A stretch of DNA of 44,785 bases, from positions 1 through 44,785 of the forward strand of contig JAFWVX010000032.1 of assembly GCA_017523785.1 (NCBI GenBank), written 5' to 3'. Shown here one piece after another: positions 1-44,785 of the stretch. The notes under the pieces are model-generated. The model searched no databases. It saw only the letters and a list, made by a program, of their open reading frames with translations, and had not been told where the DNA came from. The DNA is from Lachnospiraceae bacterium (GTDB lineage: Bacteria > Bacillota > Clostridia > Lachnospirales > Lachnospiraceae). How positions within the stretch are numbered: the stretch's first letter is position 1; each line of letters opens with the position of its first letter. Position numbers and translations under genes: made by a program.

Positions 1-112
1 AGAAATATTTAATATGGATAGAACTATGAAATACACGACGAAAGTTTACTATGATATGCTAGTAAAAAATGATATTTACGAGAGTATATTAAACATAATT
101 AAAGAAGTATAA
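1..112 (+). CDS. 3' end of an unidentified gene
   Basis: The frame starting at base 2 is open from the window edge to a TAA at 110-112. It encodes about 36 C-terminal residues ending in NDIYESILNIIKEV. The fragment is lysine-, tyrosine- and isoleucine-rich with no diagnostic motif. Tails of this kind are seen on sugar or nucleotide transferases of polysaccharide clusters, but that is only a guess from context. An internal ATG at 14 could make a micro-ORF, but a gene running in from the left is more likely. It is followed by 91 bases without a convincing promoter before the choline kinase fusion. Confidence 0.45.
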   Translation, partial: EIFNMDRTMKYTTKVYYDMLVKNDIYESILNIIKEV

Positions 113-203
113 ATTATGTATTAAAGAAATCAGATTTAAATATTAATTGAAAGCATAATCAAGTTAATAAATCGATTTGGAAATATTACGATAGTTACAT
201 AAA

Positions 204-2009
204 ATGAATTTAGAATTTTTAGTCACAAGAAGTATATATGAAGATTCTGAAATTTCGCAACGATCAATTGCGAAAAAGTTTGCTGTGTCACTTGGAAAGA
301 TTAACTCAATTATTAAAGAGGCAGAAAATAATGGCTATCTTAAGCAGGATGCGAAAAAGAGTTCTTATAGTGTGACTGAGAAGGGTAAAACGTTTATAGA
401 AAAGCATAAGGTTGATGGTGCGATAATTCTTGCCTGCGGTATGGGTGTGAGACTTGCCCCGTTGACATTTGACACACCAAAAAGTTTTATCAATATCAAG
501 GGCGAAAAAATGATTGAGAGACAGATTGAGCAGCTTAAGGCAGTTGGTATTGATGACATAACTATAATGGTAGGATACATGAAAGAAAAGTTTGACTACC
601 TCATAGATAAATACAATGTGAAACTTAAATACAATCCCGAGTATAAAGATAAAAATACGCTTTCGACATTTTACCACGCACGAGAAATTTTAAGAAATAA
701 AAATATGTATGTCTGTGTTTCGGATGTGTATATGGCTGAAAATATTTTCCATGGCTACGAGTGTGAGCCATATTATATTGGTTCATATACTGAAGATTTA
801 AAGAATGAGTGGCGATATGTCTATAATAGTAAGAATGAGATAAAGACTTTTGAAGTCGGTGGCAAGAATGATTACTATTTAGTTGGACCTTGCTTTTTGA
901 CTAAGGAATTTTTAGCGGAACTTTTGCCAATGATAGAAGATTATTATGGAAGAACTTCGACAGATAATTATTACTGGGAAGAAGTGATGCTCAAGAATTT
1001 CAAAATTCTTCCAACGATTTATCTTCACAAGTTAGATAAGGGAATAATTTTTGAGTTTGATAGTCTGAAGGATATAAAGGAATTTGATAAGGACAACACG
1101 GAGTTTGGCTCTGAGGCGATAACTTTTGTGTCAAAGGTATTTAAGATTAAAGACAATGAGATTGAAGACATCGAGTGTATAAAAGAGGGAATGACGAATC
1201 ACTCGTATAAGTTTAGTTACAATGGTGTTAGATATATAGCAAGAGTTCCTGGCGATGGCACTGACTCATACATAGATAGAAAAAATGAATATGATATATT
1301 TGAAAAATTGAAGGACAAGGACATCACTGAGGAAGTTATATTTTTCAATAAGCACAATGGCTACAAGATTTCAAAATATTTGGAAGGCTCAAAAAATATT
1401 GATATAAAAGACGAAGATGATTTGAAGAACACGATGGAACTCTACAAGAGACTTCACACGAGTGGTGTCAAAGTAAGTGGCAGCTGTGATATAATAGATA
1501 TGATTGACGAGTATCTCGGCATCATAAAGAAGAAAGAAGTGTTCATTCCCTACGAGGACTTTGATGAAGTTTTGAAGCACGAGAGGGAGATTGAAAAAAT
1601 AGTTATAAAAGAAAAAAGACCTAAGACGATTTGCCACGGCGACCCAAATCCAAACAATGTTTTGAAAACAAAAGATGGATATAGACTTATTGATTTTGAA
1701 TATGGTGGCATGGCAGACCCACTTTCTGACATTGCACTCTTTGGTGCCTATGTGAAATTTGATACAGAAAAAACATATGATTTGTATAAAATGTATAAGG
1801 CGGCAAATGTCAAAAGTGTAAGCAATGACATTGACATAATTCCAAGAGATGACAAGGTGGCTAAGAGGTTGATGATTTCATATATGGCACTTGCAGGTTT
1901 CTACAATGCACTTTGGGCGATGGTTCGTGGTGCACTTGGTGGTGTGGAATACGGAACATTTGGAATGGACGGTTACAGAGTTTTCAAAAATAGTTTTTCA
2001 AAATTATAA
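204..2009 (+). CDS. Winged-helix / LicC-like cytidylyltransferase / LicA-like choline kinase fusion
   Basis: The 601-residue protein has three parts. Residues 1-66 look like a winged helix-turn-helix (QRSIAKKFAVSLGKINSIIK, then a wing). Residues 70-300 are a nucleotidyltransferase of the LicC/phosphocholine cytidylyltransferase type, with the signature AIILACGMGVRL and TPKSF. Residues 310-600 are a choline/ethanolamine kinase-like domain, with the catalytic HGDPNPNN motif at H478 and the metal-binding DFEYGG around D497. Known roles of these families are phosphorylating choline and converting phosphocholine to CDP-choline for wall or lipoteichoic acid decoration. Joining both steps in one chain, with a DNA-binding-like N-terminus, suggests a cytosolic enzyme that may also regulate. 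The start has no clear Shine-Dalgarno site, but it fits the beginning of the helix-turn-helix. The next gene starts 4 bases after the stop. Substrate could be another amino alcohol; the nearby wall-binding repeat proteins favour choline. Confidence 0.85.
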   Translation: MNLEFLVTRSIYEDSEISQRSIAKKFAVSLGKINSIIKEAENNGYLKQDAKKSSYSVTEKGKTFIEKHKVDGAIILACGMGVRLAPLTFDTPKSFINIKGEKMIERQIEQLKAVGIDDITIMVGYMKEKFDYLIDKYNVKLKYNPEYKDKNTLSTFYHAREILRNKNMYVCVSDVYMAENIFHGYECEPYYIGSYTEDLKNEWRYVYNSKNEIKTFEVGGKNDYYLVGPCFLTKEFLAELLPMIEDYYGRTSTDNYYWEEVMLKNFKILPTIYLHKLDKGIIFEFDSLKDIKEFDKDNTEFGSEAITFVSKVFKIKDNEIEDIECIKEGMTNHSYKFSYNGVRYIARVPGDGTDSYIDRKNEYDIFEKLKDKDITEEVIFFNKHNGYKISKYLEGSKNIDIKDEDDLKNTMELYKRLHTSGVKVSGSCDIIDMIDEYLGIIKKKEVFIPYEDFDEVLKHEREIEKIVIKEKRPKTICHGDPNPNNVLKTKDGYRLIDFEYGGMADPLSDIALFGAYVKFDTEKTYDLYKMYKAANVKSVSNDIDIIPRDDKVAKRLMISYMALAGFYNALWAMVRGALGGVEYGTFGMDGYRVFKNSFSKL

Positions 2010-2013
2010 TAAA

Positions 2014-3540
2014 TTGAAGATAGCAAATAAAAATAAAATAGTAGCACTTATATTATTGGTATATAGTTTTTTGATGACCTATCTGCACTCCTTTAACTCA
2101 GTGAGATTTGGCGATGCAGCAATTTATTCTGACAATGCAGTGTTTTATTTGATAGGGAAGGCACTTTTGAAAGGTCAGGTTTTATACAAAGATATTTTCG
2201 ACCACAAGACACCTTATGTGTATTTTATAAATGCATTTGCAGCACTATTTGACAAGAACCATTTGGGGCTCTTTGTGATTACGAGTTTGGTACTTTTTGT
2301 TTCGTTATACTTCACATACAAAATTGTAAATCTTATTATAAATGACAAAATTTATTCGCTAGTTTCAGCCGCACTCATTTGCCTCTTTCTAAATAATGCA
2401 AATATGACACTCGGGTTTTTGCGAACAGAGGGCTATGTTGTTGCACTGGTTTTGCCATCGGCATATTTATTTATAAGATTTCTTCTTGATGATAAAGATA
2501 GTTTTGACTTAAGTGAAATGTTTATCATTGGACTACTTGCAGGACTTACACTTATGATAAACTTGAAGGCTGCGATACTATATGTTCCATTTGCATTTGC
2601 AGTTGCTTCGGTTTTGAAGAGACATAAAAATTTTAAGAATATCGCTCAGTGTTTTGCCTTCGGACTTTTGGGGGTTGTGATTACGATTATTCCATTTATC
2701 GCATATCTCTTGGCAACTAAAAGTGTAAAGGAAGCATTTGATGCGATAACTTATGTAAATGCGATTTACTCAAGTAACAACTCTTCTATAATAGCACTTG
2801 ATGAGACTAGGGTGGAAACTGTTTTGACAGTGTTTCAGATTCACCCAATTATTGCTGCAGTTATAATTGTAAGCTTGATTTCAATTATAGTTTATAGGAT
2901 TCAGGCAAATATAAGAATTCCGGTTTTGCTTTCTTACATACTTTGCCTGCTATATACTATATTTTTAAATAGACCATATACTTATTATTATACTGTTGTG
3001 ATTCCGTTTATAATACCATTTTGCCTTATCGTATATGATTTGCTTTATAAAAAGATTAAGGCGAATGCTAAAAAAAATCTTGTGGCAATTTTGCTGGTGA
3101 TTGCATTTTTCATTATTAATATACCAATAGGCTATTCAGTGATTGGTCGTAGATATAATAAAAATCTAGCTGTCAAAAACACACTAGAGGAGATGCTAGC
3201 ACCACATATAAAAATTGATGAGAATACAAAAGTTTTATCATATGGCTTTGGACCAGAATATTATATATATTTGAATAGCAATTTGGCATTTAAATATTTC
3301 ATAATTCCAAATATCAAATTTGATTATTATAGTGAGCCGTATTTAAAACAGATTCAATATGTAAAAGAAGCCTTGCCGGATGTGTTGATATTTAACTTTG
3401 GTAACTACACTGTTCAGCTGCCATCAAAGGATTTCAACGAGTTTAAAGATGCAGTCACTGAACACTATCAGTATCTCGGCAAACTTAATACATCTGAAGA
3501 GGATGTAAGAAGTGCAAATGTTTTGATTAAGAAAAAATAA
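2014..3540 (+). CDS. GT-C membrane glycosyltransferase, paralogue 1 of 3
   Basis: About 508 residues with roughly ten hydrophobic segments. The motif VLYKDIFDHKTPYVYFINA is the loop typical of PMT/ArnT-like (glycosyltransferase 39 superfamily) enzymes, which use polyprenyl-phosphate sugars outside the membrane. It is clearly paralogous to the proteins at 15003 and 20272: all three share the FDHK(T/A)PY(V/I)YF loop and a soluble C-terminal part beginning KVLSYGF.PE. The open frame extends back to 1891 inside the kinase gene, but I choose the TTG at 2014 because it places the first transmembrane segment as in the paralogues, which also use TTG. No good Shine-Dalgarno site is visible, so translation is probably coupled to the kinase gene. 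The acceptor is unknown; a choline-bearing teichoic acid or a surface protein are the obvious candidates. Confidence 0.8.
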   Translation: MKIANKNKIVALILLVYSFLMTYLHSFNSVRFGDAAIYSDNAVFYLIGKALLKGQVLYKDIFDHKTPYVYFINAFAALFDKNHLGLFVITSLVLFVSLYFTYKIVNLIINDKIYSLVSAALICLFLNNANMTLGFLRTEGYVVALVLPSAYLFIRFLLDDKDSFDLSEMFIIGLLAGLTLMINLKAAILYVPFAFAVASVLKRHKNFKNIAQCFAFGLLGVVITIIPFIAYLLATKSVKEAFDAITYVNAIYSSNNSSIIALDETRVETVLTVFQIHPIIAAVIIVSLISIIVYRIQANIRIPVLLSYILCLLYTIFLNRPYTYYYTVVIPFIIPFCLIVYDLLYKKIKANAKKNLVAILLVIAFFIINIPIGYSVIGRRYNKNLAVKNTLEEMLAPHIKIDENTKVLSYGFGPEYYIYLNSNLAFKYFIIPNIKFDYYSEPYLKQIQYVKEALPDVLIFNFGNYTVQLPSKDFNEFKDAVTEHYQYLGKLNTSEEDVRSANVLIKKK

Positions 3541-3544
3541 CACT

Positions 3545-3565
3545 GGGTCAAAGACCCGATAGGAG
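3545..3565 (+). promoter_or_regulatory. Small hairpin next to the Shine-Dalgarno site
   Basis: GGGTC and GACCC (3545-3549, 3553-3557) form a 5-bp stem with an AAA loop. It ends four bases before the ribosome binding site AGGAG (3561-3565) of the repeat protein gene. There is no U tract, so it is not a terminator. It could modulate translation or mark an RNA processing point between the membrane protein and the surface protein. Confidence 0.35.
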
Positions 3566-3570
3566 TATAT

Positions 3571-4494
3571 ATGAGAAAAAAAATAATACTTTCCACAGTT
3601 GTTATGATTTTGATGAGCATCATTTTCGCTGGTGCTGTATTTGCTGATTGGCAAAGAGAAGACAATGGTAAATATAAATATTTTAATTCTGCGGCAGGTC
3701 AATATGTAATCAATAATTGGTTGCAGACTGGCAACGGATTTTACTATTTTGATGCTAACGGATATACCGTAGTTGGTTGGTATCTTATAAATGGAAAGTA
3801 TTATTATTTTGACGCGAACGGATTGATGCAAGTTGGCTTCATTGAGTTCAACGGCAACAAATATTATTTGAATCCAAACAACGGTCAGATGGTCACTGGC
3901 TGGATTCAGACCTACACCGACGGTGTGCTCGACTACTACTATTTTGCCGACAACGGTGTCATGCTTACTGGTTGGAACAAAATTGGAAACGCCTGGTTCT
4001 ATTTCTACGACGGAAAATGTCTCGTCAATACATTTGCAGCTGTAAATGGCATCTGGTATCACTTCGGAGTAAATGGTGCGATGGACACTGGCTGGGTAAA
4101 TGCAAATGGAAAAATGTTTTACTTTAATGCAAGTAACGGCTCACTCACCAAGGGATGGATACAAGACCAGAATGGAAATGAATACTATCTCTCTGAAGTT
4201 GATGGAAGTCTCGCTATAAACACAACTTTACAAATCGGAGGAACTTATTACACTTTTGACTCGCAGGGAAAATGCATCGGCAAAGACCAATACACTTTTG
4301 TCGGAGATGCAAATGGCAATTCAAGTTACTACACTGATGGTGTTCTCGGCAACAAGGGAACAGAGGTGGTTTATGGTGTAAATGTCGGTGTCTCACCTGG
4401 CATAGGAGTGGGAGTCGGCGGAACTACAAGTTTCCAATACGAGCAAGAGCAGAAGCAGCCACTTCAGGCGGGTTCAACAGCCGGACCGAAATAA
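3571..4494 (+). CDS. Secreted cell-wall-binding repeat protein 1
   Basis: 307 residues with a signal peptide (basic MRKK, hydrophobic core, cleavage likely after AVFA). The rest is a run of roughly ten cell-wall-binding (choline-binding type, CW_binding_1 family) repeats with the pattern GW...G..YYF...G.M, for example GWYLINGKYYYFDANGLMQ. It ends in a Gly/Val-rich tail and a short hydrophilic end. It has no catalytic domain, so it is probably a structural or adhesive wall protein held by aromatic cages on phosphocholine. It lies in the operon of the choline kinase fusion, which fits that ligand. The Shine-Dalgarno AGGAG is well placed. The mnmA start codon follows after a single base. Confidence 0.87.
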   Translation: MRKKIILSTVVMILMSIIFAGAVFADWQREDNGKYKYFNSAAGQYVINNWLQTGNGFYYFDANGYTVVGWYLINGKYYYFDANGLMQVGFIEFNGNKYYLNPNNGQMVTGWIQTYTDGVLDYYYFADNGVMLTGWNKIGNAWFYFYDGKCLVNTFAAVNGIWYHFGVNGAMDTGWVNANGKMFYFNASNGSLTKGWIQDQNGNEYYLSEVDGSLAINTTLQIGGTYYTFDSQGKCIGKDQYTFVGDANGNSSYYTDGVLGNKGTEVVYGVNVGVSPGIGVGVGGTTSFQYEQEQKQPLQAGSTAGPK

Positions 4495-4495
4495 T

Positions 4496-5752
4496 ATGAG
4501 AGTATTAGTTGCGATGTCGGGCGGAGTTGACTCAACAGTAACCGCCTATCTATTAAAAAAAGCAGGATACGAAGTTGTCGGTGTAAATTTTAATTTCACA
4601 AAATTATGCGAGCCCGAGTTAGAAGAGATTGCCGAGAAGTTAAATATAAAAATTATTTATAAGGATTTCGCTCACGAGTTCCGAGATAAAATTATCAACT
4701 ATTTTGTGACAGAATACGAGCACGGCAGAACCCCAAATCCCTGTGCCCTATGTAATCCAACAATGAAGTTCGCTAAACTTATAGAAGTAATGAAAGAAGA
4801 GAACTGCGACATGATAGCGACAGGACATTATGCTAATGTAGGGGCGAGCGACGGAGAGGACGCGGCAAGTCAAGCAACTGTAGGGGCGAGCACTGCGAAC
4901 CCAGTTCGCTATTACATACGAAAAAGTAGCAACCAACAAAAGGACCAGTCGTATATGCTCTATCGCCTTACTCAAGAGCAGTTGTCTCATATAATATTTC
5001 CACTCGGTGATATGGACAAAAATGATGTTAGAAAGATTGCAGCAGAACTTGGACTAAAAGTAGCAGAGAAAAAAGATTCGCAGGATGTATGTTTTATTCC
5101 AAACTCTTCTGGGGAGAGTCAAGCATCTGTAGGTATGAGTCAAACTTCTGTAGGGGCGAATTCAATTTCTGTAGGGGCGAGCATTGCGAGCCCGTTGGAT
5201 TATAAAGAATATATCAAGCGTTACGAATTCGGTCAAGACTACCGAGAAAAAATCGCTCGAGGCCTTTTAAAGGAAGAAGAGATTTTGGCTAAGCCATATT
5301 TTAAGAAGGGCGAGTTCGTAGATTTAGATGGAAAAGTTCTGGGTTATCATAATGGCATCATTAATTATACAATCGGCCAGCGAAAGGGACTCAATATTGC
5401 CTTTGGGGAGAGAAAGTTTGTAGTTAGAATTGATGCAGAAAAGAATCAGGTTGTTCTTGGAAGTAATGATGATTTGATGGCAACAGAATTTAGGATGAAG
5501 GATGTTGTCTTTAGTGGGCACGATGAAAATATAATAGGAACAAAGTTTTATGCAAAATTGAGATATCGCCACGATGGCACACTTTGCGAAATCACCGAGG
5601 CTTCGCCAACTTGTAGGAGCGAGCATTGCGAACCCGAAAGTATGATATACACTTGCCACTTACTAGAGCCAGTTCGAGCAATAACACCAGGGCAGTCGGC
5701 GGTTTTTTATGACGAGGAAGGGCGAGTGATGTTTGGGGGGATCATTATATAA
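4496..5752 (+). CDS. mnmA: tRNA 2-thiouridylase MnmA with REP-encoded insertions
   Basis: This enzyme puts sulfur on U34 of Lys, Glu and Gln tRNAs. Visible hallmarks are the PP-loop SGGVDS (residues 8-13), the catalytic cysteine C86 in NPCALCN, the second catalytic cysteine C199 in SQDVCFI, and GQRKGL and TPGQSAVFY in the C-terminal part. At 418 residues it is about 50 longer than the usual ~370. Much of the excess is peptide read from GTAG palindromes at residues ~115-136 (VGAS...VGASTANP), 212-233 (three 7-residue units ending VGASIASP) and 373-380 (CRSEHCEP). By comparison with E. coli MnmA from memory, sites 1 and 3 fall in beta-hairpin turns and site 2 just after the C199 loop, so the fold may tolerate them. 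Another ~25 residues around EFGQDYREKIARG also look extra. All catalytic residues are kept. The start is 1 base after the repeat protein stop, without a clear Shine-Dalgarno site. Confidence 0.93.
   Translation: MRVLVAMSGGVDSTVTAYLLKKAGYEVVGVNFNFTKLCEPELEEIAEKLNIKIIYKDFAHEFRDKIINYFVTEYEHGRTPNPCALCNPTMKFAKLIEVMKEENCDMIATGHYANVGASDGEDAASQATVGASTANPVRYYIRKSSNQQKDQSYMLYRLTQEQLSHIIFPLGDMDKNDVRKIAAELGLKVAEKKDSQDVCFIPNSSGESQASVGMSQTSVGANSISVGASIASPLDYKEYIKRYEFGQDYREKIARGLLKEEEILAKPYFKKGEFVDLDGKVLGYHNGIINYTIGQRKGLNIAFGERKFVVRIDAEKNQVVLGSNDDLMATEFRMKDVVFSGHDENIIGTKFYAKLRYRHDGTLCEITEASPTCRSEHCEPESMIYTCHLLEPVRAITPGQSAVFYDEEGRVMFGGIII
4838..4903 (+). repeat. GTAG REP-like palindromes inside mnmA, site 1
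   Basis: A degenerate copy begins GTAGGGGCGAGC at 4838 and a full copy runs 4880-4903, ending GCGAACCC. Both are read in the frame that gives VGAS. The sequence before the second copy (AGTCAAGCAACT) resembles that before the first unit of site 2, so the two insertions share more than the palindrome core. Confidence 0.8.
5129..5194 (+). repeat. 21-bp array ending in a full REP inside mnmA, site 2
   Basis: GTAGG occurs at 5129, 5150 and 5171, exactly 21 bases apart, giving the 7-residue units SVGMSQT, SVGANSI and SVGASIA. The last unit is a complete palindrome (5171-5194) ending GAGCCCG. The spacing in whole codons keeps the mnmA frame. Confidence 0.8.
5613..5636 (+). repeat. GTAG REP-like palindrome inside mnmA, site 3
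   Basis: GTAGGAGCGAGC at 5613 with the matching arm GCGAACCCG. It is read one frame off from sites 1 and 2, giving CRSEHCEP. It lies in the C-terminal beta-barrel region of MnmA. Confidence 0.78.
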
Positions 5753-5764
5753 TATACACTACTT

Positions 5765-5803
5765 GTTTTTGCTCCAACTATTTTCTTGAGAGAATCACAA
5801 ATA
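5765..5803. repeat. Half copy of a MITE-like palindromic element (copy A)
   Basis: The stretch contains GCTCCAACTATTTTCTTGAG and then AGAATCACAAAT. It matches the right arm of copy B (29295-29480) and, in reverse complement, the left arm of copy C (32139-32218). The opposite arm is missing. It occupies most of the gap between mnmA and the amidase gene. Confidence 0.6.
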
Positions 5804-5816
5804 GTTATGTAAGTAT

Positions 5817-6827
5817 ATGAAAATATTCAAGAATGAAATAAAAATTAAAGTGCACATAGTAGTGTTGCTGCTAATAACATTATTAGCCAACATATTATCG
5901 TGTTCACCAAAGACTGATAAGTTAAGAGGTGTTTCGCCTATAGCGATTAGCGACGAGACTAGCATTACAGATGATTATAAAATTGGCGACAACAGTGATG
6001 ATGAAAGTGATTCGTCTGACACCACTGATGACACAAGTGAAACTTACACCACCAAGAAAACCTACATTGACTTCACCGCCCCATACGCCACCTACTCAAT
6101 AATCAATGACGGCTACGCAGTTTTATATAAGGTTGATAGGGGTAAGGTTGCGAATTATAAAAACAAGACAGTCGCTGTAAACGCAGGGCATGGCACCAAG
6201 GGTGGTGCGAATGTAAAGACATTTTCACACCCGGATTTTTCGCCAAAGTACACTGGCGGATCAACTGCAGCAGGTTCAGTGTTGTCGGCTGCTGTGTCTG
6301 CGGGGATGACATTTGAAAATGGAATGACGGAGGCAAATGCCAACCTCGTTATCGCCTATGCGCTAAAGGATAAGTTGCTCGCAGATGGATACTCTGTCCT
6401 TATGATAAGAGAAGATGATGACTGCAGACTTGATAATATCGCGAGGACGGTGATTGCAAATGAAAATGCCGATGCTCACATCGCGATACATTTCGACTCA
6501 ACTAATACTGATAAGGGAATATTTTACATAGTGCCATACAATGATGCACGATATCTCAATATGGAGCCGCTAAAATCCAATGTGCAGAATATAAAAAAAC
6601 TTGGCGATAGTGTGATTAGTGCATTTAGAGAGATGGGCGAGAAGATTTGGAAGGACAAGGGGACCTTGCAGGGCGACTTGACTCAGCTGTCATTTTCAAC
6701 TAATGCAAGTATGGATATAGAGCTCGGTGATAGAAAGACAGTGCTGACTATGGAAAAAGCAGAGACATTTGCCGAGGGGATAAAGAGAGGCGTTGATAAA
6801 TATTTCGGATTTGAGAGTGTCAATTGA
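5817..6827 (+). CDS. N-acetylmuramoyl-L-alanine amidase, lipoprotein
   Basis: 336 residues. The N-terminus has a hydrophobic core ending in NILSC, a plausible lipobox, so the protein is probably anchored outside the membrane. A Ser/Thr/Asp-rich linker follows (residues ~40-85). From residue ~118 it is an Amidase_3 family zinc amidase: VAVNAGHG (first His ligand), the Glu in TEANANLVIAYALKDKL, AIHFDS (second His ligand) and SMDIELGDRKT carrying the catalytic Glu. The family cleaves the bond between muramic acid and the stem peptide. The conserved arginine in MIREDD is also present. There are no wall-binding repeats, unlike many amidases. It probably acts in wall turnover or in fitting the neighbouring surface polymers. 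No clear promoter was seen in the short gap carrying the half MITE. Confidence 0.88.
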   Translation: MKIFKNEIKIKVHIVVLLLITLLANILSCSPKTDKLRGVSPIAISDETSITDDYKIGDNSDDESDSSDTTDDTSETYTTKKTYIDFTAPYATYSIINDGYAVLYKVDRGKVANYKNKTVAVNAGHGTKGGANVKTFSHPDFSPKYTGGSTAAGSVLSAAVSAGMTFENGMTEANANLVIAYALKDKLLADGYSVLMIREDDDCRLDNIARTVIANENADAHIAIHFDSTNTDKGIFYIVPYNDARYLNMEPLKSNVQNIKKLGDSVISAFREMGEKIWKDKGTLQGDLTQLSFSTNASMDIELGDRKTVLTMEKAETFAEGIKRGVDKYFGFESVN

Positions 6828-6857
6828 TATTTCAAGTTGCCGTGGTAGGATTATTAT

Positions 6858-7460
6858 ATGAAGAAAGTTTTTAGAAAAATAATATATGTGTCGTGCTTAG
6901 TTAGCGTGCTTTTAGCATGTTTTTCTTGCGGCGAAAAAGAGGTCGAGGGTGAGAGCACAAGTATTTTCACCATTGAGCCTGCCAACCAATTCGCAGTCGA
7001 CAAAGAAACTGAGGTTGAGACTGTTGAGCCAACTAAGGCTCACAGGGAGTATCCTGCTGATTTTAAATTGGTGCCTGACACAGAGGTCGTAATTGGCGAG
7101 AGACAGTTTTTGACTAAGATTAACTACATATATAATAATATAGAAAAATTTGAGAATTCCAGCATCATAGTTGAGGGTATGTATGGGATGTATAAGTCTT
7201 GGGACGAGACCTTTGTCTTCCCAATTGTGTATCGAAATGGCCCGGCCGAGTATGGCGACGACCAGTATGGTGGTTTTTATCTCGTGAACATCAATCAAGA
7301 TGCATATCATTTAAATGACTGGGTAAAGGTTAAGGGAAAGCCATTCATCTATGAGCACACAGATTCAGAAGGTGAAGTGCAGAAGTTTTTGTTTTTAGTG
7401 GTTGAAAGTGCAGAGGTTATGACGCTTAAAGATAGAAAGGCGGAGATGGTTAATAACTAG
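6858..7460 (+). CDS. Lipoprotein with a possible OB-fold domain
   Basis: 200 residues. The signal peptide ends in LLACFSCGE, a lipobox, predicting a membrane-anchored lipoprotein. Residues ~25-75 are an acidic linker. The rest (FENSSIIVEGMYG..., then DWVKVKGKPFIY) has alternating strands with the VEG and VKVKGK turns typical of OB-fold or DUF1980-like C-terminal domains. I do not recognise the family with certainty and no catalytic motif is visible. The start is preceded by TAGGA at suitable distance. It lies 30 bases after the amidase gene and 17 before a GT-C gene, so it may be an accessory factor of the same envelope operon. Confidence 0.7.
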   Translation: MKKVFRKIIYVSCLVSVLLACFSCGEKEVEGESTSIFTIEPANQFAVDKETEVETVEPTKAHREYPADFKLVPDTEVVIGERQFLTKINYIYNNIEKFENSSIIVEGMYGMYKSWDETFVFPIVYRNGPAEYGDDQYGGFYLVNINQDAYHLNDWVKVKGKPFIYEHTDSEGEVQKFLFLVVESAEVMTLKDRKAEMVNN

Positions 7461-7477
7461 GGAGATAAGTAATTTAA

Positions 7478-8875
7478 ATGCAGATAGAAAATGATAAAAT
7501 AGAAAAACAAAAAGTCTTCAGAAAATTTGTAGAATTCTTTGGCTCTTTGATTGCAACTAAAGTTATTTTTGTTTTTGCTTTGATTTTGAGATTCATAGCA
7601 TTTTTGCTGTCGCTGCCATATATAAATCAGCATGATGTGATACAAAGATATGGGCATTTTGACTATGCTATGTATTTATTTATGTATGGGAAACTTCCAC
7701 CTATAGCAGATTATGAGTTTGCACAACCTCCTGTGAATGCATTTTTGCAGGCTATGGTTATGAAGTTTTTAAGTTTGTTTAAAGATTATACTGGCAACTA
7801 TTTAGATTTATATGCTTACACAAAAATTTTAACATTGATTTATTCTATATTAACTTTAGTAATTATTTATAAAATCTTAAATGAGTTTGATATACCAAGA
7901 GCAATGAAAAATTTTGTGCTGGCGATTATGTCATTTTACCCAGGGCTTGTCATAATGGCAACCCAATATAGTAATGACCCGCTAGCATATATGTTTTTTT
8001 ATTTGTCGCTCTATCTAACTGTAAAATGGTGCAAGAATAAAAAACTATCTACTATCATATTGCTTGCATTATCAATCGGCTTAGGAATGCTGACTAAAAT
8101 ATCAGTGGGATTAATAGCATTTATAACGGGACCGATGATGCTGGTAGTTTTATTTAGGTCGTTTAGAAGTGGTGCGGAAGAGCACAAAGTAGGTCATCGT
8201 GAAATCATATCGCAGCTAGTTATCTTCGGACTTATCGTCTTTCCGATAGGATTATCTTTTTCTATAAGAAATTATTTATTATTTGGGATGAAATTTGGGG
8301 AGATTTTTGAGATTGTGGGCGAGTCATTGATGGCGATGAGACATTGGAATTGGACCTTTGTTGATAGGTTTTTATCTTTCCCTGTCTGGAGGATTGTTGA
8401 GACAAATACTGACGTGTATAGTGGATTGCGAGAATCAAGCAGTTGGCTTACTGAGACAATACCGCCAACAGTAAATGGAATATATCATAGTTATGTAGAG
8501 TATAATGTTTGGATAGATTTAATTAAGACAGCCACCCATGATGAGTTCAATTTTAGTAACACATTGTGGCATCCTCTATGTGTAGTATTATATGTAGGAA
8601 ATTACATTTTTCACATATTTGGGATTTGCACTATGGTATTGAATATCAGTGACCTAATAGTTGGCATCAAAAACAGGACCTTAAGCCATGAAGACCCAAT
8701 ACTTAACCTAAGAATTATGTCGATAATGCTATTTATACTGGCTATAGTAGCATATGTGGGATTTAACATTAAATATCCCTATTCTTGTAACTCAAATTAT
8801 CGCTATATAGCCTATATTACCTTTGCATTTGCTATAAGTATTGCTATAAAATGCTTGCAAAAAAGGGCGAAATAG
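7478..8875 (+). CDS. GT-C (glycosyltransferase 39-like) membrane protein
   Basis: 465 residues and about ten membrane spans. The first external loop reads INQHDVIQRYGHFDYAMYLF, then LPPIADYEFAQPPVNAFLQ. An acidic residue near the end of span 1 and an aromatic/proline loop about 35 residues later are typical of PMT_2/ArnT-like enzymes that use lipid-linked sugars. It is not close to the three-member family at 2014, 15003 and 20272. A ribosome binding site GGGAGAT lies somewhat far upstream of the ATG. The gene probably belongs to the transcript running from mnmA. The 3' end carries a candidate promoter for the next gene. Donor and acceptor sugars cannot be told from sequence. Confidence 0.75.
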   Translation: MQIENDKIEKQKVFRKFVEFFGSLIATKVIFVFALILRFIAFLLSLPYINQHDVIQRYGHFDYAMYLFMYGKLPPIADYEFAQPPVNAFLQAMVMKFLSLFKDYTGNYLDLYAYTKILTLIYSILTLVIIYKILNEFDIPRAMKNFVLAIMSFYPGLVIMATQYSNDPLAYMFFYLSLYLTVKWCKNKKLSTIILLALSIGLGMLTKISVGLIAFITGPMMLVVLFRSFRSGAEEHKVGHREIISQLVIFGLIVFPIGLSFSIRNYLLFGMKFGEIFEIVGESLMAMRHWNWTFVDRFLSFPVWRIVETNTDVYSGLRESSSWLTETIPPTVNGIYHSYVEYNVWIDLIKTATHDEFNFSNTLWHPLCVVLYVGNYIFHIFGICTMVLNISDLIVGIKNRTLSHEDPILNLRIMSIMLFILAIVAYVGFNIKYPYSCNSNYRYIAYITFAFAISIAIKCLQKRAK

Positions 8876-8883
8876 TGTAAAAT
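8855..8883 (+). promoter_or_regulatory. Candidate promoter for wall-binding protein 2
   Basis: TTGCAA (8855-8860) and TAAAAT (8878-8883) are separated by 17 bases. The -35 box lies inside the end of the GT-C gene. The same -35 hexamer with the same spacing precedes wall-binding protein 3. Confidence 0.5.
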
Positions 8884-8932
8884 TATATCTAAGGCGATTT
8901 ATCGTGCATTTTTTTATTGAAAAGGTAAAATT

Positions 8933-10816
8933 ATGAGGAAAATATTGTTTAAAATTATATCATTTTCTGTTTGCATAATGTTTTTTTATGCTACATCACT
9001 TTTTGCTGCAGGTTGGGCAAATGATGGTGGCGATAACTGGTTTTATGTTGAGCCAGACGGAACTTATGCAGTTAGTGTTATAAAATCATCAGGTGATGAT
9101 AAGTATTATATAGATGAAAATGGTGCAATGGTTAGAGATTATCTCCTTGAGGATTATAATGATAGCATATATTATTTTGATGACAGCGGTAAGATGGTTA
9201 GAAACACATGGGTTGCAGTTGAACCAACTCAGGTATATAACCAGATGGATAACCCACCTACAATATATTTATATTATTTTGGAAATAATGGAAAAGCATA
9301 TAAGGCTAAAGATAGAATTGCAAGAAAGACAATAGATGGAAAAAAGTATTTATTTAATGAAGGCGGGCAGATGCTTTCAGGTTGGATAAATGAAGATGGT
9401 GAAAGATACAATGAGTACGATACAGAGGCTGATCCTTTTGTAGGATTTTGCTATTTTGCTGGAGATGAGACGGACGGAGTTCTTAGAGAGGGCTGGTCTG
9501 CGTATGAGGAAGGCTCTGTAGAGGATAGATATTATATGAGAAATACACTTTGGTTTTATTTTAGACCAGGTGATAATAAGAAAGTTCAGTCATCAAGCGA
9601 TAGTAGTTTTGCTACAAAAGTGATAAATGGACATAAGTATGCATTTGACGACAATGGTGTAATGGTTGAAGGATGGGATTCAGATACTCTTGATGTAAAT
9701 AATAATAACAATGCAATCAGATCAAAGCAATACTTCATGGAAGAGGGAAATGAAGTAGGTAGAATGGCTAAGAGAGAGTGGGTTTTTGCAGTTCCTTCTA
9801 TGAAACAAAATCTTGATGACCATGACCAAGAGATAGAGAGATGGTTTTACTCTACAAGTGGTGGTGATATAGTAAAGGGCCAGATGAGGAAGATTAATAA
9901 TGAATTTTACGCATTTAACTCTGAAGGTATAATGAAGTCGGGGCTTTGTATATTAGATAAGGGAACTAGAAGATATGTTGATTCCATAGATGCAGAAAGA
10001 ACAGATGCCTTTGATTTCATAGTGAGCAGACACTATGTAAGCACAGATAAGACATCTGGTACACAACTCTATGAGATTTTTGATGATAGTAGCCAAGTGA
10101 TTTTTTACTTTGACGAAGGCAATGATTCGGAAAATGATACTGTATCGACTTTCGGTAAAAGAAGACTGGGAGAGAGAAAGGTAGCTTTTGCAGATGATGA
10201 CTATGCTTTTGCATCTAAAGCAAGTGGTGAATTTGAAGGATATAAGAATAAAAGATATTACCAAAATGGTATCAAGCTTAAGGCGGATCCTGCACTTGGC
10301 ATAGGAATGGTTTTTCTTGGCTATTCAAACAGTGAGTATGGCGATTCTGTTGACTATAAGCCTATATATAACAATTCTCCAAATTCATGGGCGAGACCAG
10401 ATAAAAACCATAACGGTATAATGAGCGACTATATGGTTCTTAGGAAAACAAGTGACTATATAGCAGAAGGTGTATACCCAGTGTTTGCAGCCATTGATGG
10501 TTCCGGAAGAAGATATACTAGAAATTATTTAGTAAAAAGAGATAAATCTAAAAATTATTGGGTTATAGGCAATAATGCCACAGTGCTAAATATTTATGAA
10601 GTGCCAGTTAGATATAGTAATGTCAATGGTGTATGGACTTGGCAATTTCAAAGCGATGTAGCCGATAGTAATGGTAAGGTTAAGAAACAGTGGATTAAAT
10701 TTGGAAATCAGGATGAGTATGGAAAAACCTGCAAAGAAAGTAAAAAAGATCCAGGAGATTATGCTTTAAGTCTAGACGATACCTATTGTGTAAATTTCAG
10801 ATTTGCAGATAATTAG
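8933..10816 (+). CDS. Secreted cell-wall-binding repeat protein 2
   Basis: 627 residues with a signal peptide cleaved near LFAAG. Residues ~28-360 hold irregular wall-binding repeats (WFYVEPDGTY, KYYIDENGAM, YYFDDSGKM, KYLFNEGGQMLSGW). The C-terminal ~270 residues are a different domain with few repeats, rich in charged residues and ending CVNFRFADN. It is a full-length paralogue of the interrupted gene that follows: the segment MVRDYLLEDYND aligns with that gene's region around its stop codon. The C-terminal domain has no recognisable enzyme motif. Codons here favour AAT, TAT and GAT, whereas the next gene uses more AAC, TAC and TTC at its start, suggesting lower expression. It ends at a strong terminator, so it is the last gene of its transcript. 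Confidence 0.85.
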   Translation: MRKILFKIISFSVCIMFFYATSLFAAGWANDGGDNWFYVEPDGTYAVSVIKSSGDDKYYIDENGAMVRDYLLEDYNDSIYYFDDSGKMVRNTWVAVEPTQVYNQMDNPPTIYLYYFGNNGKAYKAKDRIARKTIDGKKYLFNEGGQMLSGWINEDGERYNEYDTEADPFVGFCYFAGDETDGVLREGWSAYEEGSVEDRYYMRNTLWFYFRPGDNKKVQSSSDSSFATKVINGHKYAFDDNGVMVEGWDSDTLDVNNNNNAIRSKQYFMEEGNEVGRMAKREWVFAVPSMKQNLDDHDQEIERWFYSTSGGDIVKGQMRKINNEFYAFNSEGIMKSGLCILDKGTRRYVDSIDAERTDAFDFIVSRHYVSTDKTSGTQLYEIFDDSSQVIFYFDEGNDSENDTVSTFGKRRLGERKVAFADDDYAFASKASGEFEGYKNKRYYQNGIKLKADPALGIGMVFLGYSNSEYGDSVDYKPIYNNSPNSWARPDKNHNGIMSDYMVLRKTSDYIAEGVYPVFAAIDGSGRRYTRNYLVKRDKSKNYWVIGNNATVLNIYEVPVRYSNVNGVWTWQFQSDVADSNGKVKKQWIKFGNQDEYGKTCKESKKDPGDYALSLDDTYCVNFRFADN

Positions 10817-10820
10817 TTTT

Positions 10821-10850
10821 AGGGGCTTTCAAGCCCCTATTTTATTGTCT
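10821..10850 (+). terminator. Rho-independent terminator after wall-binding protein 2
   Basis: AGGGGCTT and AAGCCCCT (10821-10828, 10831-10838) form an 8-bp stem with a two-base loop, followed by ATTTTATTG. It lies five bases after the stop codon. Confidence 0.88.
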
Positions 10851-10907
10851 ATTATAGAAGGGGACAGCTATTAAGAAAATTGTAAGTTATTTTTATTAAA
10901 AATTATA

Positions 10908-10936
10908 TTGCAATAAAGGAGCCATTGTATTATCAT
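10908..10936 (+). promoter_or_regulatory. Promoter of the abundant wall-binding protein 3
   Basis: TTGCAA (10908-10913), a 17-base spacer and TATCAT (10931-10936). It lies after a terminator and 54 bases before a start with a near-perfect AAGGAGA site (10973-10979), so it is the natural promoter of this gene. An overlapping alternative is TTGTAA with a 17-base spacer just upstream. Confidence 0.6.
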
Positions 10937-10945
10937 TATCGCATA

Positions 10946-10962
10946 CTAAGTGTACAGCTTAG
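10946..10962 (+). promoter_or_regulatory. Stem-loop at the predicted 5' end of the mRNA
   Basis: CTAAG and CTTAG (10946-10950, 10958-10962) pair around TGTACAG. With the promoter above, transcription would begin at about 10943, placing the stem at the very 5' end of the transcript. 5'-terminal stems are known to stabilise mRNAs in Firmicutes. The use here is inference. Confidence 0.4.
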
Positions 10963-10989
10963 AAATAAAAAAAAGGAGATTTAAATCTT

Positions 10990-13248
10990 ATGAAGAAACA
11001 AACAAAACTCGGCTTGGTTTTAGCTGCAGCAGCCGTTATTTCTGTTTCAGTTGCTTCACTTGTATCAGCTAGAGGCTGGGTACAAAATGGTGCAGACTGG
11101 TATTACGTAGATAACAGCGGTGAGTATGTAACTGAATCTATCCAAGCTTCAGGAAACTCAAAGTTCTATCTTGGCGAGGATGGAACTATGTAAAGAGACT
11201 ACTTCCTTGAGGATTACAACAGCAACGCATACTACTTTGGACAAAATGGTGCAATGGTTACTAACACTTGGGTAGCTGTTGAGTCATCTAGAGTAGAGAA
11301 CCAAGAGGACTATGTACCAGATAATTACTGGTATTACTTCCAAGCTTCTGGAAAGGCTATGAAGGGAAGCTCAGGAAGCCCAAAGAAGACAACTATTGAT
11401 GGTAAGAAATATGCTTTCAATGAGTATGGACAAATGCTTACAGGTTGGATTACATCTGACGGTAAGGTTGTAGCAGAAGACGAAGAGAACCCATTTAAGA
11501 GCGCTGAGTATTATGCAGGCGGAGATAACGATGGTGTTCTTAGAGCAGGTTGGTTAACTTATTATGATGGATGGGATGGAGATGAATATCAATCAGACTA
11601 TACTAACTTATATTTCTATTTCAACACATCAAATAACAAGAAAGAGAATACAAAGACTAAGAAAATCAACGGAAGAACATATGCATTCGATGACAGTGGT
11701 GTTATGAACTCAGGTTGGGATCCAATGGAGCAAATGGCAACAGAGGTTAACAACAGAGTAGTTTACTTCTCTGGCGAGGATGATGGTCATCAAGTTAAGA
11801 AGGGATGGGTATTTGCCGTTCCAGCTCAATCAATTGACAGCAAAGCTTATAGTGATGATGAAGAGAAGTATATGTACTTCAATGCTTCAGGTGAAATCCT
11901 TCGTGACCAATTCAAGAGAATCAATGGTAAGTACTATGTATTCAGCAGAACTGGTATCATGAAGACTGGTATCGTTATCTGGGCTCCAGATACAGTTTCT
12001 GATGGTGCTGGTAATAACTACAGATACATTAAAACTTTAGACCTTGATTGGCAAACTGGTGAGGAACTTTCAAAGAAAGGTATCCTTAGATATGATGATG
12101 GTCAAAATGATTATTTCTATGTAGATACTAACGGACTTGCATATTCAGGCTGGACAACTGGAAATGTAACATTAGGACAAACTAGTGTTAAACTTCACTA
12201 TTTCGGTTCTGATGGTGCAAGAAAGACTGGTGCTAACACTGTAGAGTTTGCTGATGATAATTTCGTATTAAATACTAATGGCAACGGTGACAAGGGATCA
12301 GGAATCTTTGCTAAGAAGTATTATTCTTTAGGAATTCAATTAAAGGCATCTCAAGATATTAGATATGGTATCTATAATGGTGCTTCACCATCTGCAACTT
12401 CAACAGGCAATGGACCTCGTCAAGCTGTTGGTATGCCTTTGTCTAAGCAAGCTACTAAACAACCAGGTCAAAAAGTAGTTGACGATGTGTATAGACAAAA
12501 TCTTGATACAGGAAATTATGCTGTATTGAATACTGGTGGATCAAAAGTTAAAGGTAATGCAACTGCTAAGAAAGATGCAGATGGAAATTACTGGTTAATC
12601 AGAAAGAATGGCGATTCATTAGAGGGAATTTGGACAGTAAATGTAAAAACAAATGCTACATTCAACACTTCATTAAAGACTAGATCAATTATACCAGATC
12701 CAGCAGATGTGAATAAATTGTATAAATGGTCATTAACTTCATATGATGAGACAAATGGTATAGGAGGATGGATTAAAAACCAAACTAAAAACGCCGTAAA
12801 TACAGGTGTTCAACAAGTTACTATCGCTTCATTAAGTAGCTTAGAGTTTGATCCTTCTAGACAACCACGTACTTTAACAGATAATACATTAAACATGTGG
12901 TTCGATATGTCAGTTATGCAGAATGCAAATCCATCTTCATTAGTTAATTGGAAGTGGAGAGTAATGAGATCAGGAAATCAATATTACTTACAACTTGAGC
13001 AAAGTGAGTCAGGATATGGTTTCCAATCAGATGTTAACGATCAATCTAACAAGTGGATTCCATATGGTATCTTAGATAATTCTAAGAAGTCTGTATGCTA
13101 TACTGCTCAAGCTAAGCAAGTTGGTAATACTACAGGTATTACAAAATTTGATGGTACTGCACAATATTATGCACCAGACAACTATTTTGCATATGAAGTA
13201 GTTCCAAACAATGATTACTTCTTAAACTGCTACTGGTTAGACAATTAA
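10990..13248 (+). pseudogene. Wall-binding repeat protein 3, interrupted by an in-frame TAA
   Basis: The frame runs 753 codons but has a TAA at 11191-11193 (codon 68). The first part has a clear signal peptide (MKKQTKLG, cleavage near VSAR) and the first wall-binding repeats (ADWYYVDNSGEYV, KFYLGEDGTM). Beyond the stop the frame continues without a shift: RDYFLEDYN, YYFGQNGAMV and further repeats, then a ~300-residue C-terminal domain ending NCYWLDN. The paralogue at 8933 has valine in the interrupted position (MVRDY). A single base change from AAA, or two from GTA, would make the TAA. Expression signals are the best in the window, and codons after the stop are well kept and C-ending (AAC, TAC, TTC), so decay must be very recent, or the stop is read through, or it is a sequence error. 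The internal ATG at 11254 has no Shine-Dalgarno site and would lack a signal peptide. Confidence 0.75.
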
Positions 13249-13272
13249 TATTTGATATAATATTAATTCTAT

Positions 13273-13306
13273 AAAAACTCCTAGCCCTCGGGCTGGGGGT
13301 TTTTTA
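13273..13306 (+). terminator. Terminator after wall-binding protein 3
   Basis: AGCCC and GGGCT (13283-13287, 13290-13294) form the core, extended outwards by CTCCT against GGGGG with wobble pairs. Seven T residues follow. Confidence 0.88.
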
Positions 13307-13344
13307 TTGAATAAAAATTAAAGATTCCAAAAAAATCCCTTGTA

Positions 13345-13373
13345 TTGAGAAAAATCGCATTTTATGCTATAAT
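13345..13373 (+). promoter_or_regulatory. Strong promoter of the second GT-C operon
   Basis: TTGAGA (13345-13350), 17 bases, TATAAT (13368-13373), with an extended -10 TG just before it. Transcription would begin about 10 bases before the start codon, leaving a very short leader with only the GGTG ribosome binding site. It follows a terminator, so it opens a new transcription unit. Confidence 0.72.
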
Positions 13374-13389
13374 TAAAAATTAGGTGAAT

Positions 13390-15000
13390 ATGTTTAAAAA
13401 ACTTATATTTATTACAATTTTTATAGGTATATTGATAAGAATTATAGGCATCAATGTGTTCCCGGTAGGTCTTAATTGCGATGAGGCTTCTGCTGCCTAT
13501 GATGCATATAGCATATTAACGACTTTAAGAGATAGAAACAATATCTTTTTGCCTGTCTATCTAATGGCATGGGGAAGCGGTCAAAGTGCACTTCTAACAT
13601 ATTTGATGTTGCCGTTTATCAAAATCCTTGGGTTAAATTTGATTTCAACAAGACTCCCTATGGCAATAGTTTCTTCAATATCTCTTATTGTTTTTTATAA
13701 AATCTTAAAAATGTCCTTTGATGAGAAAGATAATAATAAGGATTTTTATGTTTTTTTTGGAACATTATTTTTTGCCCTAAATCCTTGGCATATTATGAAA
13801 AGTAGATGGGGACTAGATTGCAATCTTTTCCCGGATTTAGTTCTTTTTGGAATGTATTTTCTAATTAATTATTTTAAGAGTAGTGAAAAGAAAGATATAT
13901 ATTATGTTTTAGCTTTCGTTTTATTTGCCATTTCGGCGTATTCGTATGCTTCAGCATATTTATTTCTTGCGATATTTTGTATATGCATTTTTATATATGG
14001 ACTTAGAAATCACAGGTTAAATAAAAAACATTTAGTTTTAGCGGTATCTATAACTATTCTCATTGCATGGCCATTAATATTATTTATAGTAGTGAATTTT
14101 TTTGATTTGAAAAGTATAGAATTAGCATTTATGACAATACCAAGACTTAGAGGAAACAGGATGCTCAGTCACTCAATACTTTCAAATGATAATGTTTTGC
14201 TTTCGCTTTTTAATAATATAATTTCTTCATTTAAACTTTATATTTTTCAATATGATGCGTATTATTGGAATGGAATAAAGGGAATAGGAATGTATTATTT
14301 ATTTTCTTTCCAAGTATTTATAGTTGGAATTACTAATTATATTAAAGGGCTTGTTTTTTCAGATTATAAAAAAGAAAATATTGTAGATAGAGTATTTTTC
14401 ATATGGTTTATTTCAGGATTTGTATCAAATTTGTTTCATTTGAGTATTAATATTAATCGTGGGAACATAATTATAATTCCATTAGTATATTTTATAATTA
14501 AAGGGTTTCATTTATTATTCTATAAAAAGATTATGAGAGGTATTTCAATTTTGCTTCTTTTAATCAGTTTTACTTATTTCTCATATCTTTATATAGATGG
14601 GAATATAAAAAAGGAAAATAGTATTTTGATTGAAGGCATTAATTCAAATTATACTGAATGTTTTGCAGTGGGATTAGAGCCGGTTATTACTTATGCAGAT
14701 GGGATAGGAGCAAAAGAGGTAGTTTTTTACAGCGATGTAAAGGAAAGTTACATTTATGTACTTTATTATTTAAAAACTAACCCACAAGTTTTTTATAAGA
14801 CAAGGAAACTTTACGATGATGATATTATATTTGATGCGGTTAAATCCTTTGACAAATGGAGGTTTGATAGGCCAGATAGTCTAGCAATGGATAAAAACCA
14901 TGTATACATTTTCGAGAAAGAAATATTGCCAATAATAGACACTAACTACTTTGATGTAAAAGAAATAAATGACTACATCGTAGTTCAATATAAGGGATAA
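13390..15000 (+). CDS. GT-C (glycosyltransferase 39-like) membrane protein
   Basis: 536 residues with about 11 membrane spans. After span 1 comes VGLNCDEASAAYDAYSIL, the acidic pair plus aromatic helix typical of PMT/ArnT-like enzymes, where the first Asp is the catalytic base. FALNPWHIMKSRWGLD is the corresponding second-loop motif of this subfamily. The last ~120 residues form a soluble extracellular domain. A GTG six bases upstream (13384) could also start the protein, but GGTG at 13383-13386 is better read as the Shine-Dalgarno site for the ATG at 13390. It is the first gene after the strong promoter and is followed after two bases by paralogue 2 of the TTG family. Donor and acceptor are unknown. 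Confidence 0.78.
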   Translation: MFKKLIFITIFIGILIRIIGINVFPVGLNCDEASAAYDAYSILTTLRDRNNIFLPVYLMAWGSGQSALLTYLMLPFIKILGLNLISTRLPMAIVSSISLIVFYKILKMSFDEKDNNKDFYVFFGTLFFALNPWHIMKSRWGLDCNLFPDLVLFGMYFLINYFKSSEKKDIYYVLAFVLFAISAYSYASAYLFLAIFCICIFIYGLRNHRLNKKHLVLAVSITILIAWPLILFIVVNFFDLKSIELAFMTIPRLRGNRMLSHSILSNDNVLLSLFNNIISSFKLYIFQYDAYYWNGIKGIGMYYLFSFQVFIVGITNYIKGLVFSDYKKENIVDRVFFIWFISGFVSNLFHLSININRGNIIIIPLVYFIIKGFHLLFYKKIMRGISILLLLISFTYFSYLYIDGNIKKENSILIEGINSNYTECFAVGLEPVITYADGIGAKEVVFYSDVKESYIYVLYYLKTNPQVFYKTRKLYDDDIIFDAVKSFDKWRFDRPDSLAMDKNHVYIFEKEILPIIDTNYFDVKEINDYIVVQYKG

Positions 15001-15002
15001 GC

Positions 15003-16502
15003 TTGGATAAAAAGTTTTTAAAAATAGAATATATTTTGATTTTGATATACTCGTTAATTACTAAGTTTTTTGTATCAATTAATTCAATTAGATTCAATGA
15101 AGTGTTTACTGAGTCAGACCAATCAATTTTTTTTAGTATTGGTAAAGCTATGCTTAATGGCAAGGTCTTGTATAAAGATGTGTTTGACCACAAAACACCT
15201 TATATCTATTTTTTTAATGCCTTAGCGGCAATATTTGAAAAGAACCATCTCGGATTATTCATTATAGAGGTTTGTCTTTTATCAATTATATTGATTTTTT
15301 TATATAAGACAGCAAGAATATTTGTGTCAGGCGCAAGGGCGTTTTTTGCAACTTTATTTTTATCAATAATATTATGTATACCTGAAATTACTTTTGGATA
15401 TAGTAGAACTGAGATGTATGCAATTGCCTTCATAATGCCATCAATTTATCTATTTACCAAATATTTTTTATTAGATAGTGATGACAAAAACTATGCCGAT
15501 AAGATGTTTATAATAGCTATGCTTGCCTGTCTAACACTCATGACGAATATCCGCGCAGTCATAATTTTTATTCCATTTGCGCTACTTACCTGTGTTAAAC
15601 TTATAAACGAGAAACGATATATAAATATTTTGATTCTATTTTTGGTTGGCATCCTTGGCGTAGTTATTACACTAATACCATATACTGTTTACGCAATTTT
15701 TACAGACAGTATCTTTGATGCAATATATGCAATCATCACGACAAATATAAATTATGCAAAATCAAATTCAGCAGTTGATAAAAATTTACTCTATGTAGCC
15801 GGCTTATTTATATCTCAAAATAAAATGTTCTTTACATTTTTGTTTTTATCATTTGTTTCTTGGTTCTTCATTAAAGTAGATTTAGAGTTAAAGATATCGA
15901 TAATTGCTTCATTTGTCATAACATTTATATATGTTGTATTTTCATATAAGACAAATGTCTATTATCTCGTGATACTTATGCCGTACCTGCTTTCGCTATA
16001 TTTTTTATTGTCAAGATTTATTGATAAGATATTAAAAAAAGCTACATTACCAGTGCTCATTCTATCATCTGTTATATGCTTGCTTATAAATATGTACATT
16101 AATAGAAGTATAGATATTCGATATACTAATTGCGTAAATAGGGCTGCCCGAATTAATAAAGCTATTGAGAACAACATTAGTAATAGAGAAAATATAAAAG
16201 TTCTATCATATGGATTTAATCCAGAGGTATACATATACACAAAAGATGTTTTAAACTACAAGTATTTTATTATTCCGAATGTATCATATAAGGCAGATCC
16301 AACTGCCTATGAGGCACAGTATAACTATATCATGTCAGCGGACCCTGATGTGGTTGTATATGCAAACTCAGCAACTGGAAACAATATGCCTAAAATGATG
16401 TTTGACAGGTTGAGGTATACCTTGAGTACATCTTACAAACTTGTAGACGAGTTTAAAACCAACAATTTTACGGGCACATTCTATATATTCATAAAACTAT
16501 AA
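15003..16502 (+). CDS. GT-C membrane glycosyltransferase, paralogue 2 of 3
   Basis: 499 residues, starting at TTG two bases after the preceding stop. It is a close relative of the proteins at 2014 and 20272: SIRFNEVFTESDQSIFFSIG, then VLYKDVFDHKTPYIYFFNA, and the C-terminal KVLSYGFNPEVYIYT. Roughly ten membrane spans precede a small extracellular C-terminal domain. The conserved Asp in SDQS and the DHK loop probably form the lipid-phosphate-sugar site, by analogy with PMT/ArnT structures. No separate Shine-Dalgarno site is apparent, so translation is likely coupled. The three paralogues are dispersed over 18 kb rather than in tandem, so they probably have distinct specificities. Confidence 0.78.
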   Translation: MDKKFLKIEYILILIYSLITKFFVSINSIRFNEVFTESDQSIFFSIGKAMLNGKVLYKDVFDHKTPYIYFFNALAAIFEKNHLGLFIIEVCLLSIILIFLYKTARIFVSGARAFFATLFLSIILCIPEITFGYSRTEMYAIAFIMPSIYLFTKYFLLDSDDKNYADKMFIIAMLACLTLMTNIRAVIIFIPFALLTCVKLINEKRYINILILFLVGILGVVITLIPYTVYAIFTDSIFDAIYAIITTNINYAKSNSAVDKNLLYVAGLFISQNKMFFTFLFLSFVSWFFIKVDLELKISIIASFVITFIYVVFSYKTNVYYLVILMPYLLSLYFLLSRFIDKILKKATLPVLILSSVICLLINMYINRSIDIRYTNCVNRAARINKAIENNISNRENIKVLSYGFNPEVYIYTKDVLNYKYFIIPNVSYKADPTAYEAQYNYIMSADPDVVVYANSATGNNMPKMMFDRLRYTLSTSYKLVDEFKTNNFTGTFYIFIKL

Positions 16503-16512
16503 AATAGATAAT

Positions 16513-18156
16513 ATGAATAAAGAGAATTTAATAAAAACTATAAAAGTGATTTTGTTATCGTTAGTGGTTGTTTTAATCGCTGTCTTTTTTATGTCTAAAA
16601 AAGCAAACCTCGACATAGATGAGGCATACACATACGGACTTGCGAATAATACATTTCAGATGAATATAGAAAACTTTAAGGAATATGGTGGCGAAGAGCT
16701 GTTGATTGATTATGCTGCTGTAAAAGAAGATAATAAGTTCGACATAGCAAATGTATGTTTTAATCAGAAAAATGATACGCACCCACCACTTTACTTTTTA
16801 TTAGTAAACTTCATAAGCTCGCTTAATGAGTTAAAGTTTTCGATGTGGTATGGACTATATATAAATATTTTGTTTTTGATAATAATCTTCTGGGGAATGG
16901 CACATCTACTTAACAAAATTATTAACAATAAGTTATTTTCAATTATACTTACATATATTTCTTTTATACTATATGGTTTCATCAATTTTTATAGTTTTAC
17001 AAGAATGTATGTGATGTTGTCTGCGGTAAGCATATTGTTTGTTATATTAGTGGTAGATTTCATAGATTCTAATACTAAATATAAAGAAAGCTTGTCGTTA
17101 TATAATAATATCAAAACCAGCGAGATTGATTTCAAATTTTTAATCAAGTTCTATATTATATGTGTTATCGGAATACTAACTCAATATCACTTTATGATAA
17201 TCGCAGGATTTTTTTCTTTAGTTTTAGCTGTTCATCTTATAAAGAATAAAAAATTTAAATTACTATTTGCAACTTTTGTAGTTGGAGTTTTATCAATACT
17301 CACAGCTATTTTGATTTTCCCACCCATGTTAGATCATATATTCAATACTTCTACAAGTCTACACGCTATCACTTCTTTTGCTAATCCAGAATCGCTTTCA
17401 AATAGGTTGCCAAAATTATTATTAGGATTAAACAAAGCATTTTTTGGAATAGGATTATTCATATATATCGCCCTATTTGTTATAGGGGTTGTAATGCTTA
17501 AACTTACAAAAAAAATATATTTCAAAAATGTATTTACTTTTATTAAAAATCATTATATATATTTCACTTTTCTATTAGCAGCGATTTTCTATTTTGTTAT
17601 TGTCTGTGTGACTGTTAAGTTTTCATTCCAGAGATATTTATATAATATTTATCCACTAATTTATATAGTGATTATTAGTCCCATATATCTTATGTTTTTC
17701 AAGTTGAATAAGTATTTTATCTTTATGGCGATTGTGTTGGCATTACTTCTCGGTTTGACAACTAATTATGGTATCAGTCCAACTTCGTTAAATATAGAAG
17801 ATTCTATATTTGAAAATTATTTACACACTAATAGGGATACTAAAATGATATTGCTATATCGAACTGTAGACAAGGAACTTAAAAGAAATTCAGGGAATAC
17901 TAGCCTTTGGAAGATGCCATCATCCATATATATTTTTAAAGACATGAAGAATATGACCTTTGTGGATATTAGTAATGATGCGGCACTTACAAGTTTTTCA
18001 AATGACACCATAGAGGGCTATAACGACATATTTTTGGTAATCTATACATTTGAAAATGATGATTATCTCATTCGAAATGTTATGGCAAAAAACAATGTTT
18101 CTAGGTGTGAAAAAGTGTATTTTACAACATATTATCACATGTATCATCTTTATTAG
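16513..18156 (+). CDS. GT-C (PMT_2-like) membrane protein
   Basis: 547 residues with about ten spans. The first external loop has ANLDIDEAYTYGLANN and, further on, NDTHPPLYFLLVNF: the DEAYT...HPPLYF pair is the hallmark of the PMT_2 branch of glycosyltransferase 39-like enzymes, with D in DIDE the likely catalytic base. A FSFQRYLYNIYPLIYI stretch near the last spans is also usual. The C-terminal ~120 residues are soluble. The gene starts 10 bases after the previous stop and closes the three-gene GT-C run under the promoter at 13345. Its loop is of a different type from the two genes before it, so the operon likely adds more than one sugar or uses more than one acceptor. Confidence 0.8.
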   Translation: MNKENLIKTIKVILLSLVVVLIAVFFMSKKANLDIDEAYTYGLANNTFQMNIENFKEYGGEELLIDYAAVKEDNKFDIANVCFNQKNDTHPPLYFLLVNFISSLNELKFSMWYGLYINILFLIIIFWGMAHLLNKIINNKLFSIILTYISFILYGFINFYSFTRMYVMLSAVSILFVILVVDFIDSNTKYKESLSLYNNIKTSEIDFKFLIKFYIICVIGILTQYHFMIIAGFFSLVLAVHLIKNKKFKLLFATFVVGVLSILTAILIFPPMLDHIFNTSTSLHAITSFANPESLSNRLPKLLLGLNKAFFGIGLFIYIALFVIGVVMLKLTKKIYFKNVFTFIKNHYIYFTFLLAAIFYFVIVCVTVKFSFQRYLYNIYPLIYIVIISPIYLMFFKLNKYFIFMAIVLALLLGLTTNYGISPTSLNIEDSIFENYLHTNRDTKMILLYRTVDKELKRNSGNTSLWKMPSSIYIFKDMKNMTFVDISNDAALTSFSNDTIEGYNDIFLVIYTFENDDYLIRNVMAKNNVSRCEKVYFTTYYHMYHLY

Positions 18157-18191
18157 CCCGTGAGTTCGCAGTGGAAATTGCGAGTTTAGTA

Positions 18192-18200
18192 TGTTATAAT
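18192..18200 (+). promoter_or_regulatory. Extended -10 promoter of the SH3 protein gene
   Basis: TGTTATAAT (18192-18200) is a consensus extended -10. The -35 region at 17-base spacing (TGGAAA, 18172-18177) is a partial match. It lies about 40 bases before the start, and no terminator separates it from the GT-C gene. Confidence 0.5.
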
Positions 18201-18238
18201 ATTTAGGTATATTTAAATAAATTACAATGGAGGCTCAT

Positions 18239-19231
18239 ATGGCCAACAAAAACAGAATACAGGATGCACTCGGTGAAGCGAGAGAACATCTCATATTAAA
18301 TAAGTACAATGAAGCCATGATGCTCATGGCTCAGATTACTATGGATGTGATTGAACATTTGACAGATGAGGCACTTATAGTGTCTAAGGGTTATGAAGAA
18401 GATTTGAAGACACTTAGAGCAAACGGAATATTGGCGGAAGACACTGCACATAATTTTGAAACATTAATCATAAGTGGTGTGCAAGCTCATAATGGTGTTG
18501 ATATTCCAAAAGAGCATGCTGAGCAGGCTCTGCAGGTTCTCACAAATGAGTTGGATGTTATTTTTAAGAATGAAGACATCAATCCATCTATATCAGAGAA
18601 TCTTGAAGAGAAATCAAAATTTAATGCAAATAGTCAAAAGCCTCTATATGAATATGATGAAGATGAGGAGCCATACCCAGGTGACTTTAGTAAAGATATG
18701 ACTACTGAAGGGTCAACTCCTGCCTTTATGCAAAGAGGCGAGGGCGATGTCGACTTCAGACAAAAAGAAAGAATGCGAGAACAGATGCTTGCCTCAGAAA
18801 GAAAGATGAGTGGCAAGAAGAAAACCAAACTGATTGCTATTTTAATTCCAATAGTTTTGATTTTGTTAATAGTGTTTGTTGTTAGAGGAATGTTCTTTAG
18901 AAGTGAGCCATCAAGAAAAGTTGAAACAACAGCACCTATAGTTGAGACTACCGAAACAATTCCTATAGAGACAGAACCAACTGAACCACCATTGCCACCT
19001 GAAGCTGGATACTATGATGTAACTGGTGACTTGGTAAAAATAAGAGATTCGGCTACCACTGAAGGGTCAAAAGTTTTGGGAACTGTAAGTAGAGGTGGAA
19101 AGGTTCAAGTAAAATCATTTTATAATAACGACTGGGCGGTAATAGTGTATGATGGAAAAGATGCATATATCTCAAGAAGATACATAAAGAAGGATGAAAA
19201 TCTTTCACCAATACTTGAGGAGCAAGAGTAG
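18239..19231 (+). CDS. Single-pass membrane protein with SH3-type domain
   Basis: 330 residues. The first ~120 are helical and resemble DUF4145/HEPN-like bundles (DALGEAREHLILNKYNEAM, then LRANGILAEDTAHNFETL). A charged linker follows, then a lysine-flanked hydrophobic segment (KLIAILIPIVLILLIVFVV) as the single span, a Thr/Glu/Pro-rich external linker, and a C-terminal bacterial SH3 domain (DLVKIRDSATTEGSKVLG...DGKDAYISRRYIK). With the N-terminus inside and SH3 outside, it could link wall state to a cytosolic partner. Start choice: GGAGG (18229-18233) lies five bases before the ATG at 18239; an in-frame ATG at 18227 overlaps that site and is unlikely. Function is not known. Confidence 0.75.
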   Translation: MANKNRIQDALGEAREHLILNKYNEAMMLMAQITMDVIEHLTDEALIVSKGYEEDLKTLRANGILAEDTAHNFETLIISGVQAHNGVDIPKEHAEQALQVLTNELDVIFKNEDINPSISENLEEKSKFNANSQKPLYEYDEDEEPYPGDFSKDMTTEGSTPAFMQRGEGDVDFRQKERMREQMLASERKMSGKKKTKLIAILIPIVLILLIVFVVRGMFFRSEPSRKVETTAPIVETTETIPIETEPTEPPLPPEAGYYDVTGDLVKIRDSATTEGSKVLGTVSRGGKVQVKSFYNNDWAVIVYDGKDAYISRRYIKKDENLSPILEEQE

Positions 19232-19248
19232 TGGCGAGCCCATAAAAG

Positions 19249-19269
19249 TGGTCGACATTTTGTCGACCA
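19249..19269 (+). repeat. Perfect palindrome between the SH3 gene and yhaM
   Basis: TGGTCGACA and TGTCGACCA form a perfect 9-bp stem with a TTT loop. The downstream AATTTATAA is a poor U tract, so it is a weak terminator at best. The inner ACATTTTGT resembles the ACATTCTGT core of the REP variant at 23484 and 24248. It is preceded by GTGGCGAGCCC, which looks like a decayed REP end. Confidence 0.6.
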
Positions 19270-19293
19270 TAATTTATAAAAGAGAGGAACGAA

Positions 19294-20250
19294 ATGCAAT
19301 TTATAAATAAACTAAAAGATGGCGACGAACTAAATTCTGTCTATCATGTAAAAACAAAATCACAGGCAACTGCAAAGACAGGAAAAGAATATTTTAATGT
19401 CTGCCTTTCTGATAAGACAGGCTCAATAGATGCTAAAATTTGGGATGTGAATGCACCAGGCATTGAAGAATTTAAGGCTGGTGACTTTGTATTTGTAGAA
19501 GGTGGCGTCATTTCGTATAATGGGCAACTTCAAGTAAAGGTTGCAAGACTTAGAGTCGCTGATAAAGATGAGTTTAAGAGCGAAGACTATTTTGCTACAT
19601 CAAAATTCAGCAAGGAAGATATGGCGAAAGAACTTGACTCTTTGATATTAGAAGTGAAAAATACTAACTACAGTAAACTTCTAAAAGCATTTTTTGTGGA
19701 TGATAAAAAGTTTAGAGAGATATTTTTAAATCATCAAGGGGCGAAAGTTGTTCACCACTCATTTGTAAGTGGCTTGGTTGAGCACACACTTAGTACTACA
19801 AGACTTGCGAAAGCGATTGCCAAGAATTATGATGATATTAATTTAGACTTAGTTATAACAACTTCGCTACTTCATGATATAGCAAAGATAGACGAAATAG
19901 CTTCATATCCAGCGAATGAGTATACAGATGAGGGGTTACTGATAGGTCATATAGTTTTGGGATATGACATTGTTCATAAGAAGATTGATGAGCTAGGTGG
20001 ATTCTCAGAGGCTGAGACATCCGAACTTTTACATTGCATCCTGTCTCATCATGGGTCAACAGAATTTGGCTCTCCAAAGTTACCAATGTTAATGGAAGCC
20101 TATGTGGTATCACAGGCCGACAATACAGATGCAAAACTTGAAATTATGAGAGAGAGCATCGCAAATGCAAAAATTACTAACAAGATGGACCCAAATGGCT
20201 TCGTCACAAATAAATTCCTAGGAACGAACTTCCGCGAATCAAAATTATAA
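19294..20250 (+). CDS. yhaM: 3'-5' exoribonuclease YhaM family
   Basis: 318 residues, close to B. subtilis YhaM (314). The N-terminus (residues ~10-95) is an OB-fold nucleic acid-binding domain (TAKTGKEYFNVCLSDKTGSI, DAKIWDVN). The second half is an HD phosphohydrolase domain with the metal ligands visible: VEHTLSTTRLA, LLHDIAKIDE, IGHIVLG and ILSHHG, then a late Asp in SQADNTDAKL. The family degrades RNA, and also DNA, from the 3' end in the cytoplasm. The Shine-Dalgarno GAGAGGA is well placed before the ATG. It sits between envelope genes without an obvious functional link. Confidence 0.9.
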   Translation: MQFINKLKDGDELNSVYHVKTKSQATAKTGKEYFNVCLSDKTGSIDAKIWDVNAPGIEEFKAGDFVFVEGGVISYNGQLQVKVARLRVADKDEFKSEDYFATSKFSKEDMAKELDSLILEVKNTNYSKLLKAFFVDDKKFREIFLNHQGAKVVHHSFVSGLVEHTLSTTRLAKAIAKNYDDINLDLVITTSLLHDIAKIDEIASYPANEYTDEGLLIGHIVLGYDIVHKKIDELGGFSEAETSELLHCILSHHGSTEFGSPKLPMLMEAYVVSQADNTDAKLEIMRESIANAKITNKMDPNGFVTNKFLGTNFRESKL

Positions 20251-20271
20251 TATATTTGAGGGGAAACTTAA

Positions 20272-21858
20272 TTGTCAGCAATTATAATACTCATATATTC
20301 AGTCATCTGTCGCTTTTTGACATCATTATATTCAATACGGTTTAATAAAGTATTGATGGAAGTTGATGGTGCGTGTTTTTATGATATAGGTAAGGCAATT
20401 GTGGATGGAAAGATTTTGTATAAAGAAGTTTTTGATCATAAGGCCCCATATATTTATTTTATTAATGCTCTAGGTTCGCTCATAGATTATAACCATTTTG
20501 GTTTATTCATAATAGAGATATTGGTGTTGTTTTTTAGTATATATTACACATATAAGATATTAAAACTGCTTTTTAAAAACAATATGTATCAAGCGGCAGA
20601 AGAATTTTCACTTATCGGGGCATTCTTCATGTCGGTACTCCTTACTCTTAGAGAGATAAGTTTCGGTTATAGTAGGACAGAAGCATTTGCAGTTGCGTTT
20701 TTTATACCTGCGTTTTATATATTTATAAAGTTCATTGTAATTAGGAACAACTTAAAAGATATAAAGAGTAAAATATTTATTATTGGTATACTTGCCGGAC
20801 TTTCGTTTATGACAAATATTAAGGCTATAGCTCTGTTTGCACCATTTGCCATATCAATTCTTATATTATTAATTCAGAATAAAAAGTACAAATTAATATT
20901 ATGGACTTTTATAATTGGTTTATCGGGAGTAATAGTGTCCATACTTCCATATGTAACATATATGTTATGGACGAATAGTTTTGAAGACATGATTTATGCT
21001 GTCGTTAATACAAATATTGCGTATGCGGGATCAAAAATAAGCATGAGTTTAATGAAGAATTCAGGTGAAATACTATACTATAATTCTGATGAAGGCATTA
21101 TTGCAACTATAATTGCATTTACTCAAATGGAACCACTTGTAATGGCATTGATATACATATCTTTCATATTAATATTTGTTGCAAAGTATAATAAATATTT
21201 AAAGTTAACTTTATGTCTGCAGGTGATTATTGCATTTTTATATATTATGCTTAGCGGAAGAATACAGACATATTATTTATACATTATGATGCCATTTGTA
21301 ATTTCAATTTATGTTCTTATTGTTGATAGAGTTCAAGTAATATTTAAAAATAAAAATTTACTTGAATTTTTAAATAAAAGAAATAAGGTAATTACAACGG
21401 TATTTGTCATAATTGTAACCCTATTACTTAGTTTTTTAAATAATAGCAGATACCTTTATGCTGCAAACCACAATTATGTTGCAAGGGCTAAAAAAATAAA
21501 TGATATTGTGGATAATTACAAATCTAATATTATAGAAAGAGACTTGAAAGTGTTGGGACTGGGTTTTATTCCCGAAATATATGTGTATCTTGATGCAAAA
21601 ATTAATTACAAACATTTTATAGTTCCAAGTGTAGCTTATGAGAAAGATAAAACTGCGTATACAGCACAATATAATTATTTAAGCAAATTGGATCCAGATA
21701 TAGTTGTTATTCAAGAGAGTCAAAGCCTTTATGGGTTTCCGAATTCACTTAAGCGTCAAATTACTGCCGTTATTAATGAACATTACTTATTGATTGGTGA
21801 AGTGTTAACTAATGCAAATACTGGCTCTTACTATGTCTATGGTAAAAAAATAAAATGA
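20272..21858 (+). CDS. GT-C membrane glycosyltransferase, paralogue 3 of 3
   Basis: 528 residues starting at TTG. Here the Shine-Dalgarno GAGGGG (20258-20263) sits nine bases upstream, which supports TTG starts in this family. Motifs match the other two: SIRFNKVLMEVDGACFYDIG, ILYKEVFDHKAPYIYFINA and the C-terminal KVLGLGFIPEIYVYL. About ten spans. It is in one transcript direction with yhaM before it and overlaps ruvA by four bases (ATGA), so a surface sugar transferase is translationally coupled to a Holliday junction protein. That arrangement is probably accidental but makes the two co-expressed. Confidence 0.78.
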   Translation: MSAIIILIYSVICRFLTSLYSIRFNKVLMEVDGACFYDIGKAIVDGKILYKEVFDHKAPYIYFINALGSLIDYNHFGLFIIEILVLFFSIYYTYKILKLLFKNNMYQAAEEFSLIGAFFMSVLLTLREISFGYSRTEAFAVAFFIPAFYIFIKFIVIRNNLKDIKSKIFIIGILAGLSFMTNIKAIALFAPFAISILILLIQNKKYKLILWTFIIGLSGVIVSILPYVTYMLWTNSFEDMIYAVVNTNIAYAGSKISMSLMKNSGEILYYNSDEGIIATIIAFTQMEPLVMALIYISFILIFVAKYNKYLKLTLCLQVIIAFLYIMLSGRIQTYYLYIMMPFVISIYVLIVDRVQVIFKNKNLLEFLNKRNKVITTVFVIIVTLLLSFLNNSRYLYAANHNYVARAKKINDIVDNYKSNIIERDLKVLGLGFIPEIYVYLDAKINYKHFIVPSVAYEKDKTAYTAQYNYLSKLDPDIVVIQESQSLYGFPNSLKRQITAVINEHYLLIGEVLTNANTGSYYVYGKKIK

Positions 21859-22463
21859 TAAGTTATGTAAGTGGAAAATTGAAAGAAGTATTGCAAGACA
21901 GCATTGTTGTAGAAACCAATGGTGTCGGTTTTGGCATATTTTTCCCTGCATCTAATTTTAAAAATTTACCAGCGATTGATGATGGCATAAAAGTTTTCAC
22001 ATATACAAATGTAAAAGAGGATGAACTAAGCCTCTATGGTTTTTTAACTAGAGAAGATAGAGAAATGTTTTTAAAACTTCTTACTGTAAATGGTGTAGGA
22101 CCTAAAGGTGCTTTAAATATAATATCTACACTTGGTTTCTCAACTCTTATGAAGGCGATAGCGAGTGAGGATAGTAAACTAATCTCGTCTGTTCAAGGAA
22201 TTGGTGCAAAGACGGCAAGTAAGATTTGTATTGAACTTGGTGATAAAGTTAGAAAGATGAATTTCGAAGGTAAAGTTGACATCATTAAGCAAAATAATAC
22301 AGAGAACCAGAAACTTAACGCACTTAAGGATGAAGTAGTAGAGGCGATGGTGAAACTCGGCTTCAAAGAAAATAAAGCTCGAGAAATATTATCTACACTT
22401 GATATAAGCGGCGATGAAAGCTCAAGCGATATTCTAAAGATGGCACTAAAATCAAAGTTATAG
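21855..22463 (+). CDS. ruvA: Holliday junction branch migration protein RuvA
   Basis: 202 residues, the normal length. The N-terminal OB domain begins MISYVSGKLKEV and ends at LYGF. Two helix-hairpin-helix motifs follow (LTVNGVGPKGALNIIS and VQGIGAKTASKICIEL), then a flexible acidic/polar linker and the C-terminal domain III (VVEAMVKLGFKENKAREIL) that contacts RuvB. RuvA tetramers clamp the four-way junction and load RuvB. The start codon overlaps the stop of the GT-C gene (ATGA). The ruvB gene follows after three bases. Confidence 0.96.
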   Translation: MISYVSGKLKEVLQDSIVVETNGVGFGIFFPASNFKNLPAIDDGIKVFTYTNVKEDELSLYGFLTREDREMFLKLLTVNGVGPKGALNIISTLGFSTLMKAIASEDSKLISSVQGIGAKTASKICIELGDKVRKMNFEGKVDIIKQNNTENQKLNALKDEVVEAMVKLGFKENKAREILSTLDISGDESSSDILKMALKSKL

Positions 22464-22466
22464 ATT

Positions 22467-23474
22467 ATGAAAAAGAAAATACTAAATTTGAATAGCACTG
22501 CCGACGACAGAAAGGACGATGCACAGCTTCGCCCTTATACTTTGGATGAGTATATAGGACAGGAAAAGTTGAAGAGCCAACTTAGTATCTATATTGATGC
22601 AGCTAAAAAGAGAAAAGACCAACTTGACCACTGTCTCTTCTATGGACCTCCAGGACTCGGCAAAACCACACTTGCCTATATAATTGCTCATGAGATGGGC
22701 GTAAATATTAAAACCACAAGTGGTCCAACATTTGAAAAGCCGGCAGACATAGCATCTATACTTTCAAATCTTGAAGAAGGTGATGTGCTTTTCATAGATG
22801 AGATACATAGAATTAATTCTGCAGTTGAAGAGGTCTTGTATTCAGCGATGGAGGATTTTTATATAGATATAGTTCTCGGAAGTGAGGGGACTGCTCATTC
22901 AGTTCGTCTAGATCTTCCACACTTCACACTTGTTGGTGCAACTACTATGCCGGGACTTTTGTCTGCACCACTTCGTGATAGATTTGGAATCATTTCCAAA
23001 CTTGAATATTATGAGGACGAGGAACTTGAAAAAATCGCAAATAGAACCGCTAAAGTTTTAAATGTGAAAATTGATAAGGATGGTGCACGAGAAATTGGTA
23101 TGAGGTCTCGTGGAACACCAAGAATAGCAAATAGACTTGTTAAAAGAATAAGAGATTTTGCAGAAGTTAAATATGATGGAGTTATAACAAAAAAAGTTGC
23201 AGATGAGACACTTGATGTGCTTGATATTGATAAGTTGGGACTTGACGAAAATGATAGAAAATATTTGCAAGTTCTAATTAATAACTCAAATGGAAAGGGA
23301 GTCGGCATAGAGACCATAGCAGTAACTCTTGGTGAAGATTCAGGAACTATAGAAGAAGTTTATGAGCCGTTTTTAATTATGAAAGGGCTCATCAAAAGAA
23401 CAAAGCAGGGAAGAGTTGCAACAGATCTTGCATACAAGCACCTAGACTTACCATATCAGACGACTGTTTTTTAA
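22467..23474 (+). CDS. ruvB: Holliday junction ATPase RuvB
   Basis: 335 residues, the usual size. It has the N-terminal [15 protein letters not shown], Walker [11 protein letters not shown], Walker B FIDEIHRI, the [18 protein letters not shown] sensor and arginine finger region, the sensor 2 region [18 protein letters not shown], and a C-terminal winged helix ending [10 protein letters not shown]. RuvB hexamers drive branch migration with RuvA. The gene starts three bases after ruvA. There is no terminator after the stop; instead three REP palindromes lie in a row before the next gene. Confidence 0.97.
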
Positions 23475-23483
23475 ATTACAAAT

Positions 23484-23563
23484 CGTAGGGGACGACATTC
23501 TGTCGCCTCGTAGGGGCGAATGCTTGCAGACCCCACACCGTAGGGGCGAGCACTGCGAGCCCG
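23484..23563 (+). repeat. Three REP palindromes in a row, three subtypes
   Basis: Copy 1 (23484-23508) is GTAGGGGACGACATTCTGTC type. Copy 2 (23510-23534) is GTAGGGGCGAATGCTTGCAG type. Copy 3 (23540-23563) is the common GTAGGGGCGAGCACTGCGAG type. All have GTAG at the left. They fill the gap between ruvB and the U32 gene. Confidence 0.85.
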
Positions 23564-23574
23564 AATAGAATAGA

Positions 23575-24633
23575 ATGAATAAGCATACAGATAAATTAGA
23601 ATTATTATCACCGGCAGGTAGTTTTGAATGTGCCAAAGCAGCCATTGACGCAGGTGCAGATGCCATATATATGGGCGGTGCAAAGTTTAGTGCAAGAGCA
23701 TTTGCAAAATCAGCTGAAGAAAATAGTATAATAGATGCAATCAAATTAGCCAAGTCAAATGGCAAAAGATTTTATCTTACAATAAATACTCTCTTTAAGC
23801 AACGAGAGCTTAAAGAGATTTTTTTGTTTTTAGATTCTATTGTATGTGCTGGGATTGATGCATTTATCGTGCAGGACTTGGGTGTCGCAATGCTTTTAAA
23901 AAATAAGTATCCTAAAGTTGAACTTCATGCATCAACTCAGATGACCATCACATCTAGTAAAGCAATAAATCTAGTCAAGTCACTCGGTTTTACTCAAGTT
24001 GTTCTTGCAAGAGAGTTAAGCATAAAAGAAATAAAGGCTATAAAAAAAGAAGTTGGAAACGATATAAAGCTTGAGACATTCATTCACGGATCCATGTGTT
24101 ATTGTTATAGTTGTGCTTGTCTTATGTCTAGCTTTATAGGTGGAGAGTCAGGAAATCGTGGTCGCTGTAAAGGGCCTTGTCGCCTACCATATAGCATAGC
24201 TTCTCGGTCGGACAAAATGGTAGATCCTACATCACACACAAAACATTGTAGGGGACGACATTCTGTCGTCCCTCGTGCAGGAGATTTTCAAGAGCCTGCA
24301 CCATACATTTTATCGATGAAAGATATGTGTGCCATCAATTCTCTATCAGGACTAGTTAATGCAGGTATTACATCATTTAAAATAGAAGGCCGAATGAGAC
24401 AAGCCGACTATGTCTATGGCACAACCAAAACATATCGAAAATACCTAGATGAAATAATTCTCTCAAAAAACTGCGAGCCCAATGAAACTCGTAGGGGCGA
24501 GTTACGCGAGCCCGACATCAAAAAGGACGAAAAGTATTTATTAGAACTCTACAACAAAGGCGGCTTCACCAACTACTACGACAAACATAATGGCACTACA
24601 ATGATACAACGATATGAAAGAAATAAGAAGTGA
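23575..24633 (+). CDS. U32 peptidase-family protein, N-terminal piece, with REP-encoded segments
   Basis: 352 residues. LELLSPAGSFECAKAAIDAGADAIYMGG, the HASTQMTITSS strand and the cysteine-rich HGSMCYCYSCACLMSS, then GNRGRCKGPCRLPY, are the hallmark of the U32 (YhbU/RlhA/TrhP-like) family, whose best-known members act in rRNA or tRNA hydroxylation with an iron-sulfur site. The domain runs through KIEGRMRQADYV and stops at MIQRYERNKK, where longer homologues continue for several hundred residues. Two palindromes are translated: residues 225-234 (CRGRHSVVPR) and 306-313 (RRGELREP). A truncated REP end (CTGCGAGCCC, 24471-24480) gives NCEP just before the second. The first falls between RLPYSI and the conserved YILSMKDM segment. 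There is no good Shine-Dalgarno site. The matching C-terminal piece lies at 27222. Confidence 0.85.
   Translation: MNKHTDKLELLSPAGSFECAKAAIDAGADAIYMGGAKFSARAFAKSAEENSIIDAIKLAKSNGKRFYLTINTLFKQRELKEIFLFLDSIVCAGIDAFIVQDLGVAMLLKNKYPKVELHASTQMTITSSKAINLVKSLGFTQVVLARELSIKEIKAIKKEVGNDIKLETFIHGSMCYCYSCACLMSSFIGGESGNRGRCKGPCRLPYSIASRSDKMVDPTSHTKHCRGRHSVVPRAGDFQEPAPYILSMKDMCAINSLSGLVNAGITSFKIEGRMRQADYVYGTTKTYRKYLDEIILSKNCEPNETRRGELREPDIKKDEKYLLELYNKGGFTNYYDKHNGTTMIQRYERNKK
24248..24273 (+). repeat. REP palindrome (ACGACATTCTGTCGT subtype) inside the U32 N-piece
   Basis: GTAGGGGACGACA pairs with TGTCGTCCC around a TTC loop. It is read as (C)RGRHSVVP. It is the same subtype as the copy at 23484, 760 bases upstream. 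Confidence 0.85.
24471..24514 (+). repeat. Truncated plus full REP inside the U32 N-piece
   Basis: A REP right end (CTGCGAGCCC, 24471-24480) is followed by a full copy at 24491-24514 (GTAGGGGCGAGT...GAGCCCG). It is read as RRGELREP. Confidence 0.8.
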
Positions 24634-24678
24634 GTATATGATGTATAAATATTATATATTAAACTAAGAGGTGAGAAT

Positions 24679-27192
24679 TTGATTAGGAGCATATTTAAAA
24701 AAAATTTATGTATAGGATTATTATTAGTTTTATTGTTTGTTTTATGTTCTTGTAGTAAATTTGGCTTTGAAGAAAGGTTGTACAATGAAATATGTGACAA
24801 AAAATGCTTAAGTGAATATCCTAGGGATATAGAAATTAATAGCGTTGCCACAGTAAAATTAGGAAAATATGAGCAAGATAATAATTTTGATAATGGCAAA
24901 GAAGATATAGAATGGATTGTTGTGGAAAAAGAAGGTGGCAAAGCATTATTGCTGAGTAAGTATATAATTGATTTGAAACAATATGATGAACTATTGGGAG
25001 AAGACGGACACATAATTAATAAGCAAGATAATTTTGAAGCTATTCTGACAGATTGGAAGAACTCTGATGTGAGAAAGTGGCTCAATGATGATTTTTATGT
25101 TGAAACTTTTAATAAAGAAGAAAAGAATATAATATGTGGTTCGGAAATTAGTTTTAGCGTTGAACATAAGAATTTATATAGCCATGGGTCGTTTTCAAAA
25201 GAATATGGACAAGTAGAAGAGAAAGATAAATTATTTTTATTAAGTACGCATGATATAAATTTGTATATGGGGAGAACTGGTAATAATCCAAATAAAAAAA
25301 TAATAGCTGAGGCAAGTGAATATGTAAAGAATATATTTGATAAAAACTATAAAGAAAAATATGTTAAAAATATGTATTTTGACGATAAAGAATTAGAAGG
25401 TGAAAGATTTATTAATTATTTTGTAACAAATTGTCAAACTTATATGTTGAGAGACGTTGCTAAAGTTGATGATTATAATCTTGTGAAATGTGTGGATGAA
25501 AATGGTTATATGGCTAAATTTGGAAAATGTTTTGAATTAACACCTTATAATTCTTTAGATAGTGATAGAATTAAAAAATATAATAAGGCCGATGTTAACA
25601 ATTTTGTGATGGGAATTAGACCTGCAATGTGGGTTGACTTTGGTAATAGGGTATTGAGTAAGAAGGAATTAATTGATGATAGAATAGGAAGTGACTCTGC
25701 TGTAAAATATTACATTCATGATATTGGTAAAATGCATGCCATTACTGAATATAGTGTTAATACAGATGTGGATGATTATGATACAGTTTGTTTTGGAAAA
25801 TGGGAGCAAGATGCTAACTTTGAGAATGGAGCTGAAGATATAGAGTGGATTTTGTTAGAGAAAGATGAAAAGAATGCGAAATTGATAAGTAAATATGTTC
25901 TTGATTATGGATATCAAATGCAGTTCAATTCACATTTTGCATTTTCAAATGAAGAAGTAAAGTGTGTGAAAGAAATTTACCAAGAAGCTGAAAATAACAA
26001 TGTTAATTTGTGTGACTATATTAGCAATGATGAAATTTTAAAATATGATGATGCTGTAACAGAGTCTAGCTACGGGTATAAAACGAGAAAGTTTAATGCG
26101 CAATATACAAAGTATGCAAAATACCTGATGAATTTTTATCCGGAAGAGTATAAATATGATGGATACTGGATTAAAGATGTTATAAAAGATTTAGGATATG
26201 CAGGTGGAACTGATATATCTCGTTGTGTGAATAGGCTGAGAGTGAGCGAAAAAGGTGAAGTGAGCGAATATGGCAAGGCATACTGGAGTTGGGGTGGATA
26301 CTCAAGTAATGAATATTCTATTGGTACTGATAGATATGTATGTGGAGTTAGACCAGTTATACATTTGTTAATAGATACAATCAATGACTATGAACCTAGC
26401 GGTAATAATACATATTTTTATCGTGATTTTGAATATGGAAAAACTTTTACAATAGATAATATTGAAAAAGCTAGACCCCTGCTTAATGAAACAGAAGGAG
26501 TGACTTATGACTATATTGTTGATTATAGTTATACTGGAATAGAGCCAAATTTTATTGAGGGGCAAGGATATGTTATTAATGATAAGTATTATAATCAAGG
26601 AACTGTGAGAGATATGTTTGATACAATCAAATTTGGAAAATATGAGCAAGACAACAACTTAGATAATGGTCCAGAGGACATAGAATGGATTGTGATACAA
26701 TTAGATAGACCATCAAAGCATGTGAGACTTTTATCTAAATATGTATTGGATTATATGGAATATCAACATAATGATAATGAAAAAGCAAATAAATACGGAG
26801 GAATTGAAAAAATTTATGATAAGAACTATGTCACAAGTGATGTAAGAAAATTTTTAAATAATCAATTTTATGAAAGTGCATTTAGTGAAGAAGAAAAAAA
26901 TAAATTGCTCTTGGTACATAGTGTCTATGAGAATCATGATGTATATGATAAAGTATATATACCACCTGACTTGCAAGGCTCAAATAGTACGGATGCAACG
27001 GTATATACTGATTATGCACAAGATAAATTTTTAAAAGATGAAACTTATTCATTTGAAAAGAATCCTGATGTGAAAAGGACTGATTATTTTTTGGAACCTA
27101 GTTATCAGTATATAAATGGATATAATGCGTGTCGTTTTTATGATATTAGACCAAAAGGTGTTCGACCAATGATAGTGATTAAAATTGAATAA
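24679..27192 (+). CDS. Lipoprotein with three DUF6273-like domains
   Basis: 837 residues from a TTG start with GAGGTGAG four bases upstream. The signal peptide ends in LFVLCSCSK, a lipobox. Three copies of one domain follow, beginning near residues 55, 366 and 646. Each opens with (V/I)(K/C)(L/F)GK(Y/W)EQD..F.NG.EDIEWI(V/L) and LLSKY(I/V)LD. Copies 1 and 3 keep the S.DVRK(W/F)LN..FY...F..EEK stretch, while copy 2 has lost it. Each ends in G(I/V)RP. I recognise this as the DUF6273 type, common in surface proteins of Lachnospiraceae, of unknown function and possibly ligand-binding. The gene lies between the two U32 pieces, is very AT-rich and contains no REP, unlike both flanking genes, so it may have been inserted there. 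Confidence 0.8.
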   Translation: MIRSIFKKNLCIGLLLVLLFVLCSCSKFGFEERLYNEICDKKCLSEYPRDIEINSVATVKLGKYEQDNNFDNGKEDIEWIVVEKEGGKALLLSKYIIDLKQYDELLGEDGHIINKQDNFEAILTDWKNSDVRKWLNDDFYVETFNKEEKNIICGSEISFSVEHKNLYSHGSFSKEYGQVEEKDKLFLLSTHDINLYMGRTGNNPNKKIIAEASEYVKNIFDKNYKEKYVKNMYFDDKELEGERFINYFVTNCQTYMLRDVAKVDDYNLVKCVDENGYMAKFGKCFELTPYNSLDSDRIKKYNKADVNNFVMGIRPAMWVDFGNRVLSKKELIDDRIGSDSAVKYYIHDIGKMHAITEYSVNTDVDDYDTVCFGKWEQDANFENGAEDIEWILLEKDEKNAKLISKYVLDYGYQMQFNSHFAFSNEEVKCVKEIYQEAENNNVNLCDYISNDEILKYDDAVTESSYGYKTRKFNAQYTKYAKYLMNFYPEEYKYDGYWIKDVIKDLGYAGGTDISRCVNRLRVSEKGEVSEYGKAYWSWGGYSSNEYSIGTDRYVCGVRPVIHLLIDTINDYEPSGNNTYFYRDFEYGKTFTIDNIEKARPLLNETEGVTYDYIVDYSYTGIEPNFIEGQGYVINDKYYNQGTVRDMFDTIKFGKYEQDNNLDNGPEDIEWIVIQLDRPSKHVRLLSKYVLDYMEYQHNDNEKANKYGGIEKIYDKNYVTSDVRKFLNNQFYESAFSEEEKNKLLLVHSVYENHDVYDKVYIPPDLQGSNSTDATVYTDYAQDKFLKDETYSFEKNPDVKRTDYFLEPSYQYINGYNACRFYDIRPKGVRPMIVIKIE

Positions 27193-27221
27193 ATGCTGAT
27201 GGCGGAAAATGTAGAGATTAT

Positions 27222-28202
27222 ATGTATAAAGTTAAAGTAGAAAATTTGAAACAATTTGAAATTGCACTTGCATCTAAGAATGTGAGTGAGATTATTTTGG
27301 CGAGAGATAGTTTTGTTGAAAAAGATTTGCCTAAGTTGGTAGAAGGGATAAAAAAATCAAATAAAGTTGCTTGGATCTTAATGGAACGAATTTCTAGATA
27401 CGAAGAAAATATGAAACCGCATGACTTAAGGCTTGCCACTGATAAAATTTATGAAATTAACAATCTTGGTGGAGTAATAATTCAAAATCTTGACTCATTT
27501 GCATATATGCTTCGTAAGATTAACAAAGCCGCAAATGAAAAACTAAAAGTCGAATTAAACTATACCATGAACTGTTATAACAATGAGACAAAGAAAGTCC
27601 ATCAAAATTTGTATAATGAGAAAAGAAAAAATGCAAATGAAGTGCCCCTACTTTTCACAGCACCAGTTGAATTAAACATTTATGAATTGTCAGAAGTTGG
27701 ATACGATACATTTATTGTCTATAGTTATATTGATACAATGGTTTCTGCCAATTGCCTAAGAAAAAATCTCGTAGGGGCAGATGCCACACAAATGTACCAC
27801 AGCGGCGAAGCTTGCGAGACCGCAAAACCTTGTAGGGGCGAGCACTGCGAGCCCGCATGCAAATATAGATTCAACTTCGAAAATGTCCACGACTTTTCCT
27901 CTTATATAATAGACAGAAAAGGCAAGAAGCTCTACTACAAAACTTACTGCAAATATTGCTACAACAAAATATTCAACACCGAGCCACTATACTTACTCGA
28001 CAAAATTGATGAACTAAAGTTTAGGGAACCCTTAGCCCGTAGGAGCCAGTTATATGAGCCCGTGACCCGTAGGGGCGAGCACTGCGAGCCCGCATACCGA
28101 ATAGACTTCAGCTTCGAAACTGAAAATGAAGTCCGCAACATTTTAAATAAAAAAATCCCCGAGAGTTTTACTCGGGGACACATAAAGAACTCGATTAAAT
28201 AA
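27222..28202 (+). CDS. U32-family C-terminal piece with REP-encoded segments
   Basis: 326 residues. It matches the C-terminal part of long U32-family proteins: KVEN(L)KQFEIAL, FTAPVELNIYELSEVGYDTFIVYSYIDTMVS, and the cysteine cluster DRKGKKLYYKTYCKYCYNKIFN followed by PLYLLDKI and RIDFSFETENEV. The middle (DUF3656-type) part of such proteins is not found in either piece. Four palindromes are translated: VGADA at residues 184-188, CRGEHCEP at 204-211, RRSQLYEP at 273-280 and RRGEHCEP at 283-290. They lie between conserved blocks. The start at 27222 has only a weak ribosome binding site. The last codons overlap the terminator of the convergent gene. Whether the two U32 pieces still work together is unknown. 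Confidence 0.75.
   Translation: MYKVKVENLKQFEIALASKNVSEIILARDSFVEKDLPKLVEGIKKSNKVAWILMERISRYEENMKPHDLRLATDKIYEINNLGGVIIQNLDSFAYMLRKINKAANEKLKVELNYTMNCYNNETKKVHQNLYNEKRKNANEVPLLFTAPVELNIYELSEVGYDTFIVYSYIDTMVSANCLRKNLVGADATQMYHSGEACETAKPCRGEHCEPACKYRFNFENVHDFSSYIIDRKGKKLYYKTYCKYCYNKIFNTEPLYLLDKIDELKFREPLARRSQLYEPVTRRGEHCEPAYRIDFSFETENEVRNILNKKIPESFTRGHIKNSIK
27771..27855 (+). repeat. REP cluster inside the U32 C-piece, first site
   Basis: A short GTAGGGGCAGATGCC begins at 27771. A decayed GGCGAAGCTTGCGAGACCG lies at 27804-27822, and a complete copy at 27832-27855. The first is read as VGADA, the last as CRGEHCEP, so both open frames are used within one gene. Confidence 0.82.
28039..28092 (+). 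repeat. Two REP copies inside the U32 C-piece, second site
   Basis: A diverged copy (28039-28062, GTAGGAGCCAG...GAGCCCG) and a consensus copy (28069-28092) are 30 bases apart, so both stay in the RR..EP frame. Confidence 0.82.
28150..28177 (-). terminator. Terminator of the yihY-like gene, inside the convergent U32 C-piece
   Basis: On the minus strand CCCCGAG and CTCGGGG form a 7-bp stem with a 7-base loop, followed by ATTTTTTT. It lies 26 bases beyond the stop of the minus-strand gene and within the last 18 codons of the plus-strand gene. On the plus strand no U tract follows the stem. Confidence 0.82.
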
Positions 28203-29228
28203 TTAGTCATCCTCTGCATACGAATCATTTTTATTGAGATTTGGCCTTTTGAATCTAAATACTTTAGTAAATTTAGTTCGTTTGGTAATTTCATAATCAG
28301 CTTCTTGTATCTTTCCTGACTCAATCTCGTTTTGAAGTTTCTTCTTTGTATCAGCCTCAATTCTCTTTTGAGGATAGACAACTTCATTCACGCAGGCACC
28401 GATGAAAACAATATTGATACAAATGAAAATCCAGAATAGGACAATCATTATACCAGTAAGAGAGCCGTAGGTACTAGTGTTTATAGGAAACTTTGTGAAG
28501 TAAATTGAAAATAAATTTGAAACTATTATCCAAGCGAAGGTGGTAAATACAGCGCCATAAATGTTTTTGAAGAAAGACCTTTCAAAGTTAGTTGTGGTTG
28601 TATAAAGCGACATTGTGAGAATTATGAGCGCGATACTCGATACGAGATATTTGTAACTAAGTACGTGGTCGATAATATCTGTTGCAAATGGAAGATACAG
28701 TTTAACAAATTCAAGTATCATACCGCCAAGCATGAGCAAGATAAAGGTCAGAATGACTGCGAGATAAAGAACTAGCATATTTACGATTGTAAGGACTTTT
28801 AAAATTGCATAATTACTTGTATAATTAATATCATGGATTTTTCTGATGCCGACTATAAACGCAAATAGGCAGGTAGAGCCGGTAATGAATGCTGTGAGTA
28901 TGTTGATGTAGATGACATTTGTTCTAGAAAGTCCTCTCGCAATTAGCAGTGTATAGTTGACAATATTTGTAATGTATGGCAGATTAGGGAATAAGAGGGT
29001 GATGTTTGTGGTGATGTCCTCAATTCTAACCTGCGGAATCAGCGAGATGGTCGAAAAAATGAGCATGAAAAGTGGTATACTTGATATAATAAGGAAGAAG
29101 GCTGAACTCGCTGAATATATAGGGATGTCATTTGACATGTAGAGCATTACAATATTTTTGACAAACGTTATAAAAGTTCTAAGCCACTTTGGTAGTTTTT
29201 TATAGAATTTTTTTAGAGCGTTTCGCAT
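28203..29228 (-). CDS. YihY/BrkB family inner membrane protein
   Basis: 341 residues on the minus strand. Six hydrophobic segments and the family pattern IPIYSASSAFFLIISSIPLFMLI near the start, ITAFITGSTCLFAFIVGIRKIHDI in the middle and TYGSLTGIMIVLFWIFICINIVFIGACVNEV near the end identify the YihY/virulence factor BrkB (once called RNase BN) family. The molecular function is not established. The last ~55 residues are a charged cytosolic tail. It is the only sizeable minus-strand gene in the window and stops one base beyond the end of the U32 C-piece. No clear promoter was seen upstream; it diverges from rmuC across a 355-base gap containing a MITE-like element. Confidence 0.9.
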   Translation of the reverse strand: MRNALKKFYKKLPKWLRTFITFVKNIVMLYMSNDIPIYSASSAFFLIISSIPLFMLIFSTISLIPQVRIEDITTNITLLFPNLPYITNIVNYTLLIARGLSRTNVIYINILTAFITGSTCLFAFIVGIRKIHDINYTSNYAILKVLTIVNMLVLYLAVILTFILLMLGGMILEFVKLYLPFATDIIDHVLSYKYLVSSIALIILTMSLYTTTTNFERSFFKNIYGAVFTTFAWIIVSNLFSIYFTKFPINTSTYGSLTGIMIVLFWIFICINIVFIGACVNEVVYPQKRIEADTKKKLQNEIESGKIQEADYEITKRTKFTKVFRFKRPNLNKNDSYAEDD

Positions 29229-29294
29229 ACATTATATTTTACATTAAATGGTGATTATTTTCAACATGGTTATATAAACATAAGTACACTCTAC

Positions 29295-29480
29295 ATTTGC
29301 AATCCTCTCTGAAAATAGGTCGCTAAAACAAGATTTTTTATGCAAGCGCTGGCTCTGCCTCACTAAGAACTTTGCAAACTCGCTTCGCTCAGACAGTGCT
29401 AAAGTTCTAAAGTTCGGCTATCGCCATCGTTGCAAAAAATCAGTTTTCGCTCCGACTATTTTCTTGAGAGAATTGCAAAT
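29295..29480. mobile_element. MITE-like palindromic element (copy B, 186 bp)
   Basis: The ends form an imperfect inverted repeat of about 50 bases: ATTTGCAATCCTCTCTGAAA on the left against ATTTGCAATTCTCTCAAGAA in reverse complement from the right, continuing through ATAGTCGGAGC-like and GATTTTTT blocks. The interior has a second inverted repeat around AGAACTTTGC and AAAGTTCT. No open frame lies inside. This element accounts for about half of the 355-base gap between yihY and rmuC. I see nothing else in that gap except the rmuC leader. Confidence 0.7.
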
Positions 29481-29583
29481 ATAAGTGACATGATTGTATA
29501 TATAGTGTAAGTGTTAAAAACTATTTGTTGTACTCGATATATTAATTAAATATGAGTGTAATTAAGTATAAGAAGGAGGGAAT

Positions 29584-30789
29584 ATGGATTATTTATTTAT
29601 AGTCTTAGTAGCGATTGTTGTTATGTTATTATTTGTTATAGTATTTACTATAATTATTTTTGCTCGTATAAGCAAGAAGCAAGCTGATACGAAGGATATT
29701 TTTAGTATAATTAGTAAAATGGAAAAGAATGTCATTCAAGATGCGAATGACAACTTTGTTAAGATACTAAATCAAAACCAGAGTAATTCAAATAACATTT
29801 CGAAGGTTATGCAGGAGTCGCTTGAAAAGATTAGTACTACAAATGAAAATAAATTGAATGAGTTGCGAAAGGCGAATGAGGAAAAACTTGGTTTGATTGA
29901 GAGAAACATAAATGATAAACTTGACAAATCACTCAATGAGAGACTAGATAGTAGTTTCAAAAACATTGGTGAGCAATTGCAAAATTTACAAGTGACAAAT
30001 GGGCAACTTCTCAGTATGTCAGGAACCATTGCAGATTTGCAAAAATCTTTATCAAGTGTTAAAGCTCGCGGTGTGTTTGGCGAGAAACAACTTGAAAATA
30101 TTCTTGAAAGCATCATGACAAGTAATATGTATGAGAAACAGTTCAAGATAAAAAAGAGTTCTGATGAGAAAGTGGATTTTGCAATTAAAATACCAAATAA
30201 AGATGACGACGGCTTTGTTTATCTTCCTATAGATGCGAAGTTTCCAAACGACAGATACATGGATGTGGTGAATGCAGCAAATAGCAGAGATGAGGGTAGA
30301 TTAAATGCTGCAATTAAGAGTTTGAAAGATGCTATAGTATTCCAGGCTAAGAGTATTTCGGAGAAATATATTGAGCCACCGCTCACAACTGAGTTTGCAA
30401 TTATGTTTTTGCCTACTGAAGGACTATATGCTGAGTGCTTGAGAATAGATGGCTTAGCAGATGATTGCCAAAGAGATTATAAGATACTTCTTGCAGGACC
30501 TACGACTATAACTGCACTTATAAATAGCTTCAGCATTGGATTCAAATTTTTGCAGGTAAATAAGAATAGTAAAGAGATCGCTAAGATTTTGCAGGCAATT
30601 AAAGTTCAGTATAATAGATTTGGCGAAGAGATTGATAAGACAAAGAAGAGTCTTGAAAAGGCGACTGAGTCAACTGACCAACTCGCAAAGAGAAATCAAA
30701 TGATTACAAATAAACTTAAAAGTTTCGACAGTATAGGTGTCAGCGAGTCCGACGCAGTGCTCGGCTTAGATGACCTACAAAATCCGTAG
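29584..30789 (+). CDS. rmuC: DNA recombination protein RmuC homologue
   Basis: 401 residues. One N-terminal membrane span (LFIVLVAIVVMLLFVIVFTIII), then a long coiled coil to about residue 160, and the RmuC core with VKARGVFGEKQLENIL, PIDAKFPNDRY, EFAIMFLPTEGLYAE and LAGPTTITALINSF. Homologues limit DNA rearrangements and are thought to have a nuclease-like fold. The ribosome binding site AAGGAGGG is strong. The TAG stop codon lies in CCGTAGGC, which looks like the start of a decayed GTAG palindrome, so the present C-terminus (DDLQNP) may have been set by a repeat insertion. It is transcribed away from yihY. Confidence 0.9.
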   Translation: MDYLFIVLVAIVVMLLFVIVFTIIIFARISKKQADTKDIFSIISKMEKNVIQDANDNFVKILNQNQSNSNNISKVMQESLEKISTTNENKLNELRKANEEKLGLIERNINDKLDKSLNERLDSSFKNIGEQLQNLQVTNGQLLSMSGTIADLQKSLSSVKARGVFGEKQLENILESIMTSNMYEKQFKIKKSSDEKVDFAIKIPNKDDDGFVYLPIDAKFPNDRYMDVVNAANSRDEGRLNAAIKSLKDAIVFQAKSISEKYIEPPLTTEFAIMFLPTEGLYAECLRIDGLADDCQRDYKILLAGPTTITALINSFSIGFKFLQVNKNSKEIAKILQAIKVQYNRFGEEIDKTKKSLEKATESTDQLAKRNQMITNKLKSFDSIGVSESDAVLGLDDLQNP

Positions 30790-30843
30790 GCAAGCGTCAA
30801 CCACGTCATTTTCCGAATGGATATACACTTGTTTTATAAACAT

Positions 30844-30868
30844 CGTAGGGGCGGATATCATCCGCCCG
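30844..30868 (+). repeat. Left REP of the RAYT locus
   Basis: GTAGGGGCGGAT followed by ATCATCCGCCCG: the arms CGGGCGGAT and its complement pair almost perfectly, with GTAG at the outer end. Confidence 0.88.
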
Positions 30869-30878
30869 CTAATATATT

Positions 30879-31397
30879 ATGAATCTACCAACAAGAAAAA
30901 AGTTAAGAATTAAAGATTATAATTATAAAAGTGAAAATATTTATTTCATTACAATATGTTCAAAAAATCAAGAGTGTATTTTTTGTAATATTGATGAAGA
31001 GATTGATAGTGTTGGTTTTGATACAATTAATTTTAATAAATATATACATTACTCAAATATCGGATCTATAATTGTTGAATCTTTAAAGAATATTGAGACA
31101 ATATATAATGGTGTTGTTTTAAAGGAATATGTTATTATGCCTAATCATTTGCATATGCTAATTGAGATTACTGATGATATAAGTAAAAATCAGAATAGCA
31201 TTGACATTTTTAAAATAGTAGGTAGTTTTAAGAGATATGTGACAAAAATGGTTAATAAAGGTAAAAAAAATAAAATGGAAGTATGGCAAAAATCTTTTTA
31301 TGAGCATATTGTGAGAGATGAAAAAGATTATAATAGGATATTAGAGTATATGGTTTATAATCCATTTAAGTGGAAATTGGATGAATACTATAGGTAA
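30879..31397 (+). CDS. REP-associated tyrosine transposase (Y1_Tnp / RAYT)
   Basis: 172 residues, typical of the Y1 transposase (IS200-like HUH) superfamily. The HUH motif is VIMPNHLHMLIEI. The catalytic tyrosine is in WQKSFYEHIVRDEKDYNRI, and the family end LEYMVYNPFKWKLDEYY is intact. Early motifs (NIYFITICSKNQE) are also present. RAYTs are single-copy relatives of IS200 transposases that bind and cleave GTAG-headed palindromes in single-stranded DNA. They are thought to spread them while rarely moving themselves. The protein looks complete and active. It is probably the source of the palindromes found all over this window. There is no Shine-Dalgarno site between the REP and the ATG, suggesting low expression. 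Confidence 0.93.
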   Translation: MNLPTRKKLRIKDYNYKSENIYFITICSKNQECIFCNIDEEIDSVGFDTINFNKYIHYSNIGSIIVESLKNIETIYNGVVLKEYVIMPNHLHMLIEITDDISKNQNSIDIFKIVGSFKRYVTKMVNKGKKNKMEVWQKSFYEHIVRDEKDYNRILEYMVYNPFKWKLDEYYR

Positions 31398-31422
31398 CGG
31401 GCGGATGGTATCCGCCCCTACG
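31398..31422 (-). repeat. Right REP of the RAYT locus, inverted
   Basis: CGGGCGGAT, a short centre, then ATCCGCCCCTACG. It reads GTAGGGGCGGAT on the minus strand. It is the only clear minus-orientation copy in the window. Confidence 0.88.
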
Positions 31423-31464
31423 GAGATATTGCAGAATTGAGTCTAATAGCTTTGGCATTAAATT

Positions 31465-32118
31465 ATGAGAGTGATATTAGAAAATAAAACCGCAGAAATA
31501 GTTGAAAAGAAATCACGCTTCATAGCGAACATATTTTATGTGGAGTCAGTTGAAACCGCCGAAGAGAAACTTGCGGAAATCAAAAAGAAATATTACGATG
31601 CAAAGCATAACTGCTTCGCCTATATAATTGGCACAAACGGCGAGCAGGTTAAATCCAGTGACGATGGCGAACCACAGGGTACTGCAGGTCACCCAATGCT
31701 AGATATATTGAAAGGAAATGAACTGACAAACTGTATCGCCATAGTAACGAGATATTTTGGCGGAACCTTACTCGGCACCGGCGGACTAGTGAGAGCCTAT
31801 AGTGACAGCTTAAAGGCAGCAATCGCACTTGCAGAGTTTTCAGAAATAAAGACTGCTTACGAAGTGCAATTTGATTTAAACTACGATGACTACGGAAAAG
31901 TTGAAAAGTTAGTTCAAAACTACAACAACTCCGAGAATAGTATTTATTCACTTGATAAAACATTCGAAGATGTAGTAAAATTAAGATACTTAGTTTCACA
32001 GGATATTTTCGATAGCTTCAAAAACGAAATAGTTAATATGACCAGAGGCAAAACTACGCTCGACGAAAGAATTTCCCGAACGTATTTTGTCGCTAATAAT
32101 AAAATAAAATATCTATAA
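31465..32118 (+). CDS. YigZ/IMPACT family protein (UPF0029)
   Basis: 217 residues. The first domain has KKSRFIANIFYV, DAKHNCFAYIIG and the signature DDGEPQGTAGHPMLDIL, then TRYFGGTLLGTGGLVRAYSDS, which define the family. The second, smaller domain (residues ~135-210, DUF1949 type) follows. Relatives are linked to translation or ribosome stress control (IMPACT in eukaryotes), but the bacterial function is not settled. No Shine-Dalgarno site is apparent before the ATG. The gene stands alone between the RAYT locus and a MITE-like element. Confidence 0.92.
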   Translation: MRVILENKTAEIVEKKSRFIANIFYVESVETAEEKLAEIKKKYYDAKHNCFAYIIGTNGEQVKSSDDGEPQGTAGHPMLDILKGNELTNCIAIVTRYFGGTLLGTGGLVRAYSDSLKAAIALAEFSEIKTAYEVQFDLNYDDYGKVEKLVQNYNNSENSIYSLDKTFEDVVKLRYLVSQDIFDSFKNEIVNMTRGKTTLDERISRTYFVANNKIKYL

Positions 32119-32138
32119 ATATCAGAATAAATTTTTAA

Positions 32139-32218
32139 ATTTGTAAGTCGCTTAAGAAAATAGTCGGAGCAAAAACAGATTTTTTATTTGCGACCTATTT
32201 TCAGAGCGACTTGCAAAT
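32139..32218. mobile_element. MITE-like palindromic element (copy C, 80 bp)
   Basis: A hairpin with ends ATTTGTAAGTCGCTTAAGAA and, in reverse complement, ATTTGCAAGTCGCTCTGAAA. The arms continue with AATAGTCGGAGC and AATAGGTCG, and a GATTTTTTA centre is shared with copy B. It is a compact version of the 186-bp element and ends 26 bases before aroC. Confidence 0.7.
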
Positions 32219-32244
32219 AGCAACATTTTATAGTGAGGAAAAAT

Positions 32245-33237
32245 ATGGCAGGAAATTCTTTCGGAAAACTTTATAGGGTTACAACTTTCGGCGAATCCCA
32301 CGGCAAAGCCCTTGGCGCCATCATCGACGGCTGCCCAAGTAATTTGTCATTGAGTGAAGAAGACATTCAATTATATTTGAATAGAAGAAGACCAAATGAC
32401 TCAGACTTGTCGACTCCACGAAAGGAAAAAGATAAGGTCGAAATTTTGTCCGGTGTATTTGAAGGAAAGACACTCGGCACACCAATTTGTGCATTGGTTA
32501 GAAATGAAGACATAGTAACGAGCGAATATGGCACACTTAAAAATATTTTTAGACCAGGTCACGCTGACTACACTTATGAAAAAAAATATGGCATTAGAGA
32601 TTATAGAAGTGGCGGTCGCTCTTCTGGCAGAGAGACGATCGGTAGAGTGATTGGAGGAGCAATCGCAATCAAAGCTCTCAAAGAAAAAAATATAACTGTC
32701 ACAGCTCGCGGCAACTATGACCTTTCAAGACTCTCAAATGGTGCTGACGAAGTTGATTATGAAAATGTAGAGGACTCAATTGGTGGCATAGTTGAGTGTG
32801 TTGTGAAGGGTTGTCCTGCAGGACTTGGTGAGCCTGTATTCGAAAAACTTGACGCAGAACTTGCGAAGGCTTGTATGTCTATTGGGGCTGTTAAAGGAGT
32901 TGAGATCGGTGCAGGTTTTGATGTGGCTGGCATGCTTGGCTCAGAGAATAATGATCAGATGACAGTTGGCGAAAAGTTTTTATCAAATAACGCTGGCGGA
33001 ATTCTTGGCGGCATCAGTAATGGAAATGATATAGTGATAAGACTTGCGATTAAGCCAACTCCAACTATTGCTAAGAAGCAAAAAACGATTGATATATATG
33101 GAAATGAGACTGAAGTAGAACTAAAAGGAAGAAATGATGTGTGCATAGTTGATAGAGTAGTAGTCGTAGTGGAATCAATGGTGGCAATGACTATACTCGA
33201 TTATTATTTGCAAAATATAAATGTCCAAAATATATAG
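32245..33237 (+). CDS. aroC: Chorismate synthase
   Basis: 330 residues, slightly short for the family (~350-390). Family signatures are GESHGKALGAIIDGCP at the start, RPGHADYTYEKKYG, RSSGRETIGRVIGGAIA and GISNGNDIVIRLAIKPTPTI near the end. It makes chorismate from EPSP with reduced FMN, the last step of the shikimate pathway. The start is the ATG at 32245 with GAGGA five bases upstream; an upstream in-frame GTG (32233) overlaps that site. The end overlaps the next gene by 17 bases. No other shikimate gene is in the window. Confidence 0.95.
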   Translation: MAGNSFGKLYRVTTFGESHGKALGAIIDGCPSNLSLSEEDIQLYLNRRRPNDSDLSTPRKEKDKVEILSGVFEGKTLGTPICALVRNEDIVTSEYGTLKNIFRPGHADYTYEKKYGIRDYRSGGRSSGRETIGRVIGGAIAIKALKEKNITVTARGNYDLSRLSNGADEVDYENVEDSIGGIVECVVKGCPAGLGEPVFEKLDAELAKACMSIGAVKGVEIGAGFDVAGMLGSENNDQMTVGEKFLSNNAGGILGGISNGNDIVIRLAIKPTPTIAKKQKTIDIYGNETEVELKGRNDVCIVDRVVVVVESMVAMTILDYYLQNINVQNI

Positions 33238-34561
33238 AAAAATTATAATAATTGTTTCTATTTTAGTCGTCATCTGCTTCGCAGCGGTGATGTTTGTTTT
33301 ATATGGAAATAAAAAAAGCGATGGAATCTATCTTAATGAAACAATTGTAATAGATGACGAGTCGTATGATAAGAAAGAAAATGAAACTGCAGATAGTAAT
33401 GAATTAAGCGAAGCAACTGAAGTAATAAAAGAGAATGAGAAAGAGAATGTGAATGATAACGCGACTGAAAATGAGAATGAGAGCGAGAGCATTGCAATAC
33501 CACTTACAAGCGATGAAAAATATAAAGCATCTAATAATTTCAAAAAAGTTGACATTAGAGAAAAAAAAGATGTATTCTGCTTTGCTGGAGATGTATTTTT
33601 ATCAAAAAAGCCAAGAGCAGCATATGATGAGAAAGGTTTGGATGGAATAATTGATGAAAGTTATTTAAAAATTCTTAAAAATAGTGATTTAAACATAGCA
33701 AACCTTGAATGCTCTATAACTGATAATATTGAAAATGCAGAGGACAAAACATTTACTTTTGCACTACCTACTAAATATGTAAAACCAATTACTGAAATTG
33801 GAATTGATTTATTTACAATGGCGAATAATCATTCGCTTGACTATGGTGCAAATGCAATGTTAAACACTATAAAAGTTTTGAATGACAACAAAATTTTGCA
33901 CATTGGTGCAGGAAAGAATATTGAAGAGGCGAAGAGGGCATATATCAAAGAAATTGATGGAAAGAGGTATGCATTTCTTGCTGCGTCGGCAGTGTTACCT
34001 TCTGATAATTGGAAGGCGACTGAAACTAGAGTGGGTGTATTTGATGGATATGATATTAGAGAACTCTGCGAGGAAATAAAAATTGTAAAGCCATATGTTG
34101 ACAAAGTGATTGTCTATATGCACTGGGGTAGAGAACTTGAAACTGTCTCAAACACTTGGCAAAAACAATATGCAAGAAGGATAGTTGATGCAGGAGCAGA
34201 CTTAATCATCGGATCGCATTCGCACATCGTACAAGAAATTGAGTATTATAAAAATGTTCCTATAGTATATAGCTTGGGAAATTTTATCTATGGCGGCACG
34301 ATGAGAGACACGATACTGGTGACTGCGACATTTGACTATAGCGTTGATAAAGCGGGGCAGTTGCAACTTCAAATATTTACCGGCATTTCAAGCTATGAGA
34401 GGGTTAAAAAGGACAGGAATAAGGACGAAATCGCCGCGAAGATTAAGGAACTTCAAGATAAGAGCAGCACTTGCTATATAGGCGACAATGGCATTGTATT
34501 CACGATGGAGCAGGTGGCTGAGGCATTAAAACAACTTGAAAGTTCTGGCGAAATAAATTAA
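33221..34561 (+). CDS. CapA-like (PGA_cap) metallophosphatase-fold protein, membrane anchored
   Basis: 446 residues. An N-terminal span (KIIIIVSILVVICFAAVMFVL) is followed by a very Glu/Asn-rich linker (residues ~38-95). From about residue 113 the CapA fold appears: FAGDVFLS, NLECSI, MANNHSLDYG, MHWGRE and GSHSHIVQ, the metal-binding set of calcineurin-like phosphoesterases. Members serve in poly-gamma-glutamate capsule synthesis or other surface polymers. The lack of nearby capB/capC genes makes a PGA capsule unproven. The ATG lies within the last codons of aroC, in another frame, so the two are coupled. Confidence 0.88.
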   Translation: MSKIYRKIIIIVSILVVICFAAVMFVLYGNKKSDGIYLNETIVIDDESYDKKENETADSNELSEATEVIKENEKENVNDNATENENESESIAIPLTSDEKYKASNNFKKVDIREKKDVFCFAGDVFLSKKPRAAYDEKGLDGIIDESYLKILKNSDLNIANLECSITDNIENAEDKTFTFALPTKYVKPITEIGIDLFTMANNHSLDYGANAMLNTIKVLNDNKILHIGAGKNIEEAKRAYIKEIDGKRYAFLAASAVLPSDNWKATETRVGVFDGYDIRELCEEIKIVKPYVDKVIVYMHWGRELETVSNTWQKQYARRIVDAGADLIIGSHSHIVQEIEYYKNVPIVYSLGNFIYGGTMRDTILVTATFDYSVDKAGQLQLQIFTGISSYERVKKDRNKDEIAAKIKELQDKSSTCYIGDNGIVFTMEQVAEALKQLESSGEIN

Positions 34562-34571
34562 AATATCATTT

Positions 34572-35138
34572 ATGAAATTAATCGTTGGTTTAGGAAATCC
34601 AGAAATAAAATATGCATTCACCAGACACAACACTGGTTTCCTTGCGATAGATGAATTATTGTCACGACTTGGAAATCTTGGTTTGGAGAAAGATATGTTT
34701 GATGGAATATTTACAAAGACTAAGATTGATGATGAGGATGTGATAATTGCAAAGCCAATGACCTATATGAATTCAAGTGGTGATTTTATAAAACCACTTG
34801 CAGATTTTTATAAAATTGAAGCGAAAGATATAATTGTAGTTTATGATGAACTTGCACTTCCGGTTGGCAAAGTGAAAGTTACAAAAGAAGGTTCGGCAGC
34901 AGGGCATAACGGAATAAAATCTATAATTGCAAATCTTGGAACAGAAAAGTTTATAAAAATTCGAATCGGAATTAAAGATGAGAAACCATTTATTAGTCAG
35001 ATAGATTTTGTACTGATGAAATACACACCAGAGGAATTAAAAGCGCAAAAAGAAAATATTGATAGGGCGGTTGATATTATTTTCAGTATTATCAGAAATG
35101 GAATTGATAAAACGATGAATGACTTTAATGGCGTATAA
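34572..35138 (+). CDS. pth: Peptidyl-tRNA hydrolase
   Basis: 188 residues, typical. MKLIVGLGNPEIKYAFTRHNTGF contains the catalytic His. MTYMNSSG has the conserved Asn, VYDELALPVGKV the Asp, and GSAAGHNGIKSI the second Asn. It frees tRNAs from dropped peptides in the cytoplasm. Its stop shares one base with the mfd start (TAATG), the conserved pth-mfd pairing of Firmicutes. It begins ten bases after the CapA-like gene. Confidence 0.96.
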   Translation: MKLIVGLGNPEIKYAFTRHNTGFLAIDELLSRLGNLGLEKDMFDGIFTKTKIDDEDVIIAKPMTYMNSSGDFIKPLADFYKIEAKDIIVVYDELALPVGKVKVTKEGSAAGHNGIKSIIANLGTEKFIKIRIGIKDEKPFISQIDFVLMKYTPEELKAQKENIDRAVDIIFSIIRNGIDKTMNDFNGV

Positions 35139-38100
35139 TGTTCTATAATATAAATAGCAATCGAGATTACTTGAAATTGAAAAAGTGCCTTGGAGAAAAT
35201 CCGAGGTCAGTTTTAGTGCGCAATATTTGTGACAACGCAAAGGTTAATTTTGTCGCAACTTTCGCCGATAGGCAGAAACTTGTGGTGCTCCCCGATGAGA
35301 GGAGTGCTATTTTATTTTATGAAGATGGCAAATTTTATGAAAAGAACATTTACTATTTTGGCGAGAAGGATTTGTTATTTGCAGCGGCTAGTGTGGATGA
35401 TGAAAAACTTCTTAAAGATAGAACAATTGTATTAAAGAAATTATTAAATAAAGAAAACATAACCCTCGTCACAACTATTTCAGCCTGCCTTGAGAAACTT
35501 CCTTCACTTGACAATGTGATGGATAGAATTATTAAGCTATCTAAAAATAAAGAGATAGTTTATGACGAATTCATTTCAAAACTCATAGACCTTGGATACG
35601 AGAGAGTGAGTGAAGTTGAAGTTCCAGGGGAGTTTGCAGTTCGCGGAGGAATCATAGATATATACGAGGTGTCAAATGATGACCCAATCCGTATAGAATT
35701 TGTTGGTGACTTCATTGAAAGCATAAGGCACTTTAATATAGAGACAAAGAGGTCTACGGAAGATATTAATTCAATTGAAATACTGCCAATAGTTGATGAT
35801 AATAAAAAAAGTGGAAACACATTCATACTTGATTATTTCCAAAATAATGCACTAATCTTTTTTGATGAGCCGAAGCGTCTAAGCGATAGAATCAATCTCA
35901 TAATTGATATGCTAAGAGAAAGTTATGAGAGTAGGCAGATAATTGAAAAGGATATAGACTATGAGGACCAAGATAAGATTAGACCTGTAGAACTTTTTGA
36001 TTCAAAATACATCTTAGATAGACTCACAGAAAAAAATTGTATACAGCTCACAAGTCTTGATGATTCGCCATATGTAAATGAAGAGAAGTTCAGTTTGCAA
36101 AAAGGTTCCTGGGATTATGATTTTGATTTCATGATGACGACACCAATTTTTGATAAAAAAGATTATGCAAAAACTAAAAGTGAAATCAAGTCATATCTTG
36201 CAAAAGGATTTGCAGGGCTTATAGTTTTAAATTCTCACACAAGGGCAGAGAGACTTGCAGGCGAATTTCAAGATGAAGGCATCAATGCATTTTTGATTAC
36301 TACACTTGATGATAAAATAAATGACGGAAGTATTGGTATATATGTTGGAGAGTTATCAAGTGGATTTATAGATGAGACTGACAAATTTTTCATATTTACT
36401 GAGAAGGATTTATTTGGAATAGAGCCTGAGAGAAAGAGGCGAATACTTAAGAATAAACATAGAGATGGCTATGCACCAATAAATGATTTGGGCGAATTAA
36501 AGCTTGGCGACTATGTAATTCACGATAATTATGGTGTTGGAATATTTAAAGGAATCACTCGTCTTGAGACTGATGATATAGAGAAGGACTATGTAAAAGT
36601 TGAGTATGCCGATGGTGGATTTTTGTATGTGCTAGCGACTAAGCTTGAGTGTCTTGAGAGATTTGCATCTAAAACTGCGAAAGTTCCAAAATTAAATAAA
36701 CTCGGCACAAATGATTTCTTAAAATTAAAAAAGAAAGTTAAAATTGATATATTAGAAACTGCGAAAGATTTGATAGAACTCTATGCAAGAAGACAGGAGT
36801 CAAAAGGATATGTTTTCAGCACTGACTCTGTGTGGCAGAGAGAATTTGAAGAGACATTTCCATATATAGAGACTTATGATCAACTACTTGCCATAGAAGC
36901 TGTGAAGACAGATATGCAGTCAGATAAGACCATGGATAGATTGATCTGTGGTGATGTAGGATTTGGAAAGACTGAGGTTGCAATTCGTGCTGCATTTAAA
37001 GCCGTGCAAGACGGAAAGCAGGTGGCTTATCTTGTGCCAACTACAGTTTTGTGTATGCAGCATTTTAGAACGTTCACTGATAGATTTACTAAATATCCTG
37101 TCAAGACTGCGTTCCTCTCAAGATTTAATTCTAAAAAAGAGAACAATTTGATATTAGAAAAAATGAAGAATGGCGACATTGACATAGTGATAGGCACTCA
37201 TAGAATGTTGTCGGATGATGTGGTGTTTAAAAATCTTGGACTTCTTATAATAGATGAGGAGCAAAGATTTGGAGTTAGCCACAAAGAAAAAATAAAAAAA
37301 CTTCGTCACAACGTAGATGTGTTGACACTCACTGCGACTCCAATTCCAAGAACGCTTTATATGTCATTATCAGGAATTAGAGACATGTCTATGTTGACTG
37401 AGGCTCCGCCCGAGAGAATGCCAATCAAAACTTATGTGCTTGAGTTCAATGAAGAACTTATAAGAGAGGCGGTCAATAGAGAATTAAAACGAGATGGACA
37501 GGTGTTTATAGTCCATAATAGAGTGTCGGACATCTATGCATTTGCAGATAAAATTTCCAATCTCTGCCCTTATGCTAAAGTTGGCGTTGCACATGGAAAA
37601 TTGAAAGAAGATGAGTTGTCGGATACTATGATGGAATTCATCGACAAGAAATTTAATGTGCTCGTGACGACTACTATCATAGAGACGGGACTTGATATAC
37701 AAAATGCAAACACTTTGATTATAGATAATGCGGAGCAATTTGGACTTGCGCAGCTTTATCAGTTGAGAGGTCGTGTTGGTAGAAGTAATAGAACGGCATA
37801 TGCATTTTTTATGTATAGGAAAAATAAAGAGTTGACCGATGACGAACTGACAAGACTAAAGGCGATAAAAGAAAATACTGCGCTTGGATCAGGGCTAAAG
37901 ATTGCAATGAAGGATCTTGAGATGAGAGGTGCTGGAAATGTTTTGGGACTTTCGCAGAGTGGACACATCGATGCGGTTGGTTATGACTTGTATATAAAAC
38001 TTTTAAATGAGGCAGTAAAATATTTGCGTGAAAATAGTGCTGATGGTGAAAATATAAATGATGTCGGCATAGATGATTTCGTAAATGGCTTTGACACAAT

Positions 38101-38548
38101 AGTTGATATTGACATTGATGCATTTATACCAAACAGTTATATTGATGATGAAGAAGTTAAGCTTGATGTGTATAGAAAGATTTCAAAGTGCGAAAAGGAA
38201 GAAGAGTTTGATGATTTGAAAGATGAGATAAAAGATAGGTTCGGTAGTTTCCCTAAGGAACTTGAAAATCTCATCTTTATCGCGAAACTCAAAATTAAGG
38301 CGCATGAGTTTTATGTTACTCATTTAAATGTAAAGAGAAAACTTGTTACCATAACATTTGCAGAGCACCACAAGATTGACGGGCAGTCAGTTGTTGACAT
38401 AGTAAATAAATTCTGCGGTGCAATCAGAGTTATAAATGGCACTCAGGTGTCACTTACTTATCGCGCAAATATAGAGGATAACCCAAGCATCGACAAATCC
38501 TTAAAAATCGCCGAGGCAATAATTAACTCCCTAAAACTACAATCGTAG
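35138..38548 (+). CDS. mfd: Transcription-repair coupling factor
   Basis: 1136 residues. The N-terminus carries the UvrB-homology region (GEFAVRGGIIDIYEV). Residues ~450-530 form the RNA polymerase interaction domain (LKLGDYVIHDNYGVGIFKGI). The RecG-like motor follows, with Walker A GDVGFGKTEVA near residue 605, the DEEQ box LLIIDEEQRFGV near 705, TATPIPRTLYMS and QLRGRVGRSNRTAYAF. The C-terminal TRCF domain ends near residue 1130. Mfd displaces stalled RNA polymerase and recruits UvrA. It overlaps pth by one base. The TAG stop (38546-38548) is the TAG of a GTAG palindrome, so the final residues LKLQS may reflect a repeat insertion. Confidence 0.97.
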   Translation: MFYNINSNRDYLKLKKCLGENPRSVLVRNICDNAKVNFVATFADRQKLVVLPDERSAILFYEDGKFYEKNIYYFGEKDLLFAAASVDDEKLLKDRTIVLKKLLNKENITLVTTISACLEKLPSLDNVMDRIIKLSKNKEIVYDEFISKLIDLGYERVSEVEVPGEFAVRGGIIDIYEVSNDDPIRIEFVGDFIESIRHFNIETKRSTEDINSIEILPIVDDNKKSGNTFILDYFQNNALIFFDEPKRLSDRINLIIDMLRESYESRQIIEKDIDYEDQDKIRPVELFDSKYILDRLTEKNCIQLTSLDDSPYVNEEKFSLQKGSWDYDFDFMMTTPIFDKKDYAKTKSEIKSYLAKGFAGLIVLNSHTRAERLAGEFQDEGINAFLITTLDDKINDGSIGIYVGELSSGFIDETDKFFIFTEKDLFGIEPERKRRILKNKHRDGYAPINDLGELKLGDYVIHDNYGVGIFKGITRLETDDIEKDYVKVEYADGGFLYVLATKLECLERFASKTAKVPKLNKLGTNDFLKLKKKVKIDILETAKDLIELYARRQESKGYVFSTDSVWQREFEETFPYIETYDQLLAIEAVKTDMQSDKTMDRLICGDVGFGKTEVAIRAAFKAVQDGKQVAYLVPTTVLCMQHFRTFTDRFTKYPVKTAFLSRFNSKKENNLILEKMKNGDIDIVIGTHRMLSDDVVFKNLGLLIIDEEQRFGVSHKEKIKKLRHNVDVLTLTATPIPRTLYMSLSGIRDMSMLTEAPPERMPIKTYVLEFNEELIREAVNRELKRDGQVFIVHNRVSDIYAFADKISNLCPYAKVGVAHGKLKEDELSDTMMEFIDKKFNVLVTTTIIETGLDIQNANTLIIDNAEQFGLAQLYQLRGRVGRSNRTAYAFFMYRKNKELTDDELTRLKAIKENTALGSGLKIAMKDLEMRGAGNVLGLSQSGHIDAVGYDLYIKLLNEAVKYLRENSADGENINDVGIDDFVNGFDTIVDIDIDAFIPNSYIDDEEVKLDVYRKISKCEKEEEFDDLKDEIKDRFGSFPKELENLIFIAKLKIKAHEFYVTHLNVKRKLVTITFAEHHKIDGQSVVDIVNKFCGAIRVINGTQVSLTYRANIEDNPSIDKSLKIAEAIINSLKLQS

Positions 38549-38586
38549 GGGCAAATATAATATCGTAGGGGCGAGTTTTACGAGCC
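38545..38586 (+). repeat. Two REP copies at the mfd stop codon
   Basis: A partial copy starts at 38545 (GTAGGGGCAAAT), and its TAG is the mfd stop codon. A fuller copy starts at 38565 (GTAGGGGCGAGTTTTACGAG, then CC). They are exactly 20 bases apart. Confidence 0.8.
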
Positions 38587-38630
38587 AATCCCGAAAAAAC
38601 ATTAAAAAATCATTAAAATTAGCCTAAAAA

Positions 38631-38663
38631 AATGTGTGAAATTGTATTTTCACGCATTTTTTG
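38631..38663 (+). terminator. Terminator of the aroC-mfd run
   Basis: AATGTGTGAAA pairs with TTTCACGCATT (one G-U pair) around a TTGTAT-containing loop, followed by six T residues. The stem ends seven bases before a -10 box, so it overlaps the next promoter. Confidence 0.78.
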
Positions 38664-38670
38664 TTATAAT
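38642..38670 (+). promoter_or_regulatory. Promoter of the giant surface protein gene
   Basis: TTGTAT (38642-38647), 17 bases, TATAAT (38665-38670). The -35 lies in the loop of the terminator hairpin. About 60 bases of leader follow, with AGGAGAGG (38723-38730) just before the ATG. Confidence 0.65.
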
Positions 38671-38732
38671 TTATATGAATTGTAAGTAATTGGACCTTAT
38701 ACAAAAAGTATCATTATTTTGTAGGAGAGGGC

Positions 38733-41700
38733 ATGGGTAATTTAAAAAGATGTCTTGCCACATTTTTAATTGTGGCAATGTTATTTACGACCAATGGAAT
38801 GAGTGTTTTTGCTGTTTCCATTGTAAAAACTTTGAATGCAGAATCAAATAATTTGGTTGCTGAGTCGAAAGGAGTAGGATACTACTACGAACACTATAGT
38901 GCTATATACAAAACTAGCAGTTATTTATTTAACGATAGTGATTCGGAGGATTTAGAGAGCCAAAGTCAAGATTCTATTGATTTGGATGAATTGGACAAGC
39001 AGAATCAATCTAATGACTCAAGTAATCTAGATAATTTTGATGAAAGTTCAATTGGCCCTGAAAAAAATCTAGATGAAAATGATAATATAGATAAACCAGA
39101 CGAGCAAGATGATGATAAGAGTGATGATGCCTTTGATAATTATGAAGAGGAACCGGAAGAGGATAAGGTAGAATCATCTGAAAGTTCAGATGAAGAAAAT
39201 TTAGATGAAGAGAGCTCAAGTGATGAGAGTGAATCATCTGAGAGTTTTGATGAAGAGAAGGAAAAAGAAGATGTAGGGGCGAGTTCTACGAGCCCTGAAG
39301 AAGAACCAAAAGATGATGTAGGGGCGAGTTCTACGAGCCCTGAAGAAGAAAATTCAGATGAAGAAAGTTTAGAAGCTACAAGTTCTGAGATAGAGAGTGC
39401 AGAGGAAGAGAGCACTTCTGCTTTTGATTTAGATGAGACAACTGATGTAGCAACTGAATCGAATATAGAAGAGACAACTGAGGTAGCAACTGAATCTAAT
39501 ATAGAAGAGACAACTGACCTCGAGGGTGATACAGCTTCACCTTCAGAGCCAGTTGTTTTTGATTTGGCATCAAAGTCTGAAGTTGAAGTTAAAGGCATGG
39601 ACAAATTATTTGGAAATACAGGGGAGCATAATCACAAACTCTGTGGTGTTGCATCTAACAGTGCATGTACTCACACTTTGGTGGCAAGCCATGATGAAAG
39701 CATAGACTATACACCTGTCGCACTCACTGACACAGATGGTGATGGTAATCTAAATAATGAGATTAAAGATTTTTTTGAGAATGCTGATGGAAGTTATTAT
39801 CTAACCCATGATTTAGCTATGACAGGAAATAGAGATGTGACAATTAATCATGATATAAATCTATGCCTAAATGGTTTTAACATACGTAATGTTGCAATAT
39901 CTAGTAATTTTGTCAAACTATGTATAACAAATTGTACAACAACTTTGTCAACAGTAAGTACTAATAAAGATGCTTGGTTTAAAACTAGCCAATTACTTTA
40001 TAATGTTAATTTTTATGCATTTGGTATAAAAATGAGTGAAAATGAAAAATCTATAGAAGATGGCTACAATTTGCAAATTGTTACCCAAAGGTTATTTCGT
40101 TCACAACATCCCTCAAATGTAGGCCATATTGATTTATACGGTGTAAGAGTGGCTGATGTAAATATGGATGACTATAGTGATTATTGTATTTCACAAGCAT
40201 ATTATAACAATATTGAAAACTGTCTTTTTGAAAATGTATATAATAATAATTTAATAGAAACTTCTAGCTATGAAGTCTGTAACGTAACATTTAAAAACGT
40301 AACTGCTCGTGATCTTAAGTTGAGACGTGCATTCTTGTATTACAATGATGACTATAGAAGGATACATCATATAAAGTTTATTGGAAATAATGATATTTAT
40401 AATATTAACACTGAGGGTGCAGAAGCATTTAATAGTGCATTTATAAATTGGTATAGACGTAGTACTGATGAAAGCCTACCTCTTGATTTGAGCTTTAAAT
40501 CTGGAACAACAAACATTCATGACTATGCGATTCGTTCAAATATATTCATAATGCTTAAAGGTGCAAATGCAAATTTGAATATTGCTGAAGATGCTATAGT
40601 AAACTTTGATAACATAGGAATGAATGTCTTGACTACAAATGAGAGTGATAGTAAGAGACCACATGCTGCTTTAATATATACAGGTGGTGATGTGGAGAAT
40701 ATTAAGATACTTGGTAAACTAAATATAACAAACACAAAGTTCTTTAATTGTAATTCAGAGAAATATGTTAACCCAAATTTTGAAAATGCTGTACTTGGAG
40801 CCATAGTTAAAGATAGTCAGAACCCTATAAAACTTGGTACTTGTAGCATTACAATTTCTAATACCAAATCGTATTCCGATGGCGATATGACTGTAGAAGT
40901 TACAGACTTTGATACTTATCCAAGATATTATCCTCATGAGTTTGCGACTGCTTTAAGCACTGGTCTTGACTATCCTATCTTTGAGATATTGGATGGTTCA
41001 AAGTTTGATTATCTTAATAATTCGTTTAGTATATATACAAAGTCCGATGAGAGCAGACTCATAACGAATCAGTGGAATGATACATATATAGCTTATTTTA
41101 ATGATGTTACATATAATGATGTTTTCCACGTTGATAATTTCTTAGATCCAAGATTAGAACTGACAAAATTTCATGAAGAAATAAGAATTTTACCACCACA
41201 TGATCATAAGACTTGTGGAGTGGCATCTGATTCTAATTGTGCTCACGAAGACATACCTAGTCATACAGGTACCTCATTATATAAACCTCTCGTAGCAGAG
41301 GATTTTGGAAGTACTGTAGTTCAAGGTGGATATTATTATTTGTTGGAAAATGTTGCAAATGAAAGTACTTCGCCTACTAAATTAGAGTTGCAAAACGATT
41401 TATATCTTTGTCTCGACGGCTACACTTTAGAAAATTATGAGTTCACTTCAACTAATTTAGATAAGCATGTATATATTTGCAATTGTTCTATAGATACTAA
41501 ATCTTATTTGAAGAACAATAGAGGAGATGGAGTAGATGGTCGTGGGTCATATCTCGCATCAAATGTTTCATATAATGTATTTGGTGTTGATTTAGAAGAT
41601 GGCAGTGGCACTAATTTAGTAGCAAATGTCAATCAGATTTATTTTGCACATATGGATACTGCAACTTCTGGAACTAAGCCAGATGATATTTTAGCACTCT

Positions 41701-44700
41701 TCAATATTGATTTTGTGGGAAATTATGATGAAACTACTGCCTCAGGTTCTCCTATAGAGATAAAGACATCAAATGAAAAATCTCAGACTGTGTATATAGA
41801 AAAATGTAGTTTTGAAGATTTTAAAGTTCACTATAACTATCCATCACCAGTTGCATTTGAAAAGACTGCTATGCTTCAACTTGAAGGATATATGTCACAC
41901 CGTTCAGTTGTAAATATAAAAGACACAGACTTTATAGAGAATGAACTTAAACATAGATTGGTATATCTTGATGGTATTGATTTGACATTTAAGGGAGAAA
42001 ATATAATCTCAAATAATACTGTCGCTGACAAGATTATATATCATGCTGAGACAAGCGGCACTAATAGTTTAGTTAAATTTGAAAATGGTGATACACTCAT
42101 CATGCACAACTCTTATATAGAAGGTGCTACACTTGATACAAAAAATCTTATACAAATTACTAATTTAAATGTAGCAGAGGATGGCGGTCTGCATATTGCT
42201 TACAATAAACTTCCTCGTAGTACTTCTGATTATCAAAGCATACTATCATTAAATAACACTGATAGCACTTATACTAATGGAGAAGCCAACATCTATGGTG
42301 AGCTTGAAATAGTTGACAATAAAGTTATAAACGCTAGTTTAACTTTAGACGGCATTGGGTTAGCTGCTTTGAATGGAAACAACAAAACAATCAATATCGG
42401 TTCATCTTCAGTAACGGTTAAGGGGAATAAGAATTATACTGATGATGGAGCTACAGAGTTTACAGATTTTACTACATATTCAAATCAATATTTGTATCAA
42501 GTTTATTCTACTATTGATGATAGCAGCACTGAGGAATCAGTGTTTACTGTACTTGATGGATATTTACTTGATATGTCAAAAGTAAACTTCTATATAGCAT
42601 TTGAAAATGTAACTGGTAATGTACTTGCTCCTTATGATGCAAGTCATATAAAAAATATAGATACTGCCGCATTTAATAAAAGCATAATAGTTGATTATTA
42701 TGATGGCGATACTGCTAGACAATTCCAAGATGTATATATGAATAGAAATTTAACAAATGTAACTTTGTCGCTTGGATTATTTCACGAACATACTGCTTGC
42801 GGAAATCCAGAGGGTAGTCCTTGTACCCATACATATGGCACTAGGCATACTGCCACATATTCATATGTAGCTGTGACGAGTCTTACAGATTTGAGAAATA
42901 TAGGCAACACAGGTGGAGCTTATTATTTGATGGGTAATATAGAACTTGATGACAATGAATTACTACAAGTGAATGAAAATGTTGATTTGTATTTATGCTT
43001 AAATGGTCACAGCCTTAGCGGCTTAAGTTTTAATGGCGGTAATAATTCTCATCTAGTAATAACTAATTGTAAGTTTACTACTGCAAATATGACATTCCCG
43101 GTAAAGACATTAGCACAAGATAATGAATATCCTATGTTTAAAAATCTAGACTTGGAAGTCTATGGTGCAGCTTATGATGATCTAGAAGTTAATAATATAA
43201 ATATCAATAGCCATCATGTATATTATGATATGAGTCAAGATGAGTTTAGCTTATATAAGACAGATATAAGGGTAAGTAATACACTATATAATACTTCATA
43301 TCCTATGTTCCATGTTGAATCAAATGATGACATATATGTAGAAGATGTATATGTGGGAGATATGAACTGGGGCAACAAACAGGGATATTTATTTGAATTA
43401 ATAGGTGACAATACAAATGTAATAAACAACTATTTTAAGAATGTAACCATTGCATCTATTAGTAAGACAGCACTTGATATCAACGAAAAGTCAAAATTTT
43501 TCAATCTTAGAAATAGAAACAGGTTATTATTCGAAGCAGACAATTACATAGACAACAACAATATGTATGGTGAAATATTTAATATTAGTAATGATGAACC
43601 TGGTGGAGAATTAATAATTAATTCAGGTAGTCTTTATATTAGAAACAATACTATTGATGGATATAGTCCACTTATTAATTCTGGAAAGAATTTCACTATT
43701 GCTGAAGGTGCAAGTTTCTATGTGGATAACAACAAAATATATAGACATAATAGCACATATTCACTCATTGATATAGTAAATAATTTCAATGTATATGGTA
43801 ACTTATATTTGACAAACAATAAACTTGTAGATTGTACTACTGAAAATGCAATCGGAGATGTTATTCTCATAAAATATAATCCTACAACCACGCCTATAAA
43901 TGTGGGAAATTCTATAATTTACATTGATAATAATAAATCTTATAGTGATGCATCTGCTACTACTGAGTGGACTGATTTTGACCAATATCCTGCTCACAAA
44001 ATTAATGGCATCATATCTGTTATGGAAGATGATCCAAACTACAGTTTCTTTAGAGTAACGGATGGTAAGAAATTGGATGCTAAAAATTCTTTAATAAGAT
44101 TCGGCTTTGACAATGCTAATTGTATGGGAACGGTATTCTCGCAGTGGTCTGATGAGTATGTGCAGGAGTTTTCATCAGCTAATTTTAAAGATACATTTGT
44201 GCCAGATATCTATAGTTTCGGTGGTAGAAGACTTGGAATGAGTGCTCTTCTAAGTGGTGCGAGAGTTTATATCAATAAACACTATCACAAAGTTTGTGGT
44301 GTAGATGCAAATGAAGCATGTCAACATACTCTGGTATCATCTCATGAGTATGGAGTCACTTACGAGTTCCTTAGCCCTGACATAACTCAATCTGAATTTA
44401 TAAATTTGATGGCATCAAGCACACCAAAAAATTATGTGCTATCAAGTGATATAACTATTACTGATTATTATACAGCAATGTATATAAATTCTGTCATAAA
44501 TCTCTGTTTAAATGGTCATGTCCTTAGGAATGTAAATTTTAGGTCAAATGGTAATAGTACTGGTAAAATAATTAATATAACAAACTGTTTAGATCAAGAG
44601 GCTACTATAGATTCAAATAGACAAACATTTTATGATATTAATGTCAATGTCTATGGAGTTACTAAGAATTATGTATCTGGACAAGGTACTACTGCTTCAG

Positions 44701-44785
44701 CATCAAATTTAAAAATTAAGGCAAATGACTTTTTCCGAGTTATCTGGACTTCAAGTCACTTACATATGTATGGTGTTAATATAAC
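38733..44785 (+). CDS. Giant secreted repeat protein, open at the window end
   Basis: At least 2,017 codons without a stop. A signal peptide (MGNLKRCLATFLIVAMLF, cleavage near SVFA) and AGGAGAGG upstream fix the start. Residues ~65-285 are an extremely acidic Ser/Glu/Asp stalk. From residue 299 there are four modules of about 500-528 residues, beginning near H299, H823, H1351 and H1850. Each opens with a Cys/His motif of the form H.H..CG......C.H......H (HNHKLCG, HDHKTCG, HEHTACG, HYHKVCG). About 75 residues later comes LCL(N/D)G(F/Y/H), followed by many short strands (NNT, FENV, IDNN) like a right-handed beta-helix. It is probably a wall-attached adhesin-like protein. The motif could bind a metal; that is inference. 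The C-terminal anchor lies outside the window. Two REP copies are translated in the stalk (VGASSTSP). Confidence 0.85.
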   Translation, partial: MGNLKRCLATFLIVAMLFTTNGMSVFAVSIVKTLNAESNNLVAESKGVGYYYEHYSAIYKTSSYLFNDSDSEDLESQSQDSIDLDELDKQNQSNDSSNLDNFDESSIGPEKNLDENDNIDKPDEQDDDKSDDAFDNYEEEPEEDKVESSESSDEENLDEESSSDESESSESFDEEKEKEDVGASSTSPEEEPKDDVGASSTSPEEENSDEESLEATSSEIESAEEESTSAFDLDETTDVATESNIEETTEVATESNIEETTDLEGDTASPSEPVVFDLASKSEVEVKGMDKLFGNTGEHNHKLCGVASNSACTHTLVASHDESIDYTPVALTDTDGDGNLNNEIKDFFENADGSYYLTHDLAMTGNRDVTINHDINLCLNGFNIRNVAISSNFVKLCITNCTTTLSTVSTNKDAWFKTSQLLYNVNFYAFGIKMSENEKSIEDGYNLQIVTQRLFRSQHPSNVGHIDLYGVRVADVNMDDYSDYCISQAYYNNIENCLFENVYNNNLIETSSYEVCNVTFKNVTARDLKLRRAFLYYNDDYRRIHHIKFIGNNDIYNINTEGAEAFNSAFINWYRRSTDESLPLDLSFKSGTTNIHDYAIRSNIFIMLKGANANLNIAEDAIVNFDNIGMNVLTTNESDSKRPHAALIYTGGDVENIKILGKLNITNTKFFNCNSEKYVNPNFENAVLGAIVKDSQNPIKLGTCSITISNTKSYSDGDMTVEVTDFDTYPRYYPHEFATALSTGLDYPIFEILDGSKFDYLNNSFSIYTKSDESRLITNQWNDTYIAYFNDVTYNDVFHVDNFLDPRLELTKFHEEIRILPPHDHKTCGVASDSNCAHEDIPSHTGTSLYKPLVAEDFGSTVVQGGYYYLLENVANESTSPTKLELQNDLYLCLDGYTLENYEFTSTNLDKHVYICNCSIDTKSYLKNNRGDGVDGRGSYLASNVSYNVFGVDLEDGSGTNLVANVNQIYFAHMDTATSGTKPDDILALFNIDFVGNYDETTASGSPIEIKTSNEKSQTVYIEKCSFEDFKVHYNYPSPVAFEKTAMLQLEGYMSHRSVVNIKDTDFIENELKHRLVYLDGIDLTFKGENIISNNTVADKIIYHAETSGTNSLVKFENGDTLIMHNSYIEGATLDTKNLIQITNLNVAEDGGLHIAYNKLPRSTSDYQSILSLNNTDSTYTNGEANIYGELEIVDNKVINASLTLDGIGLAALNGNNKTINIGSSSVTVKGNKNYTDDGATEFTDFTTYSNQYLYQVYSTIDDSSTEESVFTVLDGYLLDMSKVNFYIAFENVTGNVLAPYDASHIKNIDTAAFNKSIIVDYYDGDTARQFQDVYMNRNLTNVTLSLGLFHEHTACGNPEGSPCTHTYGTRHTATYSYVAVTSLTDLRNIGNTGGAYYLMGNIELDDNELLQVNENVDLYLCLNGHSLSGLSFNGGNNSHLVITNCKFTTANMTFPVKTLAQDNEYPMFKNLDLEVYGAAYDDLEVNNININSHHVYYDMSQDEFSLYKTDIRVSNTLYNTSYPMFHVESNDDIYVEDVYVGDMNWGNKQGYLFELIGDNTNVINNYFKNVTIASISKTALDINEKSKFFNLRNRNRLLFEADNYIDNNNMYGEIFNISNDEPGGELIINSGSLYIRNNTIDGYSPLINSGKNFTIAEGASFYVDNNKIYRHNSTYSLIDIVNNFNVYGNLYLTNNKLVDCTTENAIGDVILIKYNPTTTPINVGNSIIYIDNNKSYSDASATTEWTDFDQYPAHKINGIISVMEDDPNYSFFRVTDGKKLDAKNSLIRFGFDNANCMGTVFSQWSDEYVQEFSSANFKDTFVPDIYSFGGRRLGMSALLSGARVYINKHYHKVCGVDANEACQHTLVSSHEYGVTYEFLSPDITQSEFINLMASSTPKNYVLSSDITITDYYTAMYINSVINLCLNGHVLRNVNFRSNGNSTGKIINITNCLDQEATIDSNRQTFYDINVNVYGVTKNYVSGQGTTASASNLKIKANDFFRVIWTSSHLHMYGVNI
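39273..39340 (+). repeat. Duplicated REP inside the acidic stalk
   Basis: Copies at 39273-39295 and 39318-39340, both GTAGGGGCGAGTTCTACGAG then CCC. They lie in a 45-base direct repeat that also carries flanking GAAGAAGAA codons, so the second arose by tandem duplication. Both are read as VGASSTSP (residues 181-188 and 196-203). Confidence 0.85.
39435..39518 (+). repeat. 36-bp tandem repeat in the acidic stalk
   Basis: Units start at 39435, 39471 and, partly, 39507 and encode ETT(D/E)VATESNIE. It is a short coding array without relation to the REP. Confidence 0.7.

Follow-up and report, generated by a model that had tools for sequence, protein, structure and literature searches.

In-frame GTAG palindromes within mnmA and other enzyme genes of a Lachnospiraceae genus

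The window analysed here, a stretch of 44,785 bp, is contig 10 of a 1.22-Mb draft genome of a Lachnospiraceae bacterium (G000, 56% complete). It encodes mnmA, a tRNA 2-thiouridine(34) synthase gene, at 4496..5752 on the forward strand, in an intact frame of 418 codons. The product scores 339 bits against NCBIfam NF001138 (cut-off 284), matches the Pfam MnmA domains and contains the SGGVDS PP-loop and both catalytic cysteines, C86 and C199, which are invariant in an alignment of six sequences. An earlier sequence-only reading had called the gene otherwise intact with these residues kept, and this holds. A single base separates the mnmA start codon from the end of a gene for a choline-binding-repeat protein (3571-4494). 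The nearest MnmA sequences among named records belong to two MAGs, Lachnospiraceae bacterium RGIG3219 (goat reticulum) and uncultured Clostridiales bacterium RUG816, and from these names we take the genus to be one of rumen Lachnospiraceae. The comparison set consisted of 12 genomes of this genus, all drafts and including G000, and 28 genomes from the same family and order but other genera.

Short palindromic repeats tagged with GTAG are found at three sites within mnmA, all on the coding strand. Site 1 contains a 5′ half-unit (GTAGGGGCGAGC, 4838..4849), which is without the 3′ arm, and a full repeat of the family named A here at 4880..4902 (phase 0, VGASTANP). Site 2 contains two 21-nt half-units (5129..5170, starting at 5129 and 5150) and a full family-A repeat at 5171..5193 (phase 0, VGASIASP). 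Site 3 is a single full family-A repeat at 5613..5635 (phase 1, CRSEHCEP). The sequence-only reading had counted six palindrome units in frame; the placement in frame is correct, but only the units at 4880, 5171 and 5613 are full palindromes, and those at 4838, 5129 and 5150 match the 5′ part only. Half-units that precede the next GTAG unit by exactly 21 nt occur at 5129 and 5150 in the window and on other contigs of G000 (C21: 2118, 3922 and 4039; C2: 6912; C25: 18070), and the 21-nt spacing is shared by eight successive GTAGGGG pairs.

The inserts account for much of the difference in length from a REP-free MnmA. The orthologue in G006 has 376 residues against 418 in G000; by this yardstick the extra length that had been put at about 50 residues is real but closer to 42. 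In the predicted fold, low confidence is confined to the three inserted stretches. Strands 114-117 and 139-142 flank site 1, strands 362-371 and 383-394 flank site 3, and site 2 follows the catalytic C199, in agreement with the earlier assignment of these sites to turns (1 and 3) and to the vicinity of the second catalytic cysteine (2). The repeats would thus be translated as extra loop residues (VGASTANP, VGASIASP, CRSEHCEP). The MnmA that carries them most likely remains a working tRNA thiolase.

The repeats are REPs of the GTAG type. The 23-nt consensus of family A is YGTAGGGGCGAGCAYTGCGAGCCC. As a single strand it is predicted to leave GTAG unpaired at one end of a short imperfect palindrome, in which GGGC/GCCC and GC/GC stems surround a GA/GA internal loop (−8.7 kcal/mol). 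The mnmA copies fold more weakly (site 1, −4.1 kcal/mol; site 3, −2.2 kcal/mol). The window has 13 matches to TGTAGGGGCGAGC with up to two mismatches, compared to a mean of 0.17 in shuffled sequence. The palindromes are dispersed across the genome as well: G000 has 93 family-A copies at up to two mismatches, or 78 with another pattern and threshold, and the reversed control returned none. Family A was found in 11 of the 12 genomes of the genus (range 0 to 149 copies per genome) and, at up to two mismatches, in none of the 28 genomes of other genera. No matches occurred in codon-shuffled versions of 15 MnmA genes. The window shuffles, the reversed control and the shuffled MnmA genes rule out a chance origin of the mnmA repeats. 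Related palindromes were counted in stretches chosen around GTAGGGGCG and family A, and include families B (34 copies), C (32), E (14) and F (19).

Other genes of the window contain REPs in frame as well. A U32-peptidase/TrhP-like gene (23575-24633) has a family-C copy in phase 1 at 24248..24272 on the forward strand, read as CRGRHSVVP, and also an A-like unit at 24491 (RRGELREP). An intergenic family-A copy (23540..23562, forward strand) lies 12 bp ahead of this gene. Two more family-A copies in phase 1 (27832..27854 and 28069..28091, both forward) are found in an ORF of 326 aa at 27222-28202, which had no Pfam or NCBIfam match. A long ORF that is open at the contig end (38733-44785) includes two F-like REPs 45 nt apart, which in translation give VGASSTSPEEEPKDD repeats within an acidic segment.

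The copies within genes were counted across G000 in the stretches around matches (283,804 bp), which hold 101 family-A copies with up to three substitutions and 89 with up to two (93 in the genome). Nearly half of the former (46/101) fall within 30 ORFs of at least 150 aa. A bare ORF count inflates the number of genic copies because the antisense frames of REP arrays remain open, and we therefore relied on Pfam-supported genes only. Five copies close to the start of an ORF or ahead of its domain, ten in ORFs without a Pfam family and two in a contig-edge ORF outside the Pfam scan were excluded. The remaining 29 copies lie within 19 Pfam-supported genes. These encode MnmA, RsmA, QueA, RecG, RuvX, a SpoU-type methylase, threonine synthase, a TPP enzyme, a class-V aminotransferase, an NAD(P)H-hydrate dehydratase, an epimerase, a glycosyltransferase, a histidyl-tRNA-synthetase-like protein, a MiaB-like and two other radical SAM proteins, a nitrogenase-like protein, a histidine kinase and a DUF285 protein. 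Copies in so many other genes rule out a trait peculiar to MnmA. The idea that mobile palindromes have become protein sequence inside an enzyme is supported with MnmA as one case of many, in which the translation and the mobility are what we infer.

Most of the 29 genic copies are on the coding strand (25, with four on the opposite strand). Fourteen of the 25 are in phase 0 (VGASTASP), 11 are in phase 1 (xRGEHCEP), and none are in the phase that reads TAG. The last is partly a detection effect, because an insertion in that phase would end the ORF. The strand bias within genes (25:4) is not significantly higher than that between genes (30:11; p 0.24). REPs avoid genes about twofold but are not excluded from them; with called ORFs of at least 100 aa, 40 of 99 family-A copies are genic, whereas ORFs cover 0.89 of the sequence. 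A quarter of the family-A copies in G000 (25/99) are located within 45 nt ahead of a Shine-Dalgarno-like motif and ATG, with 4/99 on the other side, and a role of these copies as leaders is possible.

The alignment of MnmA with related sequences identified the inserts as REP DNA in seven of the eight close orthologues of the genus, the exception being that of G006, and placed them at recurring loops. A scan of the coding strand found 17 REPs of several families, in two phases, in four loops (positions 36, 117, 188 and 331/332 in G006 numbering). At 117, G000 and G009 have family A in phase 0, G005 has family F in the same phase, and G007 has family A in phase 1. The loop at 331/332 contains family A in phase 1 (G000) or family B in phase 0 (G001). 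Thus, some loops have been hit repeatedly, unless indels shifted the phase. Under uniform placement the chance of four or fewer clusters is 0.003 for nine insertions or 0.03 for seven, where the number of independent insertions is our own estimate. A fifth loop has degenerate copies in G002 (on the other strand) and G011; with it, the chance of five or fewer clusters is 0.011 for ten insertions or 0.08 for eight, on the same kind of estimate. RsmA has one such loop, which is occupied in G000 (C and A), G005 (A and F) and G006 (B) and free of REPs in G001, G002 and G007. QueA also has one, occupied in G000 (B and A) and G005 (two F and a degenerate A); the other seven aligned sequences lack a REP there. 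At that position, three of these seven show additional non-REP residues or short turns (G006, G007, and G002 or G001 in part).

The recurrence of the same loops in several species could mean that the inserts are functional, i.e., that the loops have been co-opted, e.g., for tuning the handling of tRNA or rRNA, and are kept by selection. Several of the hosts do act on RNA (MnmA, RsmA, QueA, the SpoU-type methylase and the MiaB-like protein). The family, phase and length of the inserted residues vary across species, however, the MnmA of G006 does without REPs, and many hosts are unrelated metabolic enzymes. We regard selection for function as quite improbable.

A different possibility is that the REP-bearing MnmA is a spare or decaying copy, with another enzyme doing the work and the inserts simply not purged yet. 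A second MnmA is in fact present in G004, G005 and G008, and no REPs were found in the copies of this second type that we checked. The core of MnmA is under purifying selection, however, with dN/dS of 0.055-0.100 in the five pairs with unsaturated dS among 15 listed of 28, and the catalytic residues are retained. The second MnmA proteins of G005 (L221), G008 (L222) and G004 (L054) and the MnmA of G010 (L055) are nearly identical in four otherwise distant species, which looks like recent transfer or contamination. The REP-bearing MnmA is therefore most likely the resident enzyme. In the tree, sister sequences from G003, G008 and G004 group with its clade, so that the REP-bearing lineage appears to be the genus's own and the second copy a newcomer. 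In seven other genomes (G000, G001, G002, G003, G006, G007 and G011, 56-87% complete) the only further MnmA matches were short ones to the N-terminal PP-loop. The purifying selection, the catalytic residues and the tree led us to reject a pseudogene or spare paralogue as the main explanation, and we give it hardly any weight.

REPs of this genus commonly lie next to each other. Among close neighbors of all families (gap up to 120 nt), 58 of 81 pairs are direct and 23 are inverted; of the family-A pairs within 150 nt, nine are direct and one is inverted. The direct pairs have an order, in that C followed by A and B followed by A together make up 27 pairs, compared to seven for A followed by B or C. 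The most REP-rich genome, G003, has 75 distinct copies in 30 loci (L191-L220), nearly all in long tandem arrays of family A. Only four of the 75 are genic on the coding strand, three of them near an ORF start, while 48 lie in small ORFs on the opposite strand, where the open antisense frames of the arrays mimic ORFs of 107-132 aa. Since the REPs of G003 are nearly all in arrays, the translated habit is not a simple outcome of REP number.

The window also encodes a putative RAYT-type HUH tyrosine transposase of 172 aa (30879..31397, forward strand), which scores 78.4 bits against NF047646, just under the cut-off of 80, and 27.3 against Y1_Tnp (cut-off 23). It contains PNHLHM, which we take to be an HUH-like motif. 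The gene is preceded by a family-B REP (30845..30867, forward) and followed, directly past the stop codon, by an inverted one (31399..31421, reverse). A second RAYT of G000 is encoded on contig 11 and is followed by an E-type palindrome. We did not find family A beside either of these two genes, which have B- and E-type repeats instead. Relatives matching NF047646 are found in 10 of the 12 genomes of the genus, every one scoring under the curated cut-off, and in several cases they sit between inverted REPs. The RAYTs of the sister species G003 and G009 have family-A REPs ahead and inverted family-A REPs behind, and are thus flanked by a single repeat family. The frame is intact in G003, reduced to 79 aa in G009 and broken by a stop in G008; those observed in G002, G006 and G007 belong to a longer type. 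This adjacency suggests that family A would be mobilized by a RAYT. Alternatively, recombination or gene conversion among copies, or else slippage, could spread the REPs, with no present involvement of the RAYT. No RAYT match was found in G005 despite its 25 REPs, and the half-units and direct arrays do suggest slippage. The RAYTs in most genomes of the genus, several of them between inverted REPs, argue against this, as does G004, which has neither a RAYT match nor a REP. Spread without the RAYT seems unlikely to us.

We consider it probable that these GTAG REPs are moved by RAYTs and tolerated in frame within loops of enzymes. HUH tyrosine transposases of the RAYT type would spread the REPs within genomes of the genus, with insertion both within and between genes. 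An insertion in a gene would persist if its length keeps the frame, its phase avoids the TAG of GTAG and the loop accepts a short peptide (VGASTASP or xRGEHCEP). New REPs may prefer the neighborhood of old ones, family A mostly settling just 3′ of a B or C copy, and the same few loops would then be filled in different species. The inserts would be neutral, and later decay to ordinary loop sequence. A more tentative extension, to which we give slightly less than even chances, is that REPs build their own landing pads. A first hairpin in a tolerant loop would draw other families in order (B or C, then A), renewing and lengthening the loops of enzymes, and the non-REP extras in sister species would be decayed remains. 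If so, transposase activity would be a standing source of new protein sequence in housekeeping enzymes. In-frame REPs that recur at the same permissive places would show a way in which selfish DNA turns into new protein sequence. A dozen related genomes allow the gain, the stacking and the decay of REPs to be followed one loop at a time, and selfish palindromes as makers of protein sequence can be tested via which loops accept them, the order of insertion and the function of the enzymes.

Translated REPs as such are known. The sequence-only reading held that palindromes used as protein sequence are rarely described in bacteria, but the kind is already in print for Rickettsia palindromic elements (RPEs) and for the GTAG REPs of Opitutus and others. 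What we did not find in the open-licence texts searched (for PMC3733652, the main text) is a case of intragenic GTAG REPs in Lachnospiraceae or other Firmicutes; nor did these texts hold re-use of the same loops by different families and phases across species, or directional stacking. GTAG REPs wholly inside ORFs were reported by Di Nocera et al. (2013; PMC3733652), most of them in Opitutus terrae. In the part of that paper covered here, the host ORFs encode known proteins, tRNA enzymes among them, some ORFs are hit twice, and loops are proposed as tolerant sites. The elements of the present genus are alike in the GTAG tag on a short imperfect palindrome and in copies wholly within ORFs of known proteins. 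They differ in the host, as the main text of that paper names no Firmicutes, and in how the same loops are occupied, in different species, by REPs of different families and phases. Family A is also often directly ahead of a start codon, whereas the REPs of the species analyzed there favor the 3′ ends of genes. The RAYT with adjoining REPs and the families within a genome are as in the REPIN/RAYT system of Pseudomonas, where the unit, as described in the text covered, is an inverted REP doublet in extragenic space (PMC3116915). The pairs found here are mostly direct (nine to one in family A, 58 to 23 in all families) and many copies are genic, and we do not classify them as REPINs. RPEs are found in frame within many unrelated genes that appear to be functional (Ogata et al., 2000, 2002, as cited), as are the palindromes of this genus. 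According to the portion of PMC3733652 covered, RPE-4 and RPE-6 carry CGTC and some RPEs are about 150 bp, whereas the elements here are 23 nt long with a GTAG tag, which by the tag given in that paper excludes them from the RPEs. In-frame palindromes are best known from Rickettsia, as CGTC repeats without a known dedicated transposase (PMC3733652, text as covered); here they are REPs with adjoining RAYT genes.
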